64,000 bases of DNA from Thermotomaculum hydrothermale (GTDB lineage Bacteria; Acidobacteriota; Holophagae; Thermotomaculales; Thermotomaculaceae). The notes below the pieces were generated by a model. That model was not told where the DNA came from, did no database searches, and worked only from the letters and a program-made list of their open reading frames with translations. The position numbers and the translations under genes were made by a program. The stretch is from the NCBI RefSeq assembly GCF_016592575.1, contig NZ_AP017470.1, positions 682,001 through 746,000 on the forward strand, given 5' to 3'. Positions 1-64,000 of this stretch are shown piece after piece (position 1 is the stretch's first letter; every line of letters begins with the position of its first letter).

Positions 1-61
1 AACCTGCAAAGCTTAAAGTGGTTAATAACATCATAAAAATAAAAACTAAATATTTTCTCAT
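1..61 (-). CDS. Secreted protein, N-terminal signal peptide only (cut by window edge)
   Basis: Only the first 20 codons are in the window. Read on the minus strand from an ATG at 61 they give Met-Arg-Lys-Tyr followed by a run of hydrophobic residues ending Leu-Ser-Phe-Ala-Gly, which is a typical signal peptide with a likely cleavage after Ala. A perfect AGGAGG ribosome binding site lies at 68-73 (complement), six bases before the start. The gene begins just downstream of the GH18 protein gene on the same strand, so it is probably co-transcribed with it and also exported. Its function cannot be judged from what is visible. Confidence 0.75.
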   Translation of the reverse strand, partial: MRKYLVFIFMMLLTTLSFAG

Positions 62-114
62 TAAAATCCTCCTGAAAAAATTTGTCTTCTGGATTATATC
101 ACAATAATCCTTTT

Positions 115-3100
115 TTAATATGCATTTAAAGATTTCATATAGGTTCTGCCCCTATCACCTTCAACTTCAATACAAATAAGGGGTTTGTTTGAACTATATT
201 GTACAAAAGAGTGTTCGTTGAACTGATTTTCAGGAAATAAATCCTTTAAAAGTGATTTATATCTCTTTAATGGTTCTATTTTTACTTCTTTTTCACCAAT
301 TATATTTCCCTGTCCATCATACAGTTTAAAAGTTACAAAAGCATTTTCTCTATTAGGGTTGAGGGCTACAATTCCTGTCCAGTAATTATCATCACTTAAA
401 GCAACAGGTAATGTCCCTACTTCTTTACCCTTTGGGAGGAGTGAATAACCACAAATTGCTCCTCCAGGGACACCATATATTTCAATTCCAGTTGTTTTCA
501 CATTAGAGTATGCATATCCCCAGACAGCCTGTTGCAATTCTTCTTCACTGAAAAGGTGCTCAAATAACCCTTTAACCTTCGACAGCGCTTTTATTTCAAT
601 TGACTTTGTTCCCACAAGCTTTTTTTTGTCATTGTAAAGATAGAAGATAAGCCTGCCATCTCTGTTTTCTGTGTTTGTAAAAGTAAATCCTGTCCAGAAT
701 ATATCTTTTTCTTCAGGGATATGAGGTATATAAAACTTTGTGTAAGAGTCAGACGAAAGGGTTATTGCTGCTCCATCATTGTTATTTTGAACAAAAAGTT
801 CAAACCCGTTTAAAACATCAGATTGGTTTATGTCGTAAATCTTGCCCCAGCTGAACTGTTCAGAAATATTTTCTGCAAATTTATTTAAGTCAATTAAATT
901 GCTGTAACTTGCATCAAGACTTGAACCCTGGTTGTTAACAGTTACAATTAACTGTTTTCCATTTTTATTTCCAATGCTTACAAGGGTATTCCAGTAATTG
1001 GTTTCTTCTGCAATGTGGGGGATGTTTAGTTGATAATTTGTTGTCAATCCCTGATATGCAGCAGCCCCTAAATTTTCACCGCTTACATCTGTATAAATTA
1101 AAAGGAATGAATTAGGAGTAATTGTGTATTGATAGTTTTCGTTAGAATTATTGTTAAAGAATTCTGAAAGTTTCACCTTTCTGAAAGGGTCTATTGTAAT
1201 ATTTTTGGTTTCAATATTTTTTTCATTATCTATCTGTTGGATAGATGCTCTTGCTGTTTGATTAATTGGGTTTATCAGATAGGAATTAAAATTGATTTGT
1301 CTTTCATTTATGGTGGTTTTCCCATTAATTGCTAAAGGATAGCTTTTCAATTCAACAGGCAGAATTCTTATGCTTTTTGATTCACCTTTGTATCCAAGGT
1401 CATTTTCTGCCTCAACCTTTACATAGTAAGCTCCTGCTGCATAGAAAATTAACGATATTTCAGGCTCTTCTGTTTCAAAGCTTCCCTCATAATCTCCTGA
1501 AACAATCCAAGTGTATTTTGTGATAGGTCTGTTATTTGGTTCATTAAATTTGCAGGAAAAATCCACAGTAAGAGCAGTTAATCCGCTTTGAGTTGAGGCT
1601 GAAAAACTTTCAATTTCAGGGGTAGATACTCTTGTGAAGTATGCATAAATTGAGTGGTTTGAAGTGATATTTTTAAAAGTGTAATTTGATATCCTTCCAA
1701 AATCTGTTCCGTCTACAACAACTTTATCAATGGTATGTCCCTCATCTGGTGAAATGGTGAAGGTTTTTGTTTCCCCTTCGCTTACAGTGATTTCTCCTGA
1801 TGGATAAATTGAGCCTCCCTCTCCACATTGTGCTGTAATTGTGTATTTGTTGTTTGAAATTATGGTAAATGTAGCTTCAATTGTGTGATTTTCATGAACA
1901 TTATCAAAGGTGTAGATGTTAACAATTCCAACAGAGTTTCCATCAACTATAACATCTTTTATTAGATATCCGTTATTTGCAGAGATTACAAATGTAATTG
2001 ATTCTCCTTCATTAACAGTAATTGTACCTGAAGGATCAATACTCCCTCCTTCCCCTGCTGTTGCAGTTATTGTATAGTTGTTTGTTTGCATTTCTTTAAA
2101 AAATGCGTCTATTGTGTGGTCTACTGTAATATTTTCAAAAGTGTACGAGGTTACAGCACCAACTGAGTTCCCGTCAACAAGTACATAATCAATTTCGTAG
2201 CCTGGCTCAGGTTTGATTGAAAAAGTAATACTATCCCCTTTATTGACAGTTATTGTACCTGATGGGGATATTATTCCCCCATTCCCTGCACTTGCTGTGA
2301 TTGTAAAGGTGTTCTGGGTGTCTGCTTCAAATTGCGCCTCTATTGTGTGGTTTGTTGTAACATTGGTAAAGGTATAATTTGATGTTGCCCCCTTGCTTAC
2401 TCCATCTACCACAACATCTTTTATGTGGTAACCGTTGTCTGGGGTAATTGTAAAGGTTATATCGTCTCCTTCATTGACTGTTATATTCCCGCTTGGACTG
2501 ATTGAGCCACCGTTTCCGGCACTTGCGGTTATTATGTATGTTGTTGGTGCATCCTGTTCAAAGAAAACATCAATTGTATGGTCAGTTGTGACATTATCAA
2601 AAGTGTAAGAATTTACTACTCCTATTGAATTTCCGTCAATCTGAACATCTGATATGTGATAGCCGGTATCAGGGGTAAAGTTAAATGTAATGCTTTTCCC
2701 ATAATTAACTTCCACCTGTCCTTCTGGGGAGATTGAGCCGTTTCCATGGGCTGTTGAGGTAATGTATGAGAAACCAAATTTTTCCCTTAACTTTTCCCAC
2801 AATTCAGTTCTCGTTCCGTCATAGTTTAAAGCCCACATCCCTGTTCCACCTATATTGTACTGGTTGACTTTGTCGTATTTTAATCCCAGGCTGACTTCAT
2901 CGTCGTACCATGCCTGATGAGGGTAAGAAGTTGAGCAATTGTAATCATAAAAAGGTGTTTGAGAGTAGTCGTCCCATTCCCTGTTGTACTGAGCTGCTTT
3001 GTCAACAGCATTTGAATAAATTACAGCACTGCCGTTTGCCCTTTGCTCTGTTGGAATATCGCAGGCTTTTGCAGGCCAGTCGTATCCGTAATAGGGCACT

Positions 3101-3969
3101 CCCAATATCAGTTTGCCTTTTTTTGCATCTCCCACACCGTATGTGCCATTTATGTAATCGTCAAGTGTTTGAACTATACCTGCCCAGGTTGGCCATGGGC
3201 TTCCGCTTGTATAACTTAATGGAGAAACAGGGCCAGGGTCTCCCCCTGAATAGTGGTAATCATAAGCCATTATAAATAGGTAGTCAGCGTAATCTGTAAG
3301 GGTGTTAAAGTCCATTCTGTCATTCCAGTTTACTGCCGGAGTGTCAACAACGACAATGCTTCCCGGCATATTTGTATGGAAATAGTCTGAAATCTCCTGA
3401 ATAAATGTATTGAAATAATCCCTGTCTGAAGAGTAGGGTAATTCAAAGTCTATACAAACTCCGTCTGCCCCTGCAGATTGAACCTGATTAAACAGGTTTT
3501 GAATGCAATTTTGTCTGTTTGTTTCACTTTGAATTAAAGTCCTAATGGAGCTTCCTCCAAACAGTGTTGCAGTTAAAATTACTTTTACTCCGTGTGCATG
3601 AGCCTCGTTTATAGGGGCAGAAGAAGGCCATCCATTTAAATCAGTGATGTTTCCGCTTGAATCAATGTCTGCTGAAAAGTATGCAAGTATAGTGAGTAAG
3701 TCCCATTGAATATTTGATGTCCCTGTTTTCCAGTATGTATAATAGCCTAAAACCTGCTTTTTAACTCTTGGGGTGGATACTTCTCCCTTTGTAAACATTT
3801 TATAGTATTGTTCTGATTTTAAAGGTGTTGGGGTAATATTTTGATACTCTTTTGATTGCAATTGATGAATAGATTGAAAGCTTAAAGCTGGGTTATTTGC
3901 GTTTTTATTTGCAAAAGCAGTGAAAAAAGCAATTATTATAACCAAAACTATCATTTTTTTGGGAAACAT
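115..3969 (-). CDS. Secreted GH18 (chitinase-type) glycoside hydrolase with five InlB-like repeats and a PKD domain
   Basis: 1284-residue exported protein. Residues 1-20 are a signal peptide. Residues about 70-395 form a glycoside hydrolase family 18 barrel: the catalytic motif DGVCIDFE lies at 169-176 with Glu176 as predicted acid, MAYDYHY is at 234-240, and the conserved Trp is in GTGMWALNYDG near 379. Five repeats of about 76 residues follow (roughly 402-470, 478-547, 555-624, 631-701, 708-778), each with a GxGSIxPSG start and an NYTFxNVTxxHTI end, resembling divergent InlB B-repeats. A PKD-like domain spans about 784-870. The C-terminal 400 residues hold about three related beta-rich modules of unknown family. 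Chitin or peptidoglycan-type glycans are family substrates; the true substrate is not shown. GGAGG precedes the ATG. Confidence 0.88.
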   Translation of the reverse strand: MFPKKMIVLVIIIAFFTAFANKNANNPALSFQSIHQLQSKEYQNITPTPLKSEQYYKMFTKGEVSTPRVKKQVLGYYTYWKTGTSNIQWDLLTILAYFSADIDSSGNITDLNGWPSSAPINEAHAHGVKVILTATLFGGSSIRTLIQSETNRQNCIQNLFNQVQSAGADGVCIDFELPYSSDRDYFNTFIQEISDYFHTNMPGSIVVVDTPAVNWNDRMDFNTLTDYADYLFIMAYDYHYSGGDPGPVSPLSYTSGSPWPTWAGIVQTLDDYINGTYGVGDAKKGKLILGVPYYGYDWPAKACDIPTEQRANGSAVIYSNAVDKAAQYNREWDDYSQTPFYDYNCSTSYPHQAWYDDEVSLGLKYDKVNQYNIGGTGMWALNYDGTRTELWEKLREKFGFSYITSTAHGNGSISPEGQVEVNYGKSITFNFTPDTGYHISDVQIDGNSIGVVNSYTFDNVTTDHTIDVFFEQDAPTTYIITASAGNGGSISPSGNITVNEGDDITFTITPDNGYHIKDVVVDGVSKGATSNYTFTNVTTNHTIEAQFEADTQNTFTITASAGNGGIISPSGTITVNKGDSITFSIKPEPGYEIDYVLVDGNSVGAVTSYTFENITVDHTIDAFFKEMQTNNYTITATAGEGGSIDPSGTITVNEGESITFVISANNGYLIKDVIVDGNSVGIVNIYTFDNVHENHTIEATFTIISNNKYTITAQCGEGGSIYPSGEITVSEGETKTFTISPDEGHTIDKVVVDGTDFGRISNYTFKNITSNHSIYAYFTRVSTPEIESFSASTQSGLTALTVDFSCKFNEPNNRPITKYTWIVSGDYEGSFETEEPEISLIFYAAGAYYVKVEAENDLGYKGESKSIRILPVELKSYPLAINGKTTINERQINFNSYLINPINQTARASIQQIDNEKNIETKNITIDPFRKVKLSEFFNNNSNENYQYTITPNSFLLIYTDVSGENLGAAAYQGLTTNYQLNIPHIAEETNYWNTLVSIGNKNGKQLIVTVNNQGSSLDASYSNLIDLNKFAENISEQFSWGKIYDINQSDVLNGFELFVQNNNDGAAITLSSDSYTKFYIPHIPEEKDIFWTGFTFTNTENRDGRLIFYLYNDKKKLVGTKSIEIKALSKVKGLFEHLFSEEELQQAVWGYAYSNVKTTGIEIYGVPGGAICGYSLLPKGKEVGTLPVALSDDNYWTGIVALNPNRENAFVTFKLYDGQGNIIGEKEVKIEPLKRYKSLLKDLFPENQFNEHSFVQYSSNKPLICIEVEGDRGRTYMKSLNAY

Positions 3970-4033
3970 AATTCCTCCAAAAACTAATTTTTTGTAATTT
4001 TATTATTTTTTTGAAAAAAAAGGAATGAAAAAA

Positions 4034-4543
4034 TTATAATTTCAATTTGTCTTTAAATTTGTTGTTTTTACACTCATAGATAAGGTGGAATAATAGGTCT
4101 ATTTTTTCAACCCCGCTTATGCTAACAGAGTTTTTTTCTCCTAAAATTTTAAACCTGAATAATCCTTTTTTAATTTCAACAATCTCATCACAGGGAATTC
4201 TTCCTGTTCCAGGGAATTTTTTTATCAGCGTATTTATTACAATTAATTCATCAGTGGTTATAATAACCTTTAACCCCCATACATCAATCAGTGTGTAAAA
4301 AATTATAAGAACTACAACAAGACCGGCCACAAGGCTTAGACTTGTAAGCAATTTCATTGCATAGTAAAAGTTAGCAGATTGGGGATAGAGTAGCATTTTA
4401 GCAGTTAAATTTTCCATAATTGATTTTGCAATGATGCATTGTCTTGTGTAAAAGAATATCGCTACACCACTTATTAAGAAGGCAAAGCTTCTTGTTAATT
4501 TGCCATGTGTAAATACCCCTATTTCATTTGAGTTCGTTTGCAA
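4034..4543 (-). CDS. Small membrane protein with PH-like C-terminal domain
   Basis: 169 residues with two predicted membrane helices (about 18-36 and 64-90) followed by a roughly 80-residue hydrophilic region (KVIITTDELIVINTLIKKF onward) whose pattern of short beta strands and a final helix resembles bacterial PH (bPH2/DUF304-like) domains. The best start is a TTG at 4543 behind GAGGCGGTG; no ATG is in frame nearby. It overlaps the pyrF 3' end by 20 bases, so it is likely translationally coupled to the pyrimidine operon. Family assignment is by pattern only and the function is unknown. Confidence 0.6.
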   Translation of the reverse strand: MQTNSNEIGVFTHGKLTRSFAFLISGVAIFFYTRQCIIAKSIMENLTAKMLLYPQSANFYYAMKLLTSLSLVAGLVVVLIIFYTLIDVWGLKVIITTDELIVINTLIKKFPGTGRIPCDEIVEIKKGLFRFKILGEKNSVSISGVEKIDLLFHLIYECKNNKFKDKLKL

Positions 4544-5234
4544 GTTTTTTCACCGCCTCTTTTATTGATGCTGCCTTTGTAATAGGCCTGCCTATTACAA
4601 TATAATCCGTTCCTTTCTCAAATGCCATTTTAGGAGTCATAACCCTTTTCTGGTCGTCTTTGTTTAATGCAAATTCAGGCCTTATTCCAGGTGTAACAGT
4701 TATAAAGTCTTTCCCGCATACTTCTTTCACTATTTCAATTTCAAGGGGTGAGCAAACCACTCCGTTAGCTCCATTTTCTTTTCCTAAAAGTGCAAGCCTT
4801 TTTACCATTTCTTTTGTGTTGTAAGCATATCCAATTTCTTTTAAAGCATTATCGTCAAGAGATGTAAGGATTGTAACCCCTATTAGCAGTGGTTTTGTTC
4901 CGTTTTTTTCAAAGAAATCATTTAATTTTTCAGCGGTTTTTCTTACCATTTCAGAGCCGCCGCTTAGATGTATATTTACCATATCCACACCTAATTTAGC
5001 ACTCTCAATTACAGCATTTGCAACAGTGTTTGGAATATCGTGAAATTTTAAATCAAGGAATACCTTTACCCCAAGTGATTTTATGTCTTTTACAAGTTGT
5101 GGCCCCTCTGCTGTAAATAGTTGTTTTCCTATTTTAAAGTATGAGATATCAGGTGCACATTGTTTTACAATACTTAAAGCCTTTTCCCTTGAATCAACAT
5201 CAAGTGCAACAATAACTCTTTCCATTTTATTCAT
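4524..5234 (-). CDS. pyrF: Orotidine 5'-phosphate decarboxylase
   Basis: Cytosolic enzyme that decarboxylates OMP to UMP, the last step of de novo pyrimidine synthesis. About 236 residues, normal for the bacterial type I family. The catalytic signature DLKFHDIPNT is at about 61-70 (Asp-x-Lys-x-x-Asp), VTPGIRPE forms the phosphate-loop region and YIVIGRPI is the C-terminal phosphate-binding strand. An upstream TTG at 5240 and an ATG at 5225 are alternatives; the ATG at 5234 was chosen because GGGAG lies eight bases before it. It overlaps the end of pyrD by 8 bases, consistent with a coupled pyrK-pyrD-pyrF operon. Confidence 0.96.
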   Translation of the reverse strand: MNKMERVIVALDVDSREKALSIVKQCAPDISYFKIGKQLFTAEGPQLVKDIKSLGVKVFLDLKFHDIPNTVANAVIESAKLGVDMVNIHLSGGSEMVRKTAEKLNDFFEKNGTKPLLIGVTILTSLDDNALKEIGYAYNTKEMVKRLALLGKENGANGVVCSPLEIEIVKEVCGKDFITVTPGIRPEFALNKDDQKRVMTPKMAFEKGTDYIVIGRPITKAASIKEAVKKLANELK

Positions 5235-6144
5235 CTTCAATACTCCCTATCCATTGATTTATGTTTTCAATTCCTTTGTTTTGTAGGAAATTTGAAATCC
5301 CTTCAACAATCTCTTTGCCACAAGATGGATTAAAAAAGTTTGCTGTGCCTATTTGAATCGCCTTTGCACCAATTAAAAGAAATTCAAGTGCATCTTTATA
5401 ATTTGAAATCCCTCCTATCCCGATTACAGGAATTTTTACCGCTTTTACACATTGGTAAACCATTCTAAGTGCTACAGGTTTTATTGCAGGTCCTGAAAAT
5501 CCTCCCATTTTTCTTTTTATAGAGAATTTTTTGGTTTCAATGTTGACAGCCATTCCTAATAAAGTGTTAATAAGGGAGATTGAATCTGCTCCCTCTCCCT
5601 CACAAACCTTAGCAAATTCAGTTATGTCAGTTACATTTGGGGAGAGTTTTATCATTAAATGTTTTTCTGTTGTTTTTCTTAATTTTGAAACAAGGGTTTT
5701 TGTTAATTTAGGGTTTGTACCAAATTGTATTCCCCCTTTTTTCACATTTGGGCAGGATATGTTTACTTCAAAGCCGTCTATTTCCTGGTATTCACTTAAA
5801 AATTCAACAACTTTTATGTATTCTTCCAGCGAATAGCCGAAAATATTAACTATTATTTTTGTATCTTTTTTTGCAAGCAGGGGTAGTTTCTCTTCCACAA
5901 ATGCCTTTGCTCCTATATTTTGCAATCCTATTGAATTTATCATTCCGCAGGATGTTTCAACTATTCTTGGGGTTGGGTTTCCCTCAATAGGTTTATAGGA
6001 TAAGCCTTTTGTGCATATCCCGCCTATTTTTGAGAGTGGATAGAAGTTTTCAAACTCCAATCCGTATCCGCAGGTTCCGCTTGCAAGGAGAACGGGGTTT
6101 TTAAGTTTCAGGTTTCTGCCTAAATCAACACTTAACTCTATCAT
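5227..6144 (-). CDS. pyrD: Dihydroorotate dehydrogenase, class 1B catalytic subunit
   Basis: 305-residue FMN-dependent enzyme oxidising dihydroorotate to orotate. It is the class 1B type: the active-site base is a Cys in NISCPNVKKGG (Cys131), and the gene is directly preceded by the matching electron-transfer subunit pyrK. ASGTCGYG near the N-terminus and the GIGGISNYKDALEF and GAKAIQIGTANF segments are the usual FMN phosphate-binding region. The ATG at 6144 overlaps the pyrK stop as ATGA, showing translational coupling. Class 1B enzymes pass electrons to NAD+ through PyrK, fitting an organism that need not use quinones for this step. Confidence 0.96.
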   Translation of the reverse strand: MIELSVDLGRNLKLKNPVLLASGTCGYGLEFENFYPLSKIGGICTKGLSYKPIEGNPTPRIVETSCGMINSIGLQNIGAKAFVEEKLPLLAKKDTKIIVNIFGYSLEEYIKVVEFLSEYQEIDGFEVNISCPNVKKGGIQFGTNPKLTKTLVSKLRKTTEKHLMIKLSPNVTDITEFAKVCEGEGADSISLINTLLGMAVNIETKKFSIKRKMGGFSGPAIKPVALRMVYQCVKAVKIPVIGIGGISNYKDALEFLLIGAKAIQIGTANFFNPSCGKEIVEGISNFLQNKGIENINQWIGSIEDE

Positions 6145-6887
6145 TTTAATTCCTTTAACTCATTAATGTTGAAAACAGGGCCGTCAACACAAACTCTTTT
6201 GTATCCCTCATTGGTTTCAACGACGCAACCTAAACAAACTCCAAAGCCGCAAGCCATATACCTTTCAAGAGAGGTATAATGGGGTATATCTGGAAAATTT
6301 TTCTTTATAGCCTTAACCATTCCTTCAGGTCCACATGAAAGTATTATTGGTTTTTTAAAATTGTTTTTTTCAATTACCTTTTTTATTCCATCAATTACAG
6401 TTCCTTTAATTCCTAATTCCCCGTTTTCTGTTGTAATTATTGTTGGTGCTGATTTTCCAAAAATAGGTACAATGTCTTTTTTTGTTCTTCCCCCGTAAAC
6501 AACTGTATGCCTGCTTTTTTCTATCTGTTTTGAGAGAAAGTATAATGGTGGTATTCCGCTTCCCCCGCCAACGAGGATGTATTCTCCTGTCTCATCTATA
6601 GGAAATGAATTTCCGGAAGGGCCTATGGCATCTATTGTTTCCCCTGGATTAAGGTTGTAAAGGAATTCCGTCCCTTTACCTATCTTCTTTACAAGAAATT
6701 TAAGCATTTTGTCTCTTTTATTGCAATCCATTACACTTATCGGTTTTTTTAATAATGTATTTGCCTGAAGCATAAAGAAATTTCCCGGTTTTACATTAAG
6801 AAAGTCTTCAACTTCAGTTAAAAAGGTAAGAATTGCATAATCAAAGTATGTCTTCTTATTTTTTAAAAATAGTTTCCCCTGCTTCAT
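6141..6887 (-). CDS. pyrK: Dihydroorotate dehydrogenase electron-transfer subunit
   Basis: About 248 residues. N-terminal FAD-binding barrel, a central NAD-binding fold with VGGGSGIPPLYFL (about 106-118) and SCGPEGM, and a C-terminal [2Fe-2S] loop with Cys at about 213, 218, 221 and 233 (motif CGFGVCLGC, then C). PyrK carries electrons from the FMN of PyrD to NAD+. The ATG at 6887 is preferred to TTG 6893 because AAGGA sits seven bases before it. It is the first pyr gene of the operon and follows the PAS/HisKA gene after a 53-base gap. Confidence 0.95.
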   Translation of the reverse strand: MKQGKLFLKNKKTYFDYAILTFLTEVEDFLNVKPGNFFMLQANTLLKKPISVMDCNKRDKMLKFLVKKIGKGTEFLYNLNPGETIDAIGPSGNSFPIDETGEYILVGGGSGIPPLYFLSKQIEKSRHTVVYGGRTKKDIVPIFGKSAPTIITTENGELGIKGTVIDGIKKVIEKNNFKKPIILSCGPEGMVKAIKKNFPDIPHYTSLERYMACGFGVCLGCVVETNEGYKRVCVDGPVFNINELKELK

Positions 6888-6940
6888 TAACAATCCTTAT
6901 CTAATTTTTAATCAATGAAAGTATACTTAATTTTAGAGGG

Positions 6941-8440
6941 TTAGTCTATTTTTTCCTTTGGTTCTTTGAGTATAATTTGCTTAATGTTTTCCATATTTGC
7001 ATACTTTGCAAGTTGAATACTTTCCATTGAATTTAATTTAGTCAATGTTGTAGAAATCCTATCTATTTGCTTTTTTAGTGATTTTATAATTTTTGTTGTC
7101 TTTTCTTTGTCTAACATGTTTTTTTCAAGATAGGTTTCCATAATATCAAGCTTTGTTGAAATAACGGTTAATGGATTATTGATCCTATCATGTGCAGTAA
7201 CACTCAGGGATTTTATTGTTTCTAATTTTTCCTTTTCCCTTACTTCATTTTCTAATTTTTTAATTTCAGTGATATCTGAAATTACAATGAGAAGATTAGT
7301 GTGTTTCCCGAATTTTGTTTTTGAAATTGTAACAGTATAGTGTTTGTTATTAAATTTTATTTCCCCTGTTTTTGTTTTTTTATTGTACACATCAATAATT
7401 TTAAAAAACAAATCTTCTCCAATTACTTCGCTGAGGTGTGTTTTTTGTTCCGGTGGATTAAAATTATTTTTTCCAACTTTATTTATTAATTCAACTTCAA
7501 AATTGTTATTGCAAACAAAAATATTTTGAGGAAGATTATTTATAACAGATTGAATAAAGTTTTTTTGAGCAATAAGAGTTTTTGTTTTTTCATAATTTCC
7601 AAAGATTAGAGGGGCAAATTGCATAAAAAGAGAGAGTTGCTCAATCATTGTTATGTAGGGAATGATATTTTGATTAAATTCTATAAAAATGGCACCAAAA
7701 GGAGTTTTTTTATTTTTTAAAATTGCACAGATTAGAGTGTTCTTATCATTGAATTCAAGGTTTATTCCTAAATCGAGAAGGATATTGTTTGGGAAGAAAT
7801 ATATATTATCAACTAAGTTGAATTTTTCTGATGCTTCATTATCTAAAATAAAGGATAATAATTTTTCACTTTTTAACAACTCTTGTACATCATTTTTGTT
7901 AAATCCAGTATAAAAGAATTCTTCATAAGGGTTATTTTCCCCAAATGTAAAAAGAATTTTTTTTTGTCCGCTTATATTTTTGAGCAGAGTTAATGTTCTA
8001 TCAAACAGGAACTTAGAATTACCAGTCACCAGATCTTTAATTTCTATGACATCTTTTAGGAATTTGGAATTTATGTTGTATGCCTGTATTTTTTTGTAAT
8101 GCGCTGTTTTGTCTTCAATGATAATGCTTAAGTTTTTAAATTCTCCATTTTCAAAATATGGAACAAGGGTTACATCTGCGATGTAATCCTTTGAAAACTC
8201 AATCCCGTATTTACTCTGATTTCCAGTAAAGATATTAGTGTAATAGTTTTCTATGTATAAGCAAAGATTAGGGAAATAAGGTTTTAAATCTCGGTAATTT
8301 GTTATAGAGATAGAGGGAATATTAAAATGGTTCAGGAATAATTCAGCTGATTTGTTCATAAATTCAATATTTCCGTTTTTATCAAGTACTAAAAGAGAAA
8401 AAGGAAAAGATTTAGCCAGGTTTAAAAGTAAATTAAACAT
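6941..8440 (-). CDS. PAS-GAF-PAS protein with a histidine-kinase dimerisation domain but no ATPase domain
   Basis: 499 residues, soluble. Residues 1-110 look like a PAS domain (SLLVLDKNGNIEFMNKSAE), about 125-290 a GAF-like sensor region, and about 295-395 a second PAS domain. A HisKA-type helical hairpin follows with an H-box AHDRINNPLTVI, putative phospho-accepting His417 in the H-D-x-x-x-P form. The protein then ends about 80 residues later: the N, G1 and G2 boxes of a HATPase domain are absent, and the 53 bases before pyrK have no room for one. The gene overlaps the tsaC end by 8 bases. It may be a phosphotransfer or scaffold protein rather than a kinase; its role is unknown. Confidence 0.7.
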   Translation of the reverse strand: MFNLLLNLAKSFPFSLLVLDKNGNIEFMNKSAELFLNHFNIPSISITNYRDLKPYFPNLCLYIENYYTNIFTGNQSKYGIEFSKDYIADVTLVPYFENGEFKNLSIIIEDKTAHYKKIQAYNINSKFLKDVIEIKDLVTGNSKFLFDRTLTLLKNISGQKKILFTFGENNPYEEFFYTGFNKNDVQELLKSEKLLSFILDNEASEKFNLVDNIYFFPNNILLDLGINLEFNDKNTLICAILKNKKTPFGAIFIEFNQNIIPYITMIEQLSLFMQFAPLIFGNYEKTKTLIAQKNFIQSVINNLPQNIFVCNNNFEVELINKVGKNNFNPPEQKTHLSEVIGEDLFFKIIDVYNKKTKTGEIKFNNKHYTVTISKTKFGKHTNLLIVISDITEIKKLENEVREKEKLETIKSLSVTAHDRINNPLTVISTKLDIMETYLEKNMLDKEKTTKIIKSLKKQIDRISTTLTKLNSMESIQLAKYANMENIKQIILKEPKEKID

Positions 8441-9062
8441 TTTCTTCTAATAGTTCAATTATTCCGTAAGGGTCTTGCCCTTTTCTTAATATTTTAAAAG
8501 GTTGCTCACTTAAATCTATAACTGTTGAGGGTTCAGAGAACAAAACATCACCTTCGATAACTGCATCTACCTCATTGCTAAATTCTTTTTCAAGTAATAT
8601 TGGGTCATTTAAAGGCTCTTTTCCGCTTCTGTTTGCACTTGTTGTAATAATCGGGTGTCCCAACTCTTTTACAATCTCTCTTGATAGGTTATGGTCTGGT
8701 ATTCTAAGCCCCACTGTTTTTCTCTTTGAATGAAGAATTTTAGGCAATTCTCGTGAAGCCTGTAAGATAACTGTGTATGGGCCTGGTAATATCTTCCTCA
8801 TTAATTTATACGCCTCATTTGAAACATTTTTTGCGTATTTTGATAGATGTTTTAAATCATAGCAAAGTATTGAAAAATATTTGTTTTTTTCTCTGCCTTT
8901 AATTTGCCTGATTTTTTCAATAGCCTTTGGTGAATAAATAGAGCACCCTATCCCGTAAATTGTATCAGTAGGGTAAATTATAATTCCATCATTGTTTAAA
9001 ATTTCAACTATTTTTTTTATTTTGTAAGGTTGTGGATGATTTTCGTTAATTTGTATTAACAT
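8433..9062 (-). CDS. tsaC: L-threonylcarbamoyladenylate synthase (Sua5/YciO/YrdC family)
   Basis: 209-residue YrdC-fold protein. It makes threonylcarbamoyl-AMP from threonine, bicarbonate and ATP, the first step of tRNA t6A37 synthesis. Visible family landmarks are IIYPTDTIYGIGCS near residue 30, KGREKNKYFSILC, the LPGPYTVIL segment, VGLRIPDH and PIITTSANRSG. It lacks the extra C-terminal Sua5 domain, so it is the short TsaC type. GAGAGG lies about seven bases before the ATG at 9062. It is the first gene of the minus-strand run leading into pyrK, and is divergent from mtnA. Confidence 0.9.
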   Translation of the reverse strand: MLIQINENHPQPYKIKKIVEILNNDGIIIYPTDTIYGIGCSIYSPKAIEKIRQIKGREKNKYFSILCYDLKHLSKYAKNVSNEAYKLMRKILPGPYTVILQASRELPKILHSKRKTVGLRIPDHNLSREIVKELGHPIITTSANRSGKEPLNDPILLEKEFSNEVDAVIEGDVLFSEPSTVIDLSEQPFKILRKGQDPYGIIELLEENV

Positions 9063-9165
9063 TCAATTACCTCTCAAAGTGTTTATATTTTAATCTTAAA
9101 AAACAATATTGTTTTTGTCAATAATTCATATTAAAATTTTTAAGACTAAAAGATTGGGAGTTAAA

Positions 9166-10146
9166 ATGAATCACATTCAGTTTGAAAATGGGAAATTAAT
9201 ACTTCTTGACCAGAGAAAATTGCCTTTTTCAGAGGAATTTATTGTATGTGAAACTGCTGAAGATGTTGCAAGGGCTATAAAGGATATGATTGTAAGGGGA
9301 GCCCCTGCAATTGGTATTACCGCTGCTTATGGCTTTGCTATGGGCATTAAGGAAGGCCTTGATGTTGATGATGTTTATTCCCTTCTTTTAAACACAAGGC
9401 CTACCGCAGTAAACCTTAAATGGGCGCTTGATAGAATGAAAAATTTTTATAAAAAAGCAGGAAACGATTATTTTAAATTGCTTGAAGAAGTAAGAAAAAT
9501 TCACCTTGAAGATATTGAAATAAACAGGAAAATCGGTGAGAATGGGGCAGATTTGTTTAAGAGTAAAGTTTCAATATTGACTCACTGCAATGCCGGAGCA
9601 CTTGCAACAGGGGATTATGGCACAGCATTAGGGGTTATTAGAAGCTTGCACAAAAGGGGGCTTATAAAAAAAGTTCTTGTTGATGAAACAAGGCCTTACC
9701 TTCAGGGTGCAAGGCTTACCGCATACGAAATGGTGAAAGAGGGCATCCCTCACTTTGTAATTACAGACAATACCTCAGGGCTTTTAATGTCAAGAGGAGA
9801 GGTTGACGCAGTTATTGTTGGGGCAGACAGAATTGCCAAAAACGGTGACACAGCAAACAAAATTGGCACTTTTATGCTTGCGGTACTTGCCAATTACTTT
9901 AATATCCCCTTTTACATTGCAGCACCTGTTTCAACATTTGATTTTTCAATTGAAAGCGGTAATGAAATTGTAATTGAGGAAAGGGGCAGGGATGAGGTTG
10001 CACTTATTAATGGTAAATCAATTATTCCTGAAAAATCCCCTGTTTTGCACTTTGGCTTTGACATTACCCCCAATGAATTAATTACAGGTTTTATAACTGA
10101 AAAGGGAGTGGTTAAGCCACCATTTGATTTACTTCAAAAAGCCTAA
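9166..10146 (+). CDS. mtnA: S-methyl-5-thioribose-1-phosphate isomerase
   Basis: About 326 residues. It isomerises methylthioribose-1-phosphate to methylthioribulose-1-phosphate in methionine salvage; close paralogues act on other ribose-1-phosphates. Landmarks are VRGAPAIGI (about 43-51), the catalytic Cys141 in THCNAGALAT, DNTSGLLMSRGEVDAVIVGADRI (as separate conserved blocks near 201 and 219) with catalytic Asp221, and NGDTANKIGT. The ATG at 9166 was chosen over one at 9109 because GGGAG sits just before it and homology starts there. No other methionine-salvage gene is nearby. Its end overlaps the convergent membrane-protein gene by 18 bases. Confidence 0.95.
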   Translation: MNHIQFENGKLILLDQRKLPFSEEFIVCETAEDVARAIKDMIVRGAPAIGITAAYGFAMGIKEGLDVDDVYSLLLNTRPTAVNLKWALDRMKNFYKKAGNDYFKLLEEVRKIHLEDIEINRKIGENGADLFKSKVSILTHCNAGALATGDYGTALGVIRSLHKRGLIKKVLVDETRPYLQGARLTAYEMVKEGIPHFVITDNTSGLLMSRGEVDAVIVGADRIAKNGDTANKIGTFMLAVLANYFNIPFYIAAPVSTFDFSIESGNEIVIEERGRDEVALINGKSIIPEKSPVLHFGFDITPNELITGFITEKGVVKPPFDLLQKA

Positions 10147-11424
10147 AATTATAAAGAGTTTTGTTATTGGTATTGCAAGAATCAATGAAATAACAACCCT
10201 TTCAAACCAGATAATTAAAATATCTTTGATTTTTAAAGGAATAGTTGTTGCAAGTATGCAGGGAATTGATGCTGAAAAGAAAAGTATTTCTGACACAGAG
10301 AGGATTGCTATTATAAACTTTGCCTCAATACTCCCTTTAACTGCAATTAAAACAGGCAAAAACATCTCGCTTATTGAAAGGGCAGACGCTTTGGATATTA
10401 AAAGAGGCTCACCTGCACCTAAAATCTTTGCAAATGGAAAGAATACATAGCCTGCAATATCAAAGAAGCTTGTATACTTTGCTATTACAAGCCCTATTAA
10501 GCCTATAGACATAATTGAAGGAAGAATAGAAGATGCCATTTTTAATCCGTCAATAAAGTTTTGTTTAATGTTTTCTAAAAATTTCCCTGATTTTTCAGCC
10601 CCCTCAATTCCCCTTTCAAACGCTATTTTTAGATTTACTTTTTCTTTACTTTCTTCAAATTTTTTCTCATTAGAGAAGTTTTTTATTGGAATTAGTCTTG
10701 CTGTAATTGTTGTAACTGCGAATGTAATTATTAGTGTTGTCCAGAAGTATAGGTTCCAGTAATTCATTATTCCAAGTGTCTTGCAAACTATAATCATGAA
10801 GGTTGCAGACACGGTTGAAAAGCCTGTGGCAATTATTACAGCTTCCCTTGTTGAGTAAATGCCTTTTCTATAAACCCTGTCTGTAATTAAAAGCCCTATT
10901 GAATAACTCCCAACAAAAGATGCAACTGCGTCAATTGCGCTTCTTCCCGGTGTTTTGAAGATTGTTTTCATTACAGGCTTCATTAAAACTCCAACAAAAT
11001 CAAGAAGGCCGTAATCAATTAAAAATGAGAGAAATATAGCACCAACAGGGACAATTAAACCGACGGGGATAACCAATTTGTTAAACAAAAATTGCCCGAT
11101 TGTAGGTTCAAGCACAATTTTTATTCCTTTGTTGAAATAAATCATTGCAGCAAAAATTAGACCTAATAATTTTAGAAAAGAGAGAATAATCTCTGTTTTG
11201 TTATTTTTCCAGGTTTTATTTAAAAAGGGATACAGGCTTCCAGCAATTAAAATAATGAAAACAATATTTTTTGAAAAAATTGGATAATTTATTTTTAAAA
11301 ATGTAATTATGTGGTCCAAAGGGATTGTTTTTTTCCCGTTAATTGTTATTGGGATAAAAAAGACAAATATTCCAATTGCTGACAATATTAAAAACTTTAA
11401 TGTATTTTTTACATTTTCCCTCAT
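10129..11424 (-). CDS. YjiH family membrane protein (nucleoside-recognition/Gate domain)
   Basis: 431-residue polytopic inner-membrane protein with about nine to ten hydrophobic helices. The N-terminal FVFFIPITINGKKTIPLDHI and the central VGSYSIGLLITDRVYRKG and FSTVSATFMIIV segments match the YjiH group of Gate-domain (nucleoside recognition) proteins. These are thought to be transporters but the substrate is not established. The ATG at 11424 follows a GGAG site. The gene is transcribed alone, divergent from icmF and convergent with mtnA; the 18-base tail overlap leaves no space for a separate terminator. Confidence 0.8.
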   Translation of the reverse strand: MRENVKNTLKFLILSAIGIFVFFIPITINGKKTIPLDHIITFLKINYPIFSKNIVFIILIAGSLYPFLNKTWKNNKTEIILSFLKLLGLIFAAMIYFNKGIKIVLEPTIGQFLFNKLVIPVGLIVPVGAIFLSFLIDYGLLDFVGVLMKPVMKTIFKTPGRSAIDAVASFVGSYSIGLLITDRVYRKGIYSTREAVIIATGFSTVSATFMIIVCKTLGIMNYWNLYFWTTLIITFAVTTITARLIPIKNFSNEKKFEESKEKVNLKIAFERGIEGAEKSGKFLENIKQNFIDGLKMASSILPSIMSIGLIGLVIAKYTSFFDIAGYVFFPFAKILGAGEPLLISKASALSISEMFLPVLIAVKGSIEAKFIIAILSVSEILFFSASIPCILATTIPLKIKDILIIWFERVVISLILAIPITKLFIILGFLK

Positions 11425-11552
11425 AGTTAACTCCTTTTTTCAAAATTATATAAAAACAAACTCTAAACATAAACCCTTATGAATGTATTTTTTGGAAAAA
11501 TTAGTTATAATTAAACTCAAATGAGATTGTTTTTTGAAAAAGGGGAGGGGGA

Positions 11553-14500
11553 ATGGTTAAAAAACAAAAAGCAAATAAGGTTAAGGCAAGGTTTGTAACT
11601 GCTGCTAGCCTTTATGATGGGCATGATGTGTCCATAAATATTATGAGAAGAATTCTTCAGGCAAAGGGGGCAGAGGTTGTTCATTTAGGCCATAATAGAA
11701 GTGTTGATGAGATTGTTGATACTGCAATAGAAGAGGATGTCCACGCAATTGCTGTTTCATCTTATCAGGGTGGCCATATGGAGTATTTCAAATATGCGAG
11801 GGACAGATTCAACGAAGAGGGAATGGATTATGTGAGAATATTCGGTGGTGGAGGCGGTGTAATTGTCCCTGAAGAGATTAAAGAATTGGAAGAATACGGC
11901 ATAACCAAGATTTTTTCCCCTGAAGATGGCAAAAAGATGGGGCTTGAGGGGATGATTGAGTATATGCTTGAAAAGTGTAATTTTTCTTTAACAGAAGAGT
12001 ATAAGGATTTGAATAAATTTAAGAAATTGCTGGAAAAGGTTAAAGAAGGGGATAAAAAAGCAATAGCAAGGGCAATTTCTGTTGTTGAGGAAGCAGTTTT
12101 AGATGGAGAGGTAGAGAAGTATGATTCATTAATAAAGGAAATGCTTGATAGAAAAATCCCTGTTTTAGGTGTTACAGGCACAGGCGGTGCGGGAAAATCA
12201 TCTCTTTTAGACGAGACAATTAGAAGGTTTTTAGACAGAGAGCCTGATAAAAGGATTGCTGTTATTTCAATAGACCCAACAAAGAGAAAGAGTGGGGGGG
12301 CGCTATTAGGGGATAGAATTAGAATGAACTCACTTCCTCACCCAAGGGCTTATATGCGATCTCTTGCAACAAGGGGAAGCAATAAGTCAACATCTGAGGC
12401 TGTTTCTCATGCAGTTGACTTGCTGAAACTTGCCGGCTTTGATTTGGTTATTGTGGAAACTTCTGGCATAGGGCAGAGTGATACTGAGGTTGTTGATGTA
12501 TCTGATGTTCATGTTTATGTAATGACATCAGATTACGGTGCTGCAACCCAGCTTGAAAAGATAGATATGATTGACTTTGCAGATGCAATTGTTTTAAACA
12601 AGTTTGACAGAAGGGGAAGTGAAGATGCTTTAAGAGACATTAGAAAGCAGTATAGAAGGGCACATCTGCTGTGGGATGCAAAGGATGAGGAATTGCCTGT
12701 TTTTCCGACAGTTGCAAGCAAGTTTAACGATAAAGGGGTTAATACATTCTTTAACCATTTAATGAATATTCTAAATGAGAAAACAGGTTCAAGTTTTAAG
12801 GTTGAAAAGCCGTTAAAGTTTGAATACCCTGAAAAAAATTACATAATTCCACCAGAAAGGATAAGGTATTTAAGCGAGATTTCCGACGAAATTGCAAAGT
12901 ATGACAGTATGGTTGAAGAGCAGAGCAACTATGCTTCAAGGCTTTATGGTTTGATTAAAACAAAGGAAACATTAACCAATCCTTCATATTTTGACACTTC
13001 AGGAAGCATAAAAAACTTTAATGTAAAAGACGGTAAGAGTGAGGTTGAATTAGGAAGGTATAAGGCAGATAAAAAGGTTTTAGAGGAAATTGATAGGGCA
13101 ATTGATGCATTAAAGAGAAGGATTAATCCAGAGTATTTAAAAGAATTAGAAGAGTGGGAAGACTTTAAAAACCTTTATAGGCAGGAAAAGCTTGTAACCA
13201 AGGTAAGGGATAAGGAAATTGTAAACGAACTTTTTACAGAATCTTTATCGGGAACTAAAATTCCTAAAATATCCCTTCCAAAATATAAAGACTGGGGAGA
13301 TATTTTAAAGTGGAAGTTAAGGGAGAATGTCCCGGGAATGTTCCCTTTTACTGCAGGTGTTTTTCCTTTTAAGAGAAAAGGGGAAGACCCAACAAGGATG
13401 TTTGCTGGTGAGGGAACTCCTGAAAGAACAAACAAAAGGTTTCACTATCTCTCACAGGGGCAGCCTGCTGCAAGGCTTTCAACTGCCTTTGACTCTGTAA
13501 CCCTATACGGCTATGACCCTGACACAAGGCCTGATATTTATGGAAAAATTGGAAATTCAGGCGTTTCAATTGCAACAATCGACGATATGAAAAAACTATA
13601 CTGCGGATTTGACTTGTGTGACCCTAAAACATCTGTCTCTATGACAATAAATGGCCCGGCACCTATGATGCTTGCAATGTTTTTCAACACGGCAATTGAC
13701 CAGCAGGTTGAAAAGTACTTAAGGGATACTGGAAAGATAAAGGAAGCAGAGAAAATTAAAGAGAGGTATTTTAAAGAAAGGGGAGTAAGGCCACCTGAAT
13801 ACAGAGGGAAGGATAACCCGCAGGGAGACAGGGCATTTGGTTTATTTACCCTTGGAATTCCGGGATACGAACTTGTTGATAGAGAAACTTACGAAAAGAT
13901 TAAGGATTGCACTTTAAATGTGGTAAGGGGAACGGTGCAGGCTGATATTTTAAAGGAAGACCAGGCTCAAAATACATGTATTTTCTCAACAGAATTTGCA
14001 TTGAAGATGATGGGGGATATTCAGGAGTATTTTATTGAGAAAAATGTTAGAAATTACTATTCTGTTTCAATCTCCGGCTATCACATTGCTGAGGCAGGTG
14101 CAAACCCAATTACCCAGCTTGCTTTCACCCTTGCAAATGGATTTACCTATGTTGAGTACTATCTATCAAGGGGAATGGATATAAACGACTTTGCAAGAAA
14201 CTTCTCATTCTTTTTCTCAAATGGATTAGACCCTGAATACTCTGTTATTGGAAGGGTTGCAAGAAGGATATGGGCTATTGCAATGAAGTACAAATACGGT
14301 GCAAATGAAAGAAGCCAGAAGTTAAAGTACCATATTCAAACATCTGGAAGGTCTTTGCACGCCCAGGAGATTGATTTTAACGATATTAGAACAACATTGC
14401 AGGCATTAATTGCAATTTACGATAACTGTAATTCACTTCACACTAATGCCTATGATGAAGCAATCACCACACCAACTGAAGAGTCTGTAAGAAGGGCTCT

Positions 14501-15032
14501 TGCAATTCAGTTAATAATCAACAAAGAGTTTGGAATGACTAAAAATGAAAACCCGTTGCAGGGCTCATTTATAATTGAAGAGTTAACAGATTTGGTGCAG
14601 GAAGCGGTTTTAATGGAGTTTAGAAGGATTTCTGAGAGAGGTGGTGTGTTAGGTGCTATGGAGACAATGTACCAGAGGGGCAAGATTCAGGAAGAGTCAA
14701 TGTACTATGAATACATGAAGCATACTGGAAAATTACCAATTATAGGCGTAAATACCTTTGAAAGGCCTCCACATTTAAAAGGGTTGGAAAAACAACCTCT
14801 TGAGTTAATAAGGTCAACAGAAGAGGAGAAAAAACAGCAGATTGAAAATCTTAAATTGTTTCACGAGAGAAACAAAAAGGAAGCACCTGAATACTTAAAA
14901 AGAATAAGACAAGCAGCAATAAACAATGAGAATACCTTTAAGGTACTAATGGATGCTGTTAACTATTGCTCATTAGGTCAGATTACCCAGGAATTGTTTA
15001 GTGTAGGTGGACAGTACAGGAGAAATATGTAA
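11553..15032 (+). CDS. icmF: Fused isobutyryl-CoA mutase (adenosylcobalamin-dependent) with internal G-protein chaperone
   Basis: 1159 residues, the usual IcmF length and order. The N-terminal B12-binding domain (about 12-145) has DGHDVSIN with His24 as predicted lower cobalt ligand. A MeaB-type GTPase follows with P-loop GTGGAGKS at 209-216 and NKFD-type base recognition. The C-terminal mutase barrel contains FPFKR and PTRMFAGEG, the IcmF substrate-pocket pattern with Phe where methylmalonyl-CoA mutase has Tyr. It interconverts isobutyryl-CoA and n-butyryl-CoA; related branched substrates such as pivalyl-CoA are possible. GGGGAGGGGG precedes the ATG. The 128 bases upstream hold a TATAAT at 11506 but no clear -35. 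A Crp-family gene follows one base after the stop. Confidence 0.95.
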
Positions 15033-15033
15033 T

Positions 15034-15684
15034 ATGAAAAAAGATGCTGCAATTACTCTATTTTCAAATAAATTTTTAGGTAATACATCACCTGAAATTA
15101 TTAAACTTATTGATAATATTTCAACCCTTGAATCTATAAATAAAAAGGAGCATCTATTCTTTGAAGGAGATAAGGGAGAAAGCTTTTATTTTCTGGTAAG
15201 CGGTAAGGTAAAGTTGTATAAAATATCCTCTGCCGGAAAAGAGGTTGTGGTAAAAATTATAAATCCAGGAGAAATTTTTGCAGAAGTTACAATAATAGAC
15301 CCCTACTTCCCGGTTAATGCAATTGCATTAGAAGAAATTTTGGTTTTAAAGATAAATGGGAAAAAGTTTTTAGATATTCTGTCAGAAAGGGAAAATTTGA
15401 ATAAAAAATTTGTGTTTCTTTTAATTCAAAGAATAAAAACCCTGCTGTCAAGGCTTGAAATGGCAGGGACGGAGAGTGTTGAAGAAAGGCTTCTCCATTA
15501 TTTAAAGGATATTGCAGAGAAAAAAGGGAGTGAGTTTACCTTGCCTATATCAAAAGGGGAGTTGGCTTCACTTTTGTTTACCTCACCAGAAACTATATCA
15601 AGGACTTTTGCCCGTTTAAAAGATAAGGGAATCATTGAAGTTCACGGAAAGAAAATTATAGTAAAAAAATTTACAGATTTTTAA
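15034..15684 (+). CDS. Crp/Fnr family transcriptional regulator
   Basis: About 216 residues: an N-terminal cyclic-nucleotide-type beta-barrel (about 15-130), a long dimer helix, and a C-terminal winged helix with recognition helix in SPETISRTFARLKDKGIIE (about 185-203). It has no cysteines at all, so it is not an oxygen-sensing Fe-S Fnr. The cAMP phosphate-binding Arg of Crp is not evident in GEIFAEVTIIDPYFPVNAI, so the ligand is unknown. AGGAG at 15018-15022 lies inside the icmF end and serves the ATG at 15034; an upstream GTG at 15007 is less likely. Tight linkage suggests it regulates or is co-regulated with icmF. Confidence 0.88.
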   Translation: MKKDAAITLFSNKFLGNTSPEIIKLIDNISTLESINKKEHLFFEGDKGESFYFLVSGKVKLYKISSAGKEVVVKIINPGEIFAEVTIIDPYFPVNAIALEEILVLKINGKKFLDILSERENLNKKFVFLLIQRIKTLLSRLEMAGTESVEERLLHYLKDIAEKKGSEFTLPISKGELASLLFTSPETISRTFARLKDKGIIEVHGKKIIVKKFTDF

Positions 15685-15746
15685 ATTTCTATTTGATTTT
15701 TTAATTTAAAAGATTATATTTTTACATAAAAGAGGAGGTTATAAGT

Positions 15747-18700
15747 TTGAAGAAGGTTGTATTATGCCTTTTTATTTTTTTAGCAATTAATGTATTTGCC
15801 CAGAGTTATATATATGATGATAGTGTAAACTACGATTGGATTGAAATTGATGGAACTGGTACAGAGGTCTCCTGGGACAATCAGTGCACATATTATCCTG
15901 ATGATGATGATAAAGTTATAATTAATATAGGTTTTGATTTTTATTTCGGGTGTACTTCTTATAATCAGGTTATAATTGGTTCAAATGGTTTCTTGCAGTT
16001 TGGCAATGATACAGGTTTTTTCAGACAGTATAATAATACCTCATTACCCGTTACTTCAAATCCTCCCTCACCACCATCTTCAAGCTGTCCATCATCTCCT
16101 GCCGATAATTTTATTGCGGCATATTGGGATGATTTAGACCCTGGCAGTGGTGGAAAAGTTTATTACCAGACTATGGGAAGTGTACCTAATAGAATTTTTA
16201 TTGTTGAATTTTATAGAGTTAAGAGGTATGGGGGTAATACAAGGTATACCTTTGAGGTTATTTTATACGAAAAAACTGGAGATATAAAGTGTCAGTATAA
16301 AGAAAATTGTACTGGTAATTCTGCCACAGTTGGTGTTGAGATAGATGATAATGATTACATTCAATATCTTTACAATGAAAATAAATTGAATGATGAAGAG
16401 GCATTAATGTTTTACAACACCTGCCTTCCCTATGCAGATTATCATTTTGACGGATGTTACTGGGAGGATGGTGAAGCAGAGGTGCTGGATAGCCGGAGGG
16501 ATTTTAACGGCACACCATACAATGTTTCAACGGTTGATGACGGTGTTATTTGTAGAAGCGCTGATTTCACAGCGGATAGTACAAGTGATTATATTTCTCT
16601 TCCCAATACAGTGCTTGATGGAGCAAATGATGTTTCAGTTTCATTCTGGATTAAGACAGGTTATACCGGGGCGCAGGCAATAGTTTCTGCAGCCAATTCA
16701 ACAGTTACCTATGCAAATGAATTTTTGATTTATTTCTCAAATTCAACAAGGTTATACATTTATATAAAGGGTGCATATGCATATACAACTGTCAATGATA
16801 TTGCTGACAATCAGTGGCATCACTTTACGGTTGTTAGGGAGGGAACAGATGTTTACATCTATCAGGATGGTTCTTTAATTGCTCATAGAACAAATGCACC
16901 TGGAGGGGCTTTAAATGTTGAGCCAGGAGGCTTGATAATTGGACAGGAGCAGGATAGTGTAGGTGGGAGTTTCCAGCAGAGTCAGGATTGTCAGGGGTAT
17001 GTTGATGAATTGTTATTCTTTAGAAGATCGCTGTCTTCTTCAGAAGTTCAGAGTATTTATAACAATCAATCAAATGGCAACAATTGGAATGGTGATTCAA
17101 GAACCTGTCCAAATTGCAGCCCTATTGCAGACTGGCATCTTGATGAATGTTTCTGGGGTGGTTCAACTGGAGAGGTTATTGATTATTCAGGCAATAATTA
17201 CAATGGCACGGCGAATGGCGATGCCTTTACCTCAAATGCACTTCTCTGTTATGGAGGCAATTTTGACGGAGATGGAGATTATGTTGAGATACCTTCAAAC
17301 TCAGACCTTGAACCGACGGAAAAATTAACCATTTGCGCCTGGATTAAAAAATCAACTGCAGATACAAGCGGGTTGCAGAATATTTTTACCAATGGTGGCT
17401 GGTTCAGGGCTTTGAGATTAAGCGATAATAATGTTCTTTTTCAGTTAAGAATAAATGGCACAGACCAGTATCTATATTCTTCCACTCAAATAACTGATAC
17501 AAACTGGCACCATCTGGTTGGAGTGTATAATGGCAGTAAAATGAAATTATATATTGACGGAAATCTTGATGCAACTTTAGATGTAAGCGGTTCTATTGAC
17601 CAGGGCAATTACCTTCACTGTATAGGTAGTGAATACGGCGGATATTATTTTAGTGGACAGATTGACGAGGTTATGGTTTTTGAAACATCTCTATCATCCT
17701 CTAAGGTGCAGGAGTTATACAACAATCAATTGTCAAATTTAAATTGGGATGGCACTTCAAGGAACTGTGTCCCCTGTTCCGCTGATATTGAGTACAGAAT
17801 GGACGAGTGCTTGTGGGACGGAACGGCAAATGAAATTGTAGATTCAAGTGGAAACGGGCATGACGGCCAATCAAAAAACGGAGCGAATATTGAAACAGAT
17901 GATTCAGTAATTTGCAGAAGCGGTAATTTTTCAGATGACAACTATGGAGTTATAAGCGGAACAGGTTATACACTTTCATTGCCATACACTGTAACTTGCT
18001 GGATTAAATTTCCATTAAACGCACCTTCTCCCCATAGCCAGTACTATGTGCTTGGTTCAATTAACGGAGATGGAGACCTTGTTGTTTTTTATAACAGTGG
18101 TTCTTCTGTAAGGTGGGGAATATGGAATCAAAATAGACAATGGGAAACTAATTCCCTTGCAGACAATCTTTCTGGCTGGCATCACATAGCGGTTGTTGTA
18201 ACTTCATCTGGCAGCAAAATGTACCTTGACGGGAATTATGTGAACTCTGTATCCCTTTACAGTATAGGTGCTCTTTACTATCTTTTTACCTCAAGTGACG
18301 ATTTAAACGGGCAAACAATAGGAACACTTGTGGATGAATTTAAAATATTTGGATACGCTTTAAGTGATTCTCAAATCGCTTACATTTATAACAATGAGTC
18401 GTCAGGGATAAATTATGATGGAACATCAAGAGATTGCAATGGTTGTTCAAATGTTTCATACATTGAAATTACTCACGATGGAAGTGGAATAGTCTGTTAT
18501 CCAGAAAGAGTGCATATAAGAATATGCGATTCAGGGGGGAATACAGTTACCAACTATACTGGAACGATTACCCTTACAACATCAACAGGCCACGGTACCT
18601 GGTATTCATCTTACACAGGGGTTACAAACGATGACCCGCCTCAGGGAACTTTAACTGATAACACATCAGATGATGGCCAGGCTACCTATCAATTTGTGGC

Positions 18701-20351
18701 AGCAGATGAGGGCGAGGTTACTCTATTTTTAAGGGATACCCATCTTGAAACTCTGACAATTTATGCCACTGACGGTTCTGCAGATTCCACAGGGCATGAC
18801 AGTGGAGCTCTTGTTTTTAGAGCATCTGGTTTTGTTTTTGATTCAATTGCAAATCAAATTTCTGGCAAAGATTTTTCTGTAACTGTAAAAGCGGTTGGGG
18901 AAGACCCTGAAACAGGCGATTGTACCATACTGGATTATGATGGAACAAAAACAATAACTGCTTATGTTATTTACCAGAATCCTTCTACTGGAAGTACTGA
19001 TTTAAAAATAAATGGAACAGATATATCTTCTTCCGGGACAAATATCTCGTTAAATTTTTCAAATGGCCAATGTACATTTACAGCAAACTATCCTGATGCT
19101 GGACAGATTTCAATAAGATTTACAGATAGTGCAGAGGATATTACCGGAGATAGCAATCTATTTGTTGTTAAGCCATTTGGATTTTATGTATCTGCCACAG
19201 GAAATCCTGGAGCATCTGATGCAAGTGGGGCGGTTTTCAAAAAAGCAGGAGAGCAGTTTGAATTGGTTGTGAAGGCAGTTAACTGGCAGAGTGCAGATGA
19301 TTCTGATAATGACGGTGTGCCTGACGATGGTGCAGACCTTTCAGATAATTCAATAACTCCAAACTATTCTGAAACAGTAAATCTAATATCAAGCCTTGTC
19401 GCACCTTCAGGGGGAGCATCAGGTACTTTAAGTCCCACTTCTCTCAATTTATCAGGTGGTCAGGGAAGTGATTCAATAATGACTTTTACCGAGGTTGGAA
19501 TTATCACTATTACTGCCACAGATAGTGATTATCTTGGAGCAGGAAGTATAAACGGAAATTCAGGTAATGTAGGAAGGTTTATCCCGGATTCCTTTAGGTT
19601 TGACAATGTAACTCAAAATCCTGCTTGCAGTTCAGTTTTTACATACGGTGGCCAGAATTTTACCGTTGATGTATCCCTTTCAGCCGTAAACTCAAATGGT
19701 GATATTACACAAAATTATACAGGAGATTTTGCTAAGCTTGATTTTTCTGGGCTGTCCTGTTCTGCAATTATTAATTCATCTACAAGCGGGGATGGGACTT
19801 TAAATGTAAATTCAACAACTATTAATTTTAACAATGGACAAACCTCTTTTACCTTGCCATGTAATTACAATTGGAGTGATGAGCATAATCCTGAAAACTT
19901 AGCTATAAAGATAACTGCAACAGATAGCGATAATGTATCAGGAGAGGGTATCTCAAATTATGTTCCTTTTAGATACGGAAGGTTGAGGGTAGAAAACGGA
20001 TATGCACCTTCCGCAGACCAGAGTTTAACATTAAATGTATTTGCTGAATACTATCAGGATGGAGATTATCTACTAAATAGTGACGATAACTGCACAACCT
20101 ATACAGATTCAGATGTATCACTTTCCAATTATTCTGGTAATTTAGATGCAGGGGAAACCTCAATAGTTAACTATTCAACAATTTCAAACGGCGAAGGTTC
20201 ACTAACACTTTCCCCGCCGGGAGTTGGCAATGAAGGGACTGTGGATTTAATTTTTTCAGCACCATACTATATGCATTTTGCTTCTGGAAGGGCTACTTTC
20301 GGAATTTACAGAGGGAACGACAATATAATTTCCTGGGAGGAATTGTTTTGA
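15747..20351 (+). CDS. MshQ-like secreted protein with three LamG domains and a DUF6701-type C-terminus
   Basis: 1534 residues, exported (signal peptide 1-18 ending VFAQS). Residues about 20-220 form a nidogen-like beta domain (VIIGSNGFLQFG). Three LamG/concanavalin-like modules follow at about 226-455, 457-675 and 676-895; each opens with a Y/W-x-[FLM]-D-[EG]-C-x-W motif and has a WHH plus a VDE strand near its end. Bacterial Ig-like regions follow, and about 1140-1534 matches the MshQ/DUF6701 tail, ending with FGIYRGNDNIISWEELF. MshQ is linked to MSHA-type IV pili, but no other pilus gene is near. The TTG start at 15747 has GAGGAGG eight bases upstream. A tip adhesin role is inference. Confidence 0.82.
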   Translation: MKKVVLCLFIFLAINVFAQSYIYDDSVNYDWIEIDGTGTEVSWDNQCTYYPDDDDKVIINIGFDFYFGCTSYNQVIIGSNGFLQFGNDTGFFRQYNNTSLPVTSNPPSPPSSSCPSSPADNFIAAYWDDLDPGSGGKVYYQTMGSVPNRIFIVEFYRVKRYGGNTRYTFEVILYEKTGDIKCQYKENCTGNSATVGVEIDDNDYIQYLYNENKLNDEEALMFYNTCLPYADYHFDGCYWEDGEAEVLDSRRDFNGTPYNVSTVDDGVICRSADFTADSTSDYISLPNTVLDGANDVSVSFWIKTGYTGAQAIVSAANSTVTYANEFLIYFSNSTRLYIYIKGAYAYTTVNDIADNQWHHFTVVREGTDVYIYQDGSLIAHRTNAPGGALNVEPGGLIIGQEQDSVGGSFQQSQDCQGYVDELLFFRRSLSSSEVQSIYNNQSNGNNWNGDSRTCPNCSPIADWHLDECFWGGSTGEVIDYSGNNYNGTANGDAFTSNALLCYGGNFDGDGDYVEIPSNSDLEPTEKLTICAWIKKSTADTSGLQNIFTNGGWFRALRLSDNNVLFQLRINGTDQYLYSSTQITDTNWHHLVGVYNGSKMKLYIDGNLDATLDVSGSIDQGNYLHCIGSEYGGYYFSGQIDEVMVFETSLSSSKVQELYNNQLSNLNWDGTSRNCVPCSADIEYRMDECLWDGTANEIVDSSGNGHDGQSKNGANIETDDSVICRSGNFSDDNYGVISGTGYTLSLPYTVTCWIKFPLNAPSPHSQYYVLGSINGDGDLVVFYNSGSSVRWGIWNQNRQWETNSLADNLSGWHHIAVVVTSSGSKMYLDGNYVNSVSLYSIGALYYLFTSSDDLNGQTIGTLVDEFKIFGYALSDSQIAYIYNNESSGINYDGTSRDCNGCSNVSYIEITHDGSGIVCYPERVHIRICDSGGNTVTNYTGTITLTTSTGHGTWYSSYTGVTNDDPPQGTLTDNTSDDGQATYQFVAADEGEVTLFLRDTHLETLTIYATDGSADSTGHDSGALVFRASGFVFDSIANQISGKDFSVTVKAVGEDPETGDCTILDYDGTKTITAYVIYQNPSTGSTDLKINGTDISSSGTNISLNFSNGQCTFTANYPDAGQISIRFTDSAEDITGDSNLFVVKPFGFYVSATGNPGASDASGAVFKKAGEQFELVVKAVNWQSADDSDNDGVPDDGADLSDNSITPNYSETVNLISSLVAPSGGASGTLSPTSLNLSGGQGSDSIMTFTEVGIITITATDSDYLGAGSINGNSGNVGRFIPDSFRFDNVTQNPACSSVFTYGGQNFTVDVSLSAVNSNGDITQNYTGDFAKLDFSGLSCSAIINSSTSGDGTLNVNSTTINFNNGQTSFTLPCNYNWSDEHNPENLAIKITATDSDNVSGEGISNYVPFRYGRLRVENGYAPSADQSLTLNVFAEYYQDGDYLLNSDDNCTTYTDSDVSLSNYSGNLDAGETSIVNYSTISNGEGSLTLSPPGVGNEGTVDLIFSAPYYMHFASGRATFGIYRGNDNIISWEELF

Positions 20352-20527
20352 GTGAAGAAATTAAGTTTTGTGATTTAATGTGTAAATATGCTTCTTTTCC
20401 TGAAAGTAATGCTTTAGATGGGGCATGCAGGCGGGAAATTTCTCTTTACTGTGCTAAATACAGACAATTAGTTCCTAAAAATGCTGTATGTCTTGATTTT
20501 AGAGAAAAATCAAAAAATAAGAATTAA
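20348..20527 (+). CDS. Small cysteine-containing protein (59 aa), unknown function
   Basis: 59-residue soluble protein starting at a TTG whose bases overlap the MshQ-like stop (TTGA), with GGGAGG at 20335-20340 placed seven bases before it. Five cysteines lie at 8, 12, 27, 35 and 48 in the pattern C-x3-C-x14-C-x7-C-x12-C, with CRREISLYCAKYRQLVPKN in the middle, suggesting metal or redox binding. There is no signal peptide. The stop-start overlap means it is translated with the large secreted protein. I do not recognise a named family. Confidence 0.65.
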   Translation: MSEEIKFCDLMCKYASFPESNALDGACRREISLYCAKYRQLVPKNAVCLDFREKSKNKN

Positions 20528-20546
20528 ATATATCCTTTAATCTCTA

Positions 20547-20574
20547 TTGACAAAAACACTCTAATTGTTATAAT
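20547..20574 (+). promoter_or_regulatory. Sigma-70-type promoter for spoVG operon
   Basis: TTGACA at 20547-20552 and TATAAT at 20569-20574 with a 16-base spacer: a perfect match to both housekeeping boxes, about 50 bases before the spoVG start and just after the preceding small gene. It likely drives spoVG, tRNA-Gln, prs, rplY and pth. Confidence 0.8.
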
Positions 20575-20624
20575 TTATTCGTTTTTGAGAAAAGTTTTTA
20601 CTAAATATGGAGGTTCTAAAGATT

Positions 20625-21005
20625 ATGCAAGTTACAGAAGTTAAAATCACACCTGTTAACAATGTTAGCAAGTTGAAAGGTTTTGCATCAGTGGTTTTTG
20701 ACAATTGTTTTATTGTTACTGACATTAAGATTATTCAAACACCTAATGGCGCTTTTCTCTCAATGCCAAGCAAAAAAAGCAGAAATGGTAAATTCAGAGA
20801 TGTAGCACATCCTTTGAACATGGATACAAGATTGATGATTGAAAATAAAGTGTTTGAGGAATTTGAAAAGGTTACAGGAGAAAAACTTGAAAGAAGAAAA
20901 GCGGTTGATTCTACTGAAGAACAAAAAGCAACAGAGGAAGTTGAGCAGGCTGAAGAAAAAGTTGATACCTCAGATTTATTAACCGCTAAAGAGTTTGGTT
21001 ATTAA
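20625..21005 (+). CDS. spoVG: SpoVG family RNA/DNA-binding regulator
   Basis: About 126 residues. The first 85 match SpoVG: VTEVKITPV at the start, FVVTDIKIIQ-type strand (CFIVTDIKIIQTPNG), FLSMPSKKS and the RDVAHPLN segment. The remaining 35 residues are an acidic Glu/Lys-rich tail longer than in the roughly 97-residue Bacillus protein. SpoVG proteins bind nucleic acid and act as global post-transcriptional or transcriptional regulators; the name does not imply sporulation. GGAGG at 20609-20613 overlaps a non-functional upstream ATG (20607), so the ATG at 20625 is the start. It precedes tRNA-Gln and prs, a common order in many bacteria. Confidence 0.94.
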   Translation: MQVTEVKITPVNNVSKLKGFASVVFDNCFIVTDIKIIQTPNGAFLSMPSKKSRNGKFRDVAHPLNMDTRLMIENKVFEEFEKVTGEKLERRKAVDSTEEQKATEEVEQAEEKVDTSDLLTAKEFGY

Positions 21006-21019
21006 ATAAAGCTTAGTGC

Positions 21020-21094
21020 TGGGGAGTAGCCAAGTGGTAAGGCAGCGGGTTTTGGTCCCGCCATTCGTGGGTTCGAATCCTACCTCCCCAGCCA
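21020..21094 (+). tRNA. tRNA-Gln (anticodon TTG)
   Basis: 75-base cloverleaf with acceptor stem TGGGGAG/CTCCCCA, D arm, anticodon stem GCGGG/CCCGC with loop TTTTGGT (anticodon TTG, reading CAA), T arm GTGGGTTCGAATCCTAC, discriminator G and an encoded CCA. It lies between spoVG and prs and has no promoter of its own, so it is probably processed from the operon transcript. Confidence 0.96.
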
Positions 21095-21122
21095 TAAAAT
21101 TCATTTTTAAAGAGAGTATGAT

Positions 21123-22082
21123 ATGAGGCACGCTCCGCTAAAAGTATTTGCTGGCAATTCCAATCCATCTCTTGCTGAAAAGATAGCAGAATATTTAAAA
21201 GAAGAGGTTGGTGTTGGTTTAGGTGATATTGAACTTACCAGATTTTCAGATGGGGAAATTTCATGTCATATTAGAGAAAATGTCAGGGGTACTGATGTTT
21301 TTGTAATTCAATCAACCTGTAACCCTGCAAACGACAATTTGATGGAACTGTTAATTATGCTTGATACCCTTAAAAGGGCAAGCGCTGTTAGAATTACAGC
21401 AGTTATCCCCTATTTCGGTTATGCAAGGCAGGATAGAAAGCATAAACCAAGGGTTCCAATTAGTGCCAAATTAGTAGCTGATTTGCTTGAGAAAGCTGGT
21501 GCCAACAGGGTTATTTCTATGGATTTGCACGCAAATCAAATTCAGGGATTTTTTGATATTCCAGTTGACCATTTATATGCTTCAGCAGTTTTTATCCCAT
21601 ATTTAAGGAATATGGAATTTAAAAATTTATGTATAGTATCTCCTGATGCAGGTGGGGCTGAAAGAGCAAGGGCATACTCTAAAAGACTTGATGCAAGCCT
21701 TGTATTAGTAGATAAGAGAAGGGAAAAGGCAAACGAAGCAGAGGTTATGAATGTTGTTGGAGAAGTTGATGGGAGAGACCTCATAATTGTTGATGATATT
21801 ATTGATACTGCAGGTACTCTTGTTAAAACTGCAAAAGCGTTAAAGGAGAGAGGTGCATTAAGGATTTTTGCAGTAGCTTCTCACGGTGTATTGTCAGGTG
21901 TTGCAATGGAAAGAATTGAAGAATCCTGTATTGAAAAGATATTTATTACAGATTCTATTCCCTTTGACAAAAAACTTGATAAAAAGAATAAAGTTGAGAT
22001 TCTCTCTGTTGCCAAGCTCATTGGCGAAGCTATAAAGAGAGCTCACGAAGAAACATCTATAAGTTCGTTATTTATCGATTAA
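21123..22082 (+). CDS. prs: Ribose-phosphate pyrophosphokinase
   Basis: 319-residue class I PRPP synthetase, which makes PRPP from ribose-5-phosphate and ATP for nucleotide, His and Trp synthesis. Landmarks: FSDGEISCHIRENVRGTDVF near 40-60, the catalytic YFGYARQDRK loop (about 100-109), the MDLHANQIQGFF segment and the PRPP-binding VDDIIDTAGT (about 222-231). Full length and intact. The ATG at 21123 follows tRNA-Gln by 28 bases, with only a weak AAGAGAG before it. The PRPP it makes supplies the pyr and pur genes elsewhere in this window. Confidence 0.97.
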   Translation: MRHAPLKVFAGNSNPSLAEKIAEYLKEEVGVGLGDIELTRFSDGEISCHIRENVRGTDVFVIQSTCNPANDNLMELLIMLDTLKRASAVRITAVIPYFGYARQDRKHKPRVPISAKLVADLLEKAGANRVISMDLHANQIQGFFDIPVDHLYASAVFIPYLRNMEFKNLCIVSPDAGGAERARAYSKRLDASLVLVDKRREKANEAEVMNVVGEVDGRDLIIVDDIIDTAGTLVKTAKALKERGALRIFAVASHGVLSGVAMERIEESCIEKIFITDSIPFDKKLDKKNKVEILSVAKLIGEAIKRAHEETSISSLFID

Positions 22083-22098
22083 AAATATGGAGGATATT

Positions 22099-22740
22099 AT
22101 GCAACAGGATTACATTGAAGTTCAACCAAGGGAGAAATTAGGCAAAAACGCAAACAGAAGATTGAGAAAACAGGGTTTTATTCCTGGAATTGTTTACGGG
22201 GGAGATAGAGGTCCTGTGCCCATCGCAATTAAAGAAAGAAATGTGTGGGAAATGCTTCATGCAGAAACAGGAGAAAATACTGTAAGGCTTTTGAAACTTG
22301 CAGGTACAGACAAACAAAGGCATGTAATGGTTAAAGATTATCAGATTGACCCTATTACAAGAAAATTAGTTCATGCAGATTTTATGAGAGTTGATGTTGA
22401 CCAGGTTGTTGAGGTAAGTGTTCCTGTTGAAATAAAAGGCACTGCTTATGGAGTTAAGAATGAAGGCGGAATGCTTGATCTTATTAAACGTGAAGTAGAG
22501 TTGAAGGCGAAGGTTCTTGAAATTCCAAAGGTTATTGAGATAGATGTTTCAGATCTTCACTTAAACGATGCTATAAGGGTTAAAGACCTCGATGTTCCCA
22601 ATGTTGAATTTGTAGATAACCCTGACACTGTTATTGTGAAGGTTGAACCAATTAAAGCACATGAAACAGAAACACCTGAAGAAGAAGAAGAGGAAATGGA
22701 ACCTGAGGTAATTTCAAAGGGTAAGAAAGAGGAAGAATAA
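22099..22740 (+). CDS. rplY: 50S ribosomal protein bL25 (CTC form)
   Basis: About 213 residues, the two-domain general stress protein CTC form of bL25: an N-terminal 5S rRNA-binding domain (REKLGKNANRRLRKQG near the start, VKDYQIDPITRKLVHADF at about 76-93) and a C-terminal beta domain, followed by a Glu-rich tail of about 25 residues. GGAGG at 22089-22093 is five bases before the ATG at 22099; the in-frame ATG at 22087 overlaps that site and is rejected. It sits between prs and pth, a widely conserved order. Confidence 0.94.
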   Translation: MQQDYIEVQPREKLGKNANRRLRKQGFIPGIVYGGDRGPVPIAIKERNVWEMLHAETGENTVRLLKLAGTDKQRHVMVKDYQIDPITRKLVHADFMRVDVDQVVEVSVPVEIKGTAYGVKNEGGMLDLIKREVELKAKVLEIPKVIEIDVSDLHLNDAIRVKDLDVPNVEFVDNPDTVIVKVEPIKAHETETPEEEEEEMEPEVISKGKKEEE

Positions 22741-22748
22741 TTCAATAA

Positions 22749-23321
22749 ATGATAGTTTTAACAGGCTTAGGAAATCCGGGATTGAAGTATGCCTTTACCA
22801 GGCACAATCTCGGATTTCTTTTTTTAGATTACCTTTGTGAAAACTGGCAATTAAATTGTAATTTTAAGAAAAAATTTGATTATTACTATGATATAATCTC
22901 TTTCTGTAATCAAGATTTAATTTTTGTTAAGCCGGATACTTTTATGAATTTAAGTGGGATAGCGGTAAAAGAAGTTTTAAATTATTACAAACTGAATGAG
23001 GATTCACTCATTGTTTGTCATGATGATAAAGACCTTGAATGTGGAGATGTGAGATTTAAAAAAGGCGGTGGTGCAGGCGGACATAATGGGTTGAAGCATA
23101 TTATTGATGGATTAAAAACAAATGATTTTTTAAGAATCAGGTTTGGAATTAAAACTGAAAGGCTTGCCCAGATCCCTCTTTCAGCATTTGTTTTAGAAAA
23201 GTTTACTGAGGATGAGGAAGTGAAATATGTCGAGGCATTTAAGAAGGCAATGAGAGGGCTTGAAATATTCCTTTGTGAAGGAAACTTAAATGAGGCTATA
23301 AAGTTTGTAAATACAAAATAA
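22749..23321 (+). CDS. pth: Peptidyl-tRNA hydrolase
   Basis: 190-residue enzyme that recycles peptidyl-tRNAs dropped from ribosomes. GLGNPGLKYAFTRHNLGF at the N-terminus contains the conserved catalytic His (in RHNLGF); PDTFMNLSG, HDDKDLECGDVRFKKGG and GGHNGLKHI are the other family blocks, including the conserved Asn and Asp. It begins eight bases after the rplY stop. Length and motifs are intact. Confidence 0.96.
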   Translation: MIVLTGLGNPGLKYAFTRHNLGFLFLDYLCENWQLNCNFKKKFDYYYDIISFCNQDLIFVKPDTFMNLSGIAVKEVLNYYKLNEDSLIVCHDDKDLECGDVRFKKGGGAGGHNGLKHIIDGLKTNDFLRIRFGIKTERLAQIPLSAFVLEKFTEDEEVKYVEAFKKAMRGLEIFLCEGNLNEAIKFVNTK

Positions 23322-23343
23322 CTTTTAGGGAGGGTACTTTAAG

Positions 23344-25383
23344 ATGTCTACCAATTTACTTTATGCAATTCCTGTAGCAGGGTTGTTGGCTTTGATTTTT
23401 GCTTTTATTAAAACTTCATGGATTTCAAAGCAATCTGATGGAAACGAAACAATGAGGGAAATTGCTTCTCATATTCGTGAAGGAGCAATGGCTTTTTTAA
23501 GCAGAGAGTATAAAGTACTCTCTATTTTTGTTGTTGTTGTTGCTGCACTTTTAGTGTTAGGTAATTATTCCAATCCTATGAGCAGTCCCCTTGTTGCTCT
23601 TTCATTTGTTATAGGAGCTTCCTGTTCCGCTCTTGCCGGTTATTTTGGAATGAAGGTTGCCACACTTTCAAATGTAAGAACAACAAATGCAGCAAAAGAA
23701 AGTGGTATTGTTAAGGCTTTGGATGTTGCTTTCTCAGGTGGAACAGTTATGGGAATGGCTGTTGTTGGTCTGGGAGTTTTAGGATTAAGCGTACTATTTA
23801 TCATTTATATAAAGGTGTTTGGCTATGACTTTCAGAACCATCAGGTTCTTGAAAAGATTTTAACTGTTTTAAGCGGCTTTTCCCTTGGTGCATCTTCCAT
23901 TGCTTTGTTTGCAAGGGTTGGTGGTGGAATCTACACAAAAGCGGCAGATGTAGGAGCAGACCTTGTAGGTAAAGTAGAGGCTGGTATTCCTGAGGATGAC
24001 CCAAGAAACCCTGCTGTTATTGCAGACAATGTTGGAGACAATGTTGGTGATGTTGCAGGTATGGGTGCTGACCTCTTTGAATCATATGTTGGTGCAATTA
24101 TTGGTTCAATGGTTTTAGGAGCTGCCCAGCCTGGAAACGCATTAAACTATGTAATTCTTCCCCTTGCACTTGCTGGTGTGGGAATTATTGTTTCAATTAT
24201 TGGAACATTCTTTGTTAAGACAAAAGAAGGGGGGAACCCTCAGGCTGCTCTAAATACAGGTACTTTTGGTGCAGGAATTTTCATGGCTATCTTTTCTTAC
24301 TTTATTATCAAATACTTTATACCTTCACAGGCTACAAATATCTTTATTGCTGTAATAGCAGGACTTGCAGCTGGTATTGCAATAGGCTTGTTAACAGAGC
24401 ATTATACAGCAGAATCTAAAAAGCATGCTCAGTCAATTGCAAAAGACTCTCAAACAGGGCCTGCAACAAACATTATTGCTGGACTTGCTGTTGGTATGAG
24501 GTCAACCGCATGGCCTATAATAGTTTTGTCTGCTGCTATAATTGTTGCTTATAAATTTGCTGGCCTTTACGGAATTGCAATTGCTGCATTGGGTATGCTT
24601 GCTACAACAGGCATTCAGCTTGCTGTTGATGCATACGGTCCAATTGCTGATAATGCTGGTGGAATTGCTGAAATGTCACACGCTGGTAAAGAAGTTAGAG
24701 CTATTACAGATAAACTTGATGCTGTTGGAAACACAACTGCAGCCATAGGAAAGGGTTTTGCAATTGGTTCTGCTGCGTTAACTGCTCTTGCTCTTTTCAA
24801 CGCTTATATGCATACTGCAAAAGTAAAATCTATTGACGTAAGTAATCCGTATGTAATGGCTGGGTTGTTTATTGGTGCAATGATGCCTTTCCTTTTCTCT
24901 TCAATGGCTATGAAGGCTGTTGGAAATGCTGCGTTTGATATGATTGAAGAGGTTAGAAGACAGTTTAAAGAAATTAAAGGCCTTCTTGAAGGAAAAGAAG
25001 GGGTTAAAGCAGATTATGCAAGATGCGTTGATATTTCAACTGCGGCAGCAATTAGAAGAATGATTGTACCTGGCCTTCTGGCAATTGTTGTTCCAGTTGT
25101 GTTTGGCTTTGTTAGCAAAGAAATGTTAGGTGGATTACTTGCTGGTGTTACTGTTTCTGGCGTTGTTCTTGCTATCTTTATGGCTAATGCAGGTGGTGCA
25201 TGGGATAACGCAAAGAAATTTATTGAAACCGGTGAGTTTGGTGGGAAAGGTTCAGAAGCTCATAAGGCTGCGGTAGTTGGAGATACAGTTGGTGATCCTT
25301 TTAAGGATACTGCTGGACCTTCATTGAATATTTTAATTAAATTAATGAGTGTAGTTGCACTTGTCATTGCTCCATTGCTTTGA
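23344..25383 (+). CDS. hppA: Membrane-bound ion-pumping pyrophosphatase, K+-dependent type
   Basis: 679 residues with about 16 membrane helices. It couples PPi hydrolysis to ion export across the cytoplasmic membrane. The PPi site is present: [19 protein letters not shown] and the DNVGDNVGD block, plus a second Asp-rich block [17 protein letters not shown] near the C-terminus. [16 protein letters not shown] (about 460-475) carries Ala where K+-independent enzymes carry Lys, the signature of the K+-dependent subfamily. The DLFES motif puts a Glu where the Na+-pumping Thermotoga enzyme has one, so Na+ transport is possible. The ATG at 23344 follows AGGGAGG. Confidence 0.95.
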
Positions 25384-25402
25384 TATAATGCCTTGAATCC
25401 TT

Positions 25403-25426
25403 GGGGATAGCCCTGGTGCTATCCCC
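25403..25426 (+). promoter_or_regulatory. Hairpin in the rpsF leader
   Basis: Perfect 8-bp stem (GGGGATAG/CTATCCCC) with an 8-base loop between the hppA stop and the rpsF start. It lacks a following T-run, so it is not a standard terminator. It occupies the place where a ribosomal-protein S6:S18 autoregulatory leader is found in many bacteria, but the CCG loop typical of that motif is not seen. Its role is unproven. Confidence 0.35.
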
Positions 25427-25452
25427 TACAATAAAACCATAAGGAGGACTAA

Positions 25453-25854
25453 ATGTCTGTTTACGAAACACTTTTTATTGCTCTTCCTTCTTTGACAGAT
25501 GAAGAAGTTGATAAACTTGTCGAAAAGGTGACTTCTACTGTTGAAAAATTAGAAGGAAAAATCAGAAAGATTGACAAATGGGGGAAAAGGGTTTTAGCAT
25601 ACCCTATCAAGAAAATTAACGAAGGAATTTATGTGCTTATTGAATTTGAACTTGAAAAGTCCAAAGTCAGTGAAGTTGACAGAAGGATGAAGCTTGACGA
25701 AAGCATTTTAAGGCACATAATTGTAAACCTTGACCATGATTTGAAGTTGAAGGCGAGAGAAGAAAAGAAAAGAGCTAAGAAGGCTAAAAGGCGCAATCGT
25801 GAGGAAAATGTTGAAGAAACCAAAGAAGAAGTAAAAGTGGAGAAAGGAGAATAA
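25453..25854 (+). CDS. rpsF: 30S ribosomal protein bS6
   Basis: 133 residues. The first 95 form the ferredoxin-like bS6 core: [16 protein letters not shown] at the N-terminus, the [21 protein letters not shown] strand pair (shown here only as the usual R-L-A-Y-P-I-K-K signature), and an [17 protein letters not shown] helix. The remaining 38 residues are a Lys/Glu-rich tail. It pairs with bS18 on the 30S platform. AAGGAGG lies directly upstream of the ATG. It is followed two bases later by rpsR. Confidence 0.96.
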
Positions 25855-25856
25855 TC

Positions 25857-26099
25857 ATGGCTAATCAGAATCCAAGAAAAAGATATTTTGTAAAAAAGAA
25901 AAAATACTGTAAATTCTGTGCTCAGGGTATTGAGGTAATTGATTATAAAGATGTGGATACCTTGAAGAATTACCTTCTTGAAGGGGCTATGATTTCACCA
26001 AGAAGGGCAACAGGAACTTGTCCTAAACACCAGAGAAGGTTAACAAGGGCTATTAAAAGAGCAAGAACTATGGCTCTGTTGCCTTTTGTTACCCAGTAA
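25857..26099 (+). CDS. rpsR: 30S ribosomal protein bS18
   Basis: 80 residues. CKFC near residues 18-21 and CPKHQRRL near 56 keep the Cys/His ligands of the zinc-binding (C+) form. The helix-rich [15 protein letters not shown] and [15 protein letters not shown] segments are diagnostic of bS18. It binds bS6 and 16S rRNA. The stop TAA shares its last base with the ATG of the next gene. Confidence 0.97.
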
Positions 26100-26980
26100 T
26101 GAAAAAATTACTAAAAGATTACTTTCTATTTGTTTTAGTTTTAATAATTTTGAATTTTTCAGGGCCGCTGGCAATCTTTTTGCCACTGCCCTTTTTTCTT
26201 TACAAGGATAAATTTTCCTTTAAAACACTTTTTTTTACATCATTAATTCCACTTTTTTTTATTTTTCCTTTTCTCCCTGATAAATTATCTATTTTTGCCT
26301 CTGTTCTTCATTATGGAAGCCTTGTGCTACCAACACTGCTAATTATTTATATCCACAGAAAGTTTACGCTTACTCCATTTCTAAGGATAGTTATCCCGAC
26401 ATTAACAATTTTAATTTTCATTGTTTCTATAACTTATTTTTTTATTACAATAGAGGGTAAAACAGTTTTTGAGCAGATTTTTGAGCAGTTTTTTAAAACT
26501 GCAAATCTTAATGCAGGTGATCTTGAGTATGTTAAAAATGTTTTTAAATATGCTGGTTTGGGATTGATTTTCTTTTCTGAGGCAATATTTTTTCTTTTCA
26601 ATACACTATTTTTTGGAAAAATAGGTGGAGTATTGAGAGATTTTTATGATTACAGGGTAAACATTACTATTGTGTTGTTTACAGTTTTATTTTTAATTGT
26701 TGTAAATATTTTATGGGCTACTGGAAACCTTAATGGAATTGTTTTGCAAATTATTTCCACAATTTCTTTCTTTTTGTTTTTTATATTTTTTGTTCAGGGT
26801 TTTGCTATTTATCTATTTTTTTTGAAAAAGGTAGGTTTTTCAGGTTTTGCAAAGGCATTGTCAATTGTGCTAATATTTATTTATCCCCTACCTGCCATGT
26901 TATCTCTGGCCGGGATACTGGATTTTTGGGTTGATTTTAGAAAAAAGATAAAAAATATAGGCGGAGGTAAAGTTGTATAA
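26099..26980 (+). CDS. DUF2232 family polytopic membrane protein
   Basis: 293 residues with about eight hydrophobic helices. Its position directly after rpsF-rpsR (TAATG overlap) and its helix pattern match the DUF2232/YybS-like family, which is widely found next to these ribosomal genes; the function is unknown. A Phe-rich composition and a small central loop (EGKTVFEQIFEQFFKT) are visible. It has no recognisable catalytic motif. It overlaps the following glycosyltransferase start by eight bases. Confidence 0.72.
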   Translation: MKKLLKDYFLFVLVLIILNFSGPLAIFLPLPFFLYKDKFSFKTLFFTSLIPLFFIFPFLPDKLSIFASVLHYGSLVLPTLLIIYIHRKFTLTPFLRIVIPTLTILIFIVSITYFFITIEGKTVFEQIFEQFFKTANLNAGDLEYVKNVFKYAGLGLIFFSEAIFFLFNTLFFGKIGGVLRDFYDYRVNITIVLFTVLFLIVVNILWATGNLNGIVLQIISTISFFLFFIFFVQGFAIYLFFLKKVGFSGFAKALSIVLIFIYPLPAMLSLAGILDFWVDFRKKIKNIGGGKVV

Positions 26981-27647
26981 AGGTCATAGCATAACTGTGG
27001 TAATCCCATGTTTGAACGAAGAAGATGCAATTGGAAAGGTTCTTGACGAAGTTCCTGAGTTTGTTGATGATGTTATTGTTGTTGACAACAATTCTGAAGA
27101 CAGAACAGCTGAAATTGCTGAAAGTAAAGGTGCCACTGTAATTCGAGAATTGCAAAGAGGATACGGCAGGGCTTATAAAACTGGTTTTTCAAAGGCTAAA
27201 GGGGATATTATTGTCACTCTTGACGGAGACCATTCATATCCTATAAGGGATTTACAAAGGTTGCTTGATACATTCTTTAATTTTAATGTTGATTTTCTTT
27301 CATGTTGCAGATTCCCTGTAATGAATTCTGAGGCAATGTCTTTTAAGCACTGGATTGGAAATAAGATTCTTTCCTTATTTATGGCGATTCTTTATAAAAC
27401 CCCTATCGAGGATTCCCAATCAGGGATGTGGGTTTTCAAAAGAAATATTTTACCTTTAATGAAATTGAGAAGTGACGGAATGGCTTTTTCCGAGGAGATA
27501 AAGATTGAGGCAATAAGAAATAAAAGCATAACCTTTAAAGAGGAGCATATTAAGTACTCTGCAAGAAAAGGGGAGATAAAATTAAGGCCGTGGAGAGATG
27601 GAATTGTAAACCTGTTATTTCTTTTTAGGAAGAGGCTTTTTCCCTGA
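26973..27647 (+). CDS. Family 2 glycosyltransferase (DPM1/polyprenyl-phosphate type)
   Basis: 224 residues, GT-A fold. TVVIPCLNEEDAIGKVL at the N-terminus, IVVDNNSEDRTAEIAE and the nucleotide/metal site ITVTLDGDHSYP-like (VTLDGDHSYP, about 81-90) place it with dolichyl-phosphate-mannose-synthase-like enzymes; it has no C-terminal membrane helices. Such enzymes charge a lipid phosphate or a cell-envelope acceptor with a sugar. The TTG start at 26973 has GGAGG five bases upstream. It is coupled to the preceding membrane protein and followed three bases later by another GT2 gene. Confidence 0.85.
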   Translation: MYKGHSITVVIPCLNEEDAIGKVLDEVPEFVDDVIVVDNNSEDRTAEIAESKGATVIRELQRGYGRAYKTGFSKAKGDIIVTLDGDHSYPIRDLQRLLDTFFNFNVDFLSCCRFPVMNSEAMSFKHWIGNKILSLFMAILYKTPIEDSQSGMWVFKRNILPLMKLRSDGMAFSEEIKIEAIRNKSITFKEEHIKYSARKGEIKLRPWRDGIVNLLFLFRKRLFP

Positions 27648-27649
27648 TA

Positions 27650-28672
27650 ATGGTTGATATATCGGTAATTATTGTAAATTACAACGGTGAAAAATATTTA
27701 CCTGACTGTTTAAACTCTCTGTTAAACCAAACCTTTAAAAATTTTGAGATTATTGTTGTTGATAACAATTCTCAGGATTCTTCCCGCAATTATTTAAAAC
27801 AAATTAAAAATTCCCAGATAAAGACTATTTTTCTTGAAAAAAATTCAGGTTTTGGAGCAGGAAATAATATAGGTTTTAAGCACTCAAAAGGAAAATACAT
27901 TGTGATTTTAAACAATGATGCTGAGGTTAAAGATGATTTTCTTGAAAACATAATTAAACCGTTTGATATAGATGAAGAAATTGGTATGGTTGCCCCTTTA
28001 ATTCTTTTTAAGTTTAATCCAGATACAATTGATAAGGCAGGTGGCCATCTTGTTTATTTTGACGGTCTAAACAGGGGAAGAGGCTGCCAGGAAAAATTAA
28101 GTGAAAAGTATTTAAAACCAGGGTATGTTTTAATCCCTGATGGGTGTGCCGCCTGTTTTAAAAGAGAGGTAATTGAAAAATATGATTTTTTTGATGAAGA
28201 TTTTTTCCTTTACGGTGAGGATACTGATTTAGGATTAAGGTATGTGAGAGCTGGGGTTAAATGTTATTATCAGCCTGATGCAGTGGTTTACCATATGCAT
28301 TCTGCAACTGCGGGAGAATACAGTAGGTTAAAGGCTTACTATGTTGAAAGAAACAGGGTTTTTGTTTTAATAAAAAATTTTCCTATAGTTTGTGTTTTAT
28401 TGTCCCCATTTTTCACTTTAATAAGATATTTTTTTCAGGCTTTATCAGTTTTTGTAAAAAAAGGGAGTGCAGGAGAATTTACAAAAGAGTACAGTGCTTT
28501 TGAATTGTTAAAAATTCTTCTTAAAGCAAACATTGATTCATTGAAGTTGCTTCCTGTTTTTTGGGGAAAAAGAAGAGATTTGAAATCTAAAGTAAAGATA
28601 AATGGGATTGGTTTTTGCAAGAAAATACTGAATTTCTTTCTTTCTCCAGTTGAACTTGCGTTTAAAAAATAA
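27650..28672 (+). CDS. Family 2 glycosyltransferase (rhamnosyltransferase/WbbL-like)
   Basis: 340 residues. ISVIIVNYNGEKYLPDCLNS at the start, VVDNNSQDSS, KNSGFGAGNNIGF and ILNNDAEV form the GT-A nucleotide-sugar site; PDGCAACFKREV and FFLYGEDTDLGLR are typical of the rhamnosyltransferase-like branch. A hydrophobic stretch near residues 240-270 may associate with the membrane. The sugar is not proven, but rfbA and rfbC for dTDP-sugar synthesis lie 8 kb downstream. It is likely co-transcribed with the previous GT2 gene. Confidence 0.85.
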   Translation: MVDISVIIVNYNGEKYLPDCLNSLLNQTFKNFEIIVVDNNSQDSSRNYLKQIKNSQIKTIFLEKNSGFGAGNNIGFKHSKGKYIVILNNDAEVKDDFLENIIKPFDIDEEIGMVAPLILFKFNPDTIDKAGGHLVYFDGLNRGRGCQEKLSEKYLKPGYVLIPDGCAACFKREVIEKYDFFDEDFFLYGEDTDLGLRYVRAGVKCYYQPDAVVYHMHSATAGEYSRLKAYYVERNRVFVLIKNFPIVCVLLSPFFTLIRYFFQALSVFVKKGSAGEFTKEYSAFELLKILLKANIDSLKLLPVFWGKRRDLKSKVKINGIGFCKKILNFFLSPVELAFKK

Positions 28673-28697
28673 TAAAATTAAACAAAAAGGTGGGAAA

Positions 28698-29093
28698 ATG
28701 AACGAAGCAGAAAAAAGAAATATTCCTGTTGAAAAAGTAGTAGGGGTGGTGTTAAATTTAATCAATCCTGTTTTTATAATAATTGTTATGATTGTAATAA
28801 AAGATAAAATCCATTCTCTTGTTGGTAGTGATGTTATTCAAGGGGTAGGTTATATTTTTAGCGGATTTACCATACTTGTACCTTTTTTTGCAAGGCGTAT
28901 ATATAGAAAAATTTTAAATAAAAAGCAAGCAGAAATGGTTGTTTATGTCCTTTTTAATATGCCTCTTATTTTTGGTTTTATCTATTTCCTCTTAGGAGGT
29001 TATTTAAGGTATTCAATAGGCTTTGCTTTTGTTACAGCAGGCTATTTTTTGTTTGCCGGAAATTTTGTTTTAGATGAGGGTAAAGATGAATAA
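28698..29093 (+). CDS. Small membrane protein, unknown function
   Basis: About 131 residues with roughly four hydrophobic helices (about 10-32, 43-63, 75-95, 97-118) and short charged ends. The ATG at 28698 has GGTGGG just upstream; the longer reading from 28650 would overlap the previous gene and lacks such a site. Its last eight bases overlap the ATG of the following substrate-binding protein gene, so the two were probably coupled. I recognise no family. Confidence 0.6.
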   Translation: MNEAEKRNIPVEKVVGVVLNLINPVFIIIVMIVIKDKIHSLVGSDVIQGVGYIFSGFTILVPFFARRIYRKILNKKQAEMVVYVLFNMPLIFGFIYFLLGGYLRYSIGFAFVTAGYFLFAGNFVLDEGKDE

Positions 29094-30749
29094 AAAAGCC
29101 TTTTTTTTGGTTTTTTATTACTTCTTTTTATAGGTTGCAATAATCAGAAAAACAATATTGTTGTTAGTCAAGGTAATATATCGGTTGATAATAATAATTT
29201 TGATTTACCTGCATACGGAGATAAAATTGTTACTCTTCTTGGCAGTGATATTTATAATTTAAATTTTATAAATTTTACCACTTCAAGTGAGGAAGAAATA
29301 ATTTATTTAATTTCTGATTCTCTTGTTTCTTACGATTATAAGTTGGATATTGTACCAAGGCTTGCTGAAAAATGGGAGATAAACAAGGAAAATACTGAAG
29401 TTACCTTTCATTTAAGAAAGGGTGTGAAGTTTACTGATGGGATTGAGCTTACAGCTAAGGATGTTAAGTATTCATATGATTGTGTTTTTGACCCTAAAAA
29501 CCATATGCAGGATATTGCCGACAGTATGAAAGATATAAAAGAAGTTAAGATTATTGATAAATATACAGTTAAGTTTATTTTTTCAAAACCTCAGGCTTTT
29601 ATTATGGACTATTTTATTGATTACTATATTCTTCCCGAGCATATTTACAATACGTCTAAATATACTTTTGAAAATAACCCAGCCAATAAGAAACCAATAG
29701 GAACAGGACCTTTTAAGCTTGTGAAGTGGGAGAAAGACAGACAAATAGTGCTTGAAGCAAACAATGATTACTTTTTAGGTAGGCCTTATCTGGATAAAAT
29801 AATTTATATTAATGGTGGTAATGTTAATATTGAATTTGAACGACTTAAAAAGGGCGAGTTTGATATACTCCCTGTTTCAATAAGTACCTGGAAATTTAAA
29901 ACAGAGCTACCTGAGGTAAAAAACAACTTTGCTAAATATAGATATTACCTTTTTGCTTTTTACTATATTGCATGGAATGTGCATAAAAAGCCTCTTAATG
30001 ACAGAAAAGTAAGGCTGGCTCTTGCTTATTTGTCTGATTTAGAAAGGCTTAACAAACTGCTTTTTTTCGGACTTTACAAGGTGGCAGTGAGTCCAATGCA
30101 TCCGCAATCTAAGTACTTTAACAAAAACCTTTTACCCTTTCCTTACGATGTTGAAAGGGCTAAGCAGTTATTAAATGAGGCAGGTTATAAAGACAGGAAC
30201 GGTGATGGTTTTGTAGAAGATGCAAAAGGTAACCCACTGACTATTGTTTTATTAACTCAGGGATTAGGGGGAATTTTTAAGAAAATTCCTGTTTATCTTC
30301 AAGAGAATTTTAAAAAAGCCGGGATTAAGCTGGTTATAGATGTTGAAGAAGCTGGAATTTTTTCTAAAAAAATGTCAAAACTTGACTATGATGGAGTGGT
30401 TTATGGTTGGAGTATAAACCCGACACCTACATACCTTTATTCAATGCTTGCTCCTCCTGTGAAATCTGCCTATACCTTGAATATTAATAGGTATGTAAAT
30501 CCTGAAATACTTAAAATGCTGAATAAATTAAATTATGCTTTTGACGAAAATGAAAGAATAAATTTTTGCTATAGAATTCAGGATATACTTTATAAAGAAC
30601 AGCCATATTTGTTTCTCTATTATCCATCTGCCCTTGTACTTGTTCATAAAAGGTATAGAAATTTAAAGCCATCTCCTCTTGGTATGTTTAAATGGTATCC
30701 TGGAATGGCAAAAGTCTATGTTCCGAAGAAGTTGCAGAAAAGGGAGTAA
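29086..30749 (+). pseudogene. Peptide-type ABC transporter substrate-binding lipoprotein, frameshifted in a T8 tract
   Basis: SBP_bac_5 (DppA/OppA-like) protein. The main reading frame encodes LAEKWEINKENTEVTFHLRK, GVKFTDGIELTAKDVKYSY, IGTGPFKLVKWEKD and a full C-terminus. The natural start is the ATG at 29086 (overlapping the previous gene), but that frame stops at TAG 29131. One added T in the eight-T run at 29101-29108 joins it to the main frame and restores a lipoprotein signal, MNKKAFFFGFLLLLFIGCNN, giving 554 residues. No ATG, GTG or TTG exists in the main frame before TTG 29343, which would lose the export signal. It is either a sequencing error, a slippery or phase-variable tract, or a decaying gene. 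Confidence 0.8.
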
Positions 30750-30767
30750 CATTTTATAATTTATTCC

Positions 30768-31730
30768 ATGACATTTTCATTTGTTTTAAAAAAATTTATT
30801 ATTATGTGTTTTTCTGTTTTTATTGCTTTTTATCTTGTATTTCTAATTATTTTTGCGTCAAGGGTCAATGTTGTTGCAAATCAAGTCAAAGTTCAGGGTG
30901 TTAAATTATCTCAGGAAAAGGGTTTCGATTTCTTTCAGGCGACAAAAGAATATATTTTGTGGTTAAAAAAAATAAAGACGTTTTCTTTTGGTAAGTCTGA
31001 ATTTTTAGGTGAGAAGGTAAGTGTAATATTAAAAAACAAATTGAAAAATACAATAATTCTTAATTTTTTAGCCCTATTAATCCTTTTTTTAGGGGGGATT
31101 GTGCTTGGAGTGTTAAGTGCAATTTCAAAAAATAAGATTGTTTCAATTATTGAAGTTATCTTTTTTATTATCTATGCTATTCCTGATTTTATTCTTGCTA
31201 TTTTTCTAATTTTGATATTTTCAATAAAACTTAATCTCTTTCCTTCTTCAGGCATTGTTTCATTAAATCACGACGAATTAAACTCTTTTTCTCAATTTTT
31301 GGATTATTTAAAACATCTCTTTCTCCCTGCATTAAGTTTAAGCATTGCCTCTATAATTTTTCTTGCAAGGTTTACAAAAAACTCTATTGTAGGAATACTT
31401 GAACATTCACACATTATAGCTTTAAAGGTCAGGGGGATTGATACCTTTAATATCAAATTAAAGCATATTTTAAAAAATTCAGTTTTCCCATTTATTTCCC
31501 TGTTAACATTTATTATTCCAGGTTTATTTGGAGGTTCTATTATAATTGAAACAATTTTTGGTTATCCTGGGATAGGGAATATGCTTTATAAGGCCATAAT
31601 TCATAGGGATTTCCCTCTTCTAATTGGAGTTGCTTTTGTAAATGTGGTAGTTATTTATTTCAGTATTTTTATTACAGATATTATGTACGAAGTTTTCAAA
31701 GCTGGAGAATTAAATGAAAAGGGTGATTGA
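30768..31730 (+). CDS. ABC transporter permease (DppB/OppB type)
   Basis: 320 residues, six predicted membrane helices. An N-terminal helix and periplasmic region are followed by the BPD_transp_1 permease core; the EAA-type loop lies around ALKVRGIDTFNIKLKHILKN, and the GGSIIIETIFGYPGIGNML block is diagnostic of the DppB subfamily. It would form the channel with the next permease. No good ribosome site precedes the ATG at 30768; translation may depend on the upstream gene. Intact, unlike both of its neighbours. Confidence 0.85.
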   Translation: MTFSFVLKKFIIMCFSVFIAFYLVFLIIFASRVNVVANQVKVQGVKLSQEKGFDFFQATKEYILWLKKIKTFSFGKSEFLGEKVSVILKNKLKNTIILNFLALLILFLGGIVLGVLSAISKNKIVSIIEVIFFIIYAIPDFILAIFLILIFSIKLNLFPSSGIVSLNHDELNSFSQFLDYLKHLFLPALSLSIASIIFLARFTKNSIVGILEHSHIIALKVRGIDTFNIKLKHILKNSVFPFISLLTFIIPGLFGGSIIIETIFGYPGIGNMLYKAIIHRDFPLLIGVAFVNVVVIYFSIFITDIMYEVFKAGELNEKGD

Positions 31731-32549
31731 ACTGTTTGCCGCTTTTTTTCTATCTTTTTTGGTTTTGATTGCGGTTTTTTCTGGATATATTGTAGGTAGC
31801 GGGGTTTATGAAGATAATGGTAATAAAATTTATAAATATACCCCTTATCAAATAGATAAAACATCATTTTTAAGCTCACCTAATAAAAATCATTGGTTAG
31901 GTACAGACGAAGTGGGGAGGGATGTTTTAGCAAGGCTTATAAAAGGAACATCAAATTCGTTTTTAATTAGTTTTATTGCAACAATTGTTTCTTTAATTTT
32001 TGGTGCTCTTTTAGGAGGATTGTCTGGTTATTTAGGTGGATGGTTTGATTTCATTTTTAGCAGGGTGTTTGAACTATTCTACTCTCTCCCTGTTATGTTT
32101 ATTCTTATTCTTTTATCTCCGATTATTGGAGAGAATCTTTTTTTACTTGCTGTTGTTTTAGGGTTGTTAGGATGGTTGTTTATTGCAAGGCTTGTAAGGG
32201 CAGAGGTTATAAAATTGAAAAACACTCCATTTTTAGAGTATGCCAAGGCAAATGGAGCAGGTTATTTGTATCTTTTTAAAAACCATTTTTTCCCTTATAT
32301 ATTGCCCCCTCTTTTGCCAATTGCGATATTCGGATTTTCAGGTATGCTGGTAGCTGAGTCTTCTTTAAGTTTTTTAGGTTTGGGAGTTAAACCCCCTGAG
32401 CCAAGCTGGGGGCAAATGATATATGACGGTTTTGCATATTTAGGTGTTGCGCCCTGGTATATATTCCTCCCTCAATTTTGTTGTTTTTTACTGTGTTAAG
32501 CCTTGATATTTTAGGTGATTATTTTAAAAAGAAGTATTCAAGATTTTAA
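31714..32549 (+). pseudogene. ABC transporter permease (DppC/OppC type), frameshifted near the C-terminus
   Basis: Family landmarks are NHWLGTDEVGRDVLARLIKG near residue 55-75, YSLPVMFILILL, the EAA loop FLEYAKANGAGYLYLFKNH and SSLSFLGLGVKPPEPSWGQM. The frame ends at 32499 after LPQFCCFLLC, but the -1/+2 frame continues SILLFFTVLSLDILGDYF to TAA at 32547-32549, which is the expected family ending. A single missing base around 32468-32480 explains it; the repaired protein would be about 278 residues. It overlaps the previous permease by 17 bases. No ATPase gene follows; the next gene is tex. The importer is thus incomplete and doubly damaged here, or the sequence has errors. Confidence 0.8.
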
Positions 32550-32605
32550 TTAATTTCACTTAATGGTAAAATATTCACTCGCATAATAATTTCATAGGAG
32601 TGGTT

Positions 32606-34846
32606 ATGTTGAATAACAGAGAGTTATCCTTTATTTCTGAAAAGTTGGGAATTTCAGTTAACCAGATTAAATCTACAATTCTTTTATTGGAAGAGGGGAG
32701 CACAGTTCCTTTTATCGCAAGGTACAGGAAAGAGAGAACGGGGAATCTTGATGAAACACAGATTTTAAATATAAAAGAGAACTATCAGTATATAGTTGAA
32801 CTTAATGAAAGAAAGAAAACTGTTTTGAAAACAATCGAAGAGCAGGGAAAACTCACAGATGAGTTGAAAAAAAAGATTGAGGAAACATTTTCAAAAACAG
32901 AACTTGAGGATATTTACCTTCCTTTCAAACCTAAAAGAAGGACAAAGGCAACAATTGGTAAGGAAATGGGGTTAGAGCCTCTTGCTGAGGAGATTTTAAA
33001 AGGTGAGGGTACCAATTTAGATGTTTTAGCAGAAAAGTATATAAACACAGAAAAGGGTGTGGATTCTAAAGAAAAGGCTCTTGAATATGCCGGTTATATT
33101 CTTGCAGAAATGTTTTCAGAAAATGCAGAGCTTAGAAGGAAGGTAAGGGATAGTTTTTATAATGAAGGAATTATTAAAGTATCTGTAACAAAAGATTTTG
33201 AAGAGAAAAGAACAAAATATGAAATGTATTATTCTTTTGAAGAATCTGTAAAAACCATCCCCTCTCATAGAATTCTGGCAATAAGAAGGGGAGAGAAGGA
33301 AAAGGTTTTACGCTCAAAAATAGAAATTGATATTGATAAGGCTTTTGAAGATGTGTTTTCCTTGTTTTTTAAAAAAGAGCATATCTATTTTGAGTTTTTA
33401 AAAAGTGTTCTGTATGATTCACTAAAAAGGCTTGTTTTTCCATCAATAGAGCTTGAGATAAGAATGGAGTTAAAAAAGAAAGCAGACCTTGATGCAATTA
33501 ATGTTTTTGCGAAAAACCTTGAGAATCTTTTGTTAATGCCTCCGGCAGGGACAATTTCTGTTTTAGGAGTTGACCCTGGATATAGAACAGGGTGTAAGAT
33601 AGTCGCACTTGATGAAACAGGAAAATTGCTTGAAAATGCTACAATTTATCCAACAAAACCATTTGAGAAGATTGAAGAAGCGAAGAAAATTGCCTTAAAT
33701 TTAATCGAAAAGTACAATATAAAGGCTGTTGCAATTGGGAACGGTACTGCATCAAGGGAAACAAAGTCTTTTTTTAAGTCAATTGCTCCTGAAGGTGTAA
33801 TAGTAACCGTTGTAAATGAATCAGGAGCTTCTGTTTATTCAGCTTCAAAAGCGGCAATAGAAGAATTTCCTGATTACGATGTAACAGTAAGAGGAGCTGT
33901 TTCAATAGGCAGAAGGTTTCAAGACCCTCTCTCTGAGCTTGTTAAAATTGACCCCAAGTCAATAGGGGTAGGTCAGTATCAGCATGATGTTAATCAATCA
34001 CTTTTGAAAAAAAAGCTTGATAATGTTGTGGTCTCTGTTGTTAACAGGGTTGGAGTTGATTTGAATACAGCTTCATATCATTTGCTCAAATATGTTTCAG
34101 GAATCAGCGAAAGGGTTGCTAAAAACATTGTTGCTTACAGGGATGAAAACGGAAGGTTTAAGAATAGAAAAGAGTTGATGAATGTGTCTGGAATGGGGAA
34201 TAAAACCTTTGAGCAGTGTGCTGGATTTTTAAGGATTAGAGATGGAGAAAACATTCTTGATTCAACAGGCATTCACCCGGAATCCTACTTTATTGTCGAA
34301 AAAATGGCCGAATCTGTGGGACTTGAGATAAATGATTTAATTAAAAACCGAGAGATTTTAAATTCTATTGACTTAAAACAATTTGAAACTGAAGATTTTG
34401 GTGAATTTACTTTGAAGGATATTGTTAAAGAATTGCTTAATCCAGGCAGAGACCCAAGGGAGAACTTTGAATTATTTGAGTTTGCAGAGGGCATAGAGAC
34501 AATTGAGGATTTAACAGAGGGAATGGTATTAAACGGGGTTGTAACAAATGTTACTAAGTTTGGAGCTTTTGTAGATATAGGGGTTCATCAGGATGGGCTT
34601 GTTCATATAAGCGAGCTTTCACATACTTTTGTTGAAAATCCAGAAGAGTTTGTTTCTGTTGGAGAGAAGGTAAAAGTGAAAGTATTAAATGTTGATAGGG
34701 ATTTAAACAGGATAGCATTAAGCATTAAAGCGCTTCAAACCCCACCTAAAAAAAGTGGCAAAAGCAAAAATTTTACAAAAAAACAGGTGAAGGATAGAAA
34801 AGAAAAACTTGTTAATAAGTTATTGGAAAAATTTGGGAAAAATTAA
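32606..34846 (+). CDS. tex: Tex family RNA-binding transcription accessory protein
   Basis: About 746 residues. N-terminal Tex helices (STVPFIARYRKERTGNLDE near 30-48), a YqgF-like RNase-H-fold domain beginning SVLGVDPGYRTGCKIVALDE (about 318-337), helix-hairpin-helix motifs (VSGISERVAKNIVAYRDENG) and a C-terminal S1 domain (GVVTNVTKFGAFVDIGVHQD, about 640-659). Tex and its eukaryotic relative Spt6 act in transcription or RNA handling. AGGAG at 32596-32600 points to the ATG at 32606, not the GTG at 32600. It is full length and appears to start a new transcription unit after the broken transporter genes. Confidence 0.95.
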   Translation: MLNNRELSFISEKLGISVNQIKSTILLLEEGSTVPFIARYRKERTGNLDETQILNIKENYQYIVELNERKKTVLKTIEEQGKLTDELKKKIEETFSKTELEDIYLPFKPKRRTKATIGKEMGLEPLAEEILKGEGTNLDVLAEKYINTEKGVDSKEKALEYAGYILAEMFSENAELRRKVRDSFYNEGIIKVSVTKDFEEKRTKYEMYYSFEESVKTIPSHRILAIRRGEKEKVLRSKIEIDIDKAFEDVFSLFFKKEHIYFEFLKSVLYDSLKRLVFPSIELEIRMELKKKADLDAINVFAKNLENLLLMPPAGTISVLGVDPGYRTGCKIVALDETGKLLENATIYPTKPFEKIEEAKKIALNLIEKYNIKAVAIGNGTASRETKSFFKSIAPEGVIVTVVNESGASVYSASKAAIEEFPDYDVTVRGAVSIGRRFQDPLSELVKIDPKSIGVGQYQHDVNQSLLKKKLDNVVVSVVNRVGVDLNTASYHLLKYVSGISERVAKNIVAYRDENGRFKNRKELMNVSGMGNKTFEQCAGFLRIRDGENILDSTGIHPESYFIVEKMAESVGLEINDLIKNREILNSIDLKQFETEDFGEFTLKDIVKELLNPGRDPRENFELFEFAEGIETIEDLTEGMVLNGVVTNVTKFGAFVDIGVHQDGLVHISELSHTFVENPEEFVSVGEKVKVKVLNVDRDLNRIALSIKALQTPPKKSGKSKNFTKKQVKDRKEKLVNKLLEKFGKN

Positions 34847-34908
34847 ATTGTTGAAAAAATCTTAAATGTGTTTAAATTATGAGAGCAAAGTGGATAAGGG
34901 AGGGGCAA

Positions 34909-36012
34909 ATGGTAAAATGTGTTTCTGATATTAAAAAAATAGCCATTCTTACTGGTGGCGGGGATGCTCCTGGGTTGAATGCAGTAATAAGAGGAGTGGT
35001 AAAAGCAGGAATAAGAAAGTATAACTGGAGAGTTTATGGTGTTCCTGATGGCTTTGAAGGGCTTGTAATTGGGAGTGAACTACAGGAATTAACCGAATAC
35101 AACATAAGGGGAATTTTACCTTTAGGCGGCACAATTTTGGGTACTACAAATAAAGGCAATCCATTTGAATATGTTGTTATAGAAAATGGAAAAGAAATTG
35201 TTAAAGATATGTCAGATAAAGTGGTTGAATACCTTAACATTCTTGAAATTGATGCCCTTGTTGTTATTGGAGGAGATGGAACATTAGGTATAGCAAATAA
35301 ATTTTCTGAAAAGGGAGTTAAACTTGTAGGAGTGCCGAAAACCATAGATAATGATTTAAAAGCAACTGATTACACATTCGGATTCAACACAGCAATTACC
35401 ACAGCAACCGAGGCTCTGGATAAATTGCATACAACAGCCCAGTCCCACCACAGAGTAATTGTTATTGAAGTAATGGGAAGATATGCAGGGTGGATTGCTC
35501 TTGAAAGTGGAATAGCTGGAGGGGCAGATGTTATACTCATCCCTGAAATTCCCTTTGACATAAATAAAGTTTGCAGCAAGATAATAAGAAGAAACAAGTT
35601 AGGCAGTAAATTTTCGATAGTAGTTGTTGCTGAAGGTGCAAAGCCAATTGGCGGAGAGATGGTATTTCAGGAAAAGAATGTAAAAGGAAAGGCACCGAGG
35701 TTAGGTGGAATTGGCTATGTTGTCGGAGAGCAGATTCAAAAAATAACAGGAATGGATGTTAGGGTAACTGTTTTGGGACATTTGCAAAGAGGCGGTTCTC
35801 CTACCGCATACGATAGAATTCTCGCAACAAGGTTTGGGGTTGCTGCTGTTGATGCACTTGCTCAAGGAAAATTTGGACACATGGTTTGTCTTAGAACACC
35901 AAAGATTGAAGTTGTTCCGATAAAGGAAGCGGTAAAGGATTTAAAGAAAGTTGACCCCAATGGTCAATTGGTAAAAGCGGCAGAAGCAATAGGTATTTCT
36001 TTAGGGAGATAG
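34909..36012 (+). CDS. pfkA: 6-phosphofructokinase (probably ATP-dependent, mixed signature)
   Basis: About 367 residues. [20 protein letters not shown] binds phosphate donor; [10 protein letters not shown] (about 118-127) has Gly where PPi-dependent enzymes have Asp, which predicts ATP as donor. Yet [10 protein letters not shown] (about 141-150) has Lys where classical bacterial ATP enzymes have Gly; this Gly/Lys pairing is known from some long-form ATP enzymes such as those of actinobacteria. It phosphorylates fructose-6-phosphate in glycolysis. AAGGGAGGGG supports the ATG at 34909. It is followed two bases after the stop by rfbA. Confidence 0.92.
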
Positions 36013-36014
36013 GG

Positions 36015-36884
36015 GTGAGAAAGGGAATAATTCTTGCTGGGGGAAGTGGAACAAGGCTTTTCCCTGCAACCTTGCCTGTTTGTAAACAGCTATTGCCTAT
36101 TTACGATAAGCCTTTGATTTATTACCCACTTTCAACCTTGATGCTTGCTGGAATAAGGGAAATATTGATTATTTCAACCCGTGAAGATACCCCGAGATTT
36201 CAATCTCTTTTTGGAAATGGAGAAAAGTTTGGAATACAGCTGTCATATAAAGTGCAGGAAAAACCAAACGGGATAGCTGAAGCATTTATAATTGGGGAAG
36301 ATTTTATAGGAAAAGACACGGTTGCCCTTGTTTTAGGGGACAATGTTTTTTATGGGCATGGGTTTACAGATTTGTTAAAAAAGGCAAACGCCAGAAAAGA
36401 CGGCGCAACTGTTTTTGGATACAAGGTAAATGACCCTGAAAGGTATGGTGTCGTTGAATTTGATAATAATGGTAAGGTTATTTCAATTGAAGAAAAGCCT
36501 AAAAATCCAAAATCAAACTATGCGGTTGTAGGCTTATACTTCTATGACAATAAAGTTGTTGATATTGCAAAATCAATAAAACCCTCTAAAAGGGGGGAGC
36601 TTGAGATTACTGATGTAAATAAAGCTTACCTTGAAGAAGAAAAATTAACTGTTGAATTGATGGGAAGAGGTTTTGCCTGGCTTGATACCGGGACTCATAC
36701 ATCAATGTTAGAGGCTTCCATGTTTATAAAAACAATTGAAGACAGGCAAAACATTAAAATAGCCTGTATAGAGGAAATTGCTTACAGAAATGGCTGGATT
36801 TCAAAAGAGCAATTAAAACAGCTTGCTTCTCCCTTAATGAAAAGCGGGTATGGAAATTACCTGTTGAGTATTTTTGAGGACTAA
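36015..36884 (+). CDS. rfbA: Glucose-1-phosphate thymidylyltransferase
   Basis: 289 residues, standard for RmlA/Rfb[21 protein letters not shown] is the nucleotide-binding start, [20 protein letters not shown] and [13 protein letters not shown] follow, and [16 protein letters not shown] is near the C-terminus. It makes dTDP-glucose from dTTP and glucose-1-phosphate, the entry to dTDP-rhamnose and related sugars. The GTG start at 36015 comes two bases after the pfkA stop. rfbC follows directly, but rfbB and rfbD are not in this window. Confidence 0.95.
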
Positions 36885-36885
36885 A

Positions 36886-37434
36886 ATGGGGTTTAAATTT
36901 AAGCGACTTGAGATTTCTGATTTAATTTTAATAACCCCTGATAGATATAATGATTATAGGGGTTTTTTTCAGGAAGTATATAAAGAGTCGGTTTTTAAAG
37001 AAAGCGGGATAAAGGATGATTTTTATCAGTTAAATATGTCTTATTCAAAAAAAGGAGTTATAAGAGGATTACACTATCAACTTCCCCCTAAACCACAGGC
37101 AAAGCTTGTTAGATGTGTTTATGGAGAGATTTTTGATGTTGCAGTAGATGTGAGAAAGTCATCAAGAACATTCAAAAAGTGGGTTGGAGTAGCATTAAGC
37201 CATAAAAATGGAGAAATGTTATACATTCCAGAGGGTTTTGCTCACGGGTTTGCGGTTTTGTCTGATTTTGCAATTGTAGAGTATTTTGTTTCTAATGAAT
37301 ACTGTCCTGAGTGTGAAGGTGGGGTAGTATACAATTCTCCTGAACTTTCAATCAACTGGCCAGTTGAAAATCCAATAGTCTCAGAGAAAGACCTATCTCT
37401 TCCCGATTTTAATAAAGCATGGCTTTTTGATTAA
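36886..37434 (+). CDS. rfbC: dTDP-4-dehydrorhamnose 3,5-epimerase
   Basis: About 182 residues, cupin fold. The motif GVIRGLHYQ (near residue 60) holds the catalytic His, KLVRCVYGEIFDVAVDVR is the central strand block, and YIPEGFAHGFAVLSD is typical of the family. It epimerises the 4-keto-6-deoxy sugar on the way to dTDP-L-rhamnose. The ATG at 36886 was chosen over a TTG at 36874 because GAGGA lies inside the rfbA end just before it. It is the last gene of the pfkA-rfbA-rfbC run. The 152 bases after it hold no gene. Confidence 0.94.
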   Translation: MGFKFKRLEISDLILITPDRYNDYRGFFQEVYKESVFKESGIKDDFYQLNMSYSKKGVIRGLHYQLPPKPQAKLVRCVYGEIFDVAVDVRKSSRTFKKWVGVALSHKNGEMLYIPEGFAHGFAVLSDFAIVEYFVSNEYCPECEGGVVYNSPELSINWPVENPIVSEKDLSLPDFNKAWLFD

Positions 37435-37572
37435 CACACATAGGGAAATGAGATATGGATTTGAGAATAAAACTTTTAAGCTTAAAACTTTAGTCTTTCA
37501 ATAGCTATTTTATTTGGTTAATTAATTTTATATATTTTTCATTAAGTTATGATTTTCTATAAAAAGAAAAGC

Positions 37573-37599
37573 AAAAAAGGCCGAAATTACATTTCGGCC
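37573..37599 (-). terminator. Intrinsic terminator for the minus-strand secreted-protein operon
   Basis: Stem GGCCGAAA/TTTCGGCC (37579-37586 with 37592-37599), five-base loop, followed on the minus strand by TTTTTTGC. The stop codon of the minus gene lies in the loop. No T-run follows on the plus strand, so it works for the minus strand only. Confidence 0.8.
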
Positions 37600-38282
37600 A
37601 CAGGTAACCCCTGAGGTTTTGCTTTTATAATTTTAAAATCAGAGGGAATTTTAAAACTTTTGTTAGGACAGTTAATCTCTTCAATTTTATCCAACACTCT
37701 AATATTGGAATCTTTTACAATTCCACCCTGCAATACAGTTTCAATTCTAAGCGGAAAGCTGTTCAGGTTCTTTGCTTGATTTAACAATCTCTTGCTGTTT
37801 GTAAAAAAGGAAAGGTATTTTGCAAAAAGCGTTCCGTTATACCTTAATTTGTTTTCAGCAAACCATGCGGTTGATTTTGAGTTTAGGTAATTTCCCGGTA
37901 ATTCGTATTTTCTCGCCAATATTTTGTTCACTTTTATTGTTTTTTTTGTTTTTTTGAAAATTAATTGAGGAAATACAATATTGCCATCGGTTGTTGTTAT
38001 TCCATAATTTGCAACAAAAGCAGCAAAAAAGGGTTTGTTTTTATTGAAATCGTACTCAATTGCTTTTTTATTTTTTTCATCCACAATATAACCTTTGTAA
38101 TTCTGGAAAAGGTAGTATCTGTTTTTATCAATTGAAATTTTCATCCATTTTTCACACATAATTGTGGTTTCTATGTATGGCTTATCACTTCCTGATAGAT
38201 ATATTTTATAGGTTATCTTGTAGCCTTTCCCAAAGGATAAAAGTGAAAAGCATAAAAATAAGATAAATACTGCTTTTTTCAT
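37587..38282 (-). CDS. Secreted protein of unknown function
   Basis: 231 residues with a signal peptide (1-18, ending LLSFGKG). The body is beta-strand rich with alternating strands (KITYKIYLSG, YIETTIMCEKWMKISIDKN, YIVDEKNKKAIEYDF), a layout like DUF4412 or LolA-like periplasmic proteins that track lipoprotein or metal handling, but no firm match can be claimed. GGAGAC precedes the ATG. It is the third and last gene of a minus-strand unit with a TPR protein and a DUF1573 protein, both also exported. Confidence 0.6.
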   Translation of the reverse strand: MKKAVFILFLCFSLLSFGKGYKITYKIYLSGSDKPYIETTIMCEKWMKISIDKNRYYLFQNYKGYIVDEKNKKAIEYDFNKNKPFFAAFVANYGITTTDGNIVFPQLIFKKTKKTIKVNKILARKYELPGNYLNSKSTAWFAENKLRYNGTLFAKYLSFFTNSKRLLNQAKNLNSFPLRIETVLQGGIVKDSNIRVLDKIEEINCPNKSFKIPSDFKIIKAKPQGLPVAEM

Positions 38283-38297
38283 AAAGTGTCTCCTGAG

Positions 38298-39308
38298 TTA
38301 TTTAGTATTTTTGCCAGTTTCTATCTTTATTCCTTTTATAAAAATAGGACTACCTTTCTTTTTTAATTCTTTTAATTTCGGATTCTGCCTGAAAGCAATT
38401 TTGTAGTACTCGTCAGCACCCTTTTTGTCTCCTAATTTTTCGAGGCAAAGAGCCATGTTGTAGTAAGCTTCGCTTGCATTACCGTTTAATTTTGTTGCTT
38501 GCTCAAAGTAGTTAAAAGCTTCATTATAATCTTTCATTAAAAAATATAGGTTTCCTAAATCTATTGCTTTTGATGCATCTTTTTGTAATTCAAAAGATTC
38601 TTCCAATGCCCTTATAGCCCCACCGTAATTCTTTTCTCTAATAAGCATTTCAGCTAAATTGTCATATACAAAAGGACTTGATATTGAAAATGCAAGAGCA
38701 TCTCTAAACATTGAATATGCTTTTTCTTTATTACCATTTTCATATTCAGTTAACGCATTCATTGACATATTTATTGCCTGTTTTGTTGGTATTTCAATTT
38801 GCTTTGTGTATGTATCGTATAAAATTTTATGGATAATATTTCTTCTTGATGATTCAACCTTTCCTGCTTTGCTGAGGTAATTTCGTGCATTTGAAAGGTC
38901 TTTTAGCCCAATGTAAATAGCTGCTAACTGGAGATACACCTGTAAATCTTTTGGTTTTTGTTCCAACATTTCTATCTTTTTTTCAATTTTATTGATTCTA
39001 TTTTCAACATCATTAAGCCTATCTTTAAGTCTGGTATCTTCCGGTGTTAATTTTAACGCTCTCAATAATATACTTTTTTCTCTGTACAGATTGCCTAATT
39101 TGTCGTAGCCGTCAGCTACAAAAAACATTAAGTTGGTGTTTTTCCAGTCATTGCAGAGAGCCATAAAGGATTCTGAATAGTATAAAGGGTATTTTTGTTC
39201 AGACAAAAGGGTTTTAAGCCTTTCTGTTAATGCTTGTTCCTGGTGAATTGACCCTGCAAAAAGGTTTAAACTTAGTAAAATTGTTAATGCAAACACAATT
39301 TTTTTCAT
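38298..39308 (-). CDS. Secreted TPR repeat protein
   Basis: 336 residues with a signal peptide (1-18, LLSLNLFAGS). About eight 34-residue tetratricopeptide-type helical hairpins can be traced; the clearest are in the C-terminal half (FQLQKDASKAIDLGNLYF-type and NASEAYYNMALCLEKLGDKK). TPR proteins are scaffolds for protein interaction; the partner is unknown but may be one of the two neighbouring secreted proteins. GGAGGAAAT precedes the ATG. It starts 13 bases after the DUF1573 gene ends. Confidence 0.8.
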   Translation of the reverse strand: MKKIVFALTILLSLNLFAGSIHQEQALTERLKTLLSEQKYPLYYSESFMALCNDWKNTNLMFFVADGYDKLGNLYREKSILLRALKLTPEDTRLKDRLNDVENRINKIEKKIEMLEQKPKDLQVYLQLAAIYIGLKDLSNARNYLSKAGKVESSRRNIIHKILYDTYTKQIEIPTKQAINMSMNALTEYENGNKEKAYSMFRDALAFSISSPFVYDNLAEMLIREKNYGGAIRALEESFELQKDASKAIDLGNLYFLMKDYNEAFNYFEQATKLNGNASEAYYNMALCLEKLGDKKGADEYYKIAFRQNPKLKELKKKGSPIFIKGIKIETGKNTK

Positions 39309-39321
39309 ATTTCCTCCGTTT

Positions 39322-40275
39322 TTATTTAATTAGATGGAATACTACGTAAAGGTTGATATTAGATATTTTGGGATTATCAGTTTTGAGAGATAGTATTGAT
39401 TTCCCTGATGTTGCCCTAAAAATTTTATTTGGATTGAATATGACAGTAACTTTCCATTTTTTATCAGAGATCTTCTTAACTTCCTTTAATTTAGCAAAAG
39501 GGATATTTGATTTTTTAGTAATAATGTTGAATTTCTCGTTTGCTGTTATATAAACAGTTTTTTCATACATTTTTCCTTTTTTAACATTTAAAAAAAGAAG
39601 GTTGTCATTTGGGGTTACTGTATACTCTTTTATTTTTTTTATATTTAGAAAAAATCTTAAAGGCTCGTAGTTTCCGTTTAATTCTATCTTGATTATTTTT
39701 AAACCATATTTATCAATTTTTTGGGGATTTATTTTTAAAACAAATGCTCTGTTTCCAGTTAGTTCGTATGAAATTCCTTTAATTTTTGGAAGGTAGATTT
39801 TTTTGATTTTAATTTTTTCAGGATTACTGAAGCTTTTCACTTCAACCAATTGTTCAACATAATCGTCCCTTGTGCTGATTTTGATTCTTTCAGGTTCAAG
39901 GTAAATGCCTTTTTGCACATTTGCAATAATCCTTAGTGTATAGCTTTCTTTTGTAGAGGTGTCAATAAACACTAATTTTTCTATGTGGCCGTGGAAATAC
40001 TCACTGTTAAAATGGACAATAAATTTTGTGGTTTCCCCGGGAAGTAAAGTCTTTTTTTCAGGCCTTGCCATTGTGCACCCGCAGGTTGTTTTTATATTTG
40101 TAAACGTTACAGGTTTATTTGATATGTTTTTTACTGTTATAATCCATTCAAATTTCTTAAATTGCTCTATTGTCCCTAAATCTTTTATGGTTTCGCTAAA
40201 CTTTAAAGAGTTAGCAGCAATAGAGTTTTGAGAAAATATAATTACTAAAATTAGAAAGCCAAGTATTTTTTTCAT
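39322..40275 (-). CDS. Secreted DUF1573 domain protein
   Basis: 317 residues with a signal peptide (1-20). Residues about 24-122 form an immunoglobulin-like DUF1573 (ASPM/Hydin-related) domain: IKDLGTIEQFKKFEWIITVK, the diagnostic TTCGCTMARPEK and LLPGETTKFIVHFNSE. The remaining 190 residues seem to hold two further beta-sandwich modules. The family is extracytoplasmic and its role is unknown; the Cys pair in CGC may form a disulphide or bind a cofactor. GGAGGGATT precedes the ATG. It heads the three-gene unit and is divergent from the antiporter gene. Confidence 0.82.
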   Translation of the reverse strand: MKKILGFLILVIIFSQNSIAANSLKFSETIKDLGTIEQFKKFEWIITVKNISNKPVTFTNIKTTCGCTMARPEKKTLLPGETTKFIVHFNSEYFHGHIEKLVFIDTSTKESYTLRIIANVQKGIYLEPERIKISTRDDYVEQLVEVKSFSNPEKIKIKKIYLPKIKGISYELTGNRAFVLKINPQKIDKYGLKIIKIELNGNYEPLRFFLNIKKIKEYTVTPNDNLLFLNVKKGKMYEKTVYITANEKFNIITKKSNIPFAKLKEVKKISDKKWKVTVIFNPNKIFRATSGKSILSLKTDNPKISNINLYVVFHLIK

Positions 40276-40424
40276 AATCCCTCCGTTTAATTGTTCTTTT
40301 CCATAGACGTATAAAACCGCCTTTTATTATATGTCAAAATAAGTTTTTGTAAAAAAGTTTAAGTTTACAGACAGGATAATTTTTTTTAAGATTAAAACTA
40401 TAAAAAATTTTGGGGTGGGGTGGT

Positions 40425-42017
40425 ATGAGAAAAATTGTAATAGCGATTATTTTAGGGACTTTCCTTTTGGTAGGAAATGGATTTGCTCAGAGCGTTAATG
40501 CAACAAAAAAGGTTGAGGCCAATCAACCTAATATTGAACAGTCAGTTTCTGTAAATGAGGAACAAAACATTAATTCAACCAATGATTTAAAGAAGAAAAG
40601 CGATACAAACAATATTAAAAAAGAAAAAAGCAAGCAAGAGGATGTAAGTGAGAACGAAGAGGGAGAAGAGACTGAATACATACTTGGCAAGGAATTACCA
40701 TTGTGGTCTATAATTCCTTTTATAGGGATACTACTTTCCATTGCTTTGTTCCCTCTAATTTTCCCTAAATTCTGGCATCATCATTTCGGTAAAGTTGCTG
40801 CCTTCTGGGCGCTTGTTTTTGCTCTGCCTTTTCTCTTTGTCTATAAAGGAGTTGCATTTCACGAGATTTTACACATTTATCTTATTGACTACATCCCGTT
40901 TATTATTCTTCTCTGGTCATTATTCACTGTTGCAGGCGGCATTCTTGTTAAAGGGAGCTTAGAAGGTACCCCTGAAATGAACCTGATGATGTTGTTGATT
41001 GGAGCCTTTATGGCTTCATGGATAGGGACAACCGGTGCTGCAATGGTGCTTATAAGGCCTGTTTTAAGGGCTAATAGAGATAGAAAATATAAAACCCATA
41101 TTGTTGTCTTCTTTATTTTTCTTGTAGCAAATATTGGCGGTTCATTAACACCATTAGGAGATCCTCCTTTGTTTTTAGGATTTTTACACGGTGTTCCATT
41201 TTTCTGGACTTTTCATATTTTTTCTGAAATGGCAACAACCGCAGGCATTCTTCTTGTAATTTTATACATTATGGATAGATACTATTATGCGAAGGAAGAC
41301 CCGGCTGTAAGAATTAAGCAGGGTAAAATGAATATTAAGATTTTAGGGGCTCACAATTTTATTTTCCTTTTAGGGATAATTGGAGGAGTGTTGCTTAGCG
41401 GGTTTTGGCATGCTGGCGATTTTACAATTTTAGGGGTTAAGCTACACATTCAAAACGAGGTAAGGGATTTAATTCTCATTATTATGGGATTGCTTTCCCT
41501 TTACACCACAAAAAAAGAAATTAGAGAAGAAAACGAGTTCTCATGGTTTCCTATTCAGGAAGTTGCATACCTTTTTGCTGGAATCTTTATGACAATTATA
41601 CCTGCTCTCTCAATTTTAAAAGCAGGCACAGACGGTGCCCTTGCCTTTCTTATAAATTCTGTAAAAGAGCCAGCCCATTACTTCTGGGTAACAGGAACTC
41701 TCTCATCATTCCTTGATAATGCACCAACCTATCTTACATTTTTAAATACAGCATTAGGGCAGTTTTTCCCCGGTGTACCTGAAAAAATTGCGATTCACAA
41801 CCTTATTGCACACCAGAATCTCTACCTTAAGGCTATTTCTTCCGGTGCAGTTTTTATGGGTGCAAATACTTATATAGGAAATGCACCAAACTTTATGGTT
41901 AAATCAATTGCTGAAGAAAATGGAATTGATATGCCAAGTTTCTTTGGATACATCTTCAAGTACTCTCTTATTTTTCTCATTCCAACCTTTATTCTTGTAA
42001 CCTTTATTTTCTTTTAA
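40425..42017 (+). CDS. Sodium:proton antiporter-like membrane protein (CitMHS_2/NhaD-like)
   Basis: About 530 residues. It starts with a signal-peptide-like helix (MRKIVIAIILGTFLLVGNGF then AQS) and a 65-residue hydrophilic linker rich in Asn, Lys, Glu and Ser, followed by about 12 membrane helices. IGTTGAAMVLIRPVLRANRD, NIGGSLTPLGDPPLFLGFL and SSFLDNAPTYLTFLNTALG are hallmarks of the ion-transporter superfamily, in the group usually called sodium:proton antiporter. The cleavable leader plus linker is unusual for an ion transporter. GGGGTGGGGTGG lies before the ATG at 40425; TTG 40410 is less likely. A shared terminator follows. Confidence 0.85.
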   Translation: MRKIVIAIILGTFLLVGNGFAQSVNATKKVEANQPNIEQSVSVNEEQNINSTNDLKKKSDTNNIKKEKSKQEDVSENEEGEETEYILGKELPLWSIIPFIGILLSIALFPLIFPKFWHHHFGKVAAFWALVFALPFLFVYKGVAFHEILHIYLIDYIPFIILLWSLFTVAGGILVKGSLEGTPEMNLMMLLIGAFMASWIGTTGAAMVLIRPVLRANRDRKYKTHIVVFFIFLVANIGGSLTPLGDPPLFLGFLHGVPFFWTFHIFSEMATTAGILLVILYIMDRYYYAKEDPAVRIKQGKMNIKILGAHNFIFLLGIIGGVLLSGFWHAGDFTILGVKLHIQNEVRDLILIIMGLLSLYTTKKEIREENEFSWFPIQEVAYLFAGIFMTIIPALSILKAGTDGALAFLINSVKEPAHYFWVTGTLSSFLDNAPTYLTFLNTALGQFFPGVPEKIAIHNLIAHQNLYLKAISSGAVFMGANTYIGNAPNFMVKSIAEENGIDMPSFFGYIFKYSLIFLIPTFILVTFIFF

Positions 42018-42043
42018 AATCTGAAAAAGTTGAAAAAAATTAT

Positions 42044-42070
42044 AAAGCCCCGAATTTTTCGGGGCTTTTA
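42044..42070. terminator. Bidirectional terminator between antiporter gene and mutL
   Basis: Eleven-bp stem AAAGCCCCGAA/TTCGGGGCTTT (42044-42054 and 42058-42068) with a three-base loop and T-rich flanks in both directions. It sits 27 bases after the plus-strand stop, and the mutL stop codon (42068-42070) overlaps its edge, so it can end transcription from both convergent genes. Confidence 0.88.
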
Positions 42071-43801
42071 TTTTCTCTTGAATAGTTTTTCAATATCGTC
42101 AAGGGTTAGTCTTATAAGGATTGGCCTTCCGTGAGGGCAATAGTATGGGTTTTCGCACTCAAACAGTTGGGTTAATAAAGAATCAATTTCCGCAAAAGTT
42201 AAAGGAGTGTTTGCTTTTATTGCATTTTTACATCCTATTGTTGCTGCAATGTCTTTAAATAACTCTTTTCTGTCTCTTTCCTTTTCTTCAATAATCAAAC
42301 CTAACAATTCAAGAAATGAAGGTTCAATGTCTCTTTGTTTTAAAAATATAGGGTAAGCGGTTATTTTAACTGATGAATTGTCAATAAATTCAAATTTAAA
42401 ACCGCTTTTTTCAATTAAATCCCTGTTTTTTTCAAGCAATTCTTTATTTTCATTGCCTGTATTAACTGAAACAGGAATTAAAAGAGGTTGCATCTCTATT
42501 TTATTGTTATTTATCATTTTAAGTGCCTTTTCATATAGTATCCTTTCATGAACAACATGCTGGTCAATAATATAAAGGGAGTTATCTTTTTCTGCAATTA
42601 TATACGATGCCTGAAACTGTCCTAAAACTCTAAATCCATGGGATTTTTTTTCAAAAGGTAGAAAATTATTTTTTTCAATATGTTCCATATAATTTTGAGT
42701 TTCTGTTTTGTATTCTATCCCTGATTCTTGCAAGTTATATCTATTTTCTTCCTCAAAAGAGTATTTATCTTTTGTAAAAAACCTTAATGAGTCTTCGGTA
42801 ACTGTAATTTTTGAAGGTTTTTCCCTGTTTTCAAGGGCTTTTATGCAGGCTTCTTTTATTGTTGAATAGACTTCGTTTTGATTTCTAAACCTTACTTCAA
42901 GCTTTGATGGATGAACATTGACATCAACAAGTTCGGGCAATATTTGAAGTTTTATAACACCTTGAGGGTAACCTTCAAAAAAGGAAGTAACACTTTTAAA
43001 TGCATTGTAAACACTCTGGCTTATAGTTTTGTCCCTTACAAACCTGCCGTTCAGCAAAAAGTATTGTTTTATAGGGGATTTTAGTGCTTTTTCAGGGGGA
43101 AGCAAAAAAACTTCAACTTTCAGGTGTGGATAATCTATTTTAAAAGATAAAAAATCACTCCCTAAAATTTTTTTTATCCTTGTTTCAAGGTTTTCAAAGG
43201 ATGAAAAAGACAGTAAATTTTTGCCGTCATTTGATAGATAAAATGCAGTATGGGGATTTGCAAGTACATAGGAATTTACAAGCCTTACAATCCTTGAAAG
43301 CTCTGTTTCGTCAGATTTTAGAAACTTTTTTCTTGCAGGGGTATTGAAAAAAAGGCTTGAGACTGTTATTTCAGTGCCTGAAGGCAAAGCTGCTTTTTCA
43401 ACTTTTTTTAGAATCCCTCCTTCAATTCTTATAATTGTTCCCTCATTTTCATTCGTTTTAGCAGTTTTTAAAATTACCTTTGAAACGCTTGCTATAGATG
43501 GTAAGGCTTCTCCCCTGAATCCAAGTGTGCATATATTCTCTATGTCTTTCACATCTTCAATCTTACTTGTGGCATGCCTTTCAAACGCAAGTAATGCGTC
43601 GTCATAAGACATACCAATCCCATTATCTATAACCTTGATTTCCCTTTTTCCGCTTTTTTTCAGGAATACCTTAATTGTGTCAGCTTTTGCGTCAATAGAG
43701 TTTTCAATTAACTCTTTTACAACAGATTCAGGCCTCTCAACAACTTCACCTGCTGCAATTTTATTAACCACTCTATCGGGAAGAATTTTTATATTTGCCA
43801 T
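42068..43801 (-). CDS. mutL: DNA mismatch repair protein MutL (endonuclease type)
   Basis: 577 residues. GHKL ATPase domain: NKIAAGEVVERPESVVKELI (about 13-32), DNGIGM, and GFRGEALPSIASV. Transducer domain with NGRFVRDKTI and NVHPSKLEVRFRN. C-terminal endonuclease domain near residue 411 with DQHVVHERILYE, the metal-binding DQHA(x)2E(x)4E motif with Ala replaced by Val, and CPHGRP near 555. This is the nicking MutL of bacteria without MutH. MutL links MutS to strand removal. It is transcribed alone, divergent from the DHH phosphoesterase gene 57 bases away. Confidence 0.96.
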   Translation of the reverse strand: MANIKILPDRVVNKIAAGEVVERPESVVKELIENSIDAKADTIKVFLKKSGKREIKVIDNGIGMSYDDALLAFERHATSKIEDVKDIENICTLGFRGEALPSIASVSKVILKTAKTNENEGTIIRIEGGILKKVEKAALPSGTEITVSSLFFNTPARKKFLKSDETELSRIVRLVNSYVLANPHTAFYLSNDGKNLLSFSSFENLETRIKKILGSDFLSFKIDYPHLKVEVFLLPPEKALKSPIKQYFLLNGRFVRDKTISQSVYNAFKSVTSFFEGYPQGVIKLQILPELVDVNVHPSKLEVRFRNQNEVYSTIKEACIKALENREKPSKITVTEDSLRFFTKDKYSFEEENRYNLQESGIEYKTETQNYMEHIEKNNFLPFEKKSHGFRVLGQFQASYIIAEKDNSLYIIDQHVVHERILYEKALKMINNNKIEMQPLLIPVSVNTGNENKELLEKNRDLIEKSGFKFEFIDNSSVKITAYPIFLKQRDIEPSFLELLGLIIEEKERDRKELFKDIAATIGCKNAIKANTPLTFAEIDSLLTQLFECENPYYCPHGRPILIRLTLDDIEKLFKRK

Positions 43802-43858
43802 TTTTACCTCAAAATAATTATAACTTGTTTTGAGTTTTCAGTCTGATAAAATTTTTGT

Positions 43859-44869
43859 ATGAGTTTGAAAGACGAGTTAACAAGTGTTATTGAAAAAGTT
43901 AAAGATAAAAAAAAGAAAATATGCATTTTAACCCACACAAACCCTGACCCTGATGCAATAGCAAGCGCTTATGGGCTCTGGTATTTTTTTAAAGAAACTG
44001 CAGGTATAGAAGCAACCATTTATTACGATGGAATAATAGGAAGGATTAACAACCGCATAATGGTTGATTTGCTTGATATCCCAATAAAAAAGGCGAGAAA
44101 AGATTATCTAAAAAAATTTGATTACTTTTGCCTTGTTGACACTCAACCGGGAAAGAAAAACAATTGCTTGCCGACATATAAAAAAGTGCTTATAGTCATT
44201 GACCATCATTTTGAAGAGGGTGCAGAAAATAAAGGGGATTTGATTGATATAAGGGAGAATGTTGGAAGCACTGCTGCAATTGTCTGCCAATACCTTGAAG
44301 AATTTGAAATAGAAGTGCCTGAAAATCTTGCCACTGCACTTTTTTACGGGATTAAAACAGATACTGACGGATTGTTGAGGGATTATTCTTCCCTTGACGA
44401 AAAATATTACAAAAAATTGTTTTTAAATGTTGATTACAAAAAACTTCACAAAATTGAATACCCTGAACTTCCAAAAGAGTATTTCTTTGATTTTGCTGAT
44501 GCAATAACTTCTGCAAGAATTTTTAAAGATATATTGATTGCAGACCTTGGTGAAGCCTTTGTTCCCGATATGACAGGGGAAATGGCTGATTACTTTTTGA
44601 GAATGGAGGGGGTATCCCTTGTCCTTGTTTATGGAGTTTTTAAAGACATGCTTTATTTTTCAATAAGAACAAAGAAGAGAGGGAAAACTTTAGGGAAAGT
44701 TTCCTATGAATTAGCAGAGGGAATAGGAAGTGGCGGTGGACACAATAAAACAGGCGGTGGAGTTGTGCAACATCCTGAAAAAAACAAAGATATTTTTCTT
44801 GATAGGTTTTATAAAAAGTTTTCAATAGAAAAGGAAAAATTAACAACTTTCTATACAGGAATGAAATAA
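43859..44869 (+). CDS. DHH/DHHA1 phosphoesterase (NrnA-like nanoRNase/pAp phosphatase)
   Basis: 336 residues. Motif I HTNPDPDAIASA (about 26-37) supplies the metal-binding His/Asp set, LVDTQPG (about 93-99) is motif II and VIDHHF (about 115-120) is the DHH motif. The C-terminal DHHA1 domain ends with GSGGGHNKTGGG. Such enzymes degrade 2-5 nt RNAs or pAp, or in relatives c-di-AMP products; the exact substrate cannot be told. ATG start with no strong ribosome site (the leader may be very short). A 260-base gene-free stretch follows, AT-rich, holding only the promoter candidate before comEA. Confidence 0.85.
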   Translation: MSLKDELTSVIEKVKDKKKKICILTHTNPDPDAIASAYGLWYFFKETAGIEATIYYDGIIGRINNRIMVDLLDIPIKKARKDYLKKFDYFCLVDTQPGKKNNCLPTYKKVLIVIDHHFEEGAENKGDLIDIRENVGSTAAIVCQYLEEFEIEVPENLATALFYGIKTDTDGLLRDYSSLDEKYYKKLFLNVDYKKLHKIEYPELPKEYFFDFADAITSARIFKDILIADLGEAFVPDMTGEMADYFLRMEGVSLVLVYGVFKDMLYFSIRTKKRGKTLGKVSYELAEGIGSGGGHNKTGGGVVQHPEKNKDIFLDRFYKKFSIEKEKLTTFYTGMK

Positions 44870-45077
44870 TCGGAAGTATCAAGTTTTTTTATATTATTCA
44901 TCAATTTTTCCCTTAAATATGAAAACATTACACTAATTTTTTCAATTAAACTTTGTTTAACCCAGTTTTCCTCTTTTTCGTAAAAAATATTTTGCAGTGT
45001 AAAGATAATTTTACCTTTAAAAATACCTTATAGTTTTTTTATTCCATAATTTTCAACAAAATACAAAATTAAAAATC

Positions 45078-45093
45078 TGGCATTTTAATTGCT
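45078..45093 (+). promoter_or_regulatory. Sigma-54-type promoter candidate for the ComEA-like gene
   Basis: TGGCAT-N5-TTGCT (GG at 45079-45080, GC at 45091-45092, exactly ten bases between) differs from the TGGCAC-N5-TTGCW consensus by one base. Transcription would start about 12 bases later, roughly 25 bases before the ComEA-like ATG at 45130. No sigma factor or activator gene is visible in the window. Confidence 0.5.
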
Positions 45094-45129
45094 TTATAAA
45101 TAAGCGAATACTTTTTCAGGGAGGTTCAA

Positions 45130-45435
45130 ATGAAATACTTATCAATCTTAATCCTGATAATTACTTTGGGCTTTGGGTTCAATATGCCTGCTATGGCAAA
45201 TTCAGGAAAGGCAACAAACAGGGTAAAAACCGTAAACAAGGTTGAAAAGATTAACATCAACACTGCCTCTGTTGACCAGTTGATAAAACTTAAAGGCATT
45301 GGGCCTAAAAAGGCAAAGGCAATTGTTGAGTTTAGGAAGAAAAATGGAAAATTCAAGAAACTTGAAGACTTAATGTTAGTAAAGGGAATTGGTAAAAAAA
45401 CATTTGAAAAAATAAAACCATTCTTAACTCTTTAA
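45130..45435 (+). CDS. ComEA-like exported helix-hairpin-helix protein
   Basis: 101 residues: a signal peptide or anchor (1-24, ending PAMANSG), a short basic linker, and two HhH motifs (ININTASVDQLIKLKGIGPK and EDLMLVKGIGKKTFEKIKPF). This layout matches short ComEA proteins, which bind incoming DNA outside the inner membrane during natural transformation; other exported HhH proteins are possible. GGGAGG lies six bases before the ATG. It is a single-gene unit with a sigma-54-like promoter upstream and two tandem hairpins downstream. Confidence 0.85.
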   Translation: MKYLSILILIITLGFGFNMPAMANSGKATNRVKTVNKVEKININTASVDQLIKLKGIGPKKAKAIVEFRKKNGKFKKLEDLMLVKGIGKKTFEKIKPFLTL

Positions 45436-45471
45436 TAACTAAAAACAAAAGGATTTCGCCAGCTTTCCCCT

Positions 45472-45510
45472 GTCCCCTTTTTCCCTTCCCCTTTCCCTGA
45501 AAAAGGGGAC
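45472..45510 (+). terminator. Long hairpin after comEA-like gene
   Basis: Perfect 12-bp stem GTCCCCTTTTTC/GAAAAAGGGGAC with a pyrimidine-rich 15-base loop, 36 bases after the stop. It has no T-run directly after it, so it may be an RNA-protecting or regulatory hairpin rather than a terminator by itself. Confidence 0.5.
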
Positions 45511-45518
45511 GAAAATAA

Positions 45519-45552
45519 AAGCCCCGAAATCTCGGGGCTTGATTTTGTTTTT
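45519..45552 (+). terminator. Intrinsic terminator after comEA-like gene
   Basis: Stem AAGCCCCGA/TCGGGGCTT (45519-45527 and 45532-45540), four-base loop, then a T-rich tract GATTTTGTTTTTT. The arms nearly match the terminator after the antiporter gene. Confidence 0.85.
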
Positions 45553-45660
45553 TATAAAATTATTAACTTTAGTGATTCAAGTAACCTTTTTAAAACCAAC
45601 AAAAATTAGATGGTACAATAGGTTGGCTTTACCGACAAATGCAATTTATTTGGATAGAGT

Positions 45661-45741
45661 TTTTGTGTCATTGGTTGACAAGTTGTTTAAATCAAATTAA
45701 ACTATTTTTTGCGTGTGCCCATAGCTCAACTGGATAGAGCA
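45661..45741 (+). repeat. Direct repeat, copy 1 (tRNA promoter plus tRNA 5' part)
   Basis: 81 bases nearly identical to 45875-45955 (one clear mismatch, AAATC against AATTC). It covers a TTGACA/TAAACT promoter and the tRNA-Arg 5' end up to the anticodon stem. Offset between copies is 214 bases. Confidence 0.9.
45675..45703 (+). promoter_or_regulatory. Promoter of truncated tRNA copy 1
   Basis: TTGACA at 45675-45680, 17-base spacer, TAAACT at 45698-45703. The tRNA-like 5' end begins 12 bases later, as for a real tRNA promoter. Confidence 0.7.
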
Positions 45742-45779
45742 CCCCGATACAATCGGGGAGGTTGGGGGTTCAAGTCCCT
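45715..45779 (+). pseudogene. tRNA-Arg-like copy lacking the 3' acceptor strand
   Basis: Begins GTGCCCATAGCTC exactly like the intact tRNA-Arg at 45929, but its anticodon arm is CCCCG/CGGGG with loop ATACAAT (would-be anticodon ACA). After the T arm the sequence becomes TTACAAATTGC, so the TGGGCAC acceptor strand, discriminator and CCA are missing. It cannot form a normal acceptor stem. A good promoter precedes it, so it may be transcribed. See the reciprocal copy at 46051. Confidence 0.8.
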
Positions 45780-45874
45780 TACAAATTGCATTTCTGAGAT
45801 TTTTTTTCAGCGATAAAAATTATAAGAAATAAGAGGTGAGTTTAAAATATAATTGCAATCTATTTGTTTAAAGA

Positions 45875-45955
45875 TTTTGTGTCATTGGTTGACAAGTTGT
45901 TTAATTCAAATTAAACTATTTTTTGCGTGTGCCCATAGCTCAACTGGATAGAGCA
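45875..45955 (+). repeat. Direct repeat, copy 2 (promoter plus tRNA-Arg 5' part)
   Basis: Partner of 45661-45741. In this copy the repeat leads into the intact tRNA-Arg gene. The duplication seems recent because promoter spacers are almost unchanged. Confidence 0.9.
45889..45917 (+). promoter_or_regulatory. Promoter of tRNA-Arg(ACG)
   Basis: TTGACA at 45889-45894, 17-base spacer, TAAACT at 45912-45917, with the tRNA 5' end 12 bases later. Confidence 0.75.
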
Positions 45956-46005
45956 TCTGGCTACGAACCAGAAGGTTGGGGGTTCAAGTCCCTCTGGGCA
46001 CACCA
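45929..46005 (+). tRNA. tRNA-Arg (anticodon ACG)
   Basis: 77-base intact cloverleaf: acceptor GTGCCCA/TGGGCAC, D arm GCTCAACTGGATAGAGC, anticodon stem TCTGG/CCAGA with loop CTACGAA (ACG, A34 normally deaminated to inosine by TadA), T arm with GGTTCAAGTCC, discriminator A and encoded CCA. It lies between two truncated relatives and has its own promoter. Confidence 0.95.
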
Positions 46006-46050
46006 TTTGTTTGGTAAGAGGCATTTAGTTCTTTGAAGGTATGAAGTAAA

Positions 46051-46119
46051 AGCTCAACTGGATAGAGCACCCCGATACAATCGGGGAGGTTGGGGGTTCA
46101 AGTCCCTCTGGGCACACCA
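46051..46119 (+). pseudogene. tRNA-Arg-like copy lacking the 5' acceptor strand
   Basis: Starts inside the D arm (AGCTCAACTGG) with no GTGCCCA before it, then is identical for 57 bases to 45723-45779, including the ACA-type anticodon arm. Unlike that copy, its 3' end is complete: TGGGCAC, A and CCA, as in tRNA-Arg. No promoter is seen upstream. Copies 1 and 3 are therefore reciprocal halves of one lost or split tRNA gene. Confidence 0.8.
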
Positions 46120-46150
46120 TTTAAAAAGTTCTTTATATATTAACCATATC

Positions 46151-46315
46151 GGTCAGGTTCCTTTAAGGATTAAAAGGGAATCCCGTGAAAATCGGGAACG
46201 GGCCCGCCGCTGTAACCGGGGACTGAAGGCCATTATGCCACTGTTCCGACGAAGTCGGGATGGGAAGGCGGCTGGAAGGTTGATCCGGGAGTCAGAAGAC
46301 CTGCCTGACTGCAAA
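46151..46315 (+). promoter_or_regulatory. Cobalamin riboswitch
   Basis: Contains the ordered conserved blocks of the AdoCbl-type riboswitch: AAAAGGGAATCCCGTG, AACGGGCCCGCCGCTGTAA, GCCACTG (the B12-box region), ATGGGAAGGC and GAGTCAGAAGACCTGCC. A small variable hairpin TCCGAC-GAA-GTCGGGA lies between GCCACTG and GGGAAGGC. It ends about 80 bases before btuB; a downstream hairpin GCTAA-CGGAGGC-TTAGC may belong to the expression platform. It should switch off the importer gene when cobalamin is plentiful. Confidence 0.95.
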
Positions 46316-46395
46316 TGCTAACGGAGGCTTAGCGGTGATTGTAAATTATCCCGCATAAAATTTAATCCTGAAAAAAAAATAAAAAGGAGGAGTGT

Positions 46396-48276
46396 ATGAA
46401 AAGAGGTTTTCTATCGTTTTTTATTGTTTTTTTTGTTGTTACGGCGTTTGCAGCAGGGAATTATTATGAGATTAAGGAAAGTGTTGTTGTGACAGCCACA
46501 AAGGAGAAGACAAAGAAGAAGGATATTGCAAAAAATGTTAAAGTTGTAACTAAAAAGGAGATTGAAGAAAGCGGTGCGATTACGGCAATTGATGCATTGA
46601 AGAATGTTCCTGGTGTAATTATTGCTTCTAACGGTGGTTATGGCTCTCCTGTCTCTGTTTATTTAAGAGGGGCTTCTCCAAACCATACAATTGTTATGAT
46701 TGACGGTATTAAAATTAATGACCCAATGAACCCTGGAAGGAGCGCTGATTTATCAACAATTCTTGCATCAGATATTGAGAGAATTGAAATTGTTTACGGA
46801 AGTGAAAGTGCCGTTTACGGCTCAGATGCTATGGCTGGTGTTATAAACATAATTACAGTTTCTGGTAAGAGAACCTTGAACGGTTTTTTTGAGGGAGGTT
46901 CAAAGTCAACAACATCTGGGGGGATAAATTTCCAGAATAAACAGGGTAAATTATTTTACTGGATGAAGGGCTCATTTTTTGATACAGACGGAATTTCCGC
47001 AGCAGATGAAAAAATGGGAAACACAGAAAGTGATAGCTATACAAATGCAACAATTAACGGTGGGTTAAAGTATAGTTTTGGAAAAAATGAATTGACTGCT
47101 TCTTTGATTTATATTGATACAGATTCAGACCTTGACAATTTTGGTGGCGAGTTTGGAGATAATCCTTCATATACAGGGGATAGAACAGATTATTACGGAA
47201 AGTTTGAATGGAAGTATAACAATCCTTTCGGTTTTGACGGTTACACAAGGTTTGGGTATTACTATACAAGTATTGAAAGGGATTACTCTAATCCTGATGA
47301 GAATTTTCCCCCTGTTGTAAATTCAAATTATAAGGGGGAATTTAATCGCTTCAATTTACACACATTTTTAAAGCTTTCAGACAAAAATTCAATTTCTTTT
47401 GGATTGGAGACAACAGAAGAGAAGGGGCATTCTTACTATTATTCAGAGTCTTCCTGGGGTGCTTATGAGAGTATCTTCCCTGAAAAGTCTGTTGATACAA
47501 ACAGTGCGTATTTAAATTTAATTTCAAAGTTTAAGTTTTTTACTCTAAATATAGGTGCAAGGTACGATGACCACGATGAATTTGGAAGCAAGGGAACCTT
47601 TAATTTAGGTTTTGTGGTTCCTTTAACAGAAACCCTTGTTTTCAAAGTAAACGGTGGCAACGGCTTTAAAGCACCTTCCCTTTTTCAATTGTACTCTGAT
47701 ATGTATGGAAATAAGGATTTAAAGGCTGAAACATCAGATAATTACGAGGCATTTTTTGAAAAAAGGCTTCTTGAAGGGAAAATGGTTTTTACAATAGGGT
47801 ATTTTTACGACAAGTACAAAGACTTAATTTACTTTGATATGACAACATATCGCTATGCAAACGGAGAGGAGGCTGAAACAAAGGGAATGGAAACAACATT
47901 TAAGTATGCGGGAAAGAGTTTTTCCTGGTTTTTTGGATTTACAAATATCTCTTATTCGTCTGATAATCAAGCATATTTTTACAACAGGCCTGAAGCAACA
48001 ATGAATTTTGGGATAACTTACAAATACAATCAATGGAATTGTAATTTAACTGCACTTTACTATGATGACAGAACATCCTTTGATTTCTTAAATTTTAAAG
48101 AGGTAAAACTTGACAGTTTCACTGTTGTTGACGCAAGGATTGGTTACAATTTAAACAAAAAACTTGAGATTTATCTAAAAGGCCACAATATTTTTGATGA
48201 AGATTACGAGTATGTTTATGGATATGGTACATTGGGGGCTGTGTATTATATTGGTGTAAGGTATAAGGCTTTCTAA
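46396..48276 (+). CDS. btuB: TonB-dependent outer-membrane receptor, cobalamin importer BtuB-type
   Basis: 626 residues. Signal peptide 1-20, TonB box ESVVVTATKE at 28-37, plug domain (about 40-155) with DALKNVPGVII, VYLRGASPNHTIVMIDGIKI and VYGSESAVYGSDAMAGVINI, then a 22-strand-type barrel ending in an aromatic residue (YKAF). The cobalamin riboswitch directly upstream supports B12 as substrate. The length fits BtuB (about 600). AAGGAGGAG precedes the ATG. The import feeds the B12-dependent IcmF at 11.5 kb. Inner-membrane btuCDF genes are not in the window. Confidence 0.93.
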   Translation: MKRGFLSFFIVFFVVTAFAAGNYYEIKESVVVTATKEKTKKKDIAKNVKVVTKKEIEESGAITAIDALKNVPGVIIASNGGYGSPVSVYLRGASPNHTIVMIDGIKINDPMNPGRSADLSTILASDIERIEIVYGSESAVYGSDAMAGVINIITVSGKRTLNGFFEGGSKSTTSGGINFQNKQGKLFYWMKGSFFDTDGISAADEKMGNTESDSYTNATINGGLKYSFGKNELTASLIYIDTDSDLDNFGGEFGDNPSYTGDRTDYYGKFEWKYNNPFGFDGYTRFGYYYTSIERDYSNPDENFPPVVNSNYKGEFNRFNLHTFLKLSDKNSISFGLETTEEKGHSYYYSESSWGAYESIFPEKSVDTNSAYLNLISKFKFFTLNIGARYDDHDEFGSKGTFNLGFVVPLTETLVFKVNGGNGFKAPSLFQLYSDMYGNKDLKAETSDNYEAFFEKRLLEGKMVFTIGYFYDKYKDLIYFDMTTYRYANGEEAETKGMETTFKYAGKSFSWFFGFTNISYSSDNQAYFYNRPEATMNFGITYKYNQWNCNLTALYYDDRTSFDFLNFKEVKLDSFTVVDARIGYNLNKKLEIYLKGHNIFDEDYEYVYGYGTLGAVYYIGVRYKAF

Positions 48277-48282
48277 AAGAAT

Positions 48283-48305
48283 GGGGGGATTATCCCCCCT
48301 TTTTA
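48283..48305. terminator. Intrinsic terminator after btuB (bidirectional)
   Basis: Stem GGGGGGA/TCCCCCC with loop TTA at 48283-48299, then TTTTTT on the plus strand. The stop codon of the convergent permease gene (48303-48305) abuts it, so it probably also ends that operon. Confidence 0.85.
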
Positions 48306-49031
48306 AATTTCTTTTAAGTATCTTATCCTGTAAAGGACAAATATTAGAATAAATCCTAAAACAAGCCTGATTTTCCAGGCATAAGAAAATATTTTACCTA
48401 ATCCGTTTAAAAATGGATTAGCCATTATGTTTTTAATTATTTCTTTTGTTATTACAATCTGGGTTGAGTGTGTTACAAAAGCTAAAACTGTTGGTATTAA
48501 GAACAATAGAATAACCGGGACTCCTATCATTATCCACTTCGCCTGGCTTCTTCCTTTAAATTGAAGGATAAAGGTGTAAGTTGAAAAAATTACTCCAAAA
48601 TACATAATCATGTATACAAAACTCCAGAGTTGTTCTGGTTGAAACCTTTCATAACTTATAATTACACGGTACCCTGCCGCTTTAAAAAATCCCAAAATCA
48701 CACTCAAAGTTAATAATGTAAGGGCTATTGTAATTACAGAAATAATTGCAATCGACAGTATGTTTGCTAAAACAATTTCCCTATCGGAGACAGGCAACCT
48801 TACTAAAAAACCGCCTTTATTCATAGATTCTCTTTTAATTAAAGCTAAAATTACAAATACAAACAGGGCAATGTTTGTAAGATGTAAATCCATCTGAGCA
48901 TTAATAGGGCTTCCAGGTTCAACTAAAATTTTTATTACCATTGCCCATAGCAACATAATTGTAAATATACCGGTGATTAAAAGTGGGAACTTTTTGTATT
49001 TAATTAAATATAATCTCATTACGGCTAACAT
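48303..49031 (-). CDS. ABC-2-type membrane permease, unknown substrate
   Basis: 242 residues with six hydrophobic helices spaced as in ABC-2/YtrC-like permeases. The segment SDREIVLANILSIAIISVI follows the second helix pair, as in such exporters. It is the third gene of a GntR - ATPase - permease unit, starting 12 bases after the ATPase gene, with GGAGGAG before the ATG. The unit probably exports a compound or senses cell-wall stress; the substrate is unknown. Confidence 0.75.
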   Translation of the reverse strand: MLAVMRLYLIKYKKFPLLITGIFTIMLLWAMVIKILVEPGSPINAQMDLHLTNIALFVFVILALIKRESMNKGGFLVRLPVSDREIVLANILSIAIISVITIALTLLTLSVILGFFKAAGYRVIISYERFQPEQLWSFVYMIMYFGVIFSTYTFILQFKGRSQAKWIMIGVPVILLFLIPTVLAFVTHSTQIVITKEIIKNIMANPFLNGLGKIFSYAWKIRLVLGFILIFVLYRIRYLKEI

Positions 49032-49043
49032 TTTCTCCTCCTT

Positions 49044-49904
49044 TTATGCAAATATTTCAAAGATATCTTCAATAGTTGGGTTTGCTATCAGGTGTTTTAT
49101 CCCTAACTGTTTTAAATCTTCACTTGTTTTTTCAGTATTTTCACTTAAAAGTGCCTTTTCCCCTAAAAACCTTCCAATTTCTCCCTCAATCTTTGTATCA
49201 GGCATTTTTTCAAGGGTGAATTTCTTGTATCTGGTTTGCAGTTTGTCCATCGACTCCTGCATTACAATCTTCCCGTTTTTCATAATAATTGCAGTGTCAA
49301 ACAGGTTTTCAATTTCATTAATTAGGTGAGTGGCAATTATTAAAGTGGTTTCCTTTTCCGCAATAATGTCTATTAAGGTTCTGTAAAAATATTTTCTTAC
49401 AACAGGGTCTGTAACTCCAAGAGGTTCATCAAGTATTATCAAATCAGGTGATGGGCAAAGGGTAAGTACCTGTAAAGCCTGCATTTTCTGGCCGTTTGAG
49501 AGTGATTTAAAAGGTTTATCCCAGTCAAACTCTGTAAATTCTTTAATCTTTTTTAACAATTCATTATCCCAGTTAGAATAAAGCATTCTGTAAGAGGGAA
49601 GGTATTGGTTTAAAGAGAGGTTGGGAAACATCTCAATTGGGGATGGAGCGCTTGTAATTGTTTTTAAAGCCTGTTTTATTGTTTTTCTGTTTAATTCTGT
49701 GTCTTTGTAAAAAATCCTTCCTTTGTAATTAATTAGCCCAAGGACACAGTTTAATAGTGTTGTTTTCCCAGCCCCGTTTCTTCCTAAGAGGGCATAGACC
49801 TTCCCCTTTTCAATTTCAAGGGATAGATTTTCTATAACCGTTTTTGACTTAAAAAAGTTTACAGGGTAACTTTTCGTTAGGTTTTCAATCTTTAAAAGCG
49901 GCAT
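49044..49904 (-). CDS. ABC transporter ATP-binding protein
   Basis: 286 residues. Walker A GRNGAGKTTLL (about 39-49), Q-loop region, an unusual signature SLSNGQKMQ in place of LSGGQ, Walker B LIILDEP (about 156-162) and the switch His in IATHLINE. The last 80 residues form a C-terminal extension typical of exporters. It energises the neighbouring permease. It lies eight bases after the GntR regulator gene in the same operon, with GGAGG before the ATG. Confidence 0.92.
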   Translation of the reverse strand: MPLLKIENLTKSYPVNFFKSKTVIENLSLEIEKGKVYALLGRNGAGKTTLLNCVLGLINYKGRIFYKDTELNRKTIKQALKTITSAPSPIEMFPNLSLNQYLPSYRMLYSNWDNELLKKIKEFTEFDWDKPFKSLSNGQKMQALQVLTLCPSPDLIILDEPLGVTDPVVRKYFYRTLIDIIAEKETTLIIATHLINEIENLFDTAIIMKNGKIVMQESMDKLQTRYKKFTLEKMPDTKIEGEIGRFLGEKALLSENTEKTSEDLKQLGIKHLIANPTIEDIFEIFA

Positions 49905-49912
49905 ATTTCCTC

Positions 49913-50284
49913 CTAATACCTTTTATTTATTTCACTGATTATTTCTTCTTTTTCTATGTTTAGCATCTTTGCGGTTTTAACCATTTCGTCTATTTTTCTG
50001 AAAAGGATTTCCTTTTTTAGGTTATTTACGGTTAAATCAGAAAGGTTTTCTTTAATAAATACTCCTTTTCCTGCTTTTGTTTCCACAAATCCCTCCCTTT
50101 CAAGTTCTTTGTAAGATTTCATAATAGTGTTTGGGTTAACTCCCAAAGAAACTGCCAATTCCCTGACAGAGGGAAGCTTCTCCCCCTTTCGCAAATCCCC
50201 TGAGGCTATTTTTAACTTAATCTCTTCAGTAACCTGTTTAAATACGGGGATTCGGCTTTGTTGATTAATGCTTATCACCATCAT
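49913..50284 (-). CDS. GntR family regulator, YtrA subfamily
   Basis: About 123 residues: an N-terminal winged helix (RIPVFKQVTEEIKLKIASGD and LPSVRELAVSLGVNPNTIMK) with a short C-terminal dimerising helix, the size of YtrA-type regulators that control adjacent ABC exporters. GGAGG supports the ATG at 50284; the TTG at 50296 overlaps that site. A perfect palindrome 22 bases upstream is a likely operator, so the operon is probably self-repressed and induced by a compound the exporter handles. Confidence 0.9.
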   Translation of the reverse strand: MMVISINQQSRIPVFKQVTEEIKLKIASGDLRKGEKLPSVRELAVSLGVNPNTIMKSYKELEREGFVETKAGKGVFIKENLSDLTVNNLKKEILFRKIDEMVKTAKMLNIEKEEIISEINKRY

Positions 50285-50305
50285 AATTACCTCCAAACCG
50301 TTCTA

Positions 50306-50327
50306 CTGTATTAATATAGTAATACAG
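50306..50327. promoter_or_regulatory. Palindromic operator upstream of the GntR/ABC operon
   Basis: Perfect inverted repeat CTGTATTA-N6-TAATACAG, 22 bases before the GntR gene start. The AT-rich centre overlaps the likely -10 region of the minus-strand promoter. GntR/YtrA proteins bind such dyads. Confidence 0.7.
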
Positions 50328-50377
50328 TTGAAATTGTTTCATTTTTTTAATGAAAAATTAAAAATATTTTTTATCTT

Positions 50378-51952
50378 TTATTTTCTATGGGATAAAACTG
50401 AAAATCTATTGTCTTTGAAGATTATTTTTGAGCCACTAAACTCTTTTAAATACTTCTCAGCATCTCTATTTCTCACAACAATAAGTGAATCCTTTTCTAT
50501 TTGCCATCTCTTTTTTAACTCATTGATGTGAATTAATAGTTTTTTGGTTTCAGGGTCAGAGTAAATAAACTCTTTGTCAAACCTTGTTTCAATCGGGTGT
50601 ATTTTTGTATAAAGGATGAAACTCCTTGAATTAAATCCGACAAGGTAAACCTTTTTCGGTTTTTCAGGCAATTTATTTATAAATTTAGCAGTTGTTTTCA
50701 TAGTGAAGAGGTATTTTTCAGGTGAAAGAGAGATTGTGTAAAGGATAATAAGCAGAATTGAGATAATCTTTATTCCAGCAAATATACTGCGAATTTTGTT
50801 TGTCTTTAAAAAGGGGATAAACAGGTTAAATGCTATGAGAAATAGAACTAAAAGAGAGAAGGGGAAGTTAAAACTTATTAAATGTTTTTTAAGTGCAACA
50901 ACTACTATTGTTATTTCAAATATAGCAGAGAGAATAAAAAGGCTACATTTTTCTTTTTCTAAAAGAACATAAGAAACCATGATTGATAAAGCAGCAAGAG
51001 ATAAAAGTATGTAAAGAGAAAGTTTGCTTACAGGGATTGAGAAAAAAAGAATTGGAAATAAAAACATTATTGCAAGAAATTTAAATTCATTTTTGTTTTT
51101 TAAGTCGTTTAACACAGTTTTAATTGAAAAGATTATTCCAAAAATCCAGGGGTATGCAAAGTAAAGCAAGCCTTCAAAGTAGTAATAAAAAGACTTTGGG
51201 TGTCCAAATCCTTTAGAGGTTAGCCTTGACGCAAATTGTTTGCCTAAAAGGTAATCAATAGAATTGGGTATTTTTGCAAAGATATAAACAAACCACCAGG
51301 TTGCAATTATCAAAGAAATTAAAACAGGAATTGGTTTGAATAGTTTTTTTATCTTTTCTTTTTGTTTTGTTATTGTAAGGTAAATTAGAACAACAGGTAA
51401 AACCTGCAAGTATCCTAATGGCCCTTTTACAAAACCGCTAATCCCTAACCACATCCAGAAGAGATACAGGCTTTTATTGTTCTCATTTTCTTCAAATTCA
51501 AGAAAGTAATAAATTGAAAAAAGCATTGTTGTCAAGAGGAAAATATCTGTTGTCACAATTCTTGATGCGCCTATAATTAGCGGTGTTGTTTCAAAAATTA
51601 TCCCTGAAAGTAAGGCAATATCTTCGTTTTTAAATAATTTTAAAGAGATAAAAAAAACTAAAATAGCAGATAGAATTCCACAAATTCCAGAAAAAAACCT
51701 TCCCCCAAACTCATTTACTCCGAAAATTTTAAATCCTAAAGCTGTAAGCCAGTATGTCAATGGCGGTTTTGTAATGTGGATTATCCTGTTTTGAGTTGGT
51801 ATAAGATAGTGATTGTAAACGAGGGTCTCATAGGCAATCTCTGAATACCTTGCGTCTGATGTTTCTGTAAATGGAACTTTTGTTTCAAAGAAAAGGAAAG
51901 AAAAAAAGCCAAATAAAATGATGATAAGAATATATTTATTCCGTTTTGTCAT
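50378..51952 (-). CDS. Membrane glycosyltransferase, ArnT/PMT (GT39-like)
   Basis: 524 residues with about 11-12 membrane helices. The first periplasmic loop has the conserved acidic motif ETSDARYSEIA (Asp33) and the second the ITKPPLTYWL motif (about 60-69), the hallmarks of PMT_2/ArnT enzymes that move a sugar from a polyprenyl-phosphate donor to a lipid, glycan or protein outside the membrane. The C-terminal 120 residues are a soluble domain. Acceptor unknown. Its ATG at 51952 overlaps the end of the HNH gene by 17 bases. Confidence 0.87.
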   Translation of the reverse strand: MTKRNKYILIIILFGFFSFLFFETKVPFTETSDARYSEIAYETLVYNHYLIPTQNRIIHITKPPLTYWLTALGFKIFGVNEFGGRFFSGICGILSAILVFFISLKLFKNEDIALLSGIIFETTPLIIGASRIVTTDIFLLTTMLFSIYYFLEFEENENNKSLYLFWMWLGISGFVKGPLGYLQVLPVVLIYLTITKQKEKIKKLFKPIPVLISLIIATWWFVYIFAKIPNSIDYLLGKQFASRLTSKGFGHPKSFYYYFEGLLYFAYPWIFGIIFSIKTVLNDLKNKNEFKFLAIMFLFPILFFSIPVSKLSLYILLSLAALSIMVSYVLLEKEKCSLFILSAIFEITIVVVALKKHLISFNFPFSLLVLFLIAFNLFIPFLKTNKIRSIFAGIKIISILLIILYTISLSPEKYLFTMKTTAKFINKLPEKPKKVYLVGFNSRSFILYTKIHPIETRFDKEFIYSDPETKKLLIHINELKKRWQIEKDSLIVVRNRDAEKYLKEFSGSKIIFKDNRFSVLSHRK

Positions 51953-52238
51953 TTTTTAATTTTTCCAGATACTCCTGCCATTCAAGAGGCAGCATATATT
52001 TTTTTTTGTTGTTACACTCTTTACAGCAGGGAACAACATTTCCTTTGGTGGTTTTTCCTCCCCTTGAAATAGGCACAATATGGTCCATTGTCAATTCAGA
52101 AGGGTGAAACTTTTTCCCACAATAATAGCAAACACCATTTGCTTTTTTTCTCTTCCACCACTGGGATTTTCTTAATTCCCTTGCCTTTTGTTTTTCTCTT
52201 TTAATGTGTTCTTCATCTGCAGGTATAAAAAATTCCAT
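51936..52238 (-). CDS. HNH endonuclease domain protein
   Basis: 100 residues. A basic helix (about 10-33) precedes the HNH fold: C37-x2-C40, the catalytic TMDHIVPISRGG (His53), N67 and C-x2-C ending in CCKECNNKKK. All zinc and catalytic positions are present. Such small HNH proteins range from nicking enzymes to repair-associated nucleases; the role here is unknown. It overlaps a glycosyltransferase gene, an odd pairing. The start ATG at 52238 lacks a clear ribosome site. Confidence 0.85.
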   Translation of the reverse strand: MEFFIPADEEHIKREKQKARELRKSQWWKRKKANGVCYYCGKKFHPSELTMDHIVPISRGGKTTKGNVVPCCKECNNKKKYMLPLEWQEYLEKLKNDKTE

Positions 52239-52283
52239 AGCAAAAAAACTATAACAGAATAAGGTTTTTTTTTCAAATTACAC

Positions 52284-52311
52284 TTGATAGAAAAAGAAAA
52301 ACAGGTAATAT
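52284..52311 (+). promoter_or_regulatory. Promoter candidate for purE-mtaB
   Basis: TTGATA at 52284-52289, 16-base spacer, TAATAT at 52306-52311, 33 bases before the purE ATG. It is a partial match to the housekeeping consensus. Confidence 0.4.
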
Positions 52312-52343
52312 ATCCCTGTGAAAAAACATAAGGAGCGTATTAA

Positions 52344-52862
52344 ATGAGTAATCCAATTGTTGGAATTTTAATGGGAAGTGATTCAGATTTTGAAATAATG
52401 AAAGAGAGTGCAAAGGTTTTAAAGGATTTTGGAGTGCCTTTTGAGGTTGTGGTGACCTCTGCCCACAGAACCCCTGAAAGAACATTAGAGTATGCAAAAA
52501 GTGCAAAGAAAAGGGGATTAAAGGTTTTAATTGTTGGTGCTGGAATGGCTGCACACCTTGCAGGGGTAATTGCTGCAAAAACAACTATACCTGTAATTGG
52601 TGTTCCCATTAACTCATCTTCTCTAAACGGTATTGATGCCCTTTATTCAACATTGCAAATGCCATCAGGAATACCTGTTGGCACAATGGCAATAGGGAAG
52701 GCTGGGGCAAAGAATGCAGCTCTTTATGCAATTCAAATGCTTGCGTTAAGCGATAAGGATTTAAGTGAAAGGTTGGAGAATTTTAGAAAAGATTTTGAAA
52801 GAGTTGTTGTTGAGAGGGAAAAAAAGGTTCACGAAAAGTTAGAAAAGTTTTTAAATGAGTAA
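52344..52862 (+). CDS. purE: 5-(carboxyamino)imidazole ribonucleotide mutase
   Basis: 172 residues. GILMGSDSDFEIM at the N-terminus binds the substrate phosphate, TSAHRTPE holds the catalytic His, and GAGMAAHLAG and QMPSGIPVGTMAIGKAGAKN complete the active site. It moves carboxylate to make CAIR in purine synthesis. purK is not adjacent, so whether it works as the N5-CAIR mutase or as an AIR carboxylase is not settled. AAGGAG precedes the ATG. It overlaps the mtaB start by eight bases. Confidence 0.94.
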   Translation: MSNPIVGILMGSDSDFEIMKESAKVLKDFGVPFEVVVTSAHRTPERTLEYAKSAKKRGLKVLIVGAGMAAHLAGVIAAKTTIPVIGVPINSSSLNGIDALYSTLQMPSGIPVGTMAIGKAGAKNAALYAIQMLALSDKDLSERLENFRKDFERVVVEREKKVHEKLEKFLNE

Positions 52863-54060
52863 GTTTTATATAAAAACATTTGGTTGCAAACTGAATCAAT
52901 TTGATTCAGAAAAAATCAGGGAAGGCTTAACATTATCAGGCTATTTTGAAACTGACAATGTTTTAGAGGCAGATATTATTATTGTAAATTCCTGTGGAGT
53001 TACAAATAAGGCTGAGAAAGAAGCCTTTTATACATTGAGAAATTTAATAAGAAAAAATCCAGATGCAAAAAAGTACTTTATAGGTTGTTTTGTTGAACCT
53101 AAAGATTACGAGAAAACTAAATTTTTAAAGGGTAAGGATAAGTTTAATATCCCAGAAATTAAAAACCTTCCCTTTTTCCCCTTAAGCCAGCAAAAACACG
53201 CTAGGCCTTTAATCTATATTCAAAACGGCTGTGACTTAAAGTGTGCATACTGCATTGTCCCTAAATTCAGGGGGAAAAGTGTAAGTGTTGAAACGGAAAA
53301 GATTTTAGAACAGATTGAATTTTTTGTTAATCATGAGAAAAAGGAGGTTGTGCTTACCGGAATTCACCTTGGGTTGTGGGGGCATGATTTTTCCCCTAAG
53401 AAAACAATATTAAATTTGCTTGAGGAAATTGAAAAGAGATTTGGGGGGAAAATAAAAATAAGGATTTCTTCCCTTGATTCAAATGAGATTGATAATGATT
53501 TAATAGACTTTTTTGCAAATTCAAAAACAATTCAGCCTCATTTCCACATACCATTGCAAAGCGGAAGCGACAAAATTTTAAAACTTATGAGAAGAAGGTA
53601 CACCATACGCCAGTTTGCAGAAACTGTTGAGAAGATAAAGGAAAAGGTAAATGATTGCTGTATTGGGGCTGACATTATAGTTGGGTTTCCTAAAGAATCA
53701 GAGGATGATTTTAATGAAAGTTACAACTTTGTAAAAACAATTCCACTTGATTACCTTCATGTTTTTCCATTTTCTCCAAGGATTGGCACAGATGCCTATT
53801 CAATGGAAGGGCAGGTTGATGAAAAAATCAAGAAGGAAAGGGTTAAAAAGTTAAGACAACTTTCAGATTCTAAAAGAGAAAAATTTATAAGAAATTTTCT
53901 TAACAAGGAAAGAGTTGGTATTGCAATATACCCTGATTTGATTTTAACCGATAATTACATTCAGGTTAGAGTAGAGCAAGAAGTTAATCCTTCAAGTGAG
54001 TATAAGGTTAAAATTAAAAAAATCCTCTCCCCAACTCTGGTTAGGGGAGAGGTTATTTGA
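52855..54060 (+). CDS. mtaB: tRNA t6A methylthiotransferase MtaB-type radical SAM enzyme
   Basis: 401 residues. The N-terminal UPF0004 domain has the three Cys of the auxiliary [4Fe-4S] cluster (Cys11 in TFGCKLNQFDSE, Cys47 in NSCGVT, Cys78 in IGCFVE). The radical SAM motif C-x3-C-x2-C is at Cys126, 130 and 133 (NGCDLKCAYCIVPKFRG). The TFGCKLNQFDSE start identifies MtaB, which adds methylthio to t6A37; t6A itself is started by TsaC at 8.4 kb. A short C-terminal TRAM-like region follows. The end of the gene encodes a terminator hairpin. Confidence 0.9.
   Translation: MSKFYIKTFGCKLNQFDSEKIREGLTLSGYFETDNVLEADIIIVNSCGVTNKAEKEAFYTLRNLIRKNPDAKKYFIGCFVEPKDYEKTKFLKGKDKFNIPEIKNLPFFPLSQQKHARPLIYIQNGCDLKCAYCIVPKFRGKSVSVETEKILEQIEFFVNHEKKEVVLTGIHLGLWGHDFSPKKTILNLLEEIEKRFGGKIKIRISSLDSNEIDNDLIDFFANSKTIQPHFHIPLQSGSDKILKLMRRRYTIRQFAETVEKIKEKVNDCCIGADIIVGFPKESEDDFNESYNFVKTIPLDYLHVFPFSPRIGTDAYSMEGQVDEKIKKERVKKLRQLSDSKREKFIRNFLNKERVGIAIYPDLILTDNYIQVRVEQEVNPSSEYKVKIKKILSPTLVRGEVI
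54016..54052 (-). terminator. Terminator hairpin for hemB embedded in the mtaB 3' end
   Basis: Perfect 9-bp stem CCTCTCCCC/GGGGAGAGG (54024-54032 and 54044-54052) with an 11-base loop. On the minus strand it is followed by a seven-T run (54022-54016), an ideal intrinsic terminator for the hemD-hemB operon. On the plus strand the tail TTATTTGATTT is weaker. It lies wholly within the mtaB coding end. Confidence 0.82.
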
Positions 54061-54061
54061 T

Positions 54062-55039
54062 TTAATCTTCTTTTAAAAGTTTTGCAGCATCTTTTGCAAA
54101 ATAGGTAATTATTAGATCTGCACCAGCCCTTTTAATTGAGGTAAGCATTTCCATCATCACCTTATCGTGGTCAATCCAGCCCATTTTTGCTGCGGCCTTA
54201 ACCATTGAATACTCACCGCTTACATTATAAGCGCATACAGGTACAAGCACATTTTGTTTTACATCTGAAATTATGTCAAGGTATGCTAAAGCAGGCTTAA
54301 CCATAACTATGTCTGCGTTTTCTTCAATATCAAGCATCACCTCTTTTAAAGCCTCTCTCCTGTTTGCAGGGTCCATTTGATAGGATTTTCTATCTCCAAA
54401 TTGAGGGGCAGATTCTGCAGCATCCCTGAAAGGCCCATAGAATGCCGATGCAAACTTTGCAGAGTAAGCCATAATGGGTATGTGAGAGAACCCTTTTTCA
54501 TCCAATGCTTTTCTAATTCTCATAACCCTTCCGTCCATCATATCTGATGGCGCAACCATATCTGCCCCTGCTTTAACATGGGATATAGCCTCTCTTGCAA
54601 GCAAATCAAGTGTTTTATCATTATCAACATCGTTGTTTTCAATTACCCCGCAATGCCCGTGGGATGTGTATTCGCACATACAAACATCAGTAATTACATA
54701 GACTTTGTCTGTTAACTCTTTGATTTTTCTAATTGCCCTTTGGATAATCCCCTCGTCTGAGTAAGCCTCGCTTCCATATTCGTCTTTATGTTCTGGGATG
54801 CCAAATAGAATTACTGATTTAATCCCTAATTCAACAATCTCATTTATTTCTTCTTCAAGCCTGTCAATTGAATACTGGTAAACCCCATCCATTGAGGGCA
54901 CCATATTTTTTATATTTTCCCCTTCAATAACAAAAATAGGGTATATAAAGTCGTCAACAGATAGCTTTGTCTCCCTTACCATATCTCTAATTAAAGAGTT
55001 TTTCCTTAACCTTCTTGCTCTCAATTCAGGGAATTTCAT
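54062..55039 (-). CDS. hemB: Porphobilinogen synthase (delta-aminolevulinate dehydratase)
   Basis: 325 residues. Joins two 5-aminolevulinates into porphobilinogen for haem and other tetrapyrroles. The active-site Zn ligands are Cys120, Cys122 and Cys130 in [14 protein letters not shown], so it is the zinc form. Schiff-base lysines are K195 ([16 protein letters not shown]) and K248 ([12 protein letters not shown]). GGAGG precedes the ATG. It follows hemD by one base and converges on mtaB with one base between stops. Confidence 0.96.
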
Positions 55040-55040
55040 A

Positions 55041-55733
55041 TTAGCCTCCTAACTTTGAAATAGTAAATTTTAAAGCCTCTTTCAAACTAAATTTTTTCGG
55101 GAAAATGCAGGGGATACCGTATTTTTTAATCTCCTCAGCAGTGACACTTCCTATTGCGCACACAATCTTTTTATTTAAAAAATCATAGGGATTTTTTTCA
55201 ATAAAGCACTTAAATGAAGATGGGCTTAAAAAGATATAGCCATCAAAATCTGGTAAAAAACTTAAATCTCCACAAATTGTTTTGTAAACAGTTATTTTTT
55301 TAAATTCAATTCCTTTAGATTTAAAATCATTTTCAAGTGTATTTTCAGATAAATCAGAGGTGGGAAAGAGTATCCCTTTCACTTTATTGTACTTTTCAGA
55401 AAACTCTTTAAAAAAGTGTTTTGAGGAGTAATTTGAGGGTATAAAATCAGGTTTAATCCCATATTTATTTAATTTTTCTGCTGTTTTTTTACCTACACAT
55501 GCTATTTTTAATCCTTTAATATTTTCAGGGTTTATCTTTTTAAAGAAAAACTCAACCCCTCTTTTGCTTCCGAAAAAAATCCAGTCAAAGTTTGAAAAGT
55601 CTGATATTTCAAATTCTGTTTCTTTGAATTTAATCGCTTCAAATCCAGCAATTTCAATATCAGTCTCAGTAATTTCTATTTTTTTTAGCCCTTCAAGGCT
55701 ATCCTTTGAACCAAAAACAGCAATCTTTTTCAC
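55041..55733 (-). CDS. hemD: Uroporphyrinogen-III synthase
   Basis: 230 residues. Two-lobed HemD fold with poorly conserved sequence: [30 protein letters not shown] and [25 protein letters not shown] are the recognisable blocks. It cyclises hydroxymethylbilane with inversion of ring D. The start is GTG at 55733, with no clear ribosome site. Directly followed by hemB; hemA, hemC and later genes are not in the window. Confidence 0.85.
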
Positions 55734-55855
55734 AAATATATTTTAGCAAAAAAACTATGTGGAAGATAAAAAGATAAAAGTCACTTTAACTTTTTCAAAG
55801 ACAAAGATTTTTGTATGGTAAATTATAGATAGATTAAAAAAAATGGAGGAATGCT

Positions 55856-56884
55856 ATGAAAATAGCCGTTGTTGGGATTGGCGCAGTGGGTGGAGTTATT
55901 GCTTCAAAAATAGATAGAGAATATGCCCCTGTTATGATAAGTAAAAACAAAGAAATAGTCAAAAGTATAAGAGAGAATGGATTGAGAGTCAAAAAGGAGA
56001 AGGCAACTCACTGTAATGTAAACTGTTGTCCGAGAATTTATTCGTCATTTAAAGAGGCAGATTTAAAGTTTGACATAATTCTACTTTGTACAAAAGCAAC
56101 CAATGTTATTGATGCAGCAAAAGAGGCTTTAAATTATTTAAGTGAAATTGGATTTATAGTTTCTTTTCAGAACGGTATTGTTGAAAATCATCTTCTTGAA
56201 TTTGTTCCTGAAGAGAAGCTTGTTGGGGGAATAATAGGTTTTGGAGCAACAATGCACCAGCCAGGTTTTGTTGAAATGACTTCTCATGGGGAGATTGTAA
56301 TAGGTGAATTGAACGGTTGCATTAAAGAAAGGATAAAGGTTTTAAAGTCAATTCTTGATAGTGTTATTGAGACAAGGATAACTCAGAATATCTGGGGTGC
56401 AAAGTATTCAAAACTTCTTATTAATGCCTGTATTACAACAATGGGAGCTGTTTCAGGTTTAACTTTGGGAGAGATGCTTTCAAAGAAAGAATTCAGGGAA
56501 GTATTCAGAAAGATTTTGTACGAAGGGGTTGAGGTTGCTAAAAAAAAGGGGATAAAGCTTGAAAAAATTTCAGGGGTATCAATACACAAACTTGCCGCAT
56601 CTGAGAGAGAGATAAATGGAAAATTTTGTTTATCAAAGTTTCATAAAGACTTAATAATAAAATTTATTGGAAGAAAGTATAAAAATTTAAAATCTTCAAG
56701 CTTGCAGAGCCTTGAAAGGGGAAGAAAGACAGAAGTTGATTTTATAAACGGGATTATAGTGAGGTATGGCAAGGAAACAGGATTTGAAACCCCTGTTAAT
56801 GAGAGAATAGTTGAAATAGTCCACGAAATTGAAAACGGAAAGAGAAAAATCTCACCTGAAAATTTGAGGGAGTTGATATTTTAA
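55856..56884 (+). CDS. panE: Ketopantoate reductase family (2-dehydropantoate 2-reductase)
   Basis: 342 residues. N-terminal Rossmann fold KIAVVGIGAVGGVIASKI binds NADP(H); LLCTKATNV and SFQNGIVEN are the family's next blocks; the C-terminal ApbA domain has WGAKYSKLLINACITTMGAV with the catalytic Lys and Asn, and LQSLERGRKTEVDFINGIIV. Close homologues reduce ketopantoate for coenzyme A, but the wider family has other 2-oxoacid substrates and panB/panC are absent nearby, so substrate is inferred. GGAGG precedes the ATG. Confidence 0.8.
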   Translation: MKIAVVGIGAVGGVIASKIDREYAPVMISKNKEIVKSIRENGLRVKKEKATHCNVNCCPRIYSSFKEADLKFDIILLCTKATNVIDAAKEALNYLSEIGFIVSFQNGIVENHLLEFVPEEKLVGGIIGFGATMHQPGFVEMTSHGEIVIGELNGCIKERIKVLKSILDSVIETRITQNIWGAKYSKLLINACITTMGAVSGLTLGEMLSKKEFREVFRKILYEGVEVAKKKGIKLEKISGVSIHKLAASEREINGKFCLSKFHKDLIIKFIGRKYKNLKSSSLQSLERGRKTEVDFINGIIVRYGKETGFETPVNERIVEIVHEIENGKRKISPENLRELIF

Positions 56885-56915
56885 AAATTAAATTTCCATA
56901 ATTTTTTTCAATGTT

Positions 56916-56944
56916 ATTTTTGCATAGTTTGATTATGCAAAAAT
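56916..56944. repeat. Perfect inverted repeat upstream of the moxR-bat operon
   Basis: ATTTTTGCATA-N7-TATGCAAAAAT, 11-bp arms, no mismatch. It is not followed by a T-run on the plus strand. Its centre lies about 95 bases before the start predicted from the sigma-54 candidate at 57000, the usual distance for an activator (enhancer) site. Confidence 0.65.
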
Positions 56945-56998
56945 GGCACAATAGGTTGAATCTGGCATAATTTCCCTATCTTTTTTCATAATTTTAAC

Positions 56999-57014
56999 AG
57001 GCATAAAAATTGCA
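56999..57014 (+). promoter_or_regulatory. Sigma-54-type promoter candidate for moxR-bat operon
   Basis: AGGCAT-N5-TTGCA with GG at 57000-57001 and GC at 57012-57013, ten bases apart. It differs from TGGCAC-N5-TTGCW at two positions. The moxR ATG is 43 bases after the GC. No convincing sigma-70 boxes were seen in this 171-base gap. Confidence 0.45.
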
Positions 57015-57055
57015 TAATTTATATGAGATGAAAAATTAATATAGGGAGTGTGTTT

Positions 57056-58045
57056 ATGGATACAGGCATTAAGGCTATTAACGAGCAGGTAAAAGAAAAG
57101 AGTGCAGTTGTTGACGCTTTGTTAGGTGAGGTTTCAAAGGCAATTGTTGGACAGAGGTATATGGTTGAAAGGCTGCTTTTAGGAATTTTAACAGGCGGCC
57201 ACATACTTGTTGAAGGTGTACCTGGCCTTGCTAAAACCCTTGCAATTAAATCTATTGCTGACGCGATTGACTGCTCTTTTAAGAGAATTCAGTTTACCCC
57301 TGATTTGCTTCCTGCTGATTTAACAGGAACCCAGATTTACAATCCAAAGGACGGTACCTTTACATCAAAAAAAGGCCCTATATTTGCAAATCTTATACTT
57401 GCAGATGAGATTAACAGGGCACCTGCAAAGGTTCAGTCTGCTTTGCTTGAAGCAATGCAGGAAAAGCAGGTAACCGTTGGGGATAACACCTACAAGCTTC
57501 CTGACATTTTCCTTGTTATGGCAACCCAGAACCCAATTGAGCAGGAGGGAACATACCCATTGCCTGAGGCACAGGTTGACAGGTTTATGCTTAAATTAAA
57601 GATTACCTATCCATCAAAGGAAGAGGAATTGGAGATTCTTGAAAGGTACACAACAGGGAAAGAGATAAAGGTATCAAAGGTTTGCACTTTGAAAGAGATT
57701 GAGGAGTTAAAAGGGATTATTCCAGAGATTTATGTTGACGATAGGCTTAAAAAGTATGTTGTAAACATTGTTGATAGCACAAGAAACCCTGAAAATTATG
57801 GTTTAGACGATTTAAAGATTTTAATAGATTACGGCGCATCTCCGAGGGCGACTTTATCCCTTATTACAGCAGCAAAGGGGCTTGCTGCAATAAGGAGAAG
57901 AGGTTACATAACTCCCGAAGATATTAAGGCTGTTGCCCCTGATGTTTTAAGGCATAGAATTATTGTTTCTTACGAGGCTGAGGCTGAGCAAATTGATTCA
58001 GACGCAATAATCAGGAAAATCTTTGACGAGATTGAAGTTCCGTAA
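57056..58045 (+). CDS. MoxR family AAA+ ATPase
   Basis: About 329 residues. Walker A-type loop GVPGLAKT near residue 55, Walker B ILADEINRAPAKVQSALLEA, sensor-1 MATQNPIEQEGTYPLPEAQV and the C-terminal lid domain. MoxR ATPases act as chaperones that mature partner complexes, commonly the VWA proteins encoded next to them, as here. GGGAG at 57044-57048 points to the ATG at 57056 rather than GTG 57050. It heads a seven-gene bat operon. Confidence 0.94.
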   Translation: MDTGIKAINEQVKEKSAVVDALLGEVSKAIVGQRYMVERLLLGILTGGHILVEGVPGLAKTLAIKSIADAIDCSFKRIQFTPDLLPADLTGTQIYNPKDGTFTSKKGPIFANLILADEINRAPAKVQSALLEAMQEKQVTVGDNTYKLPDIFLVMATQNPIEQEGTYPLPEAQVDRFMLKLKITYPSKEEELEILERYTTGKEIKVSKVCTLKEIEELKGIIPEIYVDDRLKKYVVNIVDSTRNPENYGLDDLKILIDYGASPRATLSLITAAKGLAAIRRRGYITPEDIKAVAPDVLRHRIIVSYEAEAEQIDSDAIIRKIFDEIEVP

Positions 58046-58072
58046 TTTGCTGTTGAAAATTTGGGAGAATTT

Positions 58073-58948
58073 ATGAAAGCAGAAGAACTTCTGAAAAAAG
58101 TCAGAAGGATTCAAATAAAAACAAAAAGGCTTGTTGATGAAGCGATAGGGGGGGAGTACCACTCTATATTTAAAGGAAGGGGACTTGAATTTGCCGAAGT
58201 AAGGGAGTATATCCCCGGTGATGATGTAAGGACAATTGACTGGAATGTTACAGCAAGGATGAATTTCCCCTTCGTTAAAAGGTTTAAGGAAGAAAGGGAA
58301 TTGACAATTATGCTAATTGTTGACATTTCCCCCTCTATGAATTTTGGAAACAACAATAAATTAAAGAGGGAATTGCTTGCTGAAATTTGCGCCTTAATAG
58401 GCTTTTCAGCAATAGAAAACAACGATAGAGTTGGTTTAATTGCATTTTCAGGCAAGGTTGAAAAGTTTATAACTCCCAAAAAGGGAAGCAAACAGGTTCT
58501 TGCAATTATAAGGGATTTGCTTGAGCTTGAATCTAATGGAAAAACAGATATAAAATCCGCACTTGAATACTTTTTAAAGGTTCAGAAAAAGAAGTCAATT
58601 GCTTTTTTAGTGTCTGATTTTCATTCAAGAAACTTTGAAAAACAAATCGCCCTTGCATCAATGAAGCACGATTTAATCCCTGTTAGGATATATTCAAAAT
58701 TTGAGACAGACCCGCCTAAGGGGGTTTTTAAATTCCTCCCCCTTGAAGGAGAAAAGCCTGTTATAGTTGATTTTTCATCAAAAAAGGTTAGGGAAGTTTT
58801 TAAAGAAAACGTGCGTTTAAGGGATGAATACCTTTTTAACCTTTTCAATAAATATGGAATGGATTACCTGAATTTAGAGACTTCAGACGACATTTTTAAA
58901 GCGTTCCACAAATTCTTTAATATGAGAAAGAGGAAGTTGAAAAGATGA
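58073..58948 (+). CDS. DUF58 domain protein (VWA-related)
   Basis: About 291 residues. GRGLEFAEVREYIPGDDVR followed by TIDWNVTARM is the diagnostic DUF58 block (about residues 37-66); MLIVDISPSMNFG gives a MIDAS-like DxSxS site. These proteins are nearly always encoded after MoxR and are thought to be its clients. GGGAG precedes the ATG at 58073. It ends ATGA-coupled to the next gene. Confidence 0.92.
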   Translation: MKAEELLKKVRRIQIKTKRLVDEAIGGEYHSIFKGRGLEFAEVREYIPGDDVRTIDWNVTARMNFPFVKRFKEERELTIMLIVDISPSMNFGNNNKLKRELLAEICALIGFSAIENNDRVGLIAFSGKVEKFITPKKGSKQVLAIIRDLLELESNGKTDIKSALEYFLKVQKKKSIAFLVSDFHSRNFEKQIALASMKHDLIPVRIYSKFETDPPKGVFKFLPLEGEKPVIVDFSSKKVREVFKENVRLRDEYLFNLFNKYGMDYLNLETSDDIFKAFHKFFNMRKRKLKR

Positions 58949-59892
58949 GAAAGAAGGCGCTGATTATAGTTTTTTTGTTTTCTTTATTTGCTATAGCGAG
59001 AGAGCCCAATATAACTGTATCCCTTACAAAATACAAGTGTTCTATTGGAGACAAAATCACAGCTGAGGTAAAGGTTGTAACAGACTCAAAGGCGAAAGTG
59101 GAGTTTGACATTGAAAAAAACGAGGATAAAGATATTGTTGTTGAAAACTATAAGACAGAGACAAAGAAACTTCCTGAAGATATGAAGTTAACAACCCTTA
59201 CCTTTACCGTGCAATCCTTTAAATTGGGAGATATAAGCATAGGCAAGGTAAAGGTAAAGGTTGACGGGAAGGAATATGAAAAAGAGATTCCTAAAATTAC
59301 CGTTCAGTCTATACTGCCAGAAAACAAAAAGAAAATTAACCCATTAAAGCCACAGGCAAGCATAAAACCAGATTACTCTTATTTGAAAAGGTATGTAAAA
59401 TATGCATTAATTGCTATTTTAATTCTAATTATTCTTTACTTTTTGCTAAAAAAACTAATTGAAAAGATAAAGGGCAGGGAGAAGAAGGTTGAGGAAAAGC
59501 CTGAAATACTTGAGTCTCCCTGCATTGAGATTAAAAAACTTACCTCGTCTCTCCTTGGGAGAACTTATTTGAAAGAGGGAAGGGTAAAAGAGTTTTTTGT
59601 TGAACTTTCAGAAATTGCAAAAAGGTTTTTAGGAAGGGTTTTTGACTTTGATTATGAATCAAAAACAAGCGAAGAAATTTTTGAATTGATTAACGGAAAG
59701 GTAAAGATTGAAGAAGAGAGTTTGATTAAAGATTTTTTTGAGATTTGCGATTTAGTTAAATTTGCAAAGTATTTGCCTGAGCAGTCTGAGATAAACAGAA
59801 CGGTAAACACTTTATACCAGTTTGCAGATTTAATTTGCAAAAGGCTAAAGTTAGAAGAAGAAAAAGGGGAAGAAAAAGATGTTCAGGTTTAA
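58945..59892 (+). CDS. BatD-like/DUF4381-like membrane protein
   Basis: 315 residues. Signal peptide (1-18), periplasmic beta domain (about 19-130, ITVSLTKYKCSIGDKITAEV) like the first part of BatD, one membrane helix (about 152-170, YALIAILILIILYFLL), then a helical cytoplasmic tail resembling DUF4381. Its position between DUF58 and batA is typical of such genes in bat operons. ATG overlaps the DUF58 stop and its end overlaps batA by 14 bases. Confidence 0.75.
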   Translation: MRKKALIIVFLFSLFAIAREPNITVSLTKYKCSIGDKITAEVKVVTDSKAKVEFDIEKNEDKDIVVENYKTETKKLPEDMKLTTLTFTVQSFKLGDISIGKVKVKVDGKEYEKEIPKITVQSILPENKKKINPLKPQASIKPDYSYLKRYVKYALIAILILIILYFLLKKLIEKIKGREKKVEEKPEILESPCIEIKKLTSSLLGRTYLKEGRVKEFFVELSEIAKRFLGRVFDFDYESKTSEEIFELINGKVKIEEESLIKDFFEICDLVKFAKYLPEQSEINRTVNTLYQFADLICKRLKLEEEKGEEKDVQV

Positions 59893-60868
59893 GTATCCGC
59901 TTGTGCTTATCCTTTTGCCTTTTGTTATTTATTTAGGTTATATACTTTACAAAAGGCTTTTTTCAAAAAACAGAGGAATAAACTATTCGTCATTTTTAAT
60001 TGAGTTAATTCCAAAAAACTATAAGCATTACCTGTATATAGTCACCTATTTTCTTCCGTTTATAGCACTTGTTTTGATGGTTTTTGCACTTGCAAGGCCT
60101 CAAATTGGAGAAGGCTATGAAAAACAGGAGACAATGGGCATAGACATTATGCTTTGCCTTGATACCTCTTCCTCAATGAAGGCGCTTGATTTTAAGCCTA
60201 AAAACAGGTTTGAGGTTGCAAAAAAGACAACCCTTGACTTTGTAAAAAAGAGAAAGTACGACAGAATAGGATTTATCGCATTTGCAGGGTATGCAATTAC
60301 AAAGTGCCCTTTAACAACGGATAAGAGAATGCTTGAAAAGATAATTGAAGACACAAAATTAGACTCAATTGAAGACGGCACTGCAATAGGAATGGCAATT
60401 GCAACAGGTGTAAACAGGTTGAGAAAGTCAAAGGCAAAAACAAAGGTGATTATCCTTTTAACAGACGGAGTAAACAACAGGGGAGTGATAGACCCTTTAA
60501 CAGCGGCAAAGCTTGCAAAGGAATTGGGGATAAAGATTTATTCAATTGGAATAGGGACAAACGGTTTTGCTGAAATTCCCCAGAAAAATGCTTTCGGTAT
60601 GGAAACCTATGTTAAAGTGCCTGTTGAAATTGACGAGGCTTTGCTTACCAAGGTTTCAAGAATGACCGGTGGAGAGTACTTCAGGGCAACAGATTCAAAA
60701 AAATTACAGACAATTTACTCTATAATTGATTCTCTTGAAAAGACAAAGATAGAGGTTAAAAGGTTTACAGTGTGGAAAGACGAGTATTATCCATTGCTTT
60801 TAACTGCTTTAATCCTGCTTTTTGCCTATGTATTTTTAAATAATATTGTATTGAGGGTGAAAGAATGA
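59879..60868 (+). CDS. batA: BatA-type VWA membrane protein
   Basis: 329 residues. Two N-terminal membrane helices (about 5-22 and 55-74), a von Willebrand A domain with intact MIDAS motif DTSSSM (about 93-98) and the Thr/Asp-type ILLTDGVNN, and a C-terminal helix (about 302-321). The LARPQIGEGYEKQETMGIDI segment is characteristic of BatA. Bat proteins form a membrane complex linked to oxidative or envelope stress tolerance in Bacteroides and Leptospira; the molecular role is unknown. Overlaps both neighbours. Confidence 0.88.
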   Translation: MFRFKYPLVLILLPFVIYLGYILYKRLFSKNRGINYSSFLIELIPKNYKHYLYIVTYFLPFIALVLMVFALARPQIGEGYEKQETMGIDIMLCLDTSSSMKALDFKPKNRFEVAKKTTLDFVKKRKYDRIGFIAFAGYAITKCPLTTDKRMLEKIIEDTKLDSIEDGTAIGMAIATGVNRLRKSKAKTKVIILLTDGVNNRGVIDPLTAAKLAKELGIKIYSIGIGTNGFAEIPQKNAFGMETYVKVPVEIDEALLTKVSRMTGGEYFRATDSKKLQTIYSIIDSLEKTKIEVKRFTVWKDEYYPLLLTALILLFAYVFLNNIVLRVKE

Positions 60869-61836
60869 ATTTCGGAAGGATAGAATACCTGTATGTTCTT
60901 GTAACTGTGCCGTTAATAGCGATAATCTTTTATGTTCAGTATATTTTGAAGGAGAAATTTTTAAAGGAAAACGGGCTTAAGGATGTCTTTAAAACATATG
61001 CCCTTGATAGAAGGTTTTTTAAAAAGTTTTTCTTTCTTGTATCTTTAACCTTCCTTATTCTATCCCTTGCTTCCCCTCGTTTTGGAGTTGCCCTTGAGAA
61101 GGGGGAGAGAAGGGGAAGGGATATATTCTTTTTAATTGATGTATCAAACTCAATGAATGCAACAGACATTAAGCCCTCAAGGCTTGATGCAACAAAGCAG
61201 GTAATTTTTAACCTGCTTAAAAAAATGAATGGGGACAGGGTTGGCGTTGCTGTTTTTGCAGGCAGTTGTCAGATAATATGCCCATTAACAGACGATTACG
61301 ATGCTGTATCAATGTTTGTTGATTCCATAGACACAGATATGATTTCAAAACAGGGCACCAATTTAGGGGAAGCAATTGAAAAGGTTGTTAAGGAGGGCTT
61401 CCCTGAAAATGACAAAGGCTTTAGAACAATTATAGTGTTTTCAGACGGGGAAGACTTTGGAGATTCAGTTGAAAGTGGAGTTAAGGTTGCAAAAGAAAAC
61501 AATGTAATTATATTCTCTGTCGGGATTGGTTCAAAAGAAGGTGCCCCAATCCCTGTTAAAGATATAAACGGCAAGGTAATAGGTTTTAAAAAGGATAAAG
61601 ACGGCAAGGTTGTTATAACAAAGATGAACCCTGAAACACTTGTTAAAATTGCAAAAGAAACAGATGGAGAGGCATTTATAGTAAGGTCTAACCTTGATAT
61701 AGACCCATTGATTAAGAATATAAACAAATTACAGAAGAAAAAGTTTGCTGAAAAGGGCTTTGTTAAGTTAAAAGATAGGTATTATTATCCTCTTGCTGTG
61801 TCAGTATTATTTTTAATAGCCTTTCTTGTTTTGTGA
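60865..61836 (+). CDS. batB: BatB-type VWA membrane protein
   Basis: 323 residues, paralogue of BatA: helices at about 10-26 and 54-70, ASPRFGVALEKGERRGRDIF, MIDAS DVSNSM (about 91-96), IIVFSDGEDFGDSV and a final membrane helix. It begins ATGA-coupled to batA. BatA and BatB probably make a heteromeric VWA assembly matured by MoxR. Confidence 0.88.
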   Translation: MNFGRIEYLYVLVTVPLIAIIFYVQYILKEKFLKENGLKDVFKTYALDRRFFKKFFFLVSLTFLILSLASPRFGVALEKGERRGRDIFFLIDVSNSMNATDIKPSRLDATKQVIFNLLKKMNGDRVGVAVFAGSCQIICPLTDDYDAVSMFVDSIDTDMISKQGTNLGEAIEKVVKEGFPENDKGFRTIIVFSDGEDFGDSVESGVKVAKENNVIIFSVGIGSKEGAPIPVKDINGKVIGFKKDKDGKVVITKMNPETLVKIAKETDGEAFIVRSNLDIDPLIKNINKLQKKKFAEKGFVKLKDRYYYPLAVSVLFLIAFLVL

Positions 61837-61846
61837 GGTGGTTGCT

Positions 61847-62578
61847 ATGAAAAGATTGTTGTTATTTGCACTAATTTCCCTGCTGTACCTTCCTGTTTTT
61901 GGGGGAAATATACTTGCCGATAAAGGCTATAAATTAAACGAAAAGGGGAATAAAGAGTACTTAAACAAGAATTACAAATCAGCGGTTAACAATTACATAA
62001 GGGCATTAAGCGAAAGGGATGACCCTGTAATCAAATACAACCTTGCTAACTCACTTTATCAAATGAAAAATTATGACAAGGCTATTGATGTTTATAAAAA
62101 GATAGAAAAGGAAGTGCCTGAAAGCATAAAACCAGACCTCTATTACAATTTAGGCAATGCATACTTTATGAAAAAACAGTATGACAAGGCTGTAAAAAGT
62201 TATGTAAATTGTTTAAAAATGAAGCCAAAAGACAGGTATGCAAAAGAAAATCTTGAACTTGCTTTGAAAATGCTAAAGCAACAGAAGCAGAAGCAGAATG
62301 AAAACAAAAAACAGAACGATAAGGATAAAAACAAAAAGGATAAACAGAAACAACAAAAGGAAAAGGATAACAAAAAGAATAAAAACCAGAACAAAAACCA
62401 GGATAAAAAGAAAGAGAAACAGCAAAACAAACAGCAGAAAAAAGAAGAGCAAAAGAAAAAAGAGTTAAAGAAATTGCTTAAAACATTGGCTGAGCAGGAA
62501 AAGATAGACAGAAAGAAAAATATGAAAAATAAGAAGAAAAATCAGGCAATTATTGATAGTCCGGGAAAAGACTGGTAA
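61847..62578 (+). CDS. batC: BatC-type TPR protein with Lys/Gln/Asn-rich tail
   Basis: About 243 residues. Signal peptide (1-18), two to three TPR units (about 24-135; YYNLGNAYFMKKQYDKAVKS is the clearest), then a highly charged, low-complexity stretch of Lys, Gln, Asn, Asp and Glu (about 140-215). TPR plus charged tail is typical of BatC. GAGG at the batB end supports the ATG at 61847 rather than the longer reading. Confidence 0.83.
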   Translation: MKRLLLFALISLLYLPVFGGNILADKGYKLNEKGNKEYLNKNYKSAVNNYIRALSERDDPVIKYNLANSLYQMKNYDKAIDVYKKIEKEVPESIKPDLYYNLGNAYFMKKQYDKAVKSYVNCLKMKPKDRYAKENLELALKMLKQQKQKQNENKKQNDKDKNKKDKQKQQKEKDNKKNKNQNKNQDKKKEKQQNKQQKKEEQKKKELKKLLKTLAEQEKIDRKKNMKNKKKNQAIIDSPGKDW

Positions 62579-62610
62579 ACTATTGAAGAGTAAGAAAAAA
62601 GGGTAACATT

Positions 62611-64000
62611 ATGAAAAAGATAATTATGGTTTTGTGTTTTACAATAGCCATTTCTTCTCTGTCTTTTGCTGAAAGTGTAAAGGCTTATGTTTCAAATAAT
62701 AAAATTGGCACAGACGATACCCTTACATTTACAATTGAAGGGGAAAACCTTGATGGGGATTTAAACATTGTTTCATCTCTAAACTTTCCTGGGTTTACCA
62801 TTGTCAGCGGTCCAAACAGAAGCCACTCAATTTCAATTGTAAACGGCAGTATGAGCAAAAAAGACAGTTTGAGTTTTGTCCTTGCCCCTGAAAGGGAAGG
62901 TAAGTTTACAATCCCTTCATTTACCGTTAAAGCAGGTGATAAGGAGTACAAAACTAAACCTATAGAGATTGAGGTTGTCAAGGGGAGTATTGTTCCGCAT
63001 CAGAGGAACAGGGGCAATGCTTACGACCCATTTGACAACTTCTTTGACGACGATTTTTTTGCCCCTCCACGGCCAAGAAATGTAAGGCCTGAAGATATAT
63101 TTATTAGAACTGAGGTTTCAAAGAAAAAGGTGTATTTAGGTGAGCCTATTTTAGTAAAATTCAGGCTTTTTACAACAGTTCCAATAACTCAGCTTGGTTT
63201 GCAGGAAGCACCATCCTTTGAAGGCTTTTTGGCTTACGATATTGATGCAAATAAGAGAATAAGGTTTCAATCAACGGTGCTTGCAGGGAAAAGGTATAAC
63301 ACTGCAATAATTTATAAAAAGGTTTTATATCCAACAAAATCTGGAGAATTGGTAATAAAGCCTTTAAGTTTTGTATTAAATGCACAGGCTGATTTCTTCT
63401 TTGGCAAAAGGGTTATCAGAAAGAGTGAGCCTTTAAGGATTAAGGTTTTACCTTTGCCTGAGCCACCGAAGGATTTTTCAGGGCTTGTTGGAAGTTTTGA
63501 CATTCATGCGTCGGTTGATACAAACAATGCCAAGGTTGGCCAATCAATATCCTTTAAAGTTGTTGTAAGCGGTAAGGGAGATTTAAAAGCACTTGAAAAC
63601 ATAATTCCCGATACAATTGATGGATTTAAAATATTTAAATCTTCATCCCCGAAAATAACTTCAAAAGACCCGATAAACCAGTCAAAGGTCTGGGATATTG
63701 TCCTTGTCCCTGTAAGGGAAGGAAAGTTAGAAATCCCTTCTATAAAGTTGACATACTTTGACCCTCTTCTTGAAAAGTATGTAACAAAGGAAACAAACCC
63801 AATTGAAATTTCAGTTAGCGGAAAGGTTGAAAGCGGAGGAACAGTAAATATTGTTTCACCAGCTGAAGGAAATGAAGTTAGAGTATTAAACAAAGATATT
63901 GCCTTTATAAAAACTGGAAAGATTGATACCACTTCATACATTGTGAATTCAAAGGCTTTGATAATTGTTTCTTCAGTTGTGCCATTTTTGTTTATTTTCT
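62611..64000 (+). CDS. batD: BatD oxygen-tolerance protein (3' end beyond window)
   Basis: The first 463 codons are present and open to the window edge. Signal peptide (1-20), then repeated beta-sandwich units: VKAYVSNNKIGTDDTLTFTI, FIRTEVSKKKVYLGEPILVK and IHASVDTNNAKVGQSISFKV begin three similar modules, and FTIPSFTVKAGDKEYKT is a BatD hallmark. The usual C-terminal membrane helix is not reached, although a hydrophobic run starts at the very end. It completes the moxR-DUF58-batDlike-batA-batB-batC-batD operon. Confidence 0.88.
   Translation, partial: MKKIIMVLCFTIAISSLSFAESVKAYVSNNKIGTDDTLTFTIEGENLDGDLNIVSSLNFPGFTIVSGPNRSHSISIVNGSMSKKDSLSFVLAPEREGKFTIPSFTVKAGDKEYKTKPIEIEVVKGSIVPHQRNRGNAYDPFDNFFDDDFFAPPRPRNVRPEDIFIRTEVSKKKVYLGEPILVKFRLFTTVPITQLGLQEAPSFEGFLAYDIDANKRIRFQSTVLAGKRYNTAIIYKKVLYPTKSGELVIKPLSFVLNAQADFFFGKRVIRKSEPLRIKVLPLPEPPKDFSGLVGSFDIHASVDTNNAKVGQSISFKVVVSGKGDLKALENIIPDTIDGFKIFKSSSPKITSKDPINQSKVWDIVLVPVREGKLEIPSIKLTYFDPLLEKYVTKETNPIEISVSGKVESGGTVNIVSPAEGNEVRVLNKDIAFIKTGKIDTTSYIVNSKALIIVSSVVPFLFIF

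Follow-up and report, generated by a model that had tools for sequence, protein, structure and literature searches.

A tRNA-Arg(ACG) gene flanked by truncated, palindrome-bearing copies in Thermotomaculum hydrothermale: possible ORF-less members of a tRNA-dwelling selfish element family

How a complete, essential tRNA gene comes to lie between two broken copies of itself, both altered in the same arm, is the question raised by a short array in the chromosome of Thermotomaculum hydrothermale. The array belongs to the window analyzed here, a 64,000-nucleotide stretch of contig NZ_AP017470.1 (positions 682,001 to 746,000). Our reading, held with moderate confidence, is that the truncated copies are ORF-less members, either non-autonomous or decayed, of a family of small selfish elements dwelling in tRNA genes, for which we infer mobility and DNA cleavage.

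Anatomy of the array at tRNA-Arg(ACG)

The intact gene (45929-46005, CCA encoded) was called by ARAGORN and scored at 69.7 bits by Rfam; it lies on the forward strand, as do both of its neighbors. Copy 1 (45715-45779), of the upstream type, retains the 5' acceptor strand, the D arm, and the T arm and lacks the 3' acceptor strand. Copy 3 (46051-46119), of the downstream type, retains the D arm, the T arm, the 3' acceptor strand, and CCA and lacks the 5' acceptor strand. The anticodon arm of each is replaced by the palindrome CCCCGATACAATCGGGG, located on the forward strand at 45742-45758 in copy 1 and at 46070-46086 in copy 3. Copy 1 matches the intact gene at 27/27 positions in the 5' acceptor strand and D arm and at 21/21 in the T arm, and copy 3 matches it at 19/19 positions in the D arm and at 33/33 in the T arm, 3' acceptor strand, and CCA; the anticodon arms match at 8/17 positions each. 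ARAGORN returned a tRNA call for the middle gene alone (Arg ACG), and the flanking copies reached 34-35 bits in Rfam versus 69.7 for the intact gene. The matches per arm and both programs thus bear out the first-pass annotation, which had described an intact tRNA-Arg between reciprocally truncated copies, and alignment confirmed the 57 identical bases it had noticed in copies 1 and 3 (45723-45779 and 46051-46107).

A normal anticodon arm consists of a 5-bp stem and a 7-nt loop. The altered arm had initially been read in this form, as CCCCG and CGGGG around ATACAAT, and named an ACA-type anticodon arm. It is a perfect palindrome, CCCCGAT and ATCGGGG around ACA, predicted to fold as a 7-bp stem with a 3-nt loop. 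Nor does the suggestion survive that the two copies, if joined, would yield a tRNA with an ACA anticodon for the Cys codon UGU, because a functional tRNA-Cys(ACA) finds no support in view of the loop geometry, the acceptor stem that is broken in both copies, and the tRNA-Cys(GCA) of the genome. Hairpins of the form CCCGA..TCGGG occur four times in the window versus 0.05 expected by chance, two of them in copies 1 and 3 and two elsewhere at terminator-like positions.

Copy 1 is preceded on the forward strand (45675-45703) by promoter-like TTGACA (45675-45680) and TAAACT (45698-45703) motifs separated by a 17-nt spacer. These motifs are real, as first described, but they are not peculiar to copy 1; they duplicate the promoter-like TTGACA/TAAACT that we read ahead of the intact tRNA-Arg on the same strand (45889-45917), the region 45661-45714 being identical to 45875-45928 at 53/54 positions. 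Copy 1 is part of a long tandem duplication that has partly diverged (193 nt, 81%). This duplication speaks for another explanation, that plain tandem tRNA duplications left spare copies decaying by deletion, with hairpins or palindromic repeats acquired later without harm, no element acting at this locus, and nuclease genes at other loci merely settling in such duplications; weighed with the evidence from other loci given below, we consider this explanation rather unlikely.

Over the 60 bp that precede the copy-1 promoter, identity to the corresponding stretch is 67%, against 98-100% for the promoter and tRNA body. Given this disparity, the tRNA copies of the window may be old, a point against the element reading, and the likeness of promoter and tRNA body in copy 1 would have been kept either by gene conversion or by selection. 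Identity maintained beside a diverged flank leaves room for selection at the RNA level, under which the truncated copies would work as tRNA-like RNAs, be it as decoys, regulators, or processing aids. The promoter of copy 1 and its D and T arms, 99-100% identical to those of the intact gene, favor this possibility, yet gene conversion could account for the same identity, and we regard RNA-level function as improbable in light of the comparison within the genus below.

No ORF of at least 60 aa lies between the tRNA copies of the window, hence no integrase gene is present there. Integrating elements commonly leave partial tRNA copies behind (PMC9897764), and the array might accordingly be what remains of a prophage or integrative element whose attachment site was the tRNA gene. 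This origin is very improbable: the copies lie a few hundred bases apart, neither an integrase nor att-flanked cargo was found between them, the truncated copies stand on both sides of the intact gene, and they carry a palindrome. A phage similarity search, which returned normal tRNA-Arg genes only, likewise led us to reject a phage origin. Directly 3' of copy 3 lie a cobalamin riboswitch (129.8 bits, 46138-46322) and then a TonB-dependent receptor-like ORF (46396-48276).

Filled and empty sites in the genus and further loci in the genome

Comparison of the locus in relatives, designated here G001 to G004, revealed both occupied and unoccupied sites. The Arg array is present at the same locus in a second species (G002), with an identical palindrome sequence, while G001, G003, and G004 carry a lone tRNA-Arg ahead of the cobalamin riboswitch, that is, an empty site. 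The 3' flank behind copy 3 (46120-46164, forward strand) is identical at 36/45 positions to the single-copy locus of G001 and to that of G003 (30/45 for G004), whereas the 3' flank of the intact copy matches the G001/G003 locus at 17-22/45, which places copy 3 at the native 3' junction. The early proposal, in which unequal recombination or an insertion duplicated the tRNA, therefore had the direction right, with the native flank behind copy 3 and empty sites in three congeners, but it missed the palindrome, the recurrence of the arrangement, and the nuclease described below. G001 also has two downstream copies at tRNA-Thr.

The same comparison bears on the functional-RNA explanation from both sides. 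The unchanged palindrome in G002 would be expected under selection on the RNA; however, the T arm of the G002 upstream copy has decayed, three congeners have no copies at tRNA-Arg, and many unrelated tRNAs elsewhere have copies with differing palindromes. Mis-assembly had also been suggested, and repeats of this kind are indeed hard to assemble, both G002 contigs stopping at or near the array. Against it stand the array at the same locus in G002, the empty site in three congeners, the assembly of the window genome as one contig, and the position of copy 3 at its native junction together with the recurrence of the anatomy, with spacers of differing sequence and length, both at a second tRNA locus here and in further species. 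We therefore give almost no credence to an assembly artefact.

That second locus emerged from an Rfam tRNA scan of the 2.3-Mb genome, in which low-scoring copies were found at tRNA-Arg and, three in number, around tRNA-Thr(CGT) (C1:1133129-1133634). One upstream copy at tRNA-Thr(CGT) has a promoter and the 5' end, two tandem downstream copies have the 3' end, and in all three TCCCGATTTTAATCGGGA replaces the anticodon arm. A weaker truncated copy accompanies tRNA-Thr(TGT), on the downstream side only. Searching the flanks with 34 distinct tRNAs recovered copies at Arg(ACG) and Thr(CGT) only, the Thr(TGT) copy falling below the cut-off. At both Arg(ACG) and Thr(CGT), truncated copies with a palindromic arm keep the 5' end when upstream, or the 3' end when downstream, of an intact cognate gene. 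Sites of the form CCCGATN1-8ATCGGG number six in the 2.3-Mb genome, all within truncated tRNA copies.

As a general dispersed repeat, the palindrome was rejected for the window genome, while some palindromes of some Bacteroidota do behave in this way. The palindrome TCCCCAAAGCTTTGGGGA is present in 85 copies in one Saprospiraceae genome (G423, the genome of locus L134) and absent from four others tested; in G423 it also occurs within the T loops of truncated tRNA copies. In two of the congeners (G001 and G003), CCCGAT..ATCGGG stems are also used in peripheral hairpins of RNase P RNA (L079, L088) and of cobalamin riboswitches (L070, L071). The presence of a dispersed palindrome in T loops and the use of the CCCGAT..ATCGGG stem in other structured RNAs of the congeners count for the explanation by decaying duplications, as does the lack of an ORF in the arrays of the window. 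Under that explanation, however, there is no reason why three tRNA genes of a single genome should share a palindrome stem that recurs in several phyla, or why the palindrome should be absent from the rest of the window genome.

Truncated copies and GIY-YIG nucleases across phyla

A genome-wide pattern scan returned at least 36 loci with truncated tRNA copies, besides unrelated matches and four genuine tRNA-Thr genes. Among the matches listed, these loci belong mostly to Bacteroidota, with others in Acidobacteriota (L168), Sedimentisphaerales (L104), and further groups; of 396 Acidobacteriota genomes sampled, the window genome and one further genome matched, the latter by the pattern alone. 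Reciprocal truncation is a general rule. Among the matches listed, upstream copies kept the 5' strand in 23/24 cases and lost the 3' strand in 18/24, and downstream copies kept the 3' strand in 33/40 and lost the 5' strand in 34/40 (p=7e-11 and 1e-5 for the rule), tandem copies within both sets of counts not being independent. Viral contigs gave 68 pattern matches, and a truncated tRNA copy together with a GIY-YIG ORF was found in two of them only (L278, L284); a search with one tRNA-associated nuclease found no plasmid match. Near-complete truncated copies at L330, L114, L105, and L132 received ARAGORN tRNA calls with a wrong or undetermined anticodon (e.g., Pro, Ser), and such copies may pollute tRNA annotation.

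On reading these loci, we often found small GIY-YIG ORFs between the truncated and the intact copies. By profile search, a GIY-YIG ORF was detected at most 1 kb away in 15/36 truncated-copy loci (among the matches listed; ~40%) versus 0/38 controls (p=3e-6), counts obtained after hand sorting, in which the four true tRNA-Thr genes, together with an unrelated locus of Mesorhizobium, were set aside from the truncated-copy set and L104, a true element, was recognized among the controls. The ORFs at truncated-copy loci are always on the tRNA strand, a strong same-strand link that decaying duplications would not predict. At more than half of the loci with truncated copies, the stretch examined contains no ORF. 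ORF-less and ORF-bearing copies stand side by side at single loci (L104, L105, L134, L158, and L339), which suggests that the ORF-less form is a normal state of the family. Within Acidobacteriota, L168 is a complete downstream-type element at tRNA-Ile(GAT).

Starting from the protein side in 22 genomes, which had been reached through palindrome-bearing loci and so form a sample that is not fully independent, most of the small GIY-YIG ORFs that we read adjoin a tRNA gene or a truncated copy. The tRNAs concerned are those for Ala, Arg, Asn, Asp, Gly, Lys, Pro, Ser, Thr, and Val and a CAT tRNA, and the ORFs at tRNA genes mostly stop inside tRNA-derived sequence, for example at a TAG followed by AGC or by CTCAG. 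The encoded proteins match the Pfam GIY-YIG family (PF01541). In the relatives, and in these only, the nuclease has a GIY-YIG catalytic domain with the conserved motif residues, as a single domain of about 80-100 aa whose invariant residues include Y5, Y16, G18, R26, H30, E62, and K66. The nearest solved structures by sequence are UPF0213 proteins (1zg2, 1ywl), followed by SLX1 chains.

In the clearly readable tRNA-linked cases, every truncated copy has a palindrome, mostly in the anticodon arm and at times in the D or T loop, and its sequence is variable. The presence of a palindrome in each truncated copy is based on reading the sequences by eye; a longest-perfect-stem score, by which some copies were misread, failed to tell truncated copies from intact ones (median 6.5 versus 6.0 bp), because stems are present in intact tRNAs as well. 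The palindrome loops resemble the cognate anticodon loop above expectation (p=0.0004, or 0.007 without Lys, kinship being ignored in both), which suggests that at least some palindromes are remodelled native arms rather than inserted repeats.

The tRNA arrays of the window genome have no GIY-YIG ORF, and we therefore call their members ORF-less copies rather than a complete element. The single small GIY-YIG ORF of this genome lies within a 23S rRNA gene, and its location there, together with ORF-less arrays, counts against the element reading. This ORF (L206, G000:C1:1259679-1259885) is flanked by the inverted repeats CCCAGCACCTATTTTAAT and ATTAAAATAGGTGCTGGG; it resembles an ORF-bearing intervening sequence, and its site looks like helix 25. 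In Bacteroidota and related groups, small GIY-YIG ORFs also occur away from tRNA genes (L225, L226, L227, L231, L233, and L349), several of them among dispersed repeats, perhaps reflecting a wider partnership between such nucleases and repeats.

Proposed element and comparison with known systems

We tentatively propose that a GIY-YIG nuclease of one domain, similar to SLX1 and UPF0213, and a tRNA gene piece marked by a palindrome form a new class of chromosomal selfish unit, which would spread across isotypes and phyla through breaks at hairpin-forming sites and repair copying, always leaving one intact tRNA, with the window holding its ORF-less form. The full element would be a same-strand unit, the ORF being joined to a second, partial copy of the host tRNA gene that has a GC-rich palindrome in place of one arm, mostly that of the anticodon. 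The order would be 5'-end piece, ORF (if any), and intact tRNA in the upstream type, and intact tRNA, ORF (if any), and 3'-end piece in the downstream type, with one complete tRNA always kept or restored. The nuclease would make its break either at the palindrome or within the tRNA region, and recombinational repair against a neighboring copy would then insert the unit or amplify it in tandem, much as breakage and recombinational copying have been demonstrated for phage SegB. The palindrome would mark the dead copy, either as a private site of the nuclease or because it abolishes the native site and makes recombination with the intact gene less frequent; its sequence and position vary among elements, so that any fixed recognition site is hypothetical. 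What the data show directly is the anatomy of the copies, their recurrence, the reciprocal rule, the association with the nuclease, and the filled and empty loci in the genus.

Should the proposal hold, the chromosomes of several bacterial phyla harbor a compact tRNA parasite that is unnamed in the open literature searched, and puzzling tRNA pseudogenes and wrong tRNA calls would find an explanation, such as the broken Ala-type copy called tRNA-Pro at L330. It would also provide a cellular counterpart to the tRNA-amplifying phage enzyme SegB and allow direct tests of where UPF0213-like GIY-YIG proteins cut.

GIY-YIG selfish elements near tRNA genes are a known kind, and the tRNA/palindrome unit is apparently undescribed, no published account of a tRNA-associated GIY-YIG/palindrome element having been found in the open literature searched. 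The closest parallel is SegB of T-even phages, a free-standing GIY-YIG homing endonuclease encoded beside tRNA genes, on which the tandem amplification of a tRNA-Tyr segment depends (PMC13096335). Both systems combine a small GIY-YIG gene beside tRNA genes with tandem amplification of tRNA units and involve no intron or intein (PMC13096335), and the proposed element may be comparable to SegB in effect. Unlike SegB, it is chromosomal, its nuclease has just one domain (about 80-100 aa), its unit includes a truncated, palindrome-bearing tRNA copy, its cutting and homing are putative, and the window copies are without the ORF. Integration of prophages or ICEs leaves one complete and one partial tRNA copy (PMC9897764), whereas the window array has no integrase or cargo, has truncated copies on both sides, and has the anticodon arm replaced.

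REP/RAYT systems likewise tie short palindromes to a small nuclease gene; their enzyme is a Y1 (HUH) transposase rather than a GIY-YIG nuclease, and the palindrome here is not dispersed, since the 2.3-Mb genome has six sites, each of them within a truncated tRNA copy. UPF0213 and SLX1, the closest in solved structure to the tRNA-associated nuclease, are known as stand-alone or SLX4-bound proteins. To our knowledge, neither has been described as part of a tRNA-associated repeated unit. The intervening sequences of 23S rRNA find a likeness in the GIY-YIG ORF that the window genome carries between inverted repeats in its 23S rRNA gene; they differ in that the RNA gene is interrupted and no part of it is duplicated, whereas the proposed element carries a duplicated piece of its host tRNA.
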